Below the pieces are notes generated by a model. The model was not told where the DNA came from. It saw only the letters and a program-made list of their open reading frames with translations, and searched no databases. The translations under genes and the position numbers were made by a program. From the NCBI GenBank assembly GCA_030446765.1, contig JAUJMR010000003.1, forward strand, positions 179,499 to 243,498: a stretch of DNA of 64,000 nucleotides, in the 5' to 3' direction. Shown in pieces: positions 1 to 64,000 of this stretch (positions are counted from its first letter, which is position 1; each line of letters starts with the position of its first letter). The DNA comes from Chloroflexia bacterium (GTDB lineage Bacteria; Chloroflexota; Chloroflexia; Thermobaculales; Thermobaculaceae).

Positions 1-554
1 TGCGCTCCAACTTCGGCATCAAGAGCATCGACGCGCATGCGCGGGTGAGCTTCGAGGCGTTCGTCACGGGGGTAGATCAGATCGGTGGCATCGACCTTGT
101 CGTACCGAAGCGGCTCGTTGACCGGCAATACCCCGAGGATGGCAAGAAGATTCGCGTCATCTTTGAGAAGGGCCCGCAGCACATGAATGGCGAGCGGGCG
201 CTGAAGTACGCGCGTATCCGGCACACGGACAACGATTTCGGGCGTATCCAGAGGCAGCAGCAGGTGCTCCTCGCGATCCAGCAGAAGGCACGCACCCCGG
301 CGACGATCCTCAAGGCACCGGGGCTGCTCGGTGTGATCAAGGACAACGTCAAGACGAGCCTGAGCGCGCGCGAGCAGATCCGCCTCGCCCGGTGGGGGGC
401 GAGCCTCCCACGGGAGAACATCGAGTTCTATACCCTCGAAGGCGACATAGGAACTACCAAGGCGGGAGAGTCCGTGGTCCGCGCCGATAAGCGTGAGGCG
501 GACGCGACCCTCGATAGGGTCTTCGGGCCGAAGGAAGCGGAGTTTCGCCCGTAG
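1..554 (+). CDS. LytR-CpsA-Psr (LCP) family protein, C-terminal part (5' truncated by window)
   Basis: ORF contains LCP-like 'GGIDLVVPKRLVDRQYPEDG...MNGERALKYARIRHTDNDFGRIQRQQQVL'; frame appears open to the window edge. Confidence 0.85.
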   Translation, partial: RSNFGIKSIDAHARVSFEAFVTGVDQIGGIDLVVPKRLVDRQYPEDGKKIRVIFEKGPQHMNGERALKYARIRHTDNDFGRIQRQQQVLLAIQQKARTPATILKAPGLLGVIKDNVKTSLSAREQIRLARWGASLPRENIEFYTLEGDIGTTKAGESVVRADKREADATLDRVFGPKEAEFRP

Positions 555-623
555 TCCGGCCCGCCCTACCCCCGACCATCCTGAAGCGGGGGCACAGCGG
601 CAAATAATGCGCCGACTGCCCGC

Positions 624-1559
624 GTGCGGCACTCGTGTGAGGAGCGGCCCGTGATCGAATACCTGAAATACAACAACGAGGTCATACTCGCCCTGGGGGA
701 CGGCCGACCCGTCGTCGCTTTGGAGAGCACGCTCATTACGCACGGCCTCCCACACCCTACCAACGCGGAAACGGCGCTGGCGATGGAGGCACAGGTGCGT
801 TCCGCAGGGGCGGTTCCCGCGACGGTCGCGGTGCTCGATGGGCTGCTGCGGGTTGGCCTGGACGAGGAGGAGATACGGGCACTCGCGACGGCCGATGGGG
901 TGCTCAAAGTGTCCAGCCGTGGGCTGGCGTACGCGCTGGTGTCCGGGCGCACCGCGGCGACGACGGTGAGCGGGACGATGTGGGCGGCGAAGCTCGCCGG
1001 TATCCGCTACTTCGCGACCGGCGGGATCGGTGGCGTGCACCGCGGAGCCGAACGCACCGGGGATATCTCCACCGACCTGCTGGAGTTGGCCCGCACCCCC
1101 GTCGCGGTGGTCTGCGCCGGGGTTAAAAGCATCCTCGATATTGGCCGGACCCTCGAGTACCTGGAGAGCGCGGGCGTGCCGGTGCTCGGCTATGGGACCG
1201 AGGAGTTCCCCGCCTTCCTCACCGCGAAGAGCGGCCACCGCGCGCCGTACTCCGTCTCGGATGCCCCCGAGGCGGCACGGGTGTTTCGCGCGCACCGCCG
1301 CCTCGGCCTTCCGAGCGGGATCGTGATCGCGAGTCCGCCACCACCAAGCGATCTGGATGAGGCAACGTTGGAACAGGCGACGGTTCGGGCGCTCCGTGAG
1401 GCGGAGGAACAGGGCACGACCGGCGCGGCGCTGACTCCGTGGCTCCTGGCCCGCGTCGCGGACCTCACCGATGGCGCGAGCCTGCGGGCGAACACCGCGC
1501 TGTTGCAGCAAAACGCCCGGATCGCCGCGCAGATCGCCGTCGCCGACGCCACGCTCTGA
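624..1559 (+). CDS. psuG: Pseudouridine-5'-phosphate glycosidase
   Basis: PsuG/IndA motifs 'VVALESTLITHGLPHPTNAETA', 'PATVAVLDG', 'ATGGIGGVHRGAE'; likely start internal (MIEYLKYNNEV region). Confidence 0.93.
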   Translation: MRHSCEERPVIEYLKYNNEVILALGDGRPVVALESTLITHGLPHPTNAETALAMEAQVRSAGAVPATVAVLDGLLRVGLDEEEIRALATADGVLKVSSRGLAYALVSGRTAATTVSGTMWAAKLAGIRYFATGGIGGVHRGAERTGDISTDLLELARTPVAVVCAGVKSILDIGRTLEYLESAGVPVLGYGTEEFPAFLTAKSGHRAPYSVSDAPEAARVFRAHRRLGLPSGIVIASPPPPSDLDEATLEQATVRALREAEEQGTTGAALTPWLLARVADLTDGASLRANTALLQQNARIAAQIAVADATL

Positions 1560-1590
1560 CGTAGTATCACGGGTGGGGGCGCGTGCGTAG

Positions 1591-1610
1591 GGGCGTTCAA
1601 TTGAACGCCC
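1591..1610. repeat. Perfect 20-bp palindrome GGGCGTTCAATTGAACGCCC
   Basis: Sequence equals its own reverse complement; just 3' of psuG. Confidence 0.9.
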
Positions 1611-1633
1611 GCTGCAACGTTCAAACGCACAAA

Positions 1634-1769
1634 GTGTTATACGCTATCCGCTTGAACCGTGGTGCGTGTCATCCCGAACGCGATGAGGGATCCGTAGCCC
1701 GTACCACGGATTCCTCGCGGGCTCGGAATGACAGATGCCACACCGTTCAGTTAGGATCAGTATTATGCG
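1634..1769 (+). repeat. Dispersed nested-palindrome (MITE/REP-like) element, copy 1
   Basis: gttatacgctatccgcttgaaccgtggtgcgTGTCATCCCGAACGCGATGAGGGATCC...GGATTCCTCGCGGGCTCGGAATGACAgatgcc... Confidence 0.85.
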
Positions 1770-1770
1770 G

Positions 1771-2139
1771 TTACAGCGTGATGACCTGGTCGGGTGGGTT
1801 GCCGGCGAGCGCGGCGTATAGATCCGGGAAGCAGCCCACGGTGACGCCCTCGACCGCGTCCTTCACCTGATACCCGCCGTCTAGTGTGGGCTCCGCCAGC
1901 CCGCGCGAGTCCGCGCACTGGTCGCACAGCATCAGCAGCATGCCTTGCTTGCGCGCCACCTTACCCAGTCGCTCGCCAATCAGATCGCCCTTGCGGAGAA
2001 CGTAGGTATTGTCGTCGAAGAAGAACATGCCCACGACGTCTACGCCGTGCCGCTGCTCCTCCAGTTGGGGCAGGATCATCTTCCCGAGTTTGTAACTCGC
2101 CGTGTGTCCGGATGTGCTGAATACGTATGCCACCTTCAC
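1771..2139 (-). CDS. DsrE/DsrF-like (SaoD-type) family protein
   Basis: MKVAYVFSTSGHTASYKLGKMILPQLEEQRHGVDVVGMFFFDDN...; DsrE fold pattern with conserved Cys. Confidence 0.75.
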   Translation of the reverse strand: MKVAYVFSTSGHTASYKLGKMILPQLEEQRHGVDVVGMFFFDDNTYVLRKGDLIGERLGKVARKQGMLLMLCDQCADSRGLAEPTLDGGYQVKDAVEGVTVGCFPDLYAALAGNPPDQVITL

Positions 2140-2203
2140 GCGCTAATCCCTCTCTACTTGCGGTGTTTGATTCCGAAGGGATTTTAACTGATGCGGTCCG
2201 GTG

Positions 2204-2425
2204 CTATCGCATGAACCGCGCTGTCACACCGCCGATCAGCGCGCCGAGCACCAGACCCGCGAGGATCACCGCGGGTAGTGTGCCAAGCACGCCCCCGAGC
2301 GAGAGCAGGAGCCCCAGGCCGGAGAGGTCCGATGTTGCCGCGATCCCGAGTGCGATCACCGCTCCCAGCGGCGCGGCAGTTGCGCCCGCGAGCCCACCAG
2401 CGACGATGCCTAGAGCGTAGCGCAC
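2204..2425 (-). CDS. Small hydrophobic membrane protein
   Basis: GTG start just downstream of the dehydrogenase stop; VRYALGIVAGGLAGATAAPLGAVIALGIAATSDLSGLGLLLSLGGVLGTLPAVILAGLVLGALIGGVTARFMR. Confidence 0.6.
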   Translation of the reverse strand: MRYALGIVAGGLAGATAAPLGAVIALGIAATSDLSGLGLLLSLGGVLGTLPAVILAGLVLGALIGGVTARFMR

Positions 2426-2427
2426 CG

Positions 2428-3378
2428 CTAGTACTCCCGCTCGCGATCCACCACGTTGCGCAGTGGCTGGCCATCGAGCCAGAGCCGCAGATTCTGGCAG
2501 AAGAAGTCGACCACGCGCTCGGTCGTCCACGGCGAATGCCCTGAGGTATGCGCCGTGATAACCGCACCTGGCGCAGTCCAGAGCGGATGGTCCGCGGGCA
2601 GGGGCTCGGGGTCCGTCACGTCCAGGTACGCCCCGGCGATCCAGCCCTCGGTGAGTGCCCGCAGCAGGGCGTCCGTCTGGATGACCTTGCCCCGCGCGAT
2701 GTTCAGGATCACCGCGGAGTCCCGCATCGCCCGCAGCTCTGGCTCGCCGATGAGCCCCGTCGTCTGGCTGGTGAGCGGCGTCGCGACAACAACGTAGTCG
2801 CAGCGCGGGAGCATCTCGTGGAGCTGGTCCGGCTTGTACATCGTCGCGATGTGCTCCGTCGGCTCCCCGCTGGAGCGCGTGCCGATCACCTCCATGTCGA
2901 GGCCAAGTGCGCGCCTGGCGATCGCGCCGCCGATGCCGCCCGCCCCCACGATGCCGAGCGTCTTGCCACCTAGTTCCTCGCCCCGCTCCGACTGCCACTC
3001 GTGATTGCGATGGTGCTCCAGGAGGAGCGGCAGCCGCTTCGCGTGGGTCAGGAGCATCAGGATCACCCACTCGGCGATCGGCTCGCCATGCAACCCCGCG
3101 CTATTCGTCACCGTGCCCTGGTAGTCGCCAAGCTGCGGCAGCAAGTGCTCCACCCCCGCCGCGAAGCTGTGGACCCATTCCACGCTCGGATGCTCCTGGA
3201 GCACGCGCTGCGTGGCCTCCCCCGACAGACCCCCGAGCAGCAACGCCCGCGGCTGGGCGGCGGTTGTGGTGCCGTCCTTCTCTACGACGTGCACGCGAAT
3301 GCGTGGGTCAACCTGTGCAACCTTACCCGGTGACTCCCGCTCGACGTCCAGCGGGATCAGTACCTCTATGTCCGCCAC
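2428..3378 (-). CDS. D-2-hydroxyacid dehydrogenase (NAD-binding)
   Basis: 'GKTLGIVGAGGIGGAIARRALGLDMEVIGTR', 'MLPRCDYVVVATPLTSQT', 'ILNIARGKVIQTDALLRAL'; GTG start inferred at 3378. Confidence 0.9.
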   Translation of the reverse strand: MADIEVLIPLDVERESPGKVAQVDPRIRVHVVEKDGTTTAAQPRALLLGGLSGEATQRVLQEHPSVEWVHSFAAGVEHLLPQLGDYQGTVTNSAGLHGEPIAEWVILMLLTHAKRLPLLLEHHRNHEWQSERGEELGGKTLGIVGAGGIGGAIARRALGLDMEVIGTRSSGEPTEHIATMYKPDQLHEMLPRCDYVVVATPLTSQTTGLIGEPELRAMRDSAVILNIARGKVIQTDALLRALTEGWIAGAYLDVTDPEPLPADHPLWTAPGAVITAHTSGHSPWTTERVVDFFCQNLRLWLDGQPLRNVVDREREY

Positions 3379-3702
3379 GGCCCCTCCCTGTCTTGATTCG
3401 GTCGCAGCGTATCCCACCGTCTCGTCTCCTGTCAATTCCGCACCGACGTGTCCGTGGCCCTGTTCGGTGGGGTGCATCTACATAGCGCATGCGCACCCAC
3501 ATGTCGCGTTTGGTTGACTTTGCATTTACAGCATGTTTATACTCGACCGTGCGTTCTAACCAGTTCTTAACCTGAATTGGGTGGACACAGCATTTTCGCA
3601 CGGCAGTTTTCGCCGCGCGGAAGGTGAACACCGGATCGAACACCACTGAAGATCCGGTGCGTCTGACGCGAAAAGCGTCGAAACAATCAATGGAGGGATG
3701 TC

Positions 3703-4458
3703 GTGAGGGTACAATTGTCTCAGCTTGCCTGGGTGAAGGCGGCTCGCGTTGGAATGGCTGCGTTCGCCATTGGCGCGTTTGCGGTCACCGCAAACCCAGG
3801 AAGCGTAACTGCGTTGCCGACCGCGGCTACATTCTATGAGGGTGACCGGGTCGAAGTCCGCAACACCGATAACCTTGGCCTCCGCGTGCGCTCCGGCCCT
3901 GGGTTGGGCTACACGCACCAGACAACGATGGAAGAGGGTGCGGTCGTTCGCGTCGTCGATGGCCCCACCTGGAGCAATGGCTATGGCTGGTACAAGGTGA
4001 CCGGCTATGATGCCGCCGGTACCACCGGTTGGTCCGCCGGGGCGTTCCTGTATCGCGTCGGCCGCGGCAGCGCCGAGCAGAGTGTTCAGGCTGCTACTCC
4101 CGCGCAACGCGCCCAGCCCGCAGCTGCCGCGCCGGTCCAGCGAGAGGCACCAGCGGCCCAGCCACGCGCGACGGGCCGGACCTATCAGATGCTTGCTACA
4201 GGCTATAACGGTGCAGAGTTCAACTCCAACGGGATAATGCGGAACGGTAACTACGTTCACTGGGGCGCAGTCGCCGTCGATCCCACGGTAATCCCACTCG
4301 GCACACGTATGTACATCCAGGGCTTCGGTGACATGGTGTTCGTCGCGGAGGATACCGGCAGCGCCATCAAGGGATACCGCATCGATATCTGGTTCCCGAC
4401 GGTGCAGGATGCCCTGAACTTCGGCGGCCAGACGCGCACGGTCACGCTCATCCCGTAA
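3703..4458 (+). CDS. Secreted SH3b-domain plus 3D-domain protein (cell-wall associated)
   Basis: Signal-like N-terminus; 'LGLRVRSGPGLGYTHQTTMEEGAVVRVVDGP' (SH3b) and 'ATGYNG...WGAVAVDPTVIPLGTRMYIQGFGDMVFVAEDTGSAIKGYRIDIWF' (3D domain). Confidence 0.88.
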   Translation: MRVQLSQLAWVKAARVGMAAFAIGAFAVTANPGSVTALPTAATFYEGDRVEVRNTDNLGLRVRSGPGLGYTHQTTMEEGAVVRVVDGPTWSNGYGWYKVTGYDAAGTTGWSAGAFLYRVGRGSAEQSVQAATPAQRAQPAAAAPVQREAPAAQPRATGRTYQMLATGYNGAEFNSNGIMRNGNYVHWGAVAVDPTVIPLGTRMYIQGFGDMVFVAEDTGSAIKGYRIDIWFPTVQDALNFGGQTRTVTLIP

Positions 4459-4485
4459 CCACCACCGTACGTACGAAGCGAATAC

Positions 4486-4519
4486 AAAAGGGGAGGGGCC
4501 GCAAGGCCCCTCCCCTTTT
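4486..4519 (+). terminator. Intrinsic terminator
   Basis: Perfect 15-bp stem AAAAGGGGAGGGGCC-GCAA-GGCCCCTCCCCTTTT. Confidence 0.9.
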
Positions 4520-4573
4520 GCTCATCCAGGTGAATGCTGTACCCATCCTGATCCGGGGAGCAGGTGGGACGCG

Positions 4574-4948
4574 CTACACGAGCATTCGCTCCTTCGCGCA
4601 GCGGTCCAGCCGGTCCGTCACGACGTTAATGAGCTTCTCCAGGTTGAACGGCTTGGCGACGAACGATACCCGCTCGTCGGGTAGGTTCGGCACCAACGCG
4701 GCGCTCATCAACACGATCGGTGTGCAACGAGTGTGCTCGTGGCTCCGCATGGCCGCGACCAGTTCCATACCGCTCGCGAACGGCATCATGAGATCGGAGA
4801 TCACCAGGTCGAAGCCGCCTTCTACCGCGGCGAGTATCGCGTCACGGCCGTTGTAGACCGTCTCAACCTCGTAATCCAAATCCTGGAACAGTTCACTTAT
4901 CAGAACCGCGATGAACTCTTCGTCGTCGGCGACGAGTATCTTCCGCAT
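4574..4948 (-). CDS. Response regulator receiver (CheY-like), single domain
   Basis: MRKILVADDEEFIAVLISELFQDLDYEVETVYNGRDAILAAVEGGFDLVISDLMMP...VAKPF. Confidence 0.92.
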   Translation of the reverse strand: MRKILVADDEEFIAVLISELFQDLDYEVETVYNGRDAILAAVEGGFDLVISDLMMPFASGMELVAAMRSHEHTRCTPIVLMSAALVPNLPDERVSFVAKPFNLEKLINVVTDRLDRCAKERMLV

Positions 4949-5126
4949 AGGTAAATCGTTTCGCTTCGCCGCACGCGCGGCATCGTTTTGTAGTCATACA
5001 TTGCCCCTGACAGGCACGTAACGCATACAGCGTGCCCTGAATTGGTGAAACACCCTCTGTTATAATTGGCATGCAAAGTAGCGACAGGAATGGCACAAAC
5101 GATGGCTCTGAAGATGGAGTAAATTT

Positions 5127-5756
5127 GTGAGCGTACCCCGGAAGCAGATGAAGACCGAGCGGCGCCAGCGCAGGCAGATGCTGGAAGAGACGCGGGCGGC
5201 AGTCGAGCAAAAACAACAACGCAAGCAGTATCTGGTCCTCGGACTCTCCGCCCTGGCGTTGTTGCTGCTGGTCGGCGCGTTCGCCTTCTTCGCTTCGCGA
5301 TCCAGCAGTAATATCGCCGCCAGTGACCCCGGCCAGAGACCGCCGGACACCACGAGCAAGGGCTTCGAGGACCTGGGCAATCGTCACATACAGCCAAACC
5401 AGGCTGGCACAATCAAATACAACAGCAACCCGCCCACCTCGGGCCCGCACTTCTCGAGTCTCGCGCCCGCCGGCTGGCATGACCAGCCCGTACAGATCGA
5501 GTCTGTGGTGCACAACCTCGAAGCCGGGTATATCGCGAGCCACTATCGCCCCGATCTTCCGGCGCAGCAGACGCAGCAGCTCCGCAGCCTTGTGCAGGAG
5601 TATGGGGATAAGATTCTCGCCGTGCCCTCGCCGAGTATCGAGACCCCAATCGCCCTCACGGCATGGACCCGGCTCGACACGCTAGCTGCCTACGACGAGC
5701 AGCGGATCCGGAACTTCGTCAAGGCATATCGCGGCATAGACCACCACAAGCGATGA
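5127..5756 (+). CDS. DUF3105 domain membrane-anchored protein
   Basis: N-terminal TM helix then 'YNSNPPTSGPHFSSLAPAGWHDQPVQIESVVHNLEAGYIASHYRPD'. Confidence 0.85.
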   Translation: MSVPRKQMKTERRQRRQMLEETRAAVEQKQQRKQYLVLGLSALALLLLVGAFAFFASRSSSNIAASDPGQRPPDTTSKGFEDLGNRHIQPNQAGTIKYNSNPPTSGPHFSSLAPAGWHDQPVQIESVVHNLEAGYIASHYRPDLPAQQTQQLRSLVQEYGDKILAVPSPSIETPIALTAWTRLDTLAAYDEQRIRNFVKAYRGIDHHKR

Positions 5757-5780
5757 CCGCGCCGCCAGAGCGTATCCCGC

Positions 5781-6413
5781 TTGCCTGACCTCGCTGAGAT
5801 CGTCGATCGGGTCCTGCGCTGGGCGGAGCCGTTCTACCAGACCTACGGGTACCTCGTTGTGATTCTGGGCGCTCTCCTTGAGCACACCTTCTTCCTCGCC
5901 TGGGCCATGCCCGGTGGCATCCTCGTGGCGCTTGGCGGGCTCTACGCGCAATCCGGGATACTTGCGCTTCCGATTGTCATACTCGCAGGAGCCGCCGGGT
6001 TCGTGCTCGGCGACCACCTCGACTTCTACGTTGGCAGGCACAGCACGAGGCTCCTGGATCGGGTGACGAAGGGCCATATGATTGACCCGACCACGTACAC
6101 GGGGCTGCGCGCCCTGCCCGCCCTGCTGCTGGCGTATACGAATGTCGTGCCGCGCGCGGCCCTGTTCATGGGCGGCGCCGCCTCGGGCATGACCTATCGG
6201 CGTTTTCTGAGCCTCTCCGTCTCGCTTGCGCTTTTCTGGAGTGCGGCGTTCAGCATCCTCGGCTACTGGCTGGGCGGTAATCGACAGCAGCTAACGCGCC
6301 TACTGCAGGCAGTGGGTCTGGGTGGACAAGTCCTTCTGTTCAGCGCGATCGGGATCGGCGTCCTCATCTATCTGTTCCGCCGTCATCGTCAGGCGAAGCA
6401 GCAGGCAGTGTAG
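5781..6413 (+). CDS. DedA family (SNARE-associated/VTT) membrane protein
   Basis: 'YLVVILGALLEHTFFLAWAMPGGILVALGGLYAQSG', 'GFVLGDHLDFYVGRHSTRLL'. Confidence 0.85.
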   Translation: MPDLAEIVDRVLRWAEPFYQTYGYLVVILGALLEHTFFLAWAMPGGILVALGGLYAQSGILALPIVILAGAAGFVLGDHLDFYVGRHSTRLLDRVTKGHMIDPTTYTGLRALPALLLAYTNVVPRAALFMGGAASGMTYRRFLSLSVSLALFWSAAFSILGYWLGGNRQQLTRLLQAVGLGGQVLLFSAIGIGVLIYLFRRHRQAKQQAV

Positions 6414-6504
6414 ATCCGTGCTCCTGGCGTAAAACTTGCTTGAAACTATGGGAGCACCGGCAGAAACGATGCCCGTAAACCCGTGCTGAAAGGATGGACA
6501 CACG

Positions 6505-6696
6505 ATGGACTCCGACAGGATCAAGGGCAAGGCTAAGGATCTGATGGGCCAGGGCAAGGAGGGCGTTGGCAACGTCACGCACGACTCCGACCTCCAGGCA
6601 GAGGGCAAGGGTGATCAGGCCGAGGGGAACGTCCAGGAGAAGTTCGGCAAGGCCAAGGACACAGTCCGCAACGTCGTGGACGACATCAAGAAGTAA
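6505..6696 (+). CDS. CsbD family stress protein
   Basis: MDSDRIKGKAKDLMGQGKEGVGNVTHDSDLQAEGKGDQAEGNVQEKFGKAKD. Confidence 0.93.
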   Translation: MDSDRIKGKAKDLMGQGKEGVGNVTHDSDLQAEGKGDQAEGNVQEKFGKAKDTVRNVVDDIKK

Positions 6697-6714
6697 CATC
6701 GCGGGAAGTGTCGG

Positions 6715-6743
6715 GGGTGGGAACGAGTTTCCCACCCTCTTTT
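6715..6743 (+). terminator. Intrinsic terminator after csbD-like gene
   Basis: GGGTGGGAA-CGAG-TTTCCCACCC followed by TCTTTTC. Confidence 0.85.
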
Positions 6744-6780
6744 CAGTTGGGGCTCTGAAGTGTGAGCGGGAGGTATTGCT

Positions 6781-8232
6781 ATGCTACGTAGATTGCTGGG
6801 GCTGGGGCTCCTAGCGCTGGGCTGGGTGTTCCTGCGCCGCCGTATGGGCGCGAGCGGCTCCGGATCGGGAACCCAAACGGGCTCGGCAATGCAGGTTCTC
6901 ACCGAGGGGAGGACCGTCCTCGCGGACCGCGCCACGGAGCTAACAGGCACCGCGCGGGAGGTGGTGAGCAACGTCGTGCGCAGCACCCGCGAGAGCGCCG
7001 CGGAGAAGGCGGGGCGCCTGCGTTCCGCAGACCAGTCGGGTTCCTCTGGGGGCAGCGTCGGCATACCGACCACTGCGCAGCTCGAAGATGACGCTTCTCT
7101 CGTGCAGGATGTCGCCCCGGTGAGTGCGACGCCATCGTCTGTGGTTGACGCGCCGACGTATGCAGTAGGTGCCACGGGGCCGGATGTGCCTTTCACCGAC
7201 CCTATGCCCGGCGAAGTCGCGGGTGATCCCGACCTCACGACCAGTGGGCAGGCGGACGACACGACCGCAACTTCGCAGATGGGTACAAGAAGCACCCATA
7301 ACACCACCGCAGAGCAGCCGGTCACCTCCGACTACATCACCTTCACATCCGACGACGATCCCGCGAGCACCGTGACGCAAGAGCCTTCGGCTACGACTCG
7401 GCACGAGACAAGTAGTGATGCAGTCGACACCTCCATGGGAGCATCGGAGATGAGCTTCGGTGCGGCGCAGCCTGACATGGATGCGAGTAGCGCCGACGCC
7501 ACGAGCGCGGAGGACACGGACGGGGAACCGGAGGGTCTCCTGATCGCGCCGGACGCCGGTCCTGCGCCGACCAGCGCTACCGGTACCACCTCGGTGCAGG
7601 AAGCCGAGACGTATCAGTCCTCCGTGAACGATGTCGATGTGCAGGGATCGACCGCCGAGGACGAAGTGAGCAGCGCGGACGATGGGGGCACGCAGCACGA
7701 TCGCAGACCGATCGAGGGCGGATCTGGCGACCGCATATACACTTCGGACGAGCCGCGCGGGGCGCACGATACGCAGGACACCGCCGAGACCGTCGGCAGG
7801 CCCGGACCCGTCGCGGACGCTCGACGGGAAGAACTGCAGAGCCTGGATATCACCCCCGAGTCCGGTGCCTCTACGGCTGATTACCAGACTGTGGAGGTGT
7901 CACTACCGCCGGAGACTCTGGCGGCCATGGAGTCCATGGACGAGCACGGGCATGCCCAGACCGTCGACTATCCAATCGAGGAGGGATACAGCGTGGAGTC
8001 CACGGACGGCAAGGTCGGCTCCGTGTCGAGCGTTGTCCGTGTAGAAGGCGCCGCTGAGAATTACATGGTCGTCAAGGAGGGGCTTATCCTCAAGAAGGAG
8101 GTAAACATCCCCTTCTCCGCCGTCGATCGCGTCGAGGGCGACACGGTGTATCTGACGATTGACAAGCAGTACATCAAGCTCATGGAAGGTCAGGAGACGA
8201 TCCACACTGGCGATGCCGGCCCGCAGATTTAG
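6781..8232 (+). CDS. DUF2171/PRC-barrel-like protein with a long low-complexity Ser/Thr/Asp-rich region
   Basis: N-terminal hydrophobic segment; C-terminal 'IEEGYSVESTDGKVGSVSSVVRVEGAAENYMVVKEGLILKKEVNIPFSAVDRVEGDTVYLTIDKQYI'. Confidence 0.8.
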   Translation: MLRRLLGLGLLALGWVFLRRRMGASGSGSGTQTGSAMQVLTEGRTVLADRATELTGTAREVVSNVVRSTRESAAEKAGRLRSADQSGSSGGSVGIPTTAQLEDDASLVQDVAPVSATPSSVVDAPTYAVGATGPDVPFTDPMPGEVAGDPDLTTSGQADDTTATSQMGTRSTHNTTAEQPVTSDYITFTSDDDPASTVTQEPSATTRHETSSDAVDTSMGASEMSFGAAQPDMDASSADATSAEDTDGEPEGLLIAPDAGPAPTSATGTTSVQEAETYQSSVNDVDVQGSTAEDEVSSADDGGTQHDRRPIEGGSGDRIYTSDEPRGAHDTQDTAETVGRPGPVADARREELQSLDITPESGASTADYQTVEVSLPPETLAAMESMDEHGHAQTVDYPIEEGYSVESTDGKVGSVSSVVRVEGAAENYMVVKEGLILKKEVNIPFSAVDRVEGDTVYLTIDKQYIKLMEGQETIHTGDAGPQI

Positions 8233-8259
8233 CGCATCTGCGAGCTAAGAGTTCAGAGT

Positions 8260-8295
8260 AACGAGTGATGAGTTAACCGCGACTCGTCACTCGTT
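8260..8295. terminator. Hairpin between convergent genes
   Basis: AACGAGTGATGAGT-taaccgcg-ACTCGTCACTCGTT, one mismatch; no clear U-tract. Confidence 0.5.
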
Positions 8296-8311
8296 GCTCA
8301 TCGCTCGTCAC

Positions 8312-9691
8312 TCAGCGCTCGGCCACCTCGCCCTCCGCCCGCAGCCGGTGTACGCACCGCTCGAAGGCGTCCAGCGTGTGGTCTATGTCCCGCTCGGTAT
8401 GCACGGCGCTCACGATCGCGCTGCCGGCGAATAGATCCACGCCCTCGTTGGCCATCGCGAGGCCCAGCAGCCACGCGAGCCGCCGGTTGCTCCCCTTGGT
8501 TTTGAGAATCTCCGGGGGAAGGTCGGGCCGCAACAGGTCCCCGGCGGTCCTGTTTCCGACCGCATCACCGAGCAACAGGTGGCAGATTGAGCTGTCCCCC
8601 CACGCGCAACCGGGGACGTTCAGCCTCTCCAGCCGCTCATTGATGCCGATGCGTAGCCGCAGGGCGAGGTCCTGCGCGATCGCGCCGGGCGCCTCATCCG
8701 TGACCACCCGCAGGCATGCCACACCCGCCGCCGCGGAGAGGGGGTTCGCGTTGAACGTACCCTGGTGGACCACCCGGCGGTCCGCATCGCGAGCGGCGTC
8801 CTCCGTGTGTTCCAGTAGATCCATCACCACATTCGGCCCGGCTACCGCGCCGCCGGAGAGGCCACCCGCGAGGATCTTCGCGAGGGTCGTAAGATCGGGG
8901 TGGATGCCGTAGCGTTCCTGCGCGCCACCCGGAGCCCACCGGAAGCCCGTCACCACCTCGTCAAAGATAAGCAGCGCGCCGTACCTGCTCGTCAGCTCCC
9001 GCGCGGCAGCGATGAAACCCTCGGGCAGGGGGACCGCGGCGTAGCCCGCGCCGGAGGGCTCCAGGATCAGCGCCGCGATCTCGGGGTCTCGGCGCAGCGC
9101 GTCCTCCACCGCCTCAACATCCGCCGGGACGGAGAGGGTCTGGTCGCTCACCGCCTTTGGCACGCCCGGAACAGATTGCCGGTCGTACGGCGGCGCTTGT
9201 GTCTTCGTGACCGCGTCATGCCACCCGTGGAAGTGCCCGTGGAGTTTGAGGAGCTTCGACCTGCCGGTATGCGCGCGGGCGAGGCGGATAGCCATCTGTG
9301 TCGCCTCCGTGCCCGAGCTCGTGAACCGCACCTTTTCGACGCTCGGCATTAGGCGCGTGACGGCCTCCGCCCACTCGATCTCCAGCTCGTGTGAGCCGCC
9401 GAGGTGGCTGCCCAGCGGAACCTGATGCGCGACCGCCTCCGTCACCGCGTGGTGTCCATGGCCCAGCAGCAGCGCGCCATGTCCCATCACGAAGTCGATC
9501 AGCTGATTGCCGTCCACGTCGCGCTTGTATGCTCCGTGAGCATCCGTGATGTACGCCGGATACGGCCTGAGCCAGCGCTTGTCGTGCGTCACGCCGTTCG
9601 GGAGCACTCGTGCCGCGCGAGCGTGCAGCTCCGCGGAGCGGGGCCGTCTGCAGGTGTACTCCTCGACGATGGTGCGGGTGGTAGTTACCAT
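8312..9691 (-). CDS. Class-III aminotransferase, glutamate-1-semialdehyde aminomutase-like
   Basis: 'VRFTSSGTEATQMAIRLARAHTGRSKLLKLHGHFHGWHD', '[19 protein letters not shown]', 'LTTLAKILAGGLSGGAVAG', 'HQGTFNANPLSAAAG'. Confidence 0.9.
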   Translation of the reverse strand: MVTTTRTIVEEYTCRRPRSAELHARAARVLPNGVTHDKRWLRPYPAYITDAHGAYKRDVDGNQLIDFVMGHGALLLGHGHHAVTEAVAHQVPLGSHLGGSHELEIEWAEAVTRLMPSVEKVRFTSSGTEATQMAIRLARAHTGRSKLLKLHGHFHGWHDAVTKTQAPPYDRQSVPGVPKAVSDQTLSVPADVEAVEDALRRDPEIAALILEPSGAGYAAVPLPEGFIAAARELTSRYGALLIFDEVVTGFRWAPGGAQERYGIHPDLTTLAKILAGGLSGGAVAGPNVVMDLLEHTEDAARDADRRVVHQGTFNANPLSAAAGVACLRVVTDEAPGAIAQDLALRLRIGINERLERLNVPGCAWGDSSICHLLLGDAVGNRTAGDLLRPDLPPEILKTKGSNRRLAWLLGLAMANEGVDLFAGSAIVSAVHTERDIDHTLDAFERCVHRLRAEGEVAER

Positions 9692-11073
9692 TGTCGTGCT
9701 TTCCCTCGTGTTGCGCCGTTGCGGCGGACGCTCAATACGGTCGTTGCTGGATGCGCACCATGATAGCATCATCAGTTCGGGCTCAGGCGAGAGACGCGCG
9801 TCTGTGCCGGGTGCCATGGCATCGTCCTCCTGTCACCTCGTCGTAGAGATACACCGGAGCAAATCGGCTTCCCGCGCGCAACATTTTCGGACGTTTGTTT
9901 GCCTACAGATCTGGACCACAGGGCATCTGCGCTGTGTGACCACCCAGGGTGCTCCCCGGTCCAACCACTGCCCCCGCCATCGACCGCACAGAAGGATAGC
10001 GTCATCACGAACTGGATCCCACACGACGGCTATCTCATCCGAAGGCGAACCATCCGACCAGGCGTGGAGAACTTCGCTTGCGCATAGAACTAGTGGGTCA
10101 AGGGGTCGTCGTAACATCCGACGGTCGAAGTGTGTGGCGTCGCGCCCGTGCCCTCTCTCGTAATGGACCGGAGAAGCCTCGCGCGGTCGAAGAGGCGATC
10201 AGTGCTCGTCTCGCCAGATCTGGACTCCCACCCAGCAGGTATTTTGCCAAGCCCGCTTGTTGCGGAGCTGCGGCAACTCGGCGCTCAACGTTATCGGAAT
10301 CGATCCCTATAATCTCAGCGACCATCTCGGGCCCCGGCAGTAGGGGCTCCTCCTTGAGCCACGGATGCAGCACGACCAACTACGACTCGCCGCCCTTTGG
10401 GTGGAACCGTGAATGAAGGGTCCCACCACGGACGTATTCGACCGTGGCCCTCGGGCCGCCAACCAAGATCAAACCCGCCCTCGGACCGAAGAGTACCGCG
10501 CTTGCGCTTCCGGCTCCGGTGTCGCACTGGCGCGTCAAGCGTACATGTATCAGAACTTTATGCTCGGTACCCACACCGTCCGCTTCCCGGTCCGGCGTGC
10601 GCCGTACGGATCGCTCCTGCTCCCGCATAAACAGCCACAGCACCGCCGCCGTGGCCGGGTTCTCATCGCGAAGCGATACGCATCACCCGACTTCCGACCA
10701 GGCAAGGCGATCCAGATGGCGCGCGCTCACCGGGGACAGACCGGACACAGGTGCTCCCGTTCCTCGATCGTAGTGGACGCAACGGCTCTGCCGACGGGTC
10801 ATTGGCGTCCATACCTGATCGCGGAGACCACACCCTCTATCATCCATCCTATGGCGTCCATAGACCTATTTGAGTATCGGATATGGGTGTCGTGCTGGAC
10901 AATAGCAGAATGCAATCAACTGGGTTGCCTTTATGGGGTGTTGATCGTGTCGGTCCGGGACCGTTGCGGACGAATGGGCTCGATCGCTGAGCCGGTGCCC
11001 GACTCTTGCGAATATCGGGCCGGTCCGCGGCTTGCGTCGCGCGTAAACGGCAGTAGTTCGGGAAGAAGGCACC

Positions 11074-11876
11074 GTGCGCATCCTCTTTATCGGCGACATC
11101 GTGGGCCGCCCGGGCAGGAGTGCGTCGCTCGCCTGCTCCCCGGCCTTCGCGCTCAGCACAAGCTCGACCTGGTGATCGCGAATGGCGAGAACGCCGCGGG
11201 CGGATTCGGGCTGAGCCCCAAGACTGCGCAGGAGATCCTCGACGCGGGCGTGGAGGTGATCACGCTCGGCAACCACACCTGGGCGCAGAAGGAGATCATC
11301 CCCTACCTCGACACGGATGTACCCGTCATCCGCCCGCTCAATTACCCGCCCCGGAACACCCGGCAGAGGATGGCTCCGCGTGCCCACCGCGCAGGGCACG
11401 GATATTGCCATTGTCAACATAATGGGACGTGTTTTTATGGACCCGCTGGACAGCCCTTTTCGTGCGGCGGACACAGTTCTGGCGGAACTCGCGGACTCCA
11501 TACCCGTGGTTGTCGACTTCCACGCGGAGGCGACGAGCGAGAAAGTAGCTATGGCGAATTATCTGGACGGGCGGGCGAGTGCTGTGCTCGGTACCCACAC
11601 CCACGTGCCCACCGCAGACGCGCGGGTGTTGCCCGAAGGCACGCTGTACGTCACGGACGTTGGAATGGTGGGTCCATACAACTCCGTCATTGGCGCGGAG
11701 ACCGAGGCGATGGTCCGCCGCTTCGTTACCCGTTGCCGGTGCGGAAGAACCGGCGAGACCAGATCGAGGGGCCGGTGTCCTTCAACGCCGTTCTGCTGGA
11801 GATCGACCCCGGCACGGGTCGGGGGCGAAGCATCCGGCGCATAGACATCCTCGACGAGCCGCCAGCCGAGAGATGA
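11074..11876 (+). CDS. ymdB: YmdB-family metallophosphoesterase (TIGR00282 type), at least 3 apparent frameshifts
   Basis: VRILFIGDIVGRPGR // LDLVIANGENAAGGFGLSPKTAQEILDAGVEVITLGNHTWAQKEI // DIAIVNIMGRVFMDPLDSPF...VVVDFHAEATSEK...LGTHTHVPTADARVLPEGTLYVTDVGMVGPYNSVIG // VSFNAVLLEIDPGTGR. Confidence 0.9.
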
Positions 11877-11957
11877 GCCTTCGAGCAGGACGCTTCCCTG
11901 AGTAGTCAAGACGAACATTCGTGCAGATAGACCAGCCTCAAGAAGTAGGAGAGCACT

Positions 11958-12355
11958 ATGCAAGAGATCATTCGCGAAGATGGCCTGCAGAGTGGTGCGG
12001 CGGATGGCTATGCGAACGGGTACGCCGACAGCACTAACCCGCAAGGACAGCAGCTACTTGATTCCCCCGCCTTGGTCGCCGAGGCACCGGTTGGCGTCCA
12101 GGTGCTGAAGGTGTCGGCGCGATCACAGCCGAGCATGCTCGCTGGGGCGATTGCGGGGTGTTGCGCCTGGGCGATATCGCGCAACTCCAGGCAATCGGCG
12201 CGGGCGCGGTGAACCAGGCGGTGAAGGCCATCGCCACGGCACGCACGTATCTCGAAGCGGACGACATAGACCTGATGTGCATCCCCGCGTTCACCCAGGT
12301 GGAGCTCGAGGGCGAGCAGCGCACTGCGATCTCGATTCGCGTGGAGCAGTTCTAG
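11958..12355 (+). CDS. spoVS: SpoVS (stage V sporulation protein S) family, one apparent frameshift near 12150
   Basis: 'VGVQVLKVSARSQPSMLAGAIAG' // 'LRLGDIAQLQAIGAGAVNQAVKAIATARTYLEADDIDLMCIPAFTQVELEGEQRTAISIRVEQF'. Confidence 0.88.
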
Positions 12356-12547
12356 CTGCAGCTCACGTGATCCTGACGCGTACCTCCCGCTGACCAGGAA
12401 CAGTCGCCGTGAGTTTGGAGTTTTGTGGGCGGCGCAGCGCCTGAGTTGCAGCCCGGATTCGCGACCATATCGGTGTAGCCGCAGGTGCGCCCTCAGTTGT
12501 GGTAGGTGTGCGGACGCAATCGGGCACTGACGGCGGGAGGGGTGTCG

Positions 12548-13064
12548 ATGGGGCATACACTGCACGATCTCGCCGGGCATAACGCCTGGGCGACGGCACA
12601 GACCTGGAGTTCTGCCGGGGACTCGACCAGCAAGCGCTCGACGCGACGGTGCCGGGCACGTACGGCTCGATCATTGAGACGTTGCGGCACATCATCAACT
12701 CCGAGGCGGGGTACTTATTCCGATTCACCGGCGCGTGGTCCGAGTATCCGTGGCCGAGGGACGAGGCGGTTGCCCTCGAGGTGCTCTCGGAGCGCGCGGC
12801 CATGCTGGCGAGCACCTGGGAGCGGTTCCTGGCGGGCGCCGTGGACACCGAGCGGCTAGGTGAGGCGCGAGGTGACGAGGGCGAGCTCTTCGCCGTCCCG
12901 GCCGGGATATTCATCACCCAGGCGCTGCACCACGCGAACGAGCACCGTGCGCACATCTGCACTATCCTCGGCGCGAGGGTGTTGAGCCGCCGGACGTGTC
13001 GGCGTGGGAGTACGCGCGGGTCAGCGGACGGATGACGTTGAAGTCAGAGTCGGCTGACGCCTGA
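12548..13064 (+). CDS. DinB-family protein, apparent frameshifts
   Basis: MGHTLHDLAGHNAWA // ALDATVPGTYGSIIETLRHIINSEAGYLFRFTG...GIFITQALHHANEHRAHICTIL; conserved His pattern. Confidence 0.75.
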
Positions 13065-13242
13065 CGCCGGTTGAGCCCTTCGATGAATACAGCGAAGCAT
13101 GCCGTCGGGATCGCTCTAGGGTAGGATGAGGGCTCCTTGGCGCCGGACGCGGTATTGCTCGGAGCCAGGGAGCAGGCGCCGGATAGCGAACCGCGCTCGT
13201 TGTATAGTAGCGGCATTCCAGCGAATACAAACGAGGCCGAAC

Positions 13243-14464
13243 TATAAGCTCCCCTCTGCTCATCACCCTTCGCACCGCGCGCCGGTTGGCGATCCACCGG
13301 CAGCGGCTGAGTGGCCTCGACCGGTCGGCGACATCAATGGCATCCGGCAGGTGTTTCGGGACCTCGGATGTATCCAGATCGACCCGATCAGCGCCGTCGC
13401 CCGGACTCACCTGCTCGTCCTCCGGAGCCGTCTGGGGGGCGTTCGACCTTCGGGCGCTCGAGAGCCTGCTTTGGGAGGAGCGGTTCCTCTTCGAGTACTG
13501 GGCACACGCCGCCTCGATGGTGCTCACCGAGGATTACCCCATCCACGCGGCCATGATGCAGAAATACCGCGCGGCCCCCTCCGCATGGTTCACCGAGAAC
13601 GAGGTACTGCGTGCGCACATCATGAGTGAGATCGGCGCGAGGGGACCGCTGCCCTCACGCTACTTCGAGGACCGGTCCCGCGCGGGCTGGGAGTCCACGG
13701 GCTGGACCTCCGGCCGGAACGTGAGCCGGATGCTCGACCACCTCTGGACCCGCGGTGAGCTCATGGTCGCCGGTCGCTCCGGCGGTCAAAAGCTGTGGGA
13801 TCATGCCGACCGCTGCCTCCCCGCATGGACCCCCCGCGAAGCCCTCCCGGAGGACGAGGTAGCGCGGCGTGCAGCGGTGAAGGCAATCCGGGCGCTCGGG
13901 GTGGCGCAACCGGCGCACATCCGGCAGCACTTCACGCGGGGACGGTACCCGGCCCTCCCTGCGGTGCTGGCAGACCTGGAGGCGAGCGGCACCATCCAGC
14001 AGGTGCGAATCCAGGCCGACGGTGCGGCGTGGCGCGGGCCATGGTACGTGCACGTGGACGACCTGCCGCTGCTCGGGCACTTGGACACGGACGGGTGGGA
14101 GCCCCGCACCACGCTGCTCTCCCCGTTCGACAACCTGATCTGCGACCGCAAGCGCACGGAGCTCCTCTTCAACTTCCGCTACCGGATCGAGATCTACGTG
14201 CCCGCGGGGAAGCGGGAGTACGGCTACTACGTGCTGCCCATACTCCACGAGGACCGGCTCATAGGGCGGATTGACCCGATGATGGACCGCAAGCAGGGGG
14301 TGCTGCGGGTGAACGCCGTCTACGCCGAGGCGGACACCCCGGATAGCTCGGAGACAGCGCGGGCGGTCGGCGGAGCCATCGAGGACCTGGCCGCCTTTCT
14401 CGGCGCGACGCGCATTGAATACACCGATCGGGTGCCGCCAATCTGGCGGACCTACCTGCGGTGA
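13243..14464 (+). CDS. Winged-helix DNA-binding protein, YcaQ/AlkX-like; N-terminal frameshifts
   Basis: 'LGCIQIDPISAVARTHLLVLRSRLGG' // 'FLFEYWAHAASMVLTEDYPIH'...'TTLLSPFDNLICDRKRTELLFNFRYRIEIYVPAGKREYGYYVLPILHEDRLIGRIDPM'. Confidence 0.88.
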
Positions 14465-14524
14465 GGAAGCGAACCGGGTGACCAGCGCACACAGAACGCT
14501 CGCTCACAGACAAGGAGTAAGGCT

Positions 14525-14904
14525 ATGGATCCCGCCGTCCAGACGTACATCGACGCCATTCCGGAGACCCACCGGCCGCTCTTCGATCGCCTGCACGCGC
14601 TCATCCTCGAGCTGTATCCGAATGCCAGAGTCGTGATCTCGTACCGCATACCCACGTACTATGTCGGCCGCAGACGGGTCTACCTGGGATTGTGGAAGGA
14701 GGGGTATCTCTCCACGCGATCCGCGGGGACCTCATCGAGGATTTCAAGCAGCGGCATCCCTCCATCAAGACGGGTAAGGGAAGTCTGAACTTCAGGCTCA
14801 CTGACGAGCTGCCCGAAGCCGACATCCGGGCCCTTATCACGGAAGCAAGCATGCGTGCGGCTCGCGGTTCCCCGATCTGCGGCAGGCTGGCCCACTGCGC
14901 CTGA
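14525..14904 (+). CDS. DUF1801-type protein, one apparent frameshift near 14700
   Basis: MDPAVQTYIDAIPETHRPLFDRLHALILELYPNARVVISYRIPTYYVGRRRVYLGLWKEG // VSLHAIRGDLIEDFKQRHPSIKTGKGSLNFRLTDELPEADIRALI. Confidence 0.7.
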
Positions 14905-14989
14905 TTGAAAGGGACCAGGGGTCCTTGCCCTCGGGATTTAATCGTTCGCTGGCGATCACGTGGAGCCGCGGGCAGAGAGGTCGAGCCAT

Positions 14990-15020
14990 GTACGGGCGGG
15001 TCTCTGTGCCCGCCCGAGGG
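14990..15020 (+). repeat. Hairpin repeat GTACGGGCGGGTCTCTGTGCCCGCCCGAGGG
   Basis: Internal CGGGCGGG/CCCGCCCG stem; related copy at 58686. Confidence 0.6.
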
Positions 15021-15216
15021 CCGCCGCCCGCCCCTCAGCCGTTGTAGATGCTCAAACCCGTTGCCCACCGCCGCAGGATACCGACTCCCGCGCCACTGGT
15101 GCAGATGGTCAGAAAATAGGAGCGGTGAAGCGCTTGACGCGCGATGGCTGGCGATGTACACTCAGCCTAGTCTGCGGCGCAAACCTGATGCTGGTAGTAG
15201 CCACTGGAGCGGGACG

Positions 15217-15567
15217 ATGTACGACTTGGCGCGCATCCGCTACGTCACCGAGCACTACCGCGACCTGCAGGGACTCGCCCTGCTGCCCTTCTCGCTGTGG
15301 CTGCTGGCGTGGTCTGCCTATGATCTCGGATGGATACGTCCCACCGGCTGGCTCGCCCACGAGTGGCTCTTTGTTGCGGTCTGCCTCGTGGTGATGTTTG
15401 CGCTAAGTGTGGCCATCGGCAAGCTCTACGAACAGGCATTCGGCTGGATCTCGCCGAGCCGCGGCCGGAGAAAAACCAGTGCATGGGATGATCTGAAGGA
15501 AGGTTTTCCCTTGTACATCGCGTATGCGCTCTCGAATTCCTTTTTGCGGATGCACGGCCCGAGGTGA
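15217..15567 (+). CDS. Hypothetical multi-pass membrane protein
   Basis: MYDLARIRYVTEHYRDLQGLALLPFSLWLLAWSAYDLGW...LFVAVCLVVMFALSVAIGKLY. Confidence 0.6.
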   Translation: MYDLARIRYVTEHYRDLQGLALLPFSLWLLAWSAYDLGWIRPTGWLAHEWLFVAVCLVVMFALSVAIGKLYEQAFGWISPSRGRRKTSAWDDLKEGFPLYIAYALSNSFLRMHGPR

Positions 15568-15839
15568 GCCGGTTAGGGATGTGGATTGCCGTCTCGGGAC
15601 TCTGGTTGGGTTGGCGACGGAGAGAAGGCAGGATGCACTATCTAGCACTTGGCACTCTCATGGCGACGATGTCCTTAGCACCCCTGCTCGACGGCTCGCT
15701 GTACCCTTCCGCGACGGCACGGGAAGTTGCGATAAAGCTGGTCGCTGCGGCGGGCATCCTCGCGATTGGCACGTTCAATCACCTGTTGCTGGTGCGAACG
15801 CTGGGGCCGATCCGGCAAGAGGAAGAGAGCCGTGCCTGA
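15564..15839 (+). CDS. Hypothetical membrane protein
   Basis: GTGA overlap with previous stop; VSRLGMWIAVSGLWLGWRRREGRMHYLALGTLMATMSLAPLL... Confidence 0.55.
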   Translation: MSRLGMWIAVSGLWLGWRRREGRMHYLALGTLMATMSLAPLLDGSLYPSATAREVAIKLVAAAGILAIGTFNHLLLVRTLGPIRQEEESRA

Positions 15840-16272
15840 GCTGTTTGAGCAGATGGCCGGGCTGGACCGCCTGGTGCACGAGCCCGCCCGCCTCGCGATC
15901 CTGACCGCGCTGTCCGCGTGCGAGTCGGCGGACTTCCTGTTCTTGCAGCGGCTCACCGGCCTCACGAAGGGCAACCTCTCCAGCCACCTTGCGAAGCTCG
16001 AGGCCGCGGACCTGATCTGGGTGCGCAAGGAGGCATCGGGCCGCAAGCCCCGGACGATCTGCGGGCTCAAGGAGGCCGGTCGCACGGCAATTGATGCCCA
16101 CTGGGAGCGCCTGGAAACCCTGCGGCACGAGAGCCTGCGCTGGAGTCCGCTCCCAACCCGACCGGCTGACGCCGTCACTGCACCTTCGTGTCACTCCAGG
16201 CACGGTAACGGTGAGTACAGTAGTGCCATCGCGCTGCTATGCACGTGGGCGAACCAGGTGCCACGACACTGA
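15832..16272 (+). CDS. Winged-helix transcriptional regulator (ArsR/MarR-like); true C-terminus uncertain
   Basis: 'LDRLVHEPARLAILTALSACESADFLFLQRLTGLTKGNLSSHLAKLEAADLIWVRKEASGRKPRTICGLKEAGRTAIDAHWERL'. Confidence 0.85.
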   Translation: MPELFEQMAGLDRLVHEPARLAILTALSACESADFLFLQRLTGLTKGNLSSHLAKLEAADLIWVRKEASGRKPRTICGLKEAGRTAIDAHWERLETLRHESLRWSPLPTRPADAVTAPSCHSRHGNGEYSSAIALLCTWANQVPRH

Positions 16273-16469
16273 TCAGGACAATCGAGATATGGACCACACT
16301 CGCACCGGTCGTTTGTAGCCGTCGCCATCTCTTGTCGGTCGGTGGCGTGGTTGTGCAGCACACAGCCGCGCCCTTGACCGAGAGCAGCCGAATATCACCA
16401 GTGTGAAGCCAGCAAGCGCCAGAATGGGCAATACTCCCGGCGTGGAATCCTCCATGTGCGCGACCCTCT

Positions 16470-17588
16470 TCAGGCCGCGGTGAGTTGCCGCAGGTCGGCC
16501 GCGAGCGTGACGGTCTGGTGATACGACTCCAGTCCGTGCTCGTTGCGCCGCACGTGGTACGAAGCCATCGCCTCCGCTTCCGAACGGTTGCCGCCGAACC
16601 AGTCGAGCAGCGCCTCGGCCAAAAACGTGGCGTGGACACCCGCCATATCTATTCCCAGCCCACTCCACGGGTCCTGATGCATCGCGGCATCACCGACCAG
16701 CGCCCAGCCCGGACTGACCGGCACCCGGACGTAGTTCGGCTCCGACCGCACCCAAGCAGCAGCTTGCCATCGGGGACGGCGGCCTCAAAGCGGCCGGCGA
16801 GCCCACGATGACGAGCGATCCGCTCCCGGAAACCCTCGGAGCCGGCGCTCCGTGATGGCGGGGAACTCAGCCGCGTTGATCGACAGGGCGATGCACGTCA
16901 GCCCATCGTCGCTGGGGAAGACGTACGCCAGCTCGTCCTCGATGTTTGAAAACTCCGCGCCGTCCGGCTCGGCGCCGGATGGACCTGTAAACCCGCGCAC
17001 GTAGCGGTAGTACAACGCACGATACGGCGGGGCCGACTCTCCCGGGGGCATCCACCATACGGGCGACCATCGAGCGGCGGCCGTCCGCACCAACCATCAC
17101 CCGAGCGCGCACCTCCCGCTCGCCCTCAGGCGTCGCCAGGCGAACGCCCGCGATCCTCTCCCCTTCACGGATAAGCTCTGTCATGCGCGTCCTGTCCCGG
17201 AAGTGGACCTGGGCGACTGCACCGCTCGCTGGAGGAGTAGGTGATCCAGCGGTTCGCGCCGGACGGAAAGGCAGTATCCGGCATCCCCCGGATTCTGGGG
17301 CGGTCCCTCCATCGACTCCTCCCCGCCGCCGGGGTAAAAGTACTCGTGTACCAGCGGCGGTGAGCCCAGTGCCAGCACCTGGTCCAGGACGCCGAGGCGG
17401 TCGAGAACCCCCACCATGCCCCCGCCACGGAAAAAGTGCGTGGAGAGGGTCGGACTCGGGAGGGCCGATGCATCGACCAGCAGCACCTCGCGCCCCGCAT
17501 CCCCGAGGAGAGCGGCTACCGTCGCCCCGGCTACCCGCGCGCCGACGACGACAACGTCGTATTCCGGTTTGAGTTCCGAGCTGAGCAT
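16470..17588 (-). CDS. FAD-dependent monooxygenase/oxidoreductase, multiple apparent frameshifts
   Basis: 'EYDVVVVGARVAGATVAALLGDAGREVLLVDASALPSPTLSTHFF' // 'ERIAGVRLATPEGEREVRARVMVGADGRRSMVARMV' // 'GWALVGDAAMHQDPWSGLGIDMAGVHATFLAEAL'. Confidence 0.85.
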
Positions 17589-18016
17589 CGAGCCTCGCCT
17601 CCCTCCAGATCATTCTCGTCACCATATCACCGGCGCAAGGGCGCTTGTGCACCCGGCTGCCTGCGGCGTCGGCACGAGTCTAACACCGCACCCGAGCCTC
17701 AGTCTACTTGGGTCGTACAAGCGACAGGCTGCCCCGCATCAAGGTGTTGCTCCGTCGAAGCCTAGCGTGACTAAAGTATCAGTCCAGTAATAATTCCCTC
17801 GACATCTCATGTACTCAATCCCACGTCATAGCTGCGTTTTCGGCGCATACCCGTCCGTGACGGCTCCAACGCCGCGCCGAACACCCGCGCATCGTTTCCA
17901 AAGGTGGCGTTAAGTAAGTAGATGGTGTTAATCGCCCAGCACCTGTCAGTGTGCCCGTGTGGCCTTGTGCTATACTCCCCTCGCGGACGCGCACTGTCCG
18001 CCCGAGGGGAGGAACC

Positions 18017-19486
18017 TTGCTGCCTCAGCACGTCGTGGTGGAGCTGCGGTCCGTCCTCGATCCCGAGGACGTACTCGTCGAGCGCGCCGACCTAATCAGC
18101 TACTCCATCGACGGCACGTGGCTCGAAGCGCGGCCGGACTGCGTCGTTCTGCCGCGCAGCGTGGAGCAGGTCGCCGCCGTGCTCCAGGTCGCGAACCGCG
18201 AGCGGATCCCCGTCGTCCCCCGTGGCGGCGCGTCGAACCTCTCCGGTGGCACGATACCCACGAGCGGCGGCATCGTGCTCAACCTCGCCCAGTTCAACCG
18301 CATCCTGGAGATTGATACGGACAACCTGCTCGCCGTTGTCCAGCCTGGTGTGCTCACCCACGACCTCGACCGGGCCGTCATGGCACGCGGACTCTACTAT
18401 CCGCCGGACCCTTCCAGCCTGCACCAGAGCACCCTCGGTGGCAACGTCGCGGAGAACGCGGGCGGGCTGCGCTGCCTCAAGTACGGCGTCACGAGCAAGT
18501 ACGTGCTCGGCCTGCAGTACGTCACCGCCAACGGCCAGATCGGCCGGGCTGGCGGACGCGTCATTAAGAACGTCGCCGGCTACCAGCTCGAGCAGCTGCT
18601 GGTCGGCTCCGAGGGCACCCTCGCCGTCGTCACGGAGATCACGCTACGGCTCATACCCCGGCCCCGGTTCAAGCGCACCGCGATGGCGATCTTCCCCACG
18701 CTCGAGGGCGCGAGCCAGACCGTCGCGGACGTGACGCGCGCGGGGATTGTTCCGGCCGCACTGGAGCTGATGGACCAGACCTCCATCCGCATCGTCGAGG
18801 AGGTTCGTCACATCGGCCTGCCGACAGATGCGGAGGCGATCCTGCTCATCGAGTGCGACGGCAACCACGAGGGAGCGATCGAGGACGAGATGGATCGGAT
18901 AGCCATCATCCTCCGCGCGAACGGCGCAAGCGTGCAACGGGCGCGCGACGAGGCGGCGGGCGAAAAGCTATGGGCGGCGCGCCGTGCCGTCAGCCCCGCG
19001 ACCGCGCGCCTCAAGCCGAACAAGCTCGGCGAGGACGTCTCGGTGCCCCGCAGCGCCGTACCCGCGATGATCCGCCGCTGCCGCGAGATCGCCGCGAAGT
19101 ACAATCTGCTGATGCCGGTCTGGGGCCACGCGGGCGACGGCAACGTCCACCCCAACCTGCTCTTCGACCAGCGCGACCCCGAGGAGGTCGAGCGCGTGCA
19201 GGCGGCAGCGGCGGAGATCTTCGAGGCGGCGGTCGCGCTCGGCGGCACGATCACCGGTGAGCACGGCGTGGGCATCCTCAAGCGCGAGTTTCTCGGCCTC
19301 GCCCTCGACCCGACGACGATTGCGGTCATGCGCTCCCTCAAGGCGGCGATGGACCCTAACAACATCCTGAATCCCGGCAAGATCTTCCCGGAGGGCGAGG
19401 GCAACCGGCGTGTGCCCGTGCAACTCGTGCTCACCGGCACCGGCGCGGGCGAGGCCGTGAACGCCACCGCCCCGCCCGTACGCTAG
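18017..19486 (+). CDS. glcD: FAD-binding oxidase, glycolate oxidase subunit GlcD-like
   Basis: 'CVVLPRSVEQVAAVLQVANRERIPVVPRGGASNLSGG', 'STLGGNVAENAGGLRCLKYGVT', 'PVWGHAGDGNVHPNLLFD', 'GGTITGEHGVGILKREFL'; TTG start with GAGGGGAGG upstream. Confidence 0.92.
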   Translation: MLPQHVVVELRSVLDPEDVLVERADLISYSIDGTWLEARPDCVVLPRSVEQVAAVLQVANRERIPVVPRGGASNLSGGTIPTSGGIVLNLAQFNRILEIDTDNLLAVVQPGVLTHDLDRAVMARGLYYPPDPSSLHQSTLGGNVAENAGGLRCLKYGVTSKYVLGLQYVTANGQIGRAGGRVIKNVAGYQLEQLLVGSEGTLAVVTEITLRLIPRPRFKRTAMAIFPTLEGASQTVADVTRAGIVPAALELMDQTSIRIVEEVRHIGLPTDAEAILLIECDGNHEGAIEDEMDRIAIILRANGASVQRARDEAAGEKLWAARRAVSPATARLKPNKLGEDVSVPRSAVPAMIRRCREIAAKYNLLMPVWGHAGDGNVHPNLLFDQRDPEEVERVQAAAAEIFEAAVALGGTITGEHGVGILKREFLGLALDPTTIAVMRSLKAAMDPNNILNPGKIFPEGEGNRRVPVQLVLTGTGAGEAVNATAPPVR

Positions 19487-19533
19487 GCCACGCACCACAC
19501 CGCAGGGGCAGGGCTCCGTGCCCACCCCCAGAG

Positions 19534-20667
19534 ATGGAGACCAGATTGACCGAACAGGCAACACAGACCCAGCTCGCGGAGTACGCCGTGGTGGACGCCG
19601 AGGCGCTCCGTGCCTGGGTCGCCGCCGTGTTCAGCAGCCTCGGCGTCACCGAGGAGGACGCGCGCACGACGGCGGAGAACCTCGTCGCCTCCGATGTGCG
19701 CGGCATCGAGAGCCACGGCGTCGCGCGGCTCGACGGGTACACCGGGCGTGTGCGAAGCGGCCGCACGAAGGCACACGCGCAGCCGGTCGTCGTCCACGAG
19801 ACCCCATCGACCGCAACGGTGGACGCGGGCAACGGCCTTGGGCAGCCCGCGTCGAAGTTCGCGATGGAGCTCGCGATCGCAAAGGCGCGGCAGACCGGGC
19901 ACGGCGCGGTCGCGGTGAAGAACAGCAACCACTACGGCATCGCCGGCCACTGGGCGATGATGGCGCTGCCCCACGACATGATCGGGCAGAGCTACACCAA
20001 CTCCTCCCCGCTGCTCGTGCCGACGGGTGCGCGCGTCGCGGTCACAGGCACGAACCCGATCGCCTTCGCGGTCCCGACACTGCGCGAGCGGCCGTGGGTG
20101 CTCGACATGGCGACAACGGTGGTGCCTCGGGGCAAGCTGGAGGTCTACCGGCGCAAGGGGCTGCCGCTGCCGCTCGGCTGGGCGGTGGACGCCTCGGGCA
20201 GGCCGAGCGATGACGCCGCCGCAGTCCTCGAATCGATGGATCGGCGCGCCGGTGGCGGTATTCTCCCGCTCGGCGGGACGGCGCTGTTCTCCGGCTACAA
20301 AGGCTACAACCTTTCCGTGATGGTGGACATCCTCTCCGGCGTGCTCCCCGGTTCCGCGTGGGGCGTCCATGTGGATGGGCTGCACGGCGCGGAAAATGAG
20401 CCAGCGGGCACGGGGCACTTCTTCAGCGCCACCCGCATCGACGGCTTCCGGCCCGCCGAGGAGTTCAAGGCGGAGATGGACGCCTACATCCGGATGCTGA
20501 AAGATTCCCCCAAAGCCGAGGGCGAGGAGCGCATCTGGGTCGCGGGAGAGAGGGAGTGGGAGCTCACCGAGCAGCACGAGCGCGACGGCGTCCCCCTGTA
20601 CTACAAGGTGATCGAAAATCTCCGCGAGATCGGTGAGGACATCGGCCCCCGCTTCGATCTCGTCTGA
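19534..20667 (+). CDS. Malate/L-lactate dehydrogenase (Ldh) family oxidoreductase
   Basis: 'VGVTEEDARTTAENLVASDVRGIESHGVARL'-like N-terminus, 'VAVKNSNHYGIAGHWAMMAL', 'NPIAFAVPTLRERPWVLDMATT'. Confidence 0.92.
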   Translation: METRLTEQATQTQLAEYAVVDAEALRAWVAAVFSSLGVTEEDARTTAENLVASDVRGIESHGVARLDGYTGRVRSGRTKAHAQPVVVHETPSTATVDAGNGLGQPASKFAMELAIAKARQTGHGAVAVKNSNHYGIAGHWAMMALPHDMIGQSYTNSSPLLVPTGARVAVTGTNPIAFAVPTLRERPWVLDMATTVVPRGKLEVYRRKGLPLPLGWAVDASGRPSDDAAAVLESMDRRAGGGILPLGGTALFSGYKGYNLSVMVDILSGVLPGSAWGVHVDGLHGAENEPAGTGHFFSATRIDGFRPAEEFKAEMDAYIRMLKDSPKAEGEERIWVAGEREWELTEQHERDGVPLYYKVIENLREIGEDIGPRFDLV

Positions 20668-20811
20668 GCCGGGGATAGGAAACGCGGTCCCTACCTCGTC
20701 ACCCCGACATCGGAGCGACCTCCCAGAGCCGCCACGTGCTCCGGAGGCCACTGACTTGCGCTACCCCGGTCGGGGCACGATACCCGTGATTCCTATGCTG
20801 ACGGAGTCCGA

Positions 20812-20977
20812 CCAGTACGGAATCCGGCAGAACGGTGACATACGTTGTGCGGAACCGTCGCTGTTCCTAAGCGGGACTGTCATTCCGAGCCTGCGAGGAA
20901 TCCGTGCTCCAAGTCGATGGACTCCTCCTTCCGTTCGGGATGACATGCACCGTCACACACCCGTAAACCGTATAACG
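20812..20977 (-). repeat. Dispersed nested-palindrome element, copy 2
   Basis: TGTCATTCCGAGCCTGCGAGGAATCC...CGTTCGGGATGACATGCACCGTCACACACCCGTAAACCGTATAAC, reverse orientation of the consensus. Confidence 0.8.
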
Positions 20978-20992
20978 AGGAACGAGAGACCG

Positions 20993-21478
20993 ATGCAAGA
21001 GCAAACGCAGAGCAAGGTCGGGGACGGTCGAATCGCGGCCCTCTACGCCCGCGCGCCGGAGCCATCGGACCACGACCGCACCACGTCGGAGGAGCAGCTT
21101 CGGGTGTGCCTCGCGCTCGCGCAGGACCTTGGCTACACCGTTACGGAGGCGGCAACGTACAGCGATACCGGCCCCGCCTCCACGCTGACGCGGCCCGGTC
21201 TGACCGCGCTCTTCGGCCTCATCGCCCGCCAAGAGGTCCACGCGGTGATCGTGTACACCCTCGACCGCCTCGCCCGTCCTGAGACCAGGCAGCGCGAGGT
21301 GCTGCTCCAGGAACTGCAGAAGAGGAACATGCCGCTGTACATCGCGAAGGTGCCGAACGGCTACCGCTACGATCCCGGGACTGGCAACCTCATAGCCGAG
21401 CGCGATGCCGGAGCGACGCTGGAGGACTGGCGCCCGCCGGAGTACATCGTCATCCCCCGCGAGGACCCCGTTCCGTAA
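20993..21478 (+). CDS. Resolvase N-terminal-domain-like protein (161 aa), catalytic Ser motif not recognisable
   Basis: 'RIAALYARAPEPSDHDRTTSEEQLRVCLALAQDLGYTVTEAATYSDTGPASTLTRPGLTALFGLIARQEVHAVIVYTLDRLARPETRQ'. Confidence 0.8.
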   Translation: MQEQTQSKVGDGRIAALYARAPEPSDHDRTTSEEQLRVCLALAQDLGYTVTEAATYSDTGPASTLTRPGLTALFGLIARQEVHAVIVYTLDRLARPETRQREVLLQELQKRNMPLYIAKVPNGYRYDPGTGNLIAERDAGATLEDWRPPEYIVIPREDPVP

Positions 21479-21536
21479 CTCCGCCCATAAGCGTGGGGCA
21501 AGTCCGACGCAGTGGAGCCTCGGAGCCAGCAGCACG

Positions 21537-21670
21537 AGTGATACGCCATCCGCCTGACTAGTGATGCTGTTGTCATCCCGAACGCAGTGAGGGATCCGTA
21601 ACCCCAACCACGGATTCCTCGCACGCTCGGAATGACAGTGCCCTACCGTTCAGCCGGAGTCCGTATGACT
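21537..21670 (+). repeat. Dispersed nested-palindrome element, copy 3 (best-preserved)
   Basis: AGTGATACGCCATCCGCCTGAC ... TGTCATCCCGAACGCAGTGAGGGATCC..GGATTCCTCGCACGCTCGGAATGACA ... GTTCAGCCGGAGTCCGTATGACT. Confidence 0.9.
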
Positions 21671-21836
21671 CCTCCTGTCGTTCCAGTGCGGAACGTACGC
21701 CTCCGATTCGACGCCGTCGCCTGACTACCTGACCCCATCTCCGCCGTTATGGCTTGACCCGCGCACGCGCCGCCGTTCGGAGTATCTCAATGAGAGGGTC
21801 TTGCATGCGTCGACTGAACCTTGGTAGTTGGGTGTT

Positions 21837-22541
21837 TCAGAGCTCGATGCGCAGGCGCTTGTTGATCCGGCCCTTGCTCTCGTGCCCGATGATCCGCACG
21901 TCGCCGACCTCCGAGGTGTTCCGCACGTGGGTGCCGCCGTCGGCCTGCACGTCCAGTCCGACGATCTCCACCACGCGCACCTGCTGGATGCCCTCCGGCA
22001 GTAGGTTGATCTTCGTGCGAATCAGGTCGGGGATCGCGAACGCCTCGGCGCGGGGGAGGATGCGCACGGAGATGGGGCGAGCGGCTTCGACCTCGCGCCG
22101 GACCTTCTCCTGCATCTCCGCCGCGAAGTCTCCGCTCATCGCCTCCAGCTCGAAGTCCATCCTGGCCCGGCCAACATCCATGTTTCCGCCCGTCACTCGC
22201 GCGCCGTAGTCCCGCCACACGATGCCGCACAGGATGTGCAGGGCGGTGTGGGCGCGCATCAGCGCGTACCGCCGCTCCCATTCGACCGCCCCACGCACCA
22301 CCTGGCCGGGCGACGGAACCCCACCCTCCAGTGCGTGCCAGACCTCCTCGCCCACTTTGCGTACGCCAACAACCGCCGACTCGTCGCTGTCCCTTTGCAG
22401 CGGGCCCCGGTCCGCCGGCTGGCCGCCCCCACCCGGATAAAACGCGGTGCGGTCCAGCAGAACCTCGTGGCCCTCGACGTGCACCACCGTCGCATCGAAC
22501 TCTCGGAGATAACTGTCCGTCTGATACAGCAGTTGTGTCAC
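21837..22541 (-). CDS. Alanyl-tRNA editing protein AlaX-like
   Basis: 'LLDRTAFYPGGGGQPADRGPL', 'RAHTALHILCGIVW', 'QADGGTHVRNTSEVGDVRIIGHESKGRINKRLRIEL'. Confidence 0.92.
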   Translation of the reverse strand: MTQLLYQTDSYLREFDATVVHVEGHEVLLDRTAFYPGGGGQPADRGPLQRDSDESAVVGVRKVGEEVWHALEGGVPSPGQVVRGAVEWERRYALMRAHTALHILCGIVWRDYGARVTGGNMDVGRARMDFELEAMSGDFAAEMQEKVRREVEAARPISVRILPRAEAFAIPDLIRTKINLLPEGIQQVRVVEIVGLDVQADGGTHVRNTSEVGDVRIIGHESKGRINKRLRIEL

Positions 22542-22978
22542 AGGTCCACTCCCACCTCATGCATTCGCCGCAGGTTCTCCGTTTCCCACGCAGCCGCCTT
22601 GTCGGGGTCCGGCGTCCACAGGTAGCGCGCAAGGTCCACGGTGTACCCCTCGCCCACCATGACGCCATCGGCGAAGAGATCTGCCCGGTGGCGCTCCGCA
22701 CCGCCCCAGCCGTACACGGCCGCGAGTCCACCCCAGCGGTTCACGACCCGCTGGCATGGGACCCGCGCCTCGACGGGCGTGCGGTACAGCACGAACCCCA
22801 CCGCTCGGGCCGCGCGCGGTGCGCCAAGCACCGCGGCCACCTGCCCATACGTCATCACCCGGCCACGCGGGATGGCCCGCACCACCTCCCACACCAGCTC
22901 GCGGAAGTTGCGCGGGCCATCGGTTGTGCGGGTAGGGTCCTCGTTCGACAGCAATTGATCCACTGATGCTCCCCTCAA
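22538..22978 (-). CDS. MGMT/Ogt-like DNA-binding protein (methylated-DNA-cysteine methyltransferase superfamily)
   Basis: 'NFRELVWEVVRAIPRGRVMTYGQVAAVLGAPRAARAVGFVLYRTPVEARVPCQRVVNRWGGLA'; PCQRV in place of PCHRV; overlaps AlaX start by 4 bp. Confidence 0.88.
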   Translation of the reverse strand: MRGASVDQLLSNEDPTRTTDGPRNFRELVWEVVRAIPRGRVMTYGQVAAVLGAPRAARAVGFVLYRTPVEARVPCQRVVNRWGGLAAVYGWGGAERHRADLFADGVMVGEGYTVDLARYLWTPDPDKAAAWETENLRRMHEVGVDL

Positions 22979-23065
22979 GCGCGGAACCGATCAGCCGCAC
23001 GGCAAGCATACATCAACCCAACCGCCCTGCGGTGCGATCCGATTATCGTGTGAGCGGTGCCAGGG

Positions 23066-23197
23066 AGTGATACGCAATCGCTTGAACGATGATGCCTGTC
23101 ATCCCGAACGCGGTGAGGGAACCACACGTCGGACCACAGATTCATCTCAGGCTCGGAATGACGAGTTCTCTACTGTCCCGCCGGAGTCCGTATGAGT
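23066..23197 (+). repeat. Dispersed nested-palindrome element, copy 4
   Basis: agtgatacgcaatcgcttgaac...TGTCATCCCGAACGCGGTGAGGGA...CTCGGAATGAC...ccggagtccgtatgagt. Confidence 0.85.
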
Positions 23198-23270
23198 GAA
23201 CCCTGGGCGCGGACGACAGATTACTCGCACGTTGGATTGACGGTCACCGACAGTTCGTGGGAAGCTTGTT

Positions 23271-24199
23271 CTACTCGGAGCCAAGCGCCCATAGCCGGTC
23301 GGCGACTTGTTCGATCTCGTCGCGGCCTTCGAGCGTCCGCAGCCAGCGCGGGGGGATGGCGCTCGTGCCGTACCGCGCCCCGGCGAGCGCGCCCGTGACG
23401 GCGGCAAGCGTGTCGGCGTCGCCCCCGAGGTTGGCGGCCAAGACGACCGCATCCTCCAGGCTGCTTGTGTTCGCAAACGCCCAGACGGCGCTTTCGAGGG
23501 TGTCGAGCACGTGTCCGCCGGGCTTGAGGGCGTCCCGGTCCAGCGAGAAGACCCCAAGCAGTCGATCCCGCACCGACGGCTCGTCCACCTCCGGCGCGAC
23601 GCGGTCGGTCAACCCATCGATCTCCCCGTGGAGCAGGTGCACGATCATCAGATTCAGCGCGGCGGTTGCCCACTGACAGATCGGGTTCGCGTGGGTAATG
23701 CGAGAGGTGTCGAGACTTGCTTGGATCAGTTCGCTCGTGCGCCGCGCAGCAGTACCGCGACCGGGGCACAGCGCATGATGGATCCATTCCCGAGCGCGCC
23801 GCCGAAAACATCGGCTTTCTGATCGACGAGCGCGCCCGCGTCCTCCCACGAGACGCCGTCCGCGATGTATCCCAGTGCCTCGCGTGTCGCGCTGCCTATG
23901 TCCTTGGGGTTGGACTGCACCCACCGGACCCAGCGACTGGCGATGTCATCGGGATCGACGCGCCCAGATACCGCGAGGCTACGGGTGAGGTCGAGCGCCA
24001 TTGCGGTGTCGTCCGTAGTCTCGCCCGGCCGCAGCGAGAGCCAGCCACCTCCGATAAAGTCGCGGACGGTGCCATGGGCACGCTGGATCTCGCGCTCGTC
24101 CATGAACTCGAGCGGCCCACCAAGGGCATCGCCGCACGCGAGGCCAAGCAAGCAGCCGCGAGCATGGTCCTGGGGCGTCGGAGTATCGGTGCCGCTCAC
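23271..24199 (-). CDS. ADP-ribosylglycohydrolase (DraG-like), one or more apparent frameshifts
   Basis: 'GCLLGLACGDALGGPLEFM', 'GETTDDTAMALDLTRSL', 'GALGNGSIMRCAPVAVLL' // 'AVVLAANLGGDADTLAAVTGALAGARYG'. Confidence 0.9.
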
Positions 24200-24567
24200 G
24201 GGGACGACTTCGTCGGGCGATCCCCGAGCCAGCGCACGTACGCGATCACGTCCTCCATCTGCTGGTCAGTCAAGCGGTCGGGTGTGAACGCGGGCATACC
24301 ACCACCGCCAGTCCGGATCTGATGGCGGATCGTCTCGTCCGTGGGGTGTTTCGCCTCGAACTCCGCGCCGTGCAACGCAGGGCCGAGGCCGCGCTCACCT
24401 CCGGGATGGCATCGGTTGCAGCCTGCCTTTTCAACAAACACCGCCCTGCCCGCCGAGGCTTGCTCATTCGTGACCGGCTCTGGCGCGGCCTTGACGCCGC
24501 ACGCGGAGATGAACAAGGCGCTCGCGAGAAGCAACAGAAAGACTTTTGGGAACCGTGTGCGGTGCAT
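24196..24567 (-). CDS. Lipoprotein-type c-type cytochrome, monoheme
   Basis: Signal plus lipobox 'ALFISAC'; heme motif CNRCH; 'GGGGMPAFTPDRLTDQQMEDVIAYVRWL'. Confidence 0.9.
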   Translation of the reverse strand: MHRTRFPKVFLLLLASALFISACGVKAAPEPVTNEQASAGRAVFVEKAGCNRCHPGGERGLGPALHGAEFEAKHPTDETIRHQIRTGGGGMPAFTPDRLTDQQMEDVIAYVRWLGDRPTKSSP

Positions 24568-24648
24568 GCCGGTGGCTATGGGAAACGCTCCTCGGACAGG
24601 ATGGGGCAGTCATTGCATCTACCCCAAGTATACCCCGAGCCGTGCTCG

Positions 24649-24912
24649 CTACCCCTCGCGCTCGCCACCTGTCTGGTTGGGGTGCAGCGTCCCGCCGGTT
24701 GGATCCTCACTGCCGCGCAGATTGCTGTCCTTTGGGGCGTCCCGCATCTCGCCCGTCTCGCCCATGCGCGAGAAAGTGCCCGTGCCGGAGCCGCTTCCCA
24801 TGCTGGCGTCCGCCACGTCGACCCGGCCCGTTTGGCTCGTCATGCCCTCACGCAGCGTATCCTCGGCGGTCCCATCGCTCTCATCGTTCTCGTATGGTCT
24901 CGGGTTGTCCAT
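24649..24912 (-). CDS. Small acidic hypothetical protein (87 aa)
   Basis: AGGAGGAAGCAG-ATG Shine-Dalgarno/start on the minus strand; MDNPRPYENDESDGTAEDTLREGMTSQTGRVDVADASMGSGSG... Confidence 0.5.
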   Translation of the reverse strand: MDNPRPYENDESDGTAEDTLREGMTSQTGRVDVADASMGSGSGTGTFSRMGETGEMRDAPKDSNLRGSEDPTGGTLHPNQTGGEREG

Positions 24913-25328
24913 CTGCTTCCTCCTGCCCATCAGCATCCGATCCGGTGTAGAGGTTGGCCCCACCGCGTTCATCTCTCTCTGCCGGCGCTCCGCCGGTATG
25001 GAGGATACGTCGGTGGGATCGTTCGCCCGCATGCTGCTTGCATCATCGGCATCCTGTGGGGTCCGAGCTATGCGACATCTGAACCTCCTTGGGCGGTTGA
25101 CGATGCCTGGCGCAATCATTACGCGCTACCGGGAGCACTATAGCACCTTCAGCTCCGCAAGATGTGTCGCCCCCAGGTGCGGACGTGCGGTTAGCATCAG
25201 CGAACGATGGCTTGCCGGGCGACAGGAGTGCTTCGGTCTGGTTGGGTGGTAGTCGCCTGAGCCGGGAGACCGGAGGATGGCAAAGAGCGCGTGATTGGCG
25301 GTCGTCGGATCGCCGATCCGGGCAGGGG

Positions 25329-26213
25329 CTAGCTTTCGGGCTGGAACTCGCCACCCATCAATGGCTTCGACGTGGGCTTGGCGCTGCCGCCGTCCGGCTC
25401 TTCGGTCAGGCCGATCCATTGGTATGAGCTCAGAGGCTTGTCCGCTTCCAGCAACCATCTGCCGCTGTTATCCGAGAATACGCCGACGCTGACGGGTTGC
25501 AGGTTCTTGCCATCCGGGCTGAGCCAGATCTGGTAATCGTGCCCGTCGGATGGCTCCGGCAGACCGTTGATCACGATATACGCGCGCTCAGAGTTGGGGT
25601 CCGCGAAGAGCTTCACCTCCATGCCACGCTGCTGCATCTGCACCACCTGCCCATTGGGCGCGTTGACGAGGGCTTGCACCGCCTCGCGTTGTGCTAGCTG
25701 GCCCCGGAGCTGCGCGATCTGCTCCTGATGGCGGGTTGCTGCAATGGTTTGTGCCCGCTGCTGCTCCGCAAGCTGTCCCTGAAGATCCGCAATTTGGCTG
25801 CGCTGCTGAAGGACCATGCCTCCGGTCACGAGGAGTAGAACAAGCGACGCGAGCGCGGCGCCAACCGCGAATCCGCCGCCGCTGAAAATCGAGAAAAAGC
25901 CCCTCCAACCTTGGCGAGGTTCCGGGGACGCGACCACCGCAGGTTCAACCGCACGGGGGCTACTCTGCGGGGACTCCAGCGCGTGGATGCGGTCAAACAT
26001 CCGCTGCTTGAGGTCTGCGGGTGGCTCCACCAACGGCACGGTGAGCGGGAGCGCGGCAACGACACTACGCATCTCGCTCACTATCTGAGTGCATTCCGAG
26101 CACGTGCCTAGATGCGCCTCGAATTGCGCCGTCTCGTGCTCATCGAGGGCGTCGAGTGCATAGCCCGCAGCCATCGCCGCCATATTCTCATGTTGCCCGT
26201 CTTGATTTGTCAC
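25329..26213 (-). CDS. Anti-sigma factor (zinc-finger N-terminus, RskA-like C-terminus)
   Basis: 'AAGYALDALDEHETAQFEAHLGTCSECTQIVSEM', single TM, 'GMEVKLFADPNSERAYIVINGLPEPSDGHDYQIWLSPDGKNLQPVSVG'. Confidence 0.9.
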   Translation of the reverse strand: MTNQDGQHENMAAMAAGYALDALDEHETAQFEAHLGTCSECTQIVSEMRSVVAALPLTVPLVEPPADLKQRMFDRIHALESPQSSPRAVEPAVVASPEPRQGWRGFFSIFSGGGFAVGAALASLVLLLVTGGMVLQQRSQIADLQGQLAEQQRAQTIAATRHQEQIAQLRGQLAQREAVQALVNAPNGQVVQMQQRGMEVKLFADPNSERAYIVINGLPEPSDGHDYQIWLSPDGKNLQPVSVGVFSDNSGRWLLEADKPLSSYQWIGLTEEPDGGSAKPTSKPLMGGEFQPES

Positions 26214-26230
26214 AAGTAACCCGTGTCTTC

Positions 26231-26815
26231 TTATAACGTGTCTGACTGTACGCCCTGCGCTAATAAGTTCGAGCGCAACCGCTGCAGCCCGAGCCGCGTC
26301 CTGGTCTTGATCGTCCCCAGCGGTTCGCCCTGCTGATCCGCTATCTCCACTTGTGTGAGCCCACCGAAGTACGACATCTCCAGCACCTCACGCTGCGGCA
26401 CCGGCAACTGCGCCAGCGCCTCGATGATGTACTTCCGGCGAATTCCACCGAACGCCTGCTCATCCGGCCCCGGCGCGTTGTCCGTCACGTCGAGCAAAGA
26501 ACCTGGCGCGTCAGGATTGTCGTACACCTGTTGCGGTCGCGCCTTCCGTCGCCGCAACTCATCGATCGCGAGGTGATGGGCTATGCCAAACAGCCAACTC
26601 GAGAACCGTCCCTTTTCGCGGCTGTACGTGGATGCCTGTTGCCAGACTCGCACGAACACCTCTTGGGTGAGCTCTTCCGCTATCTGCTGGTTCCGCACCG
26701 TCTTCAGGGCGAGTGAGTACACGACTCTGGCGTATCGGTCATACAGCAGACCAAGTCCAGCCTCATCCCCTCGGCCGACGCGCGCCGCCAGCTCCTCGTC
26801 TTGCACGCTGTCCAT
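26231..26815 (-). CDS. ECF RNA polymerase sigma factor (SigK-like)
   Basis: 'LGLLYDRYARVVYSLALKTVRNQQIAEELTQEVFVRVWQQASTYSREKGRFSSWLFGIAHHLAIDELRRRK', 'EVLEMSYFGGLTQVEIADQQGEPLGTIKTRTRLGLQRLR'. Confidence 0.94.
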   Translation of the reverse strand: MDSVQDEELAARVGRGDEAGLGLLYDRYARVVYSLALKTVRNQQIAEELTQEVFVRVWQQASTYSREKGRFSSWLFGIAHHLAIDELRRRKARPQQVYDNPDAPGSLLDVTDNAPGPDEQAFGGIRRKYIIEALAQLPVPQREVLEMSYFGGLTQVEIADQQGEPLGTIKTRTRLGLQRLRSNLLAQGVQSDTL

Positions 26816-27211
26816 CGCTCTCCTTATAAAGAGCCAGCGTGCCTAGTTGCGCGGTATCAGGACCCCTACCATGCCTTACGCAAGCATGGTTCGCGCGGTT
26901 CTATCCAGGCACGCAATGTCGCAGCATTCTATAGCCCCATCCCGAATAGCGCAACTTGCGTGCGTCCGTGCCGGGTGCTGGCAGGTGCATCAGGCTGATA
27001 CGGCGGGCCAGTGGCGTATCACTCATCAGGCTCGGGTCTGTTGGGCCCGCCGAGCGACAAGGCTGGCACGGGGCATGGAGTTCGCGAGATAACAATCTTA
27101 GCAGACCAGCGCGGCCGTCCCTGACCTGTGCCCTGCGAGCGGCGCACGGGTGCCGCTCTGCTATGATGGGGGCGTGATTTCTCCACTCCACGTCTGGAGG
27201 CGTGCTTCCGC

Positions 27212-28162
27212 GTGACCCCCATCGATCTCTCGCTCCTGTTCGGTCTCGCCGCGATGTGGGGTGCATCATTCCTGTTCATTAAGGTGGCGGTGCTCGAGAT
27301 GTCACCGTTGATGCTTGTCTCGATCCGCCTCGTGCTCGCATCTCTGACGATGCTGCTCGTGCAGCGCGTCCTTGCCTCCCGGCACCGTGCGACACCACCG
27401 GCGCCTCCGGTGCGCCAGATGTGGCGGTCGTACCTATACGTGGCGGTCACGAACGCGATTATTCCGTACACGCTCATCGCGTGGGGCGAGGAGCGCATCA
27501 CGAGCGGCACAGCATCCATACTCAACGCGAGCACGCCCCTCTTCACCGCGCTGCTCGCGGGGCTCGCTATCAGTCAGGCCGGCGCTCTGGACAAGCTCAC
27601 GCCCCGGCGCGCGCTGGGGCTGCTCGTCGGGTTCGCGGGCGTTGCCGTGCTAATCATAGGCAGCGGCGCGGACGTTGAGCTAGCCACGGGACGCTCTGCG
27701 CTGCTCGGCGAGGTGGCCGTGCTCGTTGCATCCTTCTCGTACGGCATCGGCGGACTGTACGGGCGCCGAGCGTTCGAGGGCATGCCGCCGATCCTGCCGG
27801 CGACGTGGCAGAACATCTTCGGCGCGGTGATCCTGCTGCCCTTCGCGTTCGTCCTCGCCCCGCTCGACCGGATGCCGTCGTGGCAGGCGATCGGCTCCGT
27901 GGTGGCGCTCGGGGTGATCGGCACCGCGATTGCCTTGCTCCTGTACTATGAGCTGCTGGCCCGCGTCGGGGCAACGCGCACGGTGATGGTAACGTACCTG
28001 CTCCCGGTGATGGCGCTGTTCTACGGCGCGATTCTGCTTGATGAGGCGGTGAGTGTGTACGCCCTCCTCGGGCTCGCGCTCGTGCTCCTGGGAATCACCG
28101 TGACGGCCCGCGGCAAGGTTGAGCAGAAGGTGGTCCCCGCAACGCAAGCCGGTCGGACATGA
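27212..28162 (+). CDS. EamA/DMT superfamily transporter
   Basis: 'SLLFGLAAMWGASFLFIKVAVLEMSPLMLVSIRLVLASLTML', 10-TM pattern, 'YLLPVMALFYGAILLDEAVSVYALLGLALVLLGI'. Confidence 0.9.
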   Translation: MTPIDLSLLFGLAAMWGASFLFIKVAVLEMSPLMLVSIRLVLASLTMLLVQRVLASRHRATPPAPPVRQMWRSYLYVAVTNAIIPYTLIAWGEERITSGTASILNASTPLFTALLAGLAISQAGALDKLTPRRALGLLVGFAGVAVLIIGSGADVELATGRSALLGEVAVLVASFSYGIGGLYGRRAFEGMPPILPATWQNIFGAVILLPFAFVLAPLDRMPSWQAIGSVVALGVIGTAIALLLYYELLARVGATRTVMVTYLLPVMALFYGAILLDEAVSVYALLGLALVLLGITVTARGKVEQKVVPATQAGRT

Positions 28163-28234
28163 GCGTCATGCCTGATCTTGTAATAGCTGGGGCGACTCCC
28201 GCAGCGAAGGGCTCGGTACCGACGAGGCGGACCC

Positions 28235-29554
28235 GTGGCGGCTGAGGGTGTGATCACCACTGGCGCGGTTGCGGACATCGGCGAGGAGACGCGTGAGGCG
28301 TACGTCGCGCGCAACTTCCGCCACAACTACGTGCTGCTGTTGCTCGACGCGATCTCGTTCCCCCTCGGCATCAGCTTCGTCTCAACCGTGACGATCCTCC
28401 CCCTCTTCGTGCGCCAGATGACGGACTCCTCGCTCGCGGTTGGGCTTGTACCGGCGATCACGCAGTTGGGCACGCTGTTGCCGCCGCTGTTTATCGCAAA
28501 CCGCATCGAGCGCTTGCCGCTGCAGAAGTGGTATCTGTTCTGGGTGGCGTGCGTGGAGCGTGCGCCCTTCCTCGTGCTCGCCGCGATAATCCCCTGGCTG
28601 GGCCGAGCGAACCCGGATCTCCTGCTTGTCGTGTTCTTCTTTGCGCTCGCGGTACACAACTTCTCGATGGGCCTGAACATGCCGTCGTACTTCAACCTTT
28701 TCTCGAAGGTCATCCCCGCGAACCGCCGGGGCGGGATGTGGGGCATCGGCGGGGCGATCAGCGGCTTGCTGGCCCTCGGCGGCGCGTGGCTCTCCGGGGT
28801 GCTGCTGGACCGCTACGGTTTCCCCGATGCGTACGCCCTGAACTTCCTGTTCGCCTTTGTCGTGCTGACGCTGGGCATCATCGGCTTCCGTTTCGTCCGC
28901 GAGCTGCCAACGATCGACCGTCCACCGCCCATTCCGATGGTGAAGTACCTCCGCAACGCACCGGCGCTTTTGCGGACGGACCGCGGTTTCGGACTGCTCG
29001 TGCTGTCCCTGATGCTCGGCTCGTTCTCGCTGATGGCGCCCGCGTTTTACACTGCGTACGCGCTTGACCGTTTCGACGCGAGCTACGGCACCGTGGCGCT
29101 CTTTACAACGCTGTTGATGGCCGGAAGCACCGTGGCGAACCCCGTGCTCGGCCTGCTCGCGGACCGTAAGGGGAACAAGCTGGTGCTGCAGATCGGGATG
29201 CTGCTCGCCGCGGTTGCGTCCCTGGTGGCGCTGATTGCTCCTTCTATCGAGTGGATGTACGTGGTGTTCGTGCTGTACAGCGTCTCACTGACCGGTTCGA
29301 ATATCGGTGGCTTTAACATGCCGCTGGAGTTCGCGCCGCGTGCGCAGGTGCCGACCTACAGCGCGGTGAGCATGACATCGAGTGCCCCTATTCGCGCCCT
29401 CGCGCCGATGCTCGGCGGGCTCATGCTGAGCATTGGTCTGGGCTATTGGTCCGTGTTCCTGTTCACGGTGCTGGTCAGCGTTATGGGGCTGGCGCTGCTC
29501 ACAGTGAAGGTTCGAGACCCCCGGCACGAGTCTGCACCGGGGACTGAGGGTTAG
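28235..29554 (+). CDS. MFS transporter
   Basis: Long hydrophobic 12-TM-like ORF; 'VSTVTILPLFVRQMTDSSLAVGLVPAITQLGTLLPPLFIANRIER'. Confidence 0.85.
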   Translation: MAAEGVITTGAVADIGEETREAYVARNFRHNYVLLLLDAISFPLGISFVSTVTILPLFVRQMTDSSLAVGLVPAITQLGTLLPPLFIANRIERLPLQKWYLFWVACVERAPFLVLAAIIPWLGRANPDLLLVVFFFALAVHNFSMGLNMPSYFNLFSKVIPANRRGGMWGIGGAISGLLALGGAWLSGVLLDRYGFPDAYALNFLFAFVVLTLGIIGFRFVRELPTIDRPPPIPMVKYLRNAPALLRTDRGFGLLVLSLMLGSFSLMAPAFYTAYALDRFDASYGTVALFTTLLMAGSTVANPVLGLLADRKGNKLVLQIGMLLAAVASLVALIAPSIEWMYVVFVLYSVSLTGSNIGGFNMPLEFAPRAQVPTYSAVSMTSSAPIRALAPMLGGLMLSIGLGYWSVFLFTVLVSVMGLALLTVKVRDPRHESAPGTEG

Positions 29555-29576
29555 CACGCGGGCTCCGTGAGCAGCG

Positions 29577-29595
29577 CCGACTGAGCTAAACCGGC
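29577..29595 (-). other. tRNA-like 5' fragment (acceptor start plus D-arm sequence), no body found
   Basis: Minus strand GCCGGTTTAGCTCAGTCGG resembles tRNA positions 1-19; no compatible anticodon or T arm downstream. Confidence 0.3.
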
Positions 29596-29802
29596 CCGCA
29601 ACGCGTCGTTCCGATCCTACCACCGGACGAGCGGGTACTTGTAGTACCATTTTGGTGTCTCGTGGCGGCCGTCGGACAGTGCAGGCAAGATGGCCCGCAC
29701 CCTGCGAATTGATCGCCCGGTGTTGAGGTTGGCGCGAAGACCGGCACCGGACAACCTGGACGACACCGGCACGCCGCATCGATACAGGCAAAGGAGCGCG
29801 GT

Positions 29803-31220
29803 ATGCAGGGTAAGGCGAACGTGCGGATGGAGCGCGACTCGATGGGCGATGTGTCGGTGCCCGCGGAGGCGTACTACGGGGCGCAGACCATGCGCGCTAT
29901 CCAGAACTTCCCGGTCAGTGGCCTGCGGATGCCGCGGGCGGTGATCCGCGCCCTGGGCCGGATCAAGGGCGCGGCCGCCCGGGTGAACACGGAACTCGGC
30001 CTGCTCGACCCCCTCTCGCCGAGGCGATCGAGCGAGCCGCCGAGGAGGTGGCGAATGGCGCGCTGGACGCCCACTTCCCGGTCGATGTCTTCCAGACCGG
30101 CTCCGGCACCTCGACGAACATGAACGCGAACGAGGTGATTGCCAACCGCGCGATCGAGATGCTCGGTGGACAGCGCGGTTCGAAGCAGCCGGTGCACCCG
30201 AACGATCACGTCAACCTCTGTCAGAGCTCGAACGACGTGATCCCCACCGCGATCCACCTCGCCCTGCTGGAGGTGCTGCACGCCGATCTTATCCCCGCGC
30301 TCGATGAGTTGCGCGCCGCGCTTGACGAAAAGGCGGCGGCATTCCTGCCTGTGGTCAAGACCGGGCGCACGCACCTGCAGGACGCCACGCCGATCCGCCT
30401 CGGGCAGGAGTTTGCGGGCTACGCCGGGCAGATGGAGCGCGCCCTGCGCCGACTTGACTACGCGCGAGCGGAACTCTCTGAGGTTGCGCTCGGCGGCACC
30501 GCGGTCGGCACCGGCGTGAACGCACATCCCGAGTTCGCCCGGCGGGTGTGCGCAGCTCTCGGGGATATACGGCTTCGAAGTGCACGAGACGACGAACCAC
30601 TTCCAGGCGCAGAGCACGCTCGACGCGCTGGTCTTCGCCAGCGGCGCGCTCCGTAGCGTCGCGGTCGGGCTCACGAAGATCGCGAACGACATCCGCTGGC
30701 TGGGTAGCGGCCCTCGCGCGGGGCTGGGAAATCGCGCTGCCGGAAGTTCAGCCGGGTAGCTCGATCATGCCGGGCAAGGTGAATCCGGTGATACCTGAGT
30801 CAACGCTGATGGCATGCGGCCCACGTGATCGGCAACGATACGGCCGTGATGCTCGCGGGCCACGGCAGCAACTTCGAACTCAACACGATGATGCCGGTCG
30901 CCGCGCACAACCTGCTGGAGAGCGCGACGCTCCTCGCGTCCGCCAGCATCAACTTCACTCGGCGGTGCATCAACGGCACGGAGGCGACGGAGCGCGGACC
31001 GCAGCTCGTGGAGCAGGGACTTGCGATCTGCACAGCGCTCGCGCCGGCGATCGGCTACGATGCCGCGGCGGCCATCTCGAAGCAGGCGTACGAGACGGGG
31101 CGGACGGTGCGCGAGGTCGCCCGTGAGCGCACGTCGCTCTCCGAGGAGGAACTGGCCCGCATCCTCGACCCGGCGTCGATGACGGAACCGGGCAACACCG
31201 TGGGTTCAGCGGCGGGCTGA
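29803..31220 (+). CDS. fumC: Class II fumarate hydratase, at least 4 apparent frameshifts
   Basis: '[32 protein letters not shown]' // '[21 protein letters not shown]', '[19 protein letters not shown]', '[18 protein letters not shown]' // '[12 protein letters not shown]' // '[26 protein letters not shown]'. Confidence 0.94.
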
Positions 31221-31224
31221 GTCC

Positions 31225-32381
31225 TTGCGGCCGGGGCACGAGAGCGTCCCTTCCACTCCTGCCCACCACCCTTGTAGTGACGCCACACGGAGGAGATGTA
31301 CACTGCGCCGAGAGCGCGGTGGCGGCAAGTGGATGGCAGAAGGCATACGCCGGAGAGGCGCGGAGCATCCGGCTGCCCGCAACACGGGTCGCCAGCATCA
31401 GCAGCGCCGACGTCCGGGCCGCGTCTATGACTCTGCCCCGCAGCCCCAGGCACCACCCCAGCAGCGTGAGTACCGGGAGGATCGAGCTGATGAAGAGGGT
31501 CAGTAGCGTGGCGGCGGCCAGCAGTGGCCGGTTGCCGGAGGCGGGATAGAGGCTCTTGCGCCACCCGGCCCAGACCTCCCCCAAGCCGTGATACATGCGC
31601 ACCCGAACCAGCCTCGTGGCGTCGACCAGCAGCAGCGCGTACCCGCACCGCTTCAGCAGTCCGGCCAGCGCAACATCGTCCGCGACGTCATCCCGCACCG
31701 CGGCGTGCCCACCCGACCGATCGTACGCCTCCCGACGCACGAGGATGAACTGGCCGGTCGCGTACGCCGTGCGCGACCAGCGGCTGTTCACGAGCAGCGG
31801 CGGTCGCACCGTAAGAACGAACTGCGCGAACGCGGGCTGCAGCACGCTTTCCCAGAAGCCGCGACACTCCAGGTGCTGCACGACGCTGACCACATCCGCA
31901 TCCGACGCCTGCGCGGTGGTGACGGCCTGTGCAAGGGTCTGCGGGTGCAGCCGGACGTCGGCATCGGTGAACAACAGCCATTCACCATAAGCGTGACGCT
32001 GGCCCTGATGATTTGCCCAGCTCTTGCCGATCCAGCCCCTCGGCGGCGGCTCCCCGTGAACACCCTGGCGCGCGGGTCGCGGCGCGCGACCTCTCTCGCG
32101 ATGCTACCGGTCCTGTCACGCGAGCAATCGTCGAGCACGATCACATCGAGCTGGGGGTAATCCTGCGCGAGCAAGGACGAGAGGCAGTCGCGGACGTTGC
32201 GTTCCTCGTCGCGCAGGGGGAGCACGACTGAGAGTGCGGGAAGCGTTGATCTGGGCACGGCTCCGCTTGTGGGCGCGAGGACCGGCACACGGAAGCGTAG
32301 GTGGAGCAGGATACCGAGAGACCATAGCCAGAAGAGGATGGAGGTCCTGAGTACGTGGTAGAGGATACGGTACAGCAACAC
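31225..32381 (-). CDS. Family 2 glycosyltransferase, membrane-associated, apparent frameshifts
   Basis: 'ALSVVLPLRDEERNVRDCLSSLLAQDYPQLDVIVLDDCSRDRTGSIARE' // 'LLFTDADVRLHPQTL', C-terminal TM segments; 3' boundary approximate. Confidence 0.85.
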
Positions 32382-32710
32382 GCCGCCTTCTATTGATCTT
32401 TATGGGCCGCTGTTCCGGATGGATTGGGAATGGCACATGCCCGCGCGACTAAACGCGCAACTGCGACGCCACCGGTGGTGCATGAGAGTCGCGATTGTTG
32501 CACACAGCTGTATGTTCCGTCCGCGCGGAGCTGTGCGGGGGCCTCGGGCAGGTTGCGCGCGTGGTTATGGCACCAGGACATTTCCAAGCCTGAAGGTTTA
32601 TGAACTCGCGGTGGCTCTGACGATGTTCACCGGGATGCAGAGATCGAGGGATGCGACCGCGCCGCCAGGACCGACAGCGGATACCCATACTTGCGGCATC
32701 GGGCCAGGTG

Positions 32711-33157
32711 TTATTCGGTCGGCGTCGGATTGTCGATAGGAGGCAGCGACGCGGAGACTCTGCCCTCACGCGGGTCGCCGATGGCCGAGCAAACTTTCGC
32801 GAGCAGCACGTCGAGGTCGAACGGCTTCGACAGGACGTGAACGTCGAACTGCTCGAGGTAGTCCGAGTGATGATGGAGAAGGTGGCTCGCCGCGGAGCAG
32901 ACAATGACCGGGATGCGCCGCGTCCGAGGGTCGAGCGTCAGCAGGTCGAGGGTGCGCCAGCCCTCCTCGGCCGCCCCGAAGATGAGATCGAGGATCACCA
33001 GGTCGGGCTGTAGTTGCCGGACGAACTCGTACCCCTCGCTCCCGACGAAGCAGGTGGAAACCTCATACCCTTCCTCGTTACGCAGCAACTCCTCCATGAG
33101 CCGCAGGAACGTCGTATCGTCGTTCACTACCGCGATGTGCGGCCGCTTCTCGCTCAC
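32711..33157 (-). CDS. Response regulator receiver protein
   Basis: 'RPHIAVVNDDTTFLRLMEELLRNEEGYEVSTCFVGSEGYEFVRQLQPDLVILDLIFG...VLSKPFDLDVL'; GTG start inferred. Confidence 0.88.
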   Translation of the reverse strand: MSEKRPHIAVVNDDTTFLRLMEELLRNEEGYEVSTCFVGSEGYEFVRQLQPDLVILDLIFGAAEEGWRTLDLLTLDPRTRRIPVIVCSAASHLLHHHSDYLEQFDVHVLSKPFDLDVLLAKVCSAIGDPREGRVSASLPPIDNPTPTE

Positions 33158-33392
33158 CTCGCCCCCTTTCAGCAGACACATAGTACTGGTATGCCAACCG
33201 GCTGTCGAGAGGGGGGCTCGCGGTCGTTGCTGGGGACTACCGACTGGCCGGGGATGTTGACCTTGTAGTCGGCAACTATGACGTGGAGCGTGGCACGCGC
33301 TCTGCAACAACTACCACCACGGGGGAGCTCGTACCTTCCTCGTGAGGACATGGAGTCCGAAGTAGCCCAGTAAGGGGGTAGTATGTCATCGA

Positions 33393-34221
33393 ATGAGAAC
33401 GGAAGGCCTTTTGGAAGACCCGAACGCCGGGCGCGGCACGAGCAGCGGGCAAACTCAGGATCAGGGGACAGTGTCCGATACGTCGTATGCCGAGACCAGC
33501 AGCAGTGCCCAGGACAGCACGCAATCGTCGGGCACCGAGTACATCACGAGCAGCCGGAGCGACCAGCCGACGGACCGCAGTGCCGTGATCGAAGGTGACG
33601 AGGACACGACATCCGCCGACAGGCAGTATGCGACGGCCAGCACCGTGGATACGACGGGAACTACCTCGGGGACAACCTTCACCGCCGGAGACTCCACGAA
33701 CGTGACGAGTCAGACCACATCCGATGAGTCGAGTTACGTCGCGCAGCCGTCGCAGGACTATACGACAACTGAGCGCTCGACATCGGCGCAGACAAGCGAT
33801 GTGGATGACGATATCCGCGTGCAGCGGCACGAGGAAGAGTTACAGGCGCAGACGGTCGAGCGGCAGGCCGGTGAGGTCCGCGTCTCCAAGGACGTGGTCG
33901 AGGAGCAGCAGACGCTCGAGGTGCCAGTCAACCGCGAACAGGTTACGGTGCGCAGTGTTGAGACGAGCGGCTCCGTGGGCGACACCTCTGAGGCATTCCA
34001 GGGTGGCACGATCAGTGTCCCCGGTGCGCGAGGAGGGGGTCGAGGTAAGCAAGCAGGTCCGCGTCGCGGAGGAGCTTGAGATCGACAAGAGGGCGGTCCA
34101 GGAGACCGAGCGCGTTACGGATTCCGTCCGGCGCGAGCAGGTGAACGTCGAAGAAGTCGGAGAGGTCGATGTGGACCGCCACAGCGATAACCCCCTGGAC
34201 GAGGATGTCCGACCACGGTAG
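33393..34221 (+). CDS. DUF2382 (YsnF/AvaK-like) protein with low-complexity N-terminus; frameshift near 34018
   Basis: 'DDDIRVQRHEEELQAQTVERQAGEVRVSKDVVEEQQTLEVPVNREQVTVRSVE' // 'VSPVREEGVEVSKQVRVAEELEIDKRAVQETERVTDSVRREQVNVEEVGEVDV'. Confidence 0.88.
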
Positions 34222-34389
34222 TACTCGCCACATAACGAGTTCTGCGTAATTCGAACGGGGGTGGGTGACGGAGATAGGCTCTGTTACCCACCCTGTTCCT
34301 TTGTGTGGCACGAGGTTTGCGTTACATAGCAGTGGGACAAAGGTAGGGTCCCTGCAAAACGGCGAGTTGATACAGGAGGAAAGAAAAAT

Positions 34390-35230
34390 ATGTCTATGGA
34401 TGTCAGTCAGATACAGCACGGATGGGACGTTTACGGGAGCGACGGAGATAAAATCGGCGACGTGAGCGATGTCGGGCCGAACTATGTGATGGTAACCAAG
34501 GGGTTCTTGTTCACGAAGGATATATACATCCCTACCTCGGCGATCACGGGCATCGAGCACGATCGCGTCTATCTGAACATCGCGAAGGACCAGGTGGACA
34601 GCATGGGCTGGGACCAGGCTCCGACGGGCGATACCGGGTACGACAATGCGGCGTACGGCACGACCGATACCACTACCACCGATACCGCGTCGTACACGGA
34701 TGAGGACTCCACGACGGTAACGACCCAGGCCTCGACAACGGATGATACCAACTATGTGGCGCAGCCCGTCCAGCAGACGGAGACTCAGCCGGTGCAGCAG
34801 AGCACCACGAATGTGAGCGACACCGATGACATTCGGGTGCAGCGCTACGAGGAGGAGTTGCAGGCGCAGAAGGTTTCCCGCGAGGCTGGCGAGGTCCGCA
34901 TCTCCAAGGATGTCGTTGAGGAGCAGCAGACGCTCGATGTGCCAGTCACCCGCGAAGAGGTGCACGTCCAGAGCCATGATGGTAGACCGCGCCGCAACGG
35001 ACACGAGCCAGGCGTTCCAGGAGGGGACGATCTCGGTGCCGGTGCGCGAGGAGGACGTGGAGGTCTCCAAGACCGTGCGTGTCGCTGAGGAGCTGGAGAT
35101 CGATAAGACCACGGTCCAGGACACCGAGCGCGTCACCGACACCGTCCGCAAGGAGCGCGTCAACGTCGAAGAGGTAGGCGACGTGGATGTGCAGGGCAGC
35201 ACCGGTTTCAACAATACGACCAACCGGTAG
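34390..35230 (+). CDS. PRC-barrel/DUF2171 plus DUF2382 protein; frameshift near 34980
   Basis: 'VYGSDGDKIGDVSDVGPNYVMVTKGFLFTKDIYIPTSAITGIEHDRVYLNIAKDQV' then DUF2382 repeats 'DDIRVQRYEEELQAQKVSREAGEVRISKDVVEEQQTLDVPVTREEVHV'. Confidence 0.9.
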
Positions 35231-35401
35231 CATCTACAGTGGCAGCCGGGGGTGCGATAGTCCTCGGCTTGGGGCTGGTAGGTAGCCTCGCAAAAATCAA
35301 GGAGAGAAGGAACACATGACTATGCAGAGAGATTCGGGGGAACGATCCCCCAGCAGACGGCTCGGCGCCCCAGGACGACCGGTTCCGCTGGCGTCGACGA
35401 C

Positions 35402-35974
35402 GTGGTGCAGCAGACGACACAGGTAATCACACCACGCGACCGAGTGCGGTGGGGGCCGGTTTGGGCGGGGCTCGTATCCGCGCTCAGCCTGTTCTTGCTG
35501 TTCAATGTCTTGGCGCTCGCCATTGGGGCGACGACCGTGGACGCGGGCACAAACGCCGGTGACGCGGCAAGGTTCGGCGGTATTGCGCCAGCTATTATCG
35601 GTTTGCTCGCGTTCCTGTTTGGTGGTTGGGTGGCGGCTCGCACGTCGGCCGTGCGTGGCAGGGGCAATGGCGTCTTCAACGGTTTCCTCGTGTGGGCGCT
35701 CGGCACCTTGCTTGCGCTAGCACTTGCAGCCTTCGGTCTGGGCTCGCTCCTCGGGGCGGCTGGCGATTTCGCCGGTCAGATCGGTGGCCTTGGCCAGCAG
35801 GCGGCTGGTAACGTTGACCCTGCCGATGTCACCAGGAACCGGCAGCAGATCGCGGACACTATTCGTGATGGTGCGCTAGGCACATTCGCGGGGTTGGGCC
35901 TCCCGGCACTCGCGGCGAGCATTGGTGGCGCTCTCGGTGCCCGCAAGGAGCACGACCGGGACTACGACGTCTAG
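35402..35974 (+). CDS. YrzE-like (TIGR04086-type) small membrane protein
   Basis: 'RVRWGPVWAGLVSALSLFLLFNVLALAIGA..IAPAIIGLLAFLFGGWVAARTSAVRGRGNGVFNGFLVWALGTLLALAL'. Confidence 0.7.
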   Translation: MVQQTTQVITPRDRVRWGPVWAGLVSALSLFLLFNVLALAIGATTVDAGTNAGDAARFGGIAPAIIGLLAFLFGGWVAARTSAVRGRGNGVFNGFLVWALGTLLALALAAFGLGSLLGAAGDFAGQIGGLGQQAAGNVDPADVTRNRQQIADTIRDGALGTFAGLGLPALAASIGGALGARKEHDRDYDV

Positions 35975-36004
35975 GTCGAGTAACTACAGGCAGATCCGCA
36001 CTGA

Positions 36005-36035
36005 AGTGCCCCGGGAATCCCGGGGCACTTTTTGT
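36005..36035 (+). terminator. Intrinsic terminator
   Basis: AGTGCCCCGGGAATCCCGGGGCACTTTTTGTT. Confidence 0.9.
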
Positions 36036-36196
36036 TGCCTATCGACGAACGCCAAGGAAAGAGCACAGGGCGGCAATCGCGATGAAAGCGTGGCGAGTGG
36101 CGTGGGTGACTTCGCCCAACCTGCTTGCGGGCGTAGCGACACAAGGGCGGTTCGGTTTCCTAAAGCGCGTTTGCCAGTACGCAGGCCACGTCCAGT

Positions 36197-36324
36197 CATT
36201 CGTGAACGGCTTGAATCGTAGTGCGTGTCATCCCGAACGCGGTGAGGGATCCGTACCCTTGACCACGGATTCCTCGCACGCTCGGAATGACAGATGCCCC
36301 ACCGTATAGCCGGATTCCGTATCA
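36197..36324 (+). repeat. Dispersed nested-palindrome element, copy 5
   Basis: cggcttgaatcgtagtgcgTGTCATCCCGAACGCGGTGAGGGATCC...GGATTCCTCGCACGCTCGGAATGACAgatgccccaccgtatagccggattccgtatcac. Confidence 0.88.
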
Positions 36325-36413
36325 CACCTATACCGCTCGCTGAGACAGGGGCACTGAGCGGAAACGGGAGCACAGTCACGCGAATGGACGAGGCAGAGGC
36401 GGACCCCGTACCG

Positions 36414-36990
36414 CTAGTGGGTGAGCAGGTACTTGGTGTACGCGGCAACCTCGCGGGCGGTATAGCGCACGCGCAGGACAACCGTACCCTCCGCGGGGCT
36501 GTCGCTTGTGGGCGAGCTGTGCGGCTCAAGGCGCAGGCCAGCCGTTGCTGCGCGCGAACGGAAGATATGCCTGCGGTCGCTGACGAGCACCACCGATCGC
36601 AGCGCGCCGCTCCCGCAACTCACGCGCGACACCGCGCAGGCTCGTGAAGGTATCGTTGCCCTCGGCCACGGCGAGCAGCGCTTCCTTCGGCACCCCATTA
36701 GCCTCCAGGTAGTGTGTGCCTGCCACCGCCTCGGTGTAGAGGTCGCCCTCTTGCTTCCCGCCCGCGACCACGATAAGCGGTGCAACACCTCGGCGATACA
36801 GGTCCGCCGCGTGATCCAGTCGGCTCTGGAAGACGGGGGACGGTGTGCCTTGATACTGCGCAGTGCCGAGTACGACGATTGCGTCGGATCGCACCACGTC
36901 GTCACGCCTCCCGGCGACCTCCACCCGTACCGCGACGTACAGCAGCCAACCGACACCGAGAAGAAACGCAAGCAGCATGAACCTGCGCAT
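36414..36990 (-). CDS. YdcF/DUF218-family membrane-anchored protein, one apparent frameshift
   Basis: 'SDAIVVLGTAQYQGTPSPVFQSRLDHAADLYRRGVAPLIVVAGGKQEGDLYTEA' // 'SVVLVSDRRHIFRSRAATAGLRLEPHSSPTSDSP'. Confidence 0.85.
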
Positions 36991-37296
36991 GCATCCACCG
37001 CCCGCGGAGTGACCGCGGGTACGGTGTTGGGTCGAAGAGCCACTCATGACAGGGAAACTATATCAGCGAAGGCGTCCGTGATGCACCCACTCCCATGTTC
37101 AGGGCGTTCCCGCGCTTACGAGCCTCCTGAAAAGACTGAGCGAGCCGGTAGTGGCACAACGGACAGCACGATAGGTGGCATCATGAAGCCGATATAATGG
37201 CAGGGGTGGATACAGAAAATCGCCCTCGCAGCGTGCTCGTTCGTGACGTCGCGACGACTTAAATCGCTTTCAACCCTGAACACGTTGCCGGACACA

Positions 37297-37428
37297 TGAT
37301 TCGGACTCCGGCTGAACAGTAGAGTATCTGTCATTCCGGGCATGCGAGGAATCTGCGGTCCGGGCTACGGATCCCTCTCTACGTTCGGGACGACACACAC
37401 CACGGCTCGAGCGGACTCCGTATAGCTC
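37297..37428 (-). repeat. Dispersed nested-palindrome element, copy 6
   Basis: cggactccggctgaacagtagagtatcTGTCATTCCGGGCATGCGAGGAATC...CGTTCGGGACGACA..., reverse orientation. Confidence 0.85.
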
Positions 37429-37516
37429 ACGAACCACGGTTTCCTCGCGGAGCGTCGGGCACGGAAGGGCGTGCAGCCATTATCCCCGCAGATCGCGTAT
37501 GACGCGGCGGTACCGC

Positions 37517-39572
37517 TCATCGGGGGTCCGCACTGGTCTGGGGCGGCAATCCGTGTGGTGCTGCTGTGGCGGATGCCTGGACCAGGGCCGGCCTGGACCG
37601 CTCCTTTGCGGGCAGGCCCACCACCTGGAGGATCTCCGGCTCATCGAGCGACTCGCGCTCCAGCAGGGCTTCCGCCAGAGCGTCCAGTCTGTGTCGTTCC
37701 TGTGTGAGCACTTGTATCGCGTCCTGGTACGATTCGTCGATGATGCGGCGGGTTTCCTTGTCTACGGTCGCGGTGAGCTCTTCGCCAAAGTCGCGGGAGA
37801 CGCCACCGCCGGAGGAGCCAAGGTAGTCCTCCCCATCATCGCGCGATAGGTACAGCAGCCCGACTTCCTTGCTCATGCCCCACTTCGTGACCATCTGTCG
37901 CGCGATCTCCATGACCTGCTTGAGGTCGTTCTCCGCACCCGTCGTAACGACGTTGAACACGATCTCCTCTGCGGCCCGGCCGCCGAGGGCACCGACGATC
38001 CTGCCCCGGAGATAGCGCTCGGTGTAGTTGAATCGGTCGTCCGCCGGCACGGAATACGTGACCCCGAGCGCCTGTCCGCGCGGCACGATCGTCACCTTGT
38101 GGACGGGGTCCGCATCGGGGACGAGCAGCCCGAGGATGGCGTGGCCAGCCTCGTGATATGCGACGCGCCGCCGATCTTCCTCGTTGAGCACGAGCTGTCG
38201 CGCCGCGCCGAGGATGATTTTTTCCATAGCATCGAAGAAGTCGACCTGGGTGACAAACGGCCTCTCGCGGCGTGCCGCCAGCAGCGCGGCCTCGTTGACG
38301 AGGTTGCGCAGGTCGGCGCCGACGAGGCCCGGCGTGGCCTCCGCGATTGTTTCAAGGCTGAGGTTTGGATCGAGCGGCACGCCGCGAGTGTGCACGTCCA
38401 GGATCGCCTTTCGACCCACGCGGTCCGGACGCTGCACGGTGACCCGGCGGTCGCACCGGCCTGGCCGGAGCAGCGCCGGGTCGAGCACATCGGGCCGGTT
38501 TGTGGCGGCGAGCACGATCACCGCGTTGCGGCTATCGAAGCCGTCCATCTCCACGAGGATCTGGTTCAGCGTCTGCTCCCGCTCATCACTGCCCCCGAAG
38601 TTAACGTTGCCTCCCCGACGCCGGCCGATCGCATCCAACTCGTCCACGAAGATGATCGCCGGCGCCTCTTTCTTTGCGTTGCTAAACAGCTCGCGCACGC
38701 GCGAGGCGCCGACACCGACCACCATCTCGATGAACTCGGAGCCGGACATGCTGAAGAACGGCACTTCCGCCTCACCGGCGACCGCCTTCGCGAGCAGCGT
38801 CTTGCCCGTGCCGGGTGGCCCAACCAGGAGCACGCCCTTGGGGATGGTGCCACCGAGTCGCTGATACTTCTCCGGATTCTTCAGGAAGTCGACGATCTCA
38901 ACGAGTTCCTGCTCCGCCTCTTCTATGCCCGCGACATCCTTGAACGTGATCCGCATGGTCTCGTCTGACTCCGCGGCATAGCGCTTTGCCCTGCTGCGGC
39001 CCAGGCTGAAGATCCCCCTGCGAGGAGCGCGTGGCTCGCCTCAGCAACCAGATCATGAAGGCGAAGAACAGGAGCGTGGGTGCGAAGCTAAGGAGGATGT
39101 TCAGCACAAAGAGAGCGTCCACCGGGCGGTTCCTCCACCTTCATCGTGACGCCCTGTGCGGTGAGCTCATTGGTCAACTCGCTATCGCCGAAGTCCGGGA
39201 CGCGGGTCTGAAACGTTGTGGAACTCGTAGAGCCCTCCTGGCCGGTAGGGGGTACGTCACCGCTTGTTTGAAGGTTCCCCTGATCTCCGATCCGCTGGTG
39301 GTAATCTCCGAGACGTTTCCGGCGCGCGCCTGTGCCTTGAAGAGGGTGTAGGGTACGACTCTGATCTCTTCCTCCGGCGTGGCCATGAGCGGGGCAAGGA
39401 GCCAGTTCAGGAGGAACGCGAGCGCGAGCGCCAACCACGCCCACCGGGGGATGGTCCATCGCTGCTTGGGTGTGTTGCTGCTCGACGTGCCTCTCGGCGC
39501 CTCGGGTCCGGGCGGACGGTGCCGTTGCGCGGGGTCTGGGGTGGGCGGGGTGTTGTCTGCCACGGCGGGCAT
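37517..39572 (-). CDS. ftsH: ATP-dependent zinc metalloprotease FtsH; N-terminal third interrupted by apparent frameshifts
   Basis: AAA '[50 protein letters not shown]', '[11 protein letters not shown]' zinc site; 37517-38956 intact, upstream pieces in ORFs 38898-39572. Confidence 0.94.
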
Positions 39573-39829
39573 CCTCCGATTGCTGTACTAGTCTGCCATA
39601 TCAGCGCCGTATCGGTGCGGCGGCTGTGATCTGAACTGATTATACCCGTCGGCAGCGGACGCTGAAACGCCGTGATGGGATGTGCTAAGGCTTCGATTGC
39701 GGGCACGCTGGTTGGAGAGGACAATCGCGGCAGGTGTTGCGCGTGTTGCCCGCGAACGGGTGGCCGCGTACTGGTTTCCGGCGCTTGACTGCCGGGGTGC
39801 GTATGGGTAAAATGGCGTTTGCGGGGCGA

Positions 39830-39903
39830 GGCGCATTCGTCTAGTGGCCTAGGACACCGCCCTCTCAAGGCGGAGATCACGGGTTCGAATCCCGTATGCG
39901 CTA
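39830..39903 (+). tRNA. tRNA-Glu (anticodon CUC)
   Basis: 74 nt; acceptor GGCGCAT/ATGCGCT, loop CTCTCAA, T-arm ACGGGTTCGAATCCCGT; CCA not encoded. Confidence 0.92.
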
Positions 39904-39908
39904 CCGGT

Positions 39909-39949
39909 CAGGGCAGGTGAAGCGAGCTTCCCTGCCCTGCGTTTTCTTT
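39909..39949 (+). terminator. Intrinsic terminator between the two tRNA genes
   Basis: CAGGGCAGG-tgaagcgagctt-CCTGCCCTG followed by CGTTTTCTTT. Confidence 0.8.
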
Positions 39950-39953
39950 GCGG

Positions 39954-40027
39954 GCCCCCATAGTCTAGCGGCCCAGGACGTCGCCCTTTCAAGGCGAAGA
40001 TCGCGGGTTCGAATCCCGCTGGGGGTA
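39954..40027 (+). tRNA. tRNA-Glu (anticodon UUC)
   Basis: 74 nt; acceptor GCCCCCA/TGGGGGT, loop CTTTCAA, T-arm GCGGGTTCGAATCCCGC; CCA not encoded. Confidence 0.93.
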
Positions 40028-40035
40028 CCCCTTTG

Positions 40036-40067
40036 GGAGCGGAGACGGCAGCGTCTTCGCTCCTTTT
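40036..40067 (+). terminator. Intrinsic terminator after second tRNA-Glu
   Basis: GGAGCGGAGAC-ggcagc-GTCTTCGCTCC-TTTT. Confidence 0.8.
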
Positions 40068-40433
40068 GTCGCTGGAGGCCGTCTGGACTATGGATGGGCT
40101 GATGCGCTACCACGTTCCGCTGACCGTCTGGATGGCTCCGACGCGAGGATGCTATCCCGAAGAGTTACGGCAACGTGGACGAGACATCCGCCCTCTGGGC
40201 ACGCTTCAGTGATATTCTACCCCGCTCGAATGAAGCGACGGTCCGTGGTCGACGACCTGACATTGCCCGACGTGCCCCGGCAAGCATGCTATACTCAGTC
40301 CCGCCGTCTTGGTCGTGCCTCCTGAGTAGGTGGCCGGGCGGCGCATCGAACCGGTTAATCGATGGGGCCACGGGTCCGCTCCGTTTCCGGCTTCAACTCC
40401 CATTCGGATCATCTCTCGAGGAAGGGATGCCAT

Positions 40434-41074
40434 ATGCCCGATACATCACGCTCCCCAGTCCCCGGCGATGAGCGGCTCGGCACCGGCATCGTGGGCCTCG
40501 ACGAGGTCCTGGGCGGTGGCCTAAAAACCCGGACCGCCTGTATCTGCTGGAGGGCACTCCGGGGACTGGGAAGACCACCGTTGCGCTTCAGTTCCTGCTG
40601 GAAGGGGTACGACGCGGGTAGCGTGTCCTGTACGTCACGCTATCGGAGACGACCGAAGAGCTCGATGCCGTAGCGCGATCGCACGACTGGAACCTGCTGT
40701 CGAACGCCATGAAATACAGCGCCCAGGGAGGGCAGATCACGGTTGAGGTAGGACGAGAGGAGGAGGCAGGGGATACCTGGGCAGTCTTGGTCGTCCGCGA
40801 CCAGGGCATCGGGATTCCTGAGTCCGAACTGCCCAACATCTTCGAGCGCTTCTACCGGGCAAGCAATGCCAGAGGACGGGTAAGCGGCACCGGGCTCGGG
40901 CTGGCGGGTGTGCGCCAGATCGTCAGCAGGGGCAGCGTATCTGTAGCGAGCGAGGAGGGCTGCGCGAGCAACCTTCGCGGTGCGGCTGCCCGCAGCCTAG
41001 CCGCAGGGCCGGAGCTCTGCCAGCAGCGGTCCTTCGCCGATCGACCGACGTGTGAGTGTGCCCCACGGATGTGA
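40434..41074 (+). pseudogene. Chimeric ORF: KaiC-like RecA ATPase N-terminus joined to histidine-kinase HATPase_c domain; also frameshifted
   Basis: '[13 protein letters not shown]' // '[115 protein letters not shown]'. Confidence 0.75.
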
Positions 41075-41084
41075 GTCCTGTACT

Positions 41085-41890
41085 CGCCTCTTCTCTGGCT
41101 ATCGCTCGCCGCGGATCGCCCAGGCTCGTGCAGCGAGGGGGATTGAGCCGTCGGCGGCGACCGGCAGGTCGGTGCGCAGGCGCTCGCAGCGCGGCCCGGC
41201 GTTCCACGCTCAGAGCCACCGCGTAGCTCGCTGCCGGACCTTGCCCTCCGAGGAAGGGCGTCCAGTAGTCGTCGAAGTCGCGGAACACCGTTGGCGCGTC
41301 CACCGCACGCGCCTCGACGTTGCGTAGCCCGGCGTCGCGGAAGAGGTCTGCTAACGCGTCGGGGCGGCACAGGGAGTCGAAGCGCCGGCCCTCGTCCAGT
41401 TCACTCGCTGATGGATCGAGCACCGTAGCCGAGTCCCAGAACCGCCGCATCAGCTCCATCCCACCGGCGTAGTCCCAGACGTAGCCCCCAGACGGGACGG
41501 GTTGCCCGTACCATCTCCGCCACAGCCACGGCGGCATCCGGCAAAGTTTAGGACCAGCCCGACATCAAACGCCGCCTCCGGGATGGGAAGGGCGAGGGCG
41601 TCGCCTATCATGAAGCGGGTGCGCGGGTCGGGCGTGTGTGCCTGGGCGTAAGCGACGTACCCGGCTGAGGGATCAATCCCACCACCTCTGACCAAGGCTA
41701 CCTCAAGGATGACCCCGCTGAGCGCCCCGGTGCCGCACCCGATGGACCATCGACCGCCGGGCGGCACTGCGCCCAGGTGATGAAGTCGCGCGCCACCACG
41801 CGGCTCCAGCGCGCCCGACGTAGGGCTCGTATGCGTCCCCGCTCGCCCAAGCGACGTTCCCCCAGATGTGCCCCACGGCTTGCTATCCTC
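41085..41890 (-). CDS. Class I SAM-dependent methyltransferase, several apparent frameshifts
   Basis: 'VGRWSRVVARDFITWA' // 'GCGTGALSGVILE..GIDPSAGYVAYAQAHTPDPRTRFMIGDALALPIPEAAFDVGLVLNF' // 'WDSATVLDPSASELDEGRRFDSLCRPDALADLFRDAGLRNVEARAV'. Confidence 0.75.
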
Positions 41891-42805
41891 CGTCGCGGTC
41901 CAACTGCGCCAGCGTGGCGATACGGCACCGGCACTGGCGCAAGGATCGTGCTCCGGCGCTGCGGTGCCTGATCGGTTTACGGTCGCACTCTAATACACGA
42001 GGTTGCGCCGATGCCCTCAAGCGCTGGCCGTATCTGTTCACGGGGGTGTATGGGATAGAAATGGACTGGGCGGCTCGCACTCCCTATACGAGCCGTTGTG
42101 CCAGGAAGGAGGAGTTCAAGTCGAATGCTGTCGGCAAATAGCCACCACGGCGCTGTCAAGCACAACCTGGACGTAGATGGCGCAAAGAGTACGGCCAGTG
42201 GGAAGCGCTGACCGTATCGGAGACTTTCTGGAACGGGGGGTTCTGCGTATAGGATAGAAAATCGCGCCTTATGGACGATGCTAGGAGCAAACTGTAGGGC
42301 GGCCACGAGAGGTGATCGATGTGTGCCGTTCCTGGTACCAGCAGTGGGGAGGAAGGCGGAGCGCGACGTGGCACGACGCCATCGGGCAGCTACAGGCAAG
42401 CTCCGGCAACTGCACGGAGCAGGGGAGGGGCGGAAGCGGGTGCTGCGGGTGATGCGACAGGAGTCGTACAAGGGCAAGCGGCGGAGTGGTCACTATGCCC
42501 GGCAACAAGCTGGGGGTCGCCGACACGATCCGCCTGCAGCTTCGTTTACCTGGCGGAGATCCTCGACGCGCGGTGCGTCGGCTGGGCGCTATGGAGCAGA
42601 TACACGGCGGCTCGCCGCGCTGTGCGAGAGAGTCTCGTTCATTCGCCACTCGGATCAGCGCGTGCAATACGCATCCACACTGCCGGGGCGCCGAGACCAG
42701 GATGAAGCAACCCCTTCGATGTTCGGCACCTGGCGCTGAAGATAGAGGAAGGACTCAAGACTACCGCACCATCATCCAGTGACGCTCAAATCAGCCGCTT
42801 CATCG

Positions 42806-43860
42806 GCCCCAACCCTGCACTCTTACCGCGGAGTTCGAGGCCGCCCACACTGAGGACGATGTTGCAGAGACAAACCATTGCCCCGAGCGTCGACCTGAGA
42901 GGTGATGGGAAGTAGAAGTGGTACAGGGATAGCCCGCTGCCACTCAAGTCGAGTAACTGGGGGAAGGAGGTGATCGTCGCAGCTACGGCACATCTACTAT
43001 CCAAGCGGTAGAGCATACGCCGGATGAGGAGCTTGGCTGGAAAGGAAGGTGTCCGGTTCCGGTACCTCTGCTTGCCGGTCGGGTCTCGATCCCTGGAGGA
43101 GATCCTGGCTCCGGGAAGGCCTCTCGGTGGGCGGATGCTGGAGCAAGCGACCCCGGGAGCAGCCACGAAGTATGTCGCGCACACCGGCCGCACCTTGAGG
43201 TGCCCGCGGATATGAACGGCCTGGCCCGTGTAGCGGAGTCCTTCGAGGCGCTACTTCCTGTGTGCTCAAGTACTTCGCTGGGTCTGGGTCCGTCGGCGCC
43301 AGGACGCTGCTGCGCGTTTGCCCTGGACTGGGTCCCGTGGGTACACGCACCAGCGGTCGCGACTCCTCGTGGACGCCGGCACAGAATCCGGGATCGGACA
43401 CGCCGGAGTGCGTTCGCCGCCAACCAGAAAGGCTCGGTCGAGTCACAAGGTGAAGGGCAATCTCCTTCCAGGCCGCTCCTTCCCTGGACGCGCGTCTGGC
43501 TCGGTTACGCCAACGCCCGCCCATCCTCCCGCAACAGGCATCCCTCCGACATGGAAGGTGCCTCCAACGGGGACTACTTCCCATCCTGGCGGTCGCGGGC
43601 AATCGGATATCTGAGCACGTCGTCGCTCCACGTAATACGGCCCCTCGCATCTGGCGGGATACCGCGTGCATACCCGACCACCCACGAGCGTGGTCACCGG
43701 GTGGAGGCATTCACCGCTGCCACGTGCGGGCGATGCTGTACCGGGAGATGCTGCTGAGCGGTGGTCGAGCCCCTGGCTTCCCATCGCGCAGCCGTGGACT
43801 CGCTCGGAGATCCTGGGTGTCTGGAGTCTCTACCAGCGGCTGCGCCGCCGTTGCGCTCGC
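42806..43860 (-). pseudogene. Decayed copy of the intradiol dioxygenase at 45017-45858
   Basis: Fragments in different frames, e.g. 'EGPYYVERRRAQIS' vs 'EGPYYVDDDLVRSDI', 'STLGAMV'; shared nucleotide blocks. Confidence 0.75.
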
Positions 43861-43869
43861 CGGTGATCG

Positions 43870-44970
43870 TGGATGACGCCGGCGTACGGTGCTGATGGGC
43901 TCGCGCTCCTGCTCGCCTCACCGCCGGGGTCGCGCGCCTGGTGGTGCCCGGCATCCCCGCCCAGGACGAGGTCGACCGGTACCGTCCTGCGTGGGTGCAT
44001 TACTATGTTTGAGGAGGTGCCGAATGATTGGTGCTCGACACTATGCTCTGCATCTCCACCTGGAGCAGGCGGCAGAGGTGCTGCCGCAGGCTAAACCCGC
44101 TGCCGCGCCCAAGGTTTTGGCTACGCACCTTGAAGGGCTCACCCTGATGAACGCCCGCGCCGCCCCGAGTGGCTGCCATCCAGTGATGCACCTTCTGCCA
44201 CGACCATCGGCAGTTCGACTTCCCGGTTATGACGGGATCAGATGGGCGACCGCCTCGATCCCTCCTTCGTGCGCGGGCAGGGACGGTCTCCGTCATCGGC
44301 CCTCCTGGGAGCTTGCTACTGTGAGTTGGATGACTCGCCGTGTGCGTGGACCAAGCAGGTGCAACTCGTCGTCGCCGCTTCGTCGTTGTCCAGACGCTAT
44401 CACACCTCGGGAGGGTCAACGACGGCGCGTGGCAGGCAGCGGCGAGCACCCCTGCTCTCATCACCGCGTCGTGCTCGACGAGTTGGGGTACCTGCCGACC
44501 CAGGCTTCGTTCGGCCCGGATAAAGCTGCCGACGTTGATCGCGGACGCTTATCGGATCAAAAAAGACAGATCACGAGTGGGGGAGGGTGGTTCACGGGTC
44601 GTCGCCCTGGTGGACGGCTGGTGCCACGACGGCAAGTGTTCCCTCAAGGGGCCGTCGTGGAGGACCTCGGGCGGCGACGCACCCCCACGACGGGCATCGG
44701 CCTGAGCTGTACCGCCGAACATCGGCAACGGTCGACCCGTCTCCGCGCTTACAACAGGCGTGCCTTGATGTCGAAAGGGCGGCTCCTGGCTCAGGTCACC
44801 GTCCTTGACGGCCTGATCGATTTGTTCCGCGCCTCCGGAGAAAGCGCGAGAGATCTGTCGGATTGCTTGACCCAGTATCCGTTCACCGCCAGGAAGATCA
44901 GCGTTGCGGTGCCGGCACCGAGACCAGGATGATGCTGGCTTCGATGAGCACCTGGCCGACAAGATTCATC
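43870..44970 (-). pseudogene. Decayed copy of the secreted protein at 46141-46990
   Basis: 'EQIDQAVKDGDLSQE', 'ETGRPLPMFGG' shared with unit B in the same order; frames broken. Confidence 0.7.
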
Positions 44971-45016
44971 CAGTGCCTCCAACTACTCACATCCCCCCAA
45001 CCCTGAACTCTTACCG

Positions 45017-45858
45017 TTACGGCCTTTCGCCCTGTTGCTGAGAAACCATTGCCCCGAGCGTCGACCTGTCTATCCTATGGGAAACGTGGCAGCGTAGCCC
45101 TCGCCACATCGTAATCGTCAGCAGCAACTCGTCCTGGTAGATGTTGTCTGCGCTGTTGGGGGTGTCCGGTTCGGTACCCCTGCTTGCATACGGGGCCTGG
45201 CCGAATACCTGGGTCGAGAGCGTATCGTCGAAGAAGAGTTGTGAGGTAAACTCCGAGCCGTCCGGACGCACCTTGAAGTGGATATGGACGGCCCGGCCCG
45301 AGTACCACCCAGGGTAGATCTGGTGAACTTCGCCGTGCCGTCGGCATCGGTCGTTTGCGAACCGCGCAGCCACTTCTGCCCCTCGGTACTGAATCCAGGA
45401 TCGGACACGCCGGAGTATGCCCCCGCCGCGTCGCAGTGCCAGATATCAACCAGATTCCTGGAGCGCGCTGCAGCGCGAGTCGCCGACATCCAGCACGTGG
45501 AAGGTCAGGACGAACGGCGTCCTCTCCCGATCCTCGCGGATATCTGATCGCACGAGGTCGTCGTCCACGTAATACGGCCCCTCTGTCACTCGGGGCGCAC
45601 CACACACCCGGGCGTGGTCACCGTGGCATTCACCGCTGCTACGGTCGCCAACTCGGCCGATGCGGCGGGGTTGGCTTCATCGACACCGCCGCGGCCCCTC
45701 GGCGTTGAGTGTCGGCGACGGAGCGCCTCCCGCCGGCGTTGCGGTGCCGGTGTCATTGGATGAGCAGCCGACAAGAAGAGCGGCCCCGGCCGTCCCGAAC
45801 AGCGCGAGCGCCTCGCGCCGGGTGAGAATCGACCTATCTGCCGGTCGTCGTTGTCCAT
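45017..45858 (-). CDS. Intradiol ring-cleavage dioxygenase-like protein with Tat/lipobox-like N-terminus, several apparent frameshifts
   Basis: 'TRREALALFGTAGAALLVGCSS' // 'GCVVRPEVTEGPYYVDDDLVRSDIREDRE' // 'IYPGWYSGRAVHIHFKVRPDGSEFTSQLFFDDTLSTQVFGQAPYASRGTEPDTPNSADNIYQ'. Confidence 0.85.
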
Positions 45859-46140
45859 AGACTGGTTCTCCTTACTATGTTTGTTGAGTGTTTATGATTG
45901 GTGCTCGGGCCGGGCACGATCTCATATGTCGCTCTTGTTTCCACCGACACCGGGACAGGCTGCCGCGCGAACAAAGTTTTGCGCCCTGTCACGCCGGGTC
46001 TGCCTGACGCCAGCCCGTTTCCGGTCGAGCAGGTGGCTGCCATGGCCAGCATTTCGTCACCGCAGGGGCGGCGTCTGGTTCCATTATGACTCAGACGGGC
46101 TCGCCTATCCGATCCCGTGCGCGGGAGCACCGGTCTCCGT

Positions 46141-46990
46141 CTACTCCCTCCTGGGAGCTTGCTGTGAGTTGGATGACTCTTCCGTGGGCGCTCCTTCGGG
46201 ACTGTCGTCGTTGTCTTCGTTGCTGTCGTTGTCCCCAGGCAGTACACCGTGGTGATGGCGACCGCCGAAGCCCGGGCCGCTCAGCCCACCGATCATCACC
46301 GCGTCGGCCGTCACCACGCCGTTGTTGTCGGCATCGCCTCGCACGTGGATAAAGCTGCCGACTTCCGATCGCGGCTGTCTCGCCCTCGTTACGGACCTCG
46401 GTGTCCGCGGTCAGGGATCGGTCTTGTTTCCGTCGGGCGTCTCCATCGTAACGGTGGTGCCACTGACCTTCGTGACCTCACCGGCGGCGCCCCCGTGGCG
46501 GCCGAACTTACCGCCGTGGTGTCTCCCGCCGAACATCGGGAACGGTCGACCCGTCTCCGCGATCCGTGCCTTGATGTCGTCGGCCTGCTCCTGGCTCAGG
46601 TCACCGTCCTTGACGGCCTGATCGATTTGTTCCGTGCTCTTGGGTCATCGCCGACCTGATCTGCGCGGGCTGCTTGCCCAGTATCTGCGCAACCCGGTTG
46701 ATGAACCGGTCATACGTGGTGTCCGCCTCGGTCGTGCCGCTCTGGGCACTCGCGACGCCTATGCCGACGACCGCCAGCGTCAGCGCTGCCACCAGCCCCA
46801 GGGCTGCCAGGGTTATTCTCTGCTTCGCTGTCAGGTACCTCCATGTGTACTTGTCGTGTCTCCTTGTGCCCCATTGCGGGGCCGACTTGCAGTCGCTAAT
46901 CCATACGCCGTCTCCTCCACTGGTGTCCTGCGGCGCCTTGCACCGCGCAGCGTCTGTACAGATGGTAAGGGGGTACTTCAAGCCTCTCAA
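46141..46990 (-). CDS. Secreted hypothetical protein with His/Gly and acidic tracts (DUF5666-like), frameshifted
   Basis: 'KQRITLAALGLVAALTLAVVGIGVASAQSGTTEADTTYDRFINRVAQILGKQPAQIRSAM' // 'EQIDQAVKDGDLSQEQADDIKARIAETGRPFPMFGGRHHGGKFGRHGGAAGEVTKVSGTTVTME' // 'MRGDADNNGVVTADAVMIGGLSGPGFGGRHHHG'. Confidence 0.65.
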
Positions 46991-47099
46991 GAACCCGATA
47001 AGAACCCGGTAAGAGTTGCTCGAGGTTGGGGTGGTTATCCACTTCCACGCCAGGTACGAGCCGGTGCTAAACGAGGCAGCCAGTGGTTATCCGCTTGTG

Positions 47100-47221
47100 C
47101 CCACGCGATCCACTTGAGCCGTGGTGCGTGTCATCCCCGTAGTGAGAGATCCGTAGCCCCGCCGCGGATTCCTTGCGGGCTCGGACCGACAAATACCCTA
47201 CCAATCAGCCAGATTCCGTGA
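47100..47221 (+). repeat. Dispersed nested-palindrome element, copy 7
   Basis: gatccacttgagccgtggtgcgTGTCATCCCCGTAGTGAGAGATCCGTAGCCCCGCCGCGGATTCCTTGCGGGCTCGGACCGACA... Confidence 0.8.
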
Positions 47222-47636
47222 CGCGGCCACTCCCCCACCGCCGAGGACGACGTTGGCCACGCACCTCACAGCATCGGGCGGTCCACGTCGCCTCGATCCA
47301 TCCGCGAGTGGGTTCGAACCGCCGCGAGCCGGACTGGGTACATGGGGAGCACCTCCGGGGTGAGGACGACGGCCTTGTCGACTGCCTCGCGGCCGCGATG
47401 ACGGCGATCAGTTCGTCGAAGCCCGTCCGCGTAGTCCCCGGGTCGAGGTCGAACTCGATCTCCTCAGTGGTGAAGAAATGACACTCCATACCCGCCTGTC
47501 GACGGACAGCGAGCAGGTAATCTCTACCCGCAACTCGAAGATCTCTTCGGTAGCGCAGGAATTCGTCGCCCGCGGTGAATTCCAGTGAGTACGGAGCGGC
47601 GCGCAGGTAGTCGATGACCCTCTGCCAGTCCCGCAC
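47205..47636 (-). CDS. Hypothetical protein
   Basis: MRDWQRVIDYLRAAPYSLEFTAGDEFLRYRRDLRVAGRDYLLAVRRQAGMECHFFTTEEIEFDLDPGTTRTGFDELIAVIAAARQ; C-terminus may be frameshifted. Confidence 0.4.
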   Translation of the reverse strand: MRDWQRVIDYLRAAPYSLEFTAGDEFLRYRRDLRVAGRDYLLAVRRQAGMECHFFTTEEIEFDLDPGTTRTGFDELIAVIAAARQSTRPSSSPRRCSPCTQSGSRRFEPTRGWIEATWTARCCEVRGQRRPRRWGSGRVTESG

Positions 47637-48030
47637 GCGGTGTCGAACACTCGTGCAGCATGCGTCCGGTTCGAAAGCATATCTCGTACGGTTCCCTGAC
47701 TGGCATCTCCTGCGATCGCTTCGAGCATATCAGTCCGGTGTCGGCTGATGTTCTGAGCATGCGTCCACGACAGCCTTCCTGTGCATACGCACAGTGGGTG
47801 CCCGCGATCGGATTCCCCTCGTGGCAAGCAATCGCGTGCAAGGGGCAGGTAATCCAGGCAGTCTCGTGGAACCAGATTGCAAGGGGGTCGTAGTTGCGCA
47901 GACTAGGCTCCGACTACTGCCAGCAGCCAACCGGCACGGGCCAGTATGGGTTTGCATGGATAGCTACGCTGGGCCAGTGCTACTACGTCTCTCGATCACG
48001 CTATTCACATAGTCGATCTTGGCGAACAGC

Positions 48031-48425
48031 CTACTCCAGCATCTCGGACTGGAAGCGGCGCATGATCGCCCGAATCGGCGCGCCGTGCAACGCTGCGATC
48101 AGATCCTGCCGCCTCGGGGTCAGGATGATGAGGTAGCGCGCGGAGCCGATGGTTTCGTACGTGTGGGGAACGCCGGCGGGCACGAAAACCGTTGTGCCCG
48201 CCGAGGCATTGACCTCTCGCTCGGCGAACCTGAAGCGCAGCGTGCCGTCGACGACGTACCAGGCCTCATCGTCATCGTGGTGCACGTGCAGGTATGCGGG
48301 GCCACTGCCCTCCCACTCGTGGACCGAGAACGACCCCCACTCGCGGCGACTGGGCCCTGTCCCGATGTGCGCTGTCCGATCTCCGGCACGATAATCGGAT
48401 CTCGCGCTACGAGCACCTCCTTCAA
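48031..48425 (-). CDS. Cupin-domain protein, possible N-terminal frameshift
   Basis: 'YLHVHHDDDEAWYVVDGTLRFRFAEREVNASAGTTVFVPAGVPHTYETIGSARYLIILTP'. Confidence 0.88.
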
Positions 48426-48437
48426 GCGTTGGCTCGG

Positions 48438-50420
48438 CTATTCCGTGCCCCCATCCGCCATGTAGCGGTCGAACCAGTCGATGATGCGCTCCAGGTTCTC
48501 GACCCGGCGCTTCGGCTTGCCGCCGCGCGTGAGGCCGTGCGACTCCTGCGGGAAGCGCAGGAACTCGGTGGCGACGCCGAGGCGCGAGAGAGACACGAAG
48601 AGTTGCTCCCCCTGCTCGACCGGGCAGCGGTGGTCCTCCTCGCTGTGGATCACAAGCAGCGGCGTCTTGATCTGCGCAACGTACGTGATGGGCGACATGC
48701 GCGCGTAGCCCTCCGGGTTGTCCCACGGCGTGCCACCGACCATCCACTCGCTGAACATCGGCCCAATATCGCTCGTGCCGTAGAACGAGCTCCAGTTCGA
48801 GAGCAAGCGTTGCGTGACGCCCGCCCGGAATCGCGTGGTGTGCCCGAGCGCCCACGCCGTCATCCACCCGCCATACGAGCCGCCGCCGATCCCGATGCGC
48901 TCAGGGTCCACCCACGGCTGCGCCTCCGCCCAGTCCGCCGCGGCCATAACGTCCGCGAAGTCGCGCGTGCCCCAGTCTTTCACGATGCACGCGGTGAAGT
49001 CCTGACCGTAGCCCGTGCTGCCGCGCGGATTCGTGAAGAGCACGCCATACCCGCGGGCGGCGAGAACCTGGAACTCGTGGAAGTACGCGTGACCGTACGC
49101 CGTGTGCGGCCCGCCGTGCACCTCGATAACGAGCGGGTATTGCTCCCCCTCCCGGTATCCCGCCGGCCGGACGATCCACCCCTGTACCTCGGTCCCCTCC
49201 GTGCTCGTGAACGCGATCTCCTCCGGCTCGGAGAGTGCAAGTTCCGTGAGAAAGGCCGCGTTAACGCGCGTGAGCTGTACCTCGCCCGAACCGTCCAACG
49301 CGGAGGCGTAGATGTCGCCCGGATTGAGCAGTTCCGCGGCCATGGTCGCCATGCGCTCCCCCGCGACGGAGAAACCGTACACCGTGCGCCCGCCACCAGT
49401 CACCGCTTGAACCTCACCGCCGCTTGCGGGGACGGCGTAGACGCGCGTCGCGCCGTGGTCCGTAGCCGTGATGTACAGCCGGGTGCCGTCGGGCGCCCAC
49501 AGCGGGCCACCATCACCCGCCCCGAAGCGCGAGTCGCTGTTCACGTCCTCGTTGCTCGCCGACCGGTCCCACCCCTCCGCCAGGGCGCGCGGTTCCCCGC
49601 CCTCAACGGGCACCGTCCACAGGCCAGTGTTCGTGCTTAGCCCGGTCTCGGGCGGGTCCTGGTCCCCGAGGTATGCGACGGTGCGCCCATCGGGGGAGAA
49701 CGCAGGTGCGAACGATGGCCCCTTGCCCGTAGTTAGCCTCCGGGGCTCGCCGCCGGACGCCGGTACCAGGTGTATATCCGAAAACCGCCGGAAGGCGCGC
49801 TCCGGACCTTGTTGCGAGACGACGGCGATCAGCTCACCGTCCGGGCTCCAGGTCGGATCGGCGTAATCATCGTCGCCCTCGGTGCGCTGGATCGCATCCT
49901 CACCGTCGAGGTCCTGCACGAAGAGGTGGCCCCGCCCTCGTTTGATCCCCTGGCCGTCGTCCTTGAAGTGCGCTTCCGTGTAGTGGTAGACGACGATGTC
50001 CTTGGCCTCCTCCTCCGGGTCCACGCCCGTCCTGGAGATGAACGCCACCCTCGTCCCGTCCGGGCTCCAGGCGGGATCGCCCGCGCCGTTCGGTGCGCTC
50101 GTCACCTTCCGCGCCTCACCGCCGTCGGCGGGCATGACGTAGAGCTGCGGCTTCTCTCCGCGATCGGACACGAAGAGCAGTTGCGTGCCGTCGTGCGACC
50201 AGCGGGGAGCGGTGTCCTTCTTCGGCCCGTACGTATAGCGCCGTGGTTCCGAGCTGCCGTCCGAGGGGACGACATACACCGCCGAGCGATACTCATCCTC
50301 CTCCCCGTCAATGTGGGTGAGCACGTACGCGACACGTGCCCCATCGGGTGAGAGCTGCGGATCGCTGACATACCGGTAGCTGTACAGGTCGGAGACGGCG
50401 ACGAGCTTGCGGTCTGGCAT
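48438..50420 (-). CDS. S9 family peptidase (prolyl oligopeptidase/acylaminoacyl-peptidase-like)
   Basis: WD/TolB-like propeller repeats plus 'GIGGGSYGGWMTAWALGHTTRFRAG', 'VIHSEEDHRCPVEQGEQLFVSL'; start MPDRKLVAVSDLYSYR. Confidence 0.94.
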   Translation of the reverse strand: MPDRKLVAVSDLYSYRYVSDPQLSPDGARVAYVLTHIDGEEDEYRSAVYVVPSDGSSEPRRYTYGPKKDTAPRWSHDGTQLLFVSDRGEKPQLYVMPADGGEARKVTSAPNGAGDPAWSPDGTRVAFISRTGVDPEEEAKDIVVYHYTEAHFKDDGQGIKRGRGHLFVQDLDGEDAIQRTEGDDDYADPTWSPDGELIAVVSQQGPERAFRRFSDIHLVPASGGEPRRLTTGKGPSFAPAFSPDGRTVAYLGDQDPPETGLSTNTGLWTVPVEGGEPRALAEGWDRSASNEDVNSDSRFGAGDGGPLWAPDGTRLYITATDHGATRVYAVPASGGEVQAVTGGGRTVYGFSVAGERMATMAAELLNPGDIYASALDGSGEVQLTRVNAAFLTELALSEPEEIAFTSTEGTEVQGWIVRPAGYREGEQYPLVIEVHGGPHTAYGHAYFHEFQVLAARGYGVLFTNPRGSTGYGQDFTACIVKDWGTRDFADVMAAADWAEAQPWVDPERIGIGGGSYGGWMTAWALGHTTRFRAGVTQRLLSNWSSFYGTSDIGPMFSEWMVGGTPWDNPEGYARMSPITYVAQIKTPLLVIHSEEDHRCPVEQGEQLFVSLSRLGVATEFLRFPQESHGLTRGGKPKRRVENLERIIDWFDRYMADGGTE

Positions 50421-50512
50421 AGCGGACTCCTTGGGGTACCAATCAGTGATGGGGAAGGTGAACTGGTGCCGATTATAGTGGAGGGCAGCCATTGAACGGG
50501 GTGTTCAGGCGC

Positions 50513-50552
50513 AACTACTAATTTATTTCCTATAACTACAAAATTAGTAGTT
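50513..50552. promoter_or_regulatory. AT-rich 12-bp inverted repeat
   Basis: AACTACTAATTT-16 nt-AAATTAGTAGTT, about 95 bp upstream of the S9 peptidase start. Confidence 0.6.
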
Positions 50553-50663
50553 CGTGCAGGAGTGCTGCTACCAAAGCCTCGCGCTGGGGCTGATTCATCG
50601 GGAGCAAGCCTACCGGGGCGGGGGCAGCAAACTCTCGTGCGGCTTGCGGGCGAGCACACACAG

Positions 50664-51278
50664 TCACGTCTCGTCACCGCTCGTGATCTTTTCTGCGCGC
50701 TCGATCACCAGCCCCGCGGCGTGCAGCATCCCCATGCTCTGCTCGGGCCCGTAGTGGCTCCACCACATCGGCGCGCCCCAGCCCTCCCAGTTGGCTTCGT
50801 CGCCCTCCCACGCGCCGGTCGCCCACGTCGCGAGGAAGCCACCGCCCGGCCAGAGCCAGTCGTGGATGCGCCCGACGAGCGGCGACTGCTCCTCGCGGGG
50901 CACGTGGATGATCGAGTAGAACGCGACGACCGCGCCGAACGATGTGGGCGGGAACGCAATGTCTGCCAGGTCAGCCTTGATAAAGGTGGCGTTGGGCACG
51001 TGCTGTCGGGCAAGCTCGAGTTGCCGCGCCGAGATGTCCACGCCCGTCACATCGAACCGCTCAGCCAGCCGGCGTGTCAGGGGCACCCCCGCGCCGCAGC
51101 CGAGGTCGAGCACGGGGGTGCCGTCCGGCAGGTCACCCGTCAACTTCCCCAGCAGGTCCAGGATGGGCGCATCTTCCGGACCCTTCGTGGCAAGGTACCG
51201 TTCGGCTATGTGGTCGTATCCCGCCTCGACCAGATGCTTCGGGTCCACGGCCCCCCCCGTTTCAGGCACTACGTGCAC
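50664..51278 (-). CDS. Class I SAM-dependent methyltransferase
   Basis: 'GTPVLDLGCGAGVPLTRRLAERFDVTGVDISARQLELARQHVPNATFIKADLADIAFPPTSFGAVVAFYSIIHVPREEQ'. Confidence 0.92.
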   Translation of the reverse strand: MHVVPETGGAVDPKHLVEAGYDHIAERYLATKGPEDAPILDLLGKLTGDLPDGTPVLDLGCGAGVPLTRRLAERFDVTGVDISARQLELARQHVPNATFIKADLADIAFPPTSFGAVVAFYSIIHVPREEQSPLVGRIHDWLWPGGGFLATWATGAWEGDEANWEGWGAPMWWSHYGPEQSMGMLHAAGLVIERAEKITSGDET

Positions 51279-51343
51279 AGCACGGACAGAACCCTGAGCA
51301 TTCTGTGCATCAGCGGAAGGCTGGCGCGTTTGGGACCACGGTT

Positions 51344-51442
51344 CATTTGTAATCCGCTTGAACCGTGGTGCGTGTCATCCCGAACACAGTGAGGGATCCG
51401 TAGCCCGTACCACGGATTCCTCGCACGCTCGGAATGACACCG
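51344..51442 (+). repeat. Dispersed nested-palindrome element, copy 8 (right end degraded)
   Basis: taatccgcttgaaccgtggtgcgTGTCATCCCGAACACAGTGAGGGATCCGTAGCCCGTACCACGGATTCCTCGCACGCTCGGAATGACA. Confidence 0.88.
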
Positions 51443-51480
51443 CCGCCCATTCGCACGGGGGACGACGGCCCAGGATACCC

Positions 51481-53178
51481 CTATCGCACTGGCCGGGTCA
51501 CTGCACCCTCGGCGGCGGAGGAGACTAGCGCGGCGTACTTCGCGAACACCCCCGACTCGTAGCGCGCCGCCTGCGGCTTCCACTGCTCCAGCCGTGCGGC
51601 TATCGCCTCTGGGGACAGCTCCACGTCAAGCGTGCGCTGCTCCAGGTCGATCGTGATCAGGTCTCCCTCCCGTATGGCGGCGATTGGTCCGCCGACCGCG
51701 GCCTCCGGCGCCACGTGGCCTACCATGAACCCGCGCGTCGCGCCGCTGAACCGGCCGTCCGTGAGCAGCGCAACCGTCTCGCCGAGGCCCTCGCCGACGA
51801 GCGCCGCGGTGACGCCGAGCATCTCGGGCATCCCCGGCGCGCCGCGCGGTCCTTCGTTTCGGATGACCACCACGTCCCCGTGCTCGATCTCGCGCTTCGT
51901 GACCGCCGCCATCGCGTCCTCGCCGGACTCGAACACTCGCGCCGGACCCTGGTGCCTCGATCTTGGCGACTCCGCCACCTTGATCACCGCCCCCTCCGGC
52001 GCGAGGTTGCCCTTGAGCACCAGCAGGCCGCCGGTCTCCTTCTTCGGCGCGTCCACCGAGAGCACCACCTTCTGTCCCGGCGTCTCCGTCACGTCCGCGA
52101 CCTCCTCCGCGAGCGTCTTGCCCGAAGGGGTGAGTTGATCGCCGTCGATCTTGCCGCCGTCGATCAGGCGCTTCGTGATCAGTCCGATGCCGCCCGCCTT
52201 GTGGACGTCCACCGCCGTGTACTTGCCAGACGGCTTGAGGTCCGCGATGATCGGCGTGCTATCGCTGACTGGGTTGAAGTCGTCGATGGACAACTCGATG
52301 CCCGCCTCACGCGCCATCGCCAGGAAGTGCAGCACGATGTTCGTCGAGCCGCCCGTGGCGTTCGCGACCGCGATACCGTTCAGGAAGCTCTGTCGCGTCA
52401 GGATCTGGCTCGGCTTCAGTCCGCGCTCCAACTGGTCCATCACCAGCCGTCCCGCTTGCCGGGCGATCTCCTGCTTCGTGGGGTCGGGCTGGGGGGTAGA
52501 CGCCATCCCCACCGGGGAGAGGCCGAGCACCTCGATCGCCGTCGCCATCGTGTTCGCGGTGAACTGCCCGCCGCACGCGCCGATGCCGGGGCACGCGACC
52601 CGCTCCAATTCGTCGAGATCCTCGTCGCTCATCTTCCCCGCGGCGTTCGCGCCGATCCCCTCGTATACTTCCTGGATCGTCACGTCGCGCCCGCGGAAGT
52701 TCCCCGGCAGGATCGAGCCGCCGTACAACACGAAGCCTGGGATATCAAGCCGGGTCAGCGCCATCGCGGAGCCGGGGAGTGTCTTGTCGCACGCGGCGAG
52801 GATGACGATCGCGTCGAACATATGCCCGCGCCCGACGAGCTCAATGGAGTCCGCGATAACCTCCCGACTGATGAGCGAGGCGTTCATCCCCTCCGTGCCC
52901 ATCGTGACGCCGTCGGAGATCGCGACGGTGTTCAGTTCCATCGGCACGCCGCCCGCCTCGCGGATCCCTGCCTTGATGCCCTCCGCGAGCCGGCGAAAGC
53001 CCAGGTTGCAGGGCATCGTCTCGATCCACGAGTGCGCGACGCCGACAATCGGCTTCTTGAAATCGTCGTCGCCGAGCCCGATAGCGCGCAGCATCGAGCG
53101 TGCGCCAGCGCGGTCCCGCCCGTCTATGATCGTCTTGCTCTTGTGGCGGGTGTCGAACTTCGTGGCTGTGTCGATCAT
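51481..53178 (-). CDS. ilvD: Dihydroxy-acid dehydratase
   Basis: 'RAGARSMLRAIGLGDDDFKKPIVGVAHSWIETMPCN', 'AACDKTLPGSAMALTRLDIPGFVLYGGSI', 'GIGACGGQFTANTMATAIEVLGLS'. Confidence 0.96.
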   Translation of the reverse strand: MIDTATKFDTRHKSKTIIDGRDRAGARSMLRAIGLGDDDFKKPIVGVAHSWIETMPCNLGFRRLAEGIKAGIREAGGVPMELNTVAISDGVTMGTEGMNASLISREVIADSIELVGRGHMFDAIVILAACDKTLPGSAMALTRLDIPGFVLYGGSILPGNFRGRDVTIQEVYEGIGANAAGKMSDEDLDELERVACPGIGACGGQFTANTMATAIEVLGLSPVGMASTPQPDPTKQEIARQAGRLVMDQLERGLKPSQILTRQSFLNGIAVANATGGSTNIVLHFLAMAREAGIELSIDDFNPVSDSTPIIADLKPSGKYTAVDVHKAGGIGLITKRLIDGGKIDGDQLTPSGKTLAEEVADVTETPGQKVVLSVDAPKKETGGLLVLKGNLAPEGAVIKVAESPRSRHQGPARVFESGEDAMAAVTKREIEHGDVVVIRNEGPRGAPGMPEMLGVTAALVGEGLGETVALLTDGRFSGATRGFMVGHVAPEAAVGGPIAAIREGDLITIDLEQRTLDVELSPEAIAARLEQWKPQAARYESGVFAKYAALVSSAAEGAVTRPVR

Positions 53179-53357
53179 GGATGCTTCCTCACATGGTGCG
53201 TCTTCGGCGTTGGCGGTGGGTATCAGGGCGCATGCTACCATCAGTGAACAGCCCGCGTCGAGTAGGTGCCCATTGCCGGATTGTAAGCCGAGCGGCCACG
53301 AGTTCCGACTATCCTTACACCCGCTTGCAAGGATGCTGAGGCTTGGAGGGGCAGGTC

Positions 53358-53496
53358 TCTTACGAACTCCAGCTAAACAGTAGGGCATCTGTCATTCCGA
53401 GTCGTCCTGCGAGGATCGGTCGTGAGGCCATGCTCGGTGCACTTTGCGCGGGGTTCGCGATGACACGAGTAGAGTTCACCCGGATTGCGTATCCGC
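53358..53496 (-). repeat. Dispersed nested-palindrome element, copy 9 (diverged)
   Basis: gaactccagctaaacagtagggcatcTGTCATTCCGAG..GCGAGGATC...CGCGATGACACGAGTAGAGTTCACCCGGATTGCGTATCC, reverse orientation. Confidence 0.7.
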
Positions 53497-53799
53497 GCCC
53501 GACCCCACGCTTGGCGGCGAGGAGGCGTAGTGCCACCTACCCCGCGAAATGGCCTTCCGTGCCTGCGGCGTGCCGGCGGCGACCGGCCGGGGCGCTTGAT
53601 GCGCAGTTCAACCGGGACCTGGAGCCACCCAGCATCAGGCATCGCCCAGGTCCCGCGCGGCAGCACCCCGTCGGGCACCGCCGTGCCCTGGTGGGCTGCG
53701 TCAGGGCTGCGCCGTGGCGAGGACTCAGATGGTGCCTTGTGCGCTCGGGGCCATTAGCCCGGCTCAGACGCAGCCAGAAGCTCGATCCGCCCGTGCGAT

Positions 53800-55030
53800 C
53801 TGCGATCCAACTCCGCCAGCCTGACGTTCACCGCCTTGAGTCTGCTGCCTCGATCTCTGCTCAAGCTGGTCGTCAGTACGTCGATATCTCCTGATCTGCT
53901 GCTCGAGCGCCTGCTTCGAGGCGTTCAGTGGTGAGCCTGCCCGAGAATGATCTGCTTCTCGAGCGCCTGTCAGTCGTTCCGCAGAGGTGCAAGCTCGCCT
54001 CGATCTGCTCGATCTCCTGCTCAGCCGCCAAGATCTGCTGATTGAGCTGCGCGACTCTCGTTTGCTGCAAGCTGCTGGATCTGCTGATTGAGCAGCACCT
54101 GCTTGTCCTTCGCGGCCTGGATCTCCCGCTCCTTCTGCGTGATCTGCTGATCGACTTCCGTCAACTTGTTTTTCGCCGCCTGGAGCTGCTGCTCAAGCGG
54201 TGCGATCTGCTGCTCAAGCGTCTGCAACTGGGTCTTCAGCGAGCTTCGATCTGAGCTGCAGGAGGATCTTCACTTGCCCGACCCTCTCACCGGGAAGGGC
54301 TTTCAGGGCTGCTACCGTCGGGGGGCTCGCTTTCCTTCTGCGCGATCTGCTGCTGGACTGCTTCTGGGTGTTCAGTGGACGTGCGGAGGTAGGAAGCTGC
54401 TGCTCGTAGCGTCTTGATCTGCTGCTCGAGCGCCTGCCAGCCGTGGTCTGCGCAGCGCTGCCAGATTCTGCTCTGCCTGCGTGATCTGCTCCTGAAGCGT
54501 ACCTTCGCGTCGTTCTGGAGGGCTGCAAGCATCCGCGCTGGACCTGCTGAGCTGCGCCAGGCCGAGATTCTCGTTCGCCGAGGTGGAAGCTCCTGCTAGC
54601 TGTGCGATCTTCTGATTGACCTGTGAGCTCGTCTTGCTGGAGCGCCTGCTCGACTTGCTGGATCTGCTGATTGAGTCGAAGCTCGTCGTTTCGTCTGCAA
54701 CCGTGCTCTGCCTCCATCCTGCTCGAGCGCTTTCTTGTCGTCCTGCAGCGTTGCGAGAGTCTGCTCCAGCGCCCGCGACCTGCAGCTCGAGCACGGGCGG
54801 CGCTGTCGTTCGGTTTGCAGTGCCGTACGCTCCGCCTCTAGCTGCAGGAGCAACTCCGTCGCCGCCGCTTCCAGCGGGGGAGGTTCTGCTCGGACCATTC
54901 TGCAACTGGTTCAGACCCCGTTGCAGATGCCGTTTCCGCCCGAGCAACCGGCTGTACCACCACCATGCTCATCAGTAGCGCTGAACGAGCACGACGGAGG
55001 CGGTGATGGCTGGTTCGTCCGTCATCTGTT
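53800..55030 (-). CDS. Secreted/membrane-anchored Gln-rich coiled-coil protein, many apparent frameshifts
   Basis: 'MSMVVVQPVARAETA' signal-like; 'QTLEQQIAPLEQQLQAAKNKLTEVDQQITQKEREIQAAKDKQVLLNQQIQQLAA', 'VAQLNQQILAAEQEIEQIEASL', repeated CTGCTCGAGCGCCTG-like DNA. Confidence 0.6.
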
Positions 55031-55330
55031 GTTCTCCTTAGCCACGTTCCGTCTTGCTGTTGCCTCAACGATACTTCGCCTTGATGGTGCACCTCGTTGC
55101 GCAACCTTCTCGTGTGATTCTATGCCGCCTTTGGTTCACCCTACGTTAGTTGCCCTCCTCCCTTCTCAACGGAGAAACTGGCCAGGCAGGTGCAGTTGAT
55201 ACCCGTGAAGGTCCGGTGGCCGGTTGCACGGCTAGCTTACGGGAGCTTCTCAGATCGCAGGTAAGGCCTGTCATGACTTCCGTAATCATAGAATAGGACC
55301 CTGAGCATCGTGCAAATGAGTGATCTTTCT

Positions 55331-55348
55331 CTAGCTCATTTGAGCTAG
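55331..55348. repeat. Near-perfect palindrome CTAGCTCATTTGAGCTAG
   Basis: 8-bp arms CTAGCTCA/TGAGCTAG around TT. Confidence 0.6.
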
Positions 55349-55468
55349 GCGCTTGAAATGGTAAGCAGTCCGGTCGCTGGTAAACATGGAGCGACTGTGT
55401 TGCCCAGTATCTTCACTGCGCCAGAAAGTAATGATCAAGATGGAGTAGGAAGAATGTTGAGCTGAATG

Positions 55469-55490
55469 GGTGCCCGTGTGGTCACTATGG
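55469..55490 (+). repeat. 22-bp direct repeat, copy 1 (GGTGCCCGTGTGGTCACTATGG)
   Basis: Exact match to 55547-55568. Confidence 0.9.
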
Positions 55491-55546
55491 TACGTGCCGG
55501 AGGACTAGCAGAAGCGCTGCCTTGACGTCTATGTGGAGATGTTGAT

Positions 55547-55568
55547 GGTGCCCGTGTGGTCACTATGG
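55547..55568 (+). repeat. 22-bp direct repeat, copy 2
   Basis: Exact match to 55469-55490, period 78 bp. Confidence 0.9.
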
Positions 55569-56268
55569 GGAGAGGCAGTCGAGGCGCATCGGGGAGCGGT
55601 GGAGGCGGCCAGGCAGGTATGGCGGGGGAGGTTCGGGTCACGGGCGACGGTGCAGAATGGCGATGGGCTCTGCGGACCTCCGAAGCGCTGCCAGCTAGGG
55701 CTAATTTAAGGGAAGCCGTCCAGCTCCGCAGCGGTGACGGGTGCGGGGTGCGTCAATGCCGTCTCAGTCTACATGCGCTATTGCACCACGGGGCCGACAT
55801 CCTGATTGATCCGATAGCCGGTTGCACTAGTGGCTCCTCCCGTCCAAAGTGCCCAGATAAGGACGGGTTTCCTTGGCTACCTCGTCCTGCCCTCGCCGAT
55901 GCGGTATTCGCACTTCTGTGTAGAGTAGTCACAGTCTACCGGCATTTTCCCTGGACGGCAATGGTTATGTATCGTTCGCCGGTTACAATCTGGTCAACAT
56001 TGGGTCAACATCTGGCTAACACACGGTGGGAAGAGAAGAACACTACCGCAGGTCTGTACCTGCGGCGGCAGTCTGCTGAGGGGTGCAAGGTGACAATCCT
56101 CCGTGACACCGACCTCGCATCTTACGGATGAGCCGGTGGGCAGCCCGGATAGCCCTGAGAGTTCGACACCTTGGCGCGGATGAGGAGGAACCCACAGGAA
56201 GTCCGGTGATCGGCAAACTCTCTACACGAGACCATTGGTATACGAGGGCCGGAGCCGGTAGAAGGTGG

Positions 56269-56580
56269 TCAGACCTCGTCGTCGTCATCGCCCTCTGGGC
56301 CCTCCGACAGGCGCCCGTGAGCTGCTGGTAGCGCTTCGCGTACGCCACGTCCGCGGTGATCCCCATGTCCCACAGATCCTCGCGGTCCGGGTACTCTCCG
56401 GCGCGCGATCAGCCCAATAGTTGCCCAGGTAATACCTCTTGATGTCCTCGGGGTTCGTGACCGCGCAGTCGCTCCATCATCAGGCCGGTCAACTCTTCGA
56501 ACTCCGGCTTGAGCCGCCCGCGCTGCCATCGGTCGTAGCGGGTGACGGCCTTTTGCCAGCTGTTTGGCATCCTGTCCATA
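56269..56580 (-). CDS. Hypothetical protein, probably frameshifted
   Basis: MDRMPNSWQKAVTRYDRWQRGRLKPEFEELTGLMMERLRGHE...EGDDDDEV; acidic C-terminus. Confidence 0.35.
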   Translation of the reverse strand, partial: YGQDAKQLAKGRHPLRPMAARAAQAGVRRVDRPDDGATARSRTPRTSRGITWATIGLIARRRVPGPRGSVGHGDHRGRGVREALPAAHGRLSEGPEGDDDDEV

Positions 56581-56613
56581 GCACGCGTACCCTCTCCTGT
56601 TCGTATCGGATGC

Positions 56614-57581
56614 TCAGCCGCGCTCACTTCCCTTTCGTCGCGCCTGCAAGCGCGCACGCGCCATCGCCTCCTTATAGAAGGTGGTAACCGTGTCGGGGCT
56701 TGGGCGATGTCCCGTGCTGTAATAATACTGCGACCGGCCGGCAACGTACGTGCCGGTGTACGCGATCGTCGTCTTCGGGAGCGCGCCCACGCCCGCCGGC
56801 AGCGCCGCCAATTCACGGGCCAGCGAGCGCCAGAAGAAGCTGGCGCCGACGACCGGGATTAGCTCCGTGAGCACCTTGCGGCTGCTCTGGATCTCCGCGC
56901 CGCGCTGCGGCGAGCTTGAACACGAGCAGCATCTGGTTCTTCGTGAGCACGAACAGGTCGGCGCTCGCGGTCACGATGTTCCCGACGACGGGTATCACCG
57001 CGGGCAGGTTGCTCATCAGGAGCGAACTCCGCGTTCGCCCGCGCGCCCTCCGTGATGAGCTGGTGGCTGACGAATGGACGGAACGGTGCAGGCCGACGGG
57101 CGAGCGCGAGGTCGAACGCCTCCAGGTCGCGCAGCACTGCCCTCACCACAGGGTCGCCGATCTCCTCGTCCCGCAGGCGCAGCAACCGAACCCGGTAGCG
57201 GTTGTTTGTGAGCAGGGCGTCGAGCGCATCGAGCGACGCGCTATCGCCCACGAGTGCGGTAGCACCGAGCGAGACCACGACCACGGGCAGGCCGATAGCC
57301 GCGATCCGCTCCCGATGTCCGCGGAGTCGATCTGCCCGCTGCCGAGCGTGTACAGCACAAGCGACGCACGCTCAAACAGGGGATCCCAGCCAGCGCTCGT
57401 GGGGTGGTTGAGCACGGGGAGTAGCGCTGACGCCGCCGGAGAGCACGTCCACGACCGCCCTGCGCGCGGGCTCGGAGGCACCCGTGACCACCAGGCTGAA
57501 GTGCCGGTTGGCCTCGTCGCGGATATCATCGAGGCTGATCTCGCGCACGAGCTCGAAGAGAGTGCGAGTACGTCGTATCAA
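56614..57581 (-). CDS. YcjF/DUF697-like membrane-associated protein, several apparent frameshifts
   Basis: 'IRRTRTLFELVREISLDDIRDEANRHFSLVVTGA' // 'VVVVSLGATALVGDSASLDALDALL' // 'MSNLPAVIPVVGNIVTASADLFVLTKNQMLLVFKLAAARRGDPEQ' // 'VLTELIPVVGASFFWRSLARELAALPAGVGALPKTTIAYTGTYVAGRSQYYYSTG'. Confidence 0.65.
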
Positions 57582-57893
57582 GGAGCCATCCTTTCAGGCA
57601 CGGCCCCTGGGTCTCTCGCGCCGCGCAAGCCAATTATACCGCCCCGCGAGCGTACATCCCCGACGCCGCCGCCATGGCATTCCAAGCCGGCGAGGAAGCG
57701 CTGGGCGCGCGCGATCATGGCTTGTAGTGAGACGTTATATATAACGGTCTACTGCGGCGGCCTGCTCGGCACGAGCGCGATGACAACGGCACAATCTACC
57801 GGCTATGGCCACCCTGCCATCCCGCCGCCGAGCCTACGCGTAGAACCCGACGCGAGCGACTTGGCGAAGGGGCCGGGCCGCTCGCCAAGCGCT

Positions 57894-58565
57894 TCACCGG
57901 GCGGGTCCGTTGCCGGTTATCGGTCGAGCGGGGGTACCGGCGCTCGTCGCCCTGCTGTTCTCGCCCTGCTGCCCGGCCCGGATGTCGTGGCCGGTCACGC
58001 GCACATCGGTGTCCACCTCCACGTGATCCCGGTGCCCGGTCGTTTCCCGTGTCGTGGTGGCGGTCTCACTCATCGTGGCATCCGTGTCCTGCTGCTGCTG
58101 CACCCCCGCGGTCGGCTGCTGTGGGACCATGACCTCTGTGTGGGCAGACGCGGCACCCTCGTCTTGTGCGGGCGCCGTGGCAGCAACCTCCGGCTGGGCT
58201 GAGCGCGACGCCGTCTCCTGCCCCAGGGTCGGCGGCCGCTCGTGCCAGCTGCTGGCGCTTATCGCCACCTGGTCCACGTCGAGCACGACGTTGTCGGCAT
58301 CGATGGCGCGGACGGCCTGAATCGGGATATACGCCGTGCCCCCGGAGTCCGTGTCCACCTCGACGTACGTGCCCTGAACGGCACCGCTCTGCACCACCTG
58401 GTCGTACGTCACCGCCTCCTCGGATTCCTGGATCGCGTCCGCCAGATCCTCCCCCGCGGGATCCGAGCCTTGCCATACCTTCGTCACCCGGCCGACGGGC
58501 TCGCGCTGGTTCGTGACCACCTGCGCGCCCTCCTGTATCTGTCCCAGCAAATCGGGGTTGGACAT
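57894..58565 (-). CDS. PRC-barrel/DUF2171-like protein with Gln/Thr-rich C-terminus
   Basis: 'MSNPDLLGQIQEGAQVVTNQREPVGRVTKVWQGSD...GTYVEVDTDSGGTAYIPIQAVRAIDADNVVLDVDQVAI'. Confidence 0.75.
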   Translation of the reverse strand: MSNPDLLGQIQEGAQVVTNQREPVGRVTKVWQGSDPAGEDLADAIQESEEAVTYDQVVQSGAVQGTYVEVDTDSGGTAYIPIQAVRAIDADNVVLDVDQVAISASSWHERPPTLGQETASRSAQPEVAATAPAQDEGAASAHTEVMVPQQPTAGVQQQQDTDATMSETATTTRETTGHRDHVEVDTDVRVTGHDIRAGQQGENSRATSAGTPARPITGNGPAR

Positions 58566-58685
58566 TGCTTCCTCCTTCTGGACGATAACCAACTCGATCG
58601 CGCGAGGCCGAGCCCTTTGCCGCACTCCCTGTGCCAGCACCATATGGACGTTATTCGCAGGTGGTGGGTATAGAGGACCAGCCCT

Positions 58686-58716
58686 GTAGAGGCAGGTCTC
58701 CGTGCCTGCCCGAGGG
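58686..58716 (+). repeat. Hairpin repeat GTAGAGGCAGGTCTCCGTGCCTGCCCGAGGG
   Basis: Related to 14990-15020; GGCAGG/CCTGCC stem. Confidence 0.6.
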
Positions 58717-58983
58717 ACGCGCCTGCCCTTTCCCCTGTGCCGGCCATGCCCCAGCAGGATGGTACACCGGCCGCGTTCACACTGCAGGGGCGAAGCACTG
58801 CTTCACCCGACCCGCCCAAGGACAAACTCGTCGTTCAGGTAACAAACCAGTAACAGTGCTCTGACTAAAAGCCCAGTACTTACATACGATTATCCTGCGC
58901 TGCCCGCAAAAACACTGCGAAGGGCCGCGCATCAAATTGAAAAGTGGCGGGTACTTAATAGAAGGGTCGCTCGCCGGTGGCAC

Positions 58984-59905
58984 CTACCGGGCGAAGGCGC
59001 GGAAGGGGTTGTGGTGGGTGAGCTGGGCGATCGTCAGGTCGTCCACCCCCGCGGCGCGCAGCTTGGGCAGGAACTGCTCGTTGATGTATGTGTACGGCTT
59101 CCGCTCCCCACCGCCGGGCTTCGCGGGGTCGTACCAGCCCCGGTCGTGGCTGAGCAGCACCCGGTCGCCCGTGCCCGCATCCAACATCATCTGTACGAGG
59201 TCTACGAACTTCTGGTCCTCCTGCGGGTCGCCGATGCCGTCGTACTCCACCCACGCCCCGTCGCGCCATCTCCAGGTGCAACGCGGTGTCCGGCTCCACG
59301 TGCGTGTGGATCCACACGAAGCGCTCCGCAGGGTACCCAGCCGCCTCGAGGACATCCAGCTGGTCGCGGACCACCTGCCCGCGGATTGTGTGGCTGCCGA
59401 TTGCCGCGTTCGTCGCCGCCCCGGCCCGCGCTGCCGCACGCAGCACCTTATTCTCCGTCTCCGTCAGGCCGTCGTCGCCCGCGCTCAGCTTGATCCAGCC
59501 CGCCTGGACGCCGCTCTTCTCGATCTCGCCCGTGAGCTCGCCCAGCATCCAGTCGCACAACTCATCCTCACTCGCCTGGTGGAACCATGGCGGAATCCAC
59601 GGCTCACGGTACACACCCGTCGGCGCCACCAGTGGGAACCCCGTCGCCTCGGAGACCGCGCGCAGGATGTCCGCCCGCCGCCCCACGCCGCCGGTGCTCG
59701 GCTCCACGATCGCCGTGACGCCCAGATCCTGCGCGTCCGCGATGTACGGGGCCATGAGCTGCACGACATCCGCCGCGTCGGCCTTTCCATAGCCGGGCTG
59801 GTCCCACGTGCGCAGGTCCACGAACACGTGCTCATGCGGCAGGATCATCCCCAATTCGTCCGCATCCATCGGCCCGAGGGTCGTGATCAACTGCGGCACG
59901 AGCAA
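58984..59905 (-). CDS. Phosphotriesterase family metal-dependent hydrolase, one apparent frameshift
   Basis: 'TLGPMDADELGMILPHEHVFVDLR', 'AIVEPSTGGVGRRADILRAVSEATGFPLVAPTGVYRE', 'GSHTIRGQV', 'FVWIHTHVEPD' // 'RVLLSHDRGWYDPAKPGGGERKPYTYI'. Confidence 0.92.
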
Positions 59906-60028
59906 GCTCCTTGGTACTCAACTAGCAGCGGACATCATTTCGCGACGCCACTTGAGCGTTAGCCGATTTCAGCAACGACCACGCCACCAACCCGACGCTC
60001 GCGCTCAAGTCGGAGATAGCCGCAACCC

Positions 60029-60749
60029 CTATCCCGTGGCAGCGTAGAAGAAGGCGATCTGCAAGCCGTTGAACAGCCCGTGCAACACGATCGCTGGGAT
60101 GATGCTGTCGTAGCGCTCCGTGACGAGCGTCAGGGCCACCCCGCGACGAAGAGCGGCAGTAGCAGGATCGGTATCACGTGTACCACGCTGAACAGCATCG
60201 CTGTGAGCACAACCGCGACAAGTGTCCGCATCCGTGCACGGAGGTAAGGGTACAGCACCCCCGGAACAGGATCTCCTCGACGATCGGCCCGACGATGGCG
60301 ATCCCCGGGGAAAAGCCACAGGAAGGTCTCCCGGGAGAGGCGGCCGTCGGGCGCAATCATCTCCTCCTGCGGGTTCTGTATCTCGCCAAAGACCGCGACG
60401 AGCGCCAGGGAAACTAGGAAGTTCGCGACGAGCAGCAGGATGAGCACGGGGATCATCGTGAGCACCGTGCGCACGCTAACCGGGCGGAACCCGACATCAC
60501 GCCACGTCGCTCCCCGTCGCTGAATGATGATGAGCCCGATACCCAGAGCCAGTCCGAGGTACAGGCCGACGGTAGATATCCCGCCTTGCGCGCTCTTGGA
60601 CAGCGGTATGCCCAGCAGCCAGGTACGCCGAGTGCTACTACGAGCAGAATACCGAGCATAAGGCCGACGAGCACCGCTGCGATGATATGGCGCCAATCCC
60701 ACGGCACGCCCGGCCGCGTCGCTTGGGTGTGCTCAGGAATATCCGTCAT
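60029..60749 (-). CDS. CPBP family intramembrane metalloprotease, apparent frameshifts
   Basis: Hydrophobic; 'IVGPIVEEILFRG' recovered in one frame, 'VLTAMLFSVVHVIPILLLPLFVAG' // 'YDSIIPAIVLHGLFNGLQI'. Confidence 0.88.
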
Positions 60750-60939
60750 AGCGCTCAAACGCGCACCTCCTTGCTCTATCAATTATAGCCGCCGTACTTC
60801 CACCGGCTCGTACGCCATCTGATAAGAAAGCAGGATGGTGCACAGTGAGAGGGACACTGTCGTCCGTGACCCGCCGCCGTGAGCGGCCGAAAGCCAGGTA
60901 TAGATTATGTTTATATGCGGTGACTGTGGGTCGCTAGGG

Positions 60940-62210
<1,271 letters not shown>

Positions 62211-63512
62211 GGTACGCTTAGGGAGTGACCGCATCCGGTCCTGGTCCGTCAGACTCCCATATCGTTCGAGAAGCTCGCGTTGCTCGGGAGTACTCCGCTC
62301 CTTCAGCCATACCAGGGGCTGATGCATGAACCGGTTCAGCATAGAATGTGAGAGCGCCTCCACGGCGGCGCGTTCCTGCTCAGTGAGATCAGGCAGTTGG
62401 CGTAGCGCGTCCGCGAGCTCGTCCTCGCACCTGCTCGGCTCGGGCTCGAAGGTGCTGTACGAGGGGTACTGCCTCGCGCTCGCGCTGCCACTGCGCGTAT
62501 CGAGTGGCCCAAGCGTCGATGTTCCGCTTCGCGCGCCGTGCAGCCGCGGGCGATGTTTGTTGCGCTCGCACAGGTCCTGAATGTTATCCATGTCGTACAG
62601 CAGCACCCCGGGCACCCGCGCTGCGGCTCGACATTGCGCGGCAGAGCGATATCGATCACCAGCAGCGGCCGCTCGCCGCGGTCGGTGAGCGCTCCATGGA
62701 GCATTGCCCGCGACACGAGCGGTTCCGTCGAGGAGGAGCAGGCGAGGAGCATGTCCGTGTTGCGCGCCTCGGACAAGGCGTCGAACGCGACGGCTTCACC
62801 CTGGAGCTCGGAAGCCAGCGCGTCCTTGGCGCGCGGCAGTGCGATTCGTGATCGCGATCCTTCCGCGCCGGCAGACCGCAGGTTCAGCGCGGCGACCGCC
62901 CCGTGGCGCCTGCTCCCAGCACGAGCACGTTCCGGTCCGCCAGGCTGCAAGTCCGGCGAGCGAGCTCCACGGCGGCGTGCGCAACGGATGTCGCGCCTCG
63001 TGCCACGACCGTCTGAGAGCGAATCTCCTTGCCGGCCTGCAGGGCGTATCGGAACAGCGTGTTGAGCGCGGGGCCGACCGTGCCGGTTGCGCGCCAACTC
63101 GCACGCCTGCCGGACCTGCCCGAGGATCTGCCCCTCACCGAGCACGACGGAGTCCAGGCCTGATGCCACGGCGAGCAGATGGCGCACCGCGTCCTCACCG
63201 GTGTGCGTGTACGAATGGGCCGCGATCTCGCTTTCCGGCACGCGCGTGTGCGCTGAAAGCGCCCGGAGCAGAGCGGCCACGTCGTTCTCCTGCGTCACCG
63301 CGTATATCTCCGTGCGGTTACAGGTGGAGAGTGCGACAACCTCGCGCGGCGGGCGCGAGGCTCAGCAGCAGTTCGCGCACTCCCTGCGACGGAAGCGAGA
63401 GGCGATCGCGAAGGTCTATATCGGCGGTGAGATGGTTGACTCCGAGCAGTTGTACCGTCGCTGCGGATCCCCGGCTCTCGTCCGTTTTGGCATGCTCAAA
63501 CATCGTGTCCAC
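62211..63512 (-). CDS. hemA: Glutamyl-tRNA reductase, several apparent frameshifts; reads into hemL without a stop
   Basis: '[22 protein letters not shown]' // '[45 protein letters not shown]' // '[35 protein letters not shown]'. Confidence 0.92.
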
Positions 63513-63564
63513 TACTTATAGTATAACGCAGGAGGGGGCGAAACCTTCTCCGGTTTGCACCGTT

Positions 63565-64000
63565 CTACGCCCTGCCTGCGGCCAGCCCACGCCGCGCGGC
63601 CTCCCGCAGGGCGAGCATGTTCGCCGCCACGCCGCCCGCTCCCGTAGATCGCGGACCCGGCGACGAGCACGCCGCCGGCGGCGACGATCTCGGCTGCCGT
63701 CTGCGGGCCGATGCCGCCGTCCACTTCGATATCTACGTGCAGGTTCTGCTCGCGAGCATCTCGCGCAGCCTCCGAACCTTCCGCGTACTCTCGGGGATGA
63801 AGCGCTGCCCGCCAAAGCCGGGGTTCACGCTCATCAAGGCACCTGGTCCACTACGGGCAGTACCTCCTCGATGGCGGCGAGGGGCGTGCTGGGGTTGATC
63901 GCGACGCTCGCACGCCGGCCTCGCGAATGGCGGCGAGTTGCCGGTGCAGGTGAGGGGCGACCTCCTGATGGATCGTGATGATGTCGGCACCGGCCTCGGC
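63565..64000 (-). CDS. rpe: Ribulose-phosphate 3-epimerase (5' truncated by window; apparent frameshifts)
   Basis: '[42 protein letters not shown]' // '[28 protein letters not shown]' // '[30 protein letters not shown]'. Confidence 0.92.

Follow-up and report, generated by a model that had tools for sequence, protein, structure and literature searches.

What does a resolvase-like protein do once its catalytic serine is missing? The question is raised by a 161-aa ORF in the window, by which is meant the whole stretch of 64,000 nucleotides that was analysed (Table 1). The original prediction described a resolvase-like protein apparently lacking the catalytic serine and lying between two oppositely oriented palindromes. 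It also suggested that this could be a domesticated recombinase-fold protein, perhaps related to the binding or spread of the palindromic element.

Table 1. Features of the locus, in window positions.
Position	Strand	Feature	Basis
17951-19486	+	FAD-linked oxidase, upstream, syntenic	Pfam; order same in G002, G003
19534-20667	+	Ldh_2 malate/L-lactate dehydrogenase, upstream, syntenic	Pfam; order same in G002, G003
20878-20945	.	Dispersed palindromic hairpin repeat, one orientation; judged unrelated to gene	Repeat search, folding
20993-21478	+	Stand-alone resolvase-domain protein, 161 aa, Pro at nucleophile position	PF00239, orthologs, alignment, AF2 model
21050-21058	+	R20-A21-P22 codons (P22 = CCG, 21056-21058)	Alignments, codon reading
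21191-21193	+	R67 codon (gamma-delta R45 equivalent), invariant	Six-member alignment, LSR alignment
21263-21277	+	D91-R92-L-A-R95 codons (gamma-delta D67-R68..R71 equivalent)	Alignments
21350-21466	+	C-terminal tail specific to the family, KVPNGYRYDPGTGNL...EDWRPPEYIVIPRE, taking the place of helix E	Alignment, AF2, weak profile match
21571-21637	.	Dispersed palindromic hairpin repeat, opposite orientation; judged unrelated to gene	Repeat search, folding
21837-22541	-	AlaX-type alanyl-tRNA editing protein, downstream, syntenic	Pfam; order same in G003
22538-22978	-	MGMT-like protein, downstream, syntenic	Named from sequence alone; same order in G003, present in G002

A resolvase domain with proline at the nucleophile position

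It is clear that the ORF encodes a resolvase domain. Residues 15-133 match PF00239 (Pfam Resolvase) with an E-value of 2.7e-12 and 47.5 bits, twice the curated cut-off of 23.3 bits, and the orthologs score 41-58 bits. The mechanical reading frame is open upstream to 20633 and spans the first palindrome. Nevertheless, the orthologs set the start codon at 20993. Past the first strand the motif reads Y-A-R20-A-P22, with proline where the catalytic serine is expected, whereas all 24 of the 24 large serine recombinases (LSRs) that were aligned have serine two residues past the YxR arginine. In gamma-delta resolvase numbering R20 is equivalent to R8, P22 occupies the position of catalytic Ser10, R67 is equivalent to R45, and R92 and R95 to R68 and R71. 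In the LSR alignment, conservation of the D91-R92-L-A-R95 segment between the family and the LSRs is 90% or higher. In active enzymes the four active-site arginines grip the scissile phosphate.

The profile search, structural comparison and active-site alignment that the original prediction proposed as a check therefore agree with it. PF00239 and a recombinase fold are found, and no serine stands at the position. Its statement that no zinc-ribbon, recombinase or C-terminal DNA-binding domain follows also holds, with Pfam and NCBIfam scans of the 161-aa protein detecting no recombinase, zinc-ribbon or HTH domain. Beyond residue 133, neither Pfam nor the AlphaFold2 (AF2) model has a further domain, including a C-terminal helix-turn-helix. 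The NCBIfam matches are weak and sub-threshold only, to IS607 TnpA (NF033518) and YneB (NF049883).

The AF2 model has a pLDDT of 84.6, with low confidence for the last ~20 residues. Its topology is beta1-alphaA-beta2-alphaB-beta3-alphaD-beta4, and helix E is absent. In known recombinases helix E provides the surface for dimer formation and synapsis and connects to the DNA-binding domain. The best PDB folds in a Foldseek search are serine-recombinase catalytic domains, including TP901-1 integrase (3bvp, E 2.8e-6) and IS607 TnpA (6dgc), and the probability is 1.0 to 3bvp, 6dgc and 3lhk.

What stands in the place of helix E? After beta4 the model has a predicted beta-hairpin (124-126/133-135) and a short helix, and the tail carries a motif that is conserved in the family, GYxYDPxTG...WxPPExIxIPRE. 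One clue is that PxGYxYDPxTG in the tail is similar to the GYR with which the LSR recombinase domain begins. The profile match is weak, with a score of 21.4 that was equalled in 0 of 500 column shuffles but an hhalign probability of only about 9%, and the main tail alignment can alternatively extend into the region before helix E. Perhaps the terminal beta-hairpin is an LSR remnant, left when an internal deletion removed helix E.

A lineage-restricted family under purifying selection

The family is lineage-restricted. A profile search of 158 genomes of the class located 8 copies in 7 of them. Five belong to the window genome's own taxonomic family (G000, which is the window genome, G002, G003, G005 and G006) and two to another (G052 and G094), and the gene was not found in G001 and G004. 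G005 is Thermobaculum terrenum YNP1. An even sample of 400 phylum genomes added no further members; a match from that sample in G192 is a 549-aa frame that resembles ordinary large recombinases. In a tree the protein family is monophyletic (support 100/100) and branches, on a long stem, within the recombinases of its class. A recent mobile or phage origin was rejected, since viral contigs and phage collections contain no relatives and only distant recombinases match on plasmids.

The nucleophile position is not constant. It is proline in five of the seven genomes (G000, G002, G005, G006 and G094) and serine in the remaining two (G003 and G052), codons that differ by one base change. R20, R67, R92 and R95, together with Q35, are invariant in an alignment of the six readable members first aligned, and in the LSR alignment the partial G094 copy has Lys, not Arg, at the fourth arginine position. 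The family can thus do without the nucleophile, while it retains the phosphate-gripping arginines. Since serine is kept in G003 and G052, not every member need be inactive. The window protein itself is very probably inactive as a recombinase.

Purifying selection acts on the gene, with a dN/dS of about 0.3. The value is 0.31 between G000 and G002 (dS 0.70), and several other pairs give 0.19-0.35, by a simple counting method that is near saturation for distant pairs. G000, G002, G003, G006 and G052 have an intact frame, even where identity falls to 45%, with the G002 gene split across two contigs that have an identical 127-bp shared end. Other copies are damaged. The one in G094 is frameshifted, and in T. 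terrenum the second copy is broken and the first has no C-terminal tail. Together with the absence from G001 and G004, this implies that the gene is dispensable, though conserved.

The gene holds its chromosomal position across several genera related to Thermobaculum. The order FAD oxidase, Ldh_2, ORF, AlaX and MGMT-like is identical in G003 and partial in G002, where AlaX is absent from the locus. The two genomes of f13 share a different fixed neighbourhood around the gene. Could it have a conserved function with its Ldh_2 and FAD oxidase neighbours? This candidate was rejected because Ldh_2 in T. terrenum lies elsewhere, without the gene, and because the f13 neighbours differ. A role in a defence system was also rejected (no PADLOC match), and no known RNAs were found in the ORF flanks. 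Elsewhere in the window, about 2.5 kb at 53894-56409 has no convincing gene and no Rfam match, with a locally low G+C content (56.5% at 55001-56000).

The flanking palindromes

The two oppositely oriented palindromes that were said to bracket the ORF are real repeats, each no more than 115 bp from an ORF end. They are 94% mutually complementary over 34 nt and both fold as strong hairpins. The repeat arm has 21 matches in the window against 5.9 expected. Across the genome, the half-site gives 148 exact matches and its reversed control none. Eight copies are present in the window (1667-1733, 20878-20945, 21571-21637, 23097-23163, 36226-36292, 37329-37395, 51373-51439 and 53390-53465), nearly all of them intergenic. 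Their core, TGTCATYCCGARC...GGATGACA, is about 67 bp long, and in several copies CCGCTTGAAC/GTTCAGTT flanks lengthen the hairpin to ~105 bp. Nothing relevant to the repeat sequence turned up in a literature search. Scattered genera of the class (e.g., G055, G063, G066, G102 and G476) have many copies of a related half-site, GTCATTCCGARCGNAGYGAGGAATC, which is absent from most others, and in some of these genera it forms short tandem series with a spacing of about 70-190 bp.

Might the protein bind or spread the repeat that brackets it, as originally suggested? The closeness of the two copies to the ORF ends is the point in favour. However, the presence of the gene and the presence of the repeat are uncoupled. 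Within the window genome's taxonomic family, high repeat numbers are confined to the three genomes of genus g1 (163, 113 and 92 half-site matches). The congener G001, a sister species with 92 matches, is repeat-rich and has no gene. Conversely, five of the seven gene-bearing genomes (G003, G005, G006, G052 and G094) have 0-2 matches. The two matches are in G003, whereas G005, G006, G052 and G094 have none, and neither does G004. No repeat copies lie near the orthologs in the stretches fetched from G002, G003, G006, G005, G052 and G094. Bracketing is also common by chance, with some gene bracketed in 66% of trials when eight copies were scattered randomly over the window's larger intergenic gaps. 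Phylogenetic profiling of the ORF against the repeat was the original prediction's own suggestion, and it had named wide occurrence of the gene in genomes that lack the repeat, without flanking copies, as the outcome that would count against the link. That is the distribution found. The palindromes flanking the gene are unrelated genomic repeats that are there by chance, and a functional tie between them and the protein is extremely improbable.

Proposed exaptation and its alternatives

The reading that we favour, with reasonable though far from complete confidence, is that the ORF is an exapted, non-cutting serine-recombinase catalytic domain, probably LSR-derived, that works by binding. The suggestion of a domesticated recombinase-fold protein survives to this extent, on the strength of the serine-less fold and the stable chromosomal locus, whereas the relation to the binding or spread of the repeat does not. 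In the proposed mechanism an LSR catalytic domain would have been exapted, keeping the fold and four arginines and losing the nucleophile, helix E and the DNA-binding domain. The protein would then act by binding, not cutting. Its likeliest ligand may be nucleic acid or another phosphate in the arginine pocket, and the conserved tail could offer a docking surface to a partner or ligand. A more specific version can be offered tentatively. Perhaps this is a chromosomally fixed family of bacterial pseudo-recombinases in the Thermobaculum lineage, whose arginine pocket has come to sense nucleic acid or nucleotides, whose C-terminal module is new, and which need no active serine recombinase in the cell in order to work.

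What if the gene has no function at all? It might be a slowly decaying LSR remnant whose synteny merely reflects position. The broken, shortened and missing copies described above are in keeping with this, as is the faster evolution of the ORF relative to its neighbours (identity of about 71-75% between G000 and G002, compared with 93% for Ldh_2). Nevertheless, frames that remain intact in five genomes at identities down to 45%, the dN/dS ratio, the invariant arginines and the conserved tail motif make decay rather unlikely. Less likely again is a modulator of active serine recombinases, for example via inactive mixed dimers. Intact LSRs do coexist with the gene in several genomes, one of them about 600 bp upstream of the family member in G006. 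However, G002 and the complete T. terrenum genome have zero other PF00239 genes, so the protein is kept there without an active partner of that domain, and helix E, the main dimer interface of known recombinases, is absent from the predicted model. The remaining alternative, an enzyme still active through Ser25, another residue or Ser22 where present, has little to recommend it. The arginine site is intact and serine is at the correct position in G003 and G052, but neither helix E nor a DNA-binding domain is present. Ser25, three residues past P22, was rejected as an alternative nucleophile because the position is not conserved: G052 has Asn there and G094 has Tyr. The G006 recombinase mentioned above (L070:79-1964) is complete, and directly behind it lies a 3' fragment whose sequence looks like dprA, an arrangement that suggests an element inserted in dprA.

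How does the exapted domain that we favour compare with known systems? With LSRs such as TP901-1, phiC31 and Bxb1 it has in common the catalytic fold, the arginine site and the YxR, RPGL and LDRLAR motifs. However, LSRs are about 500-600 aa long, and the window protein, at 161 aa, is without their nucleophile serine, helix E, recombinase domain and zinc ribbon. Nor does it have the C-terminal helix-turn-helix of the small resolvases and invertases. IS607-family TnpA (NF033518, 6dgc) has a similar fold and a weak sequence match, but it is an active serine transposase that is transposon-borne and has an N-terminal DNA-binding domain, none of which applies to the window gene. The YneB family of Bacillus (NF049883) is likewise a resolvase-domain protein encoded by a chromosomal gene. 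However, the match to it is limited to the catalytic domain and scores 21.3 bits, far below the YneB cut-off of 175 bits.

Serine-recombinase exaptation is usually known as the reuse of recombination activity, as in invertases. In the literature that we found, dead serine recombinases with another role are rare, and poxvirus F16 is the clear example. PMC4304020, citing Senkevich et al. (2011), describes F16 (OPG061) as a serine recombinase homolog that has been inactivated. It is among the viral models that match the model of the window protein by fold, at 13-19% identity. F16 is the closest precedent for the role proposed here, although it is viral and gives no sign of a specific relationship, whereas the window protein is chromosomal and bacterial and has its arginine cluster intact.

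The natural series of members with and without the serine, combined with the intact arginine pocket, makes loss of catalysis with kept binding directly testable, and the family offers a case from bacteria in which one representative, T. terrenum, is in culture. In that organism the family gene and the GH43-like gene next to it appear to be duplicated as a pair, one pair per chromosome (L040 and L041), the chromosomes being 2,026,947 and 1,074,634 bp long (PMC3035366). The chromosome 1 copy of the pair is degraded.
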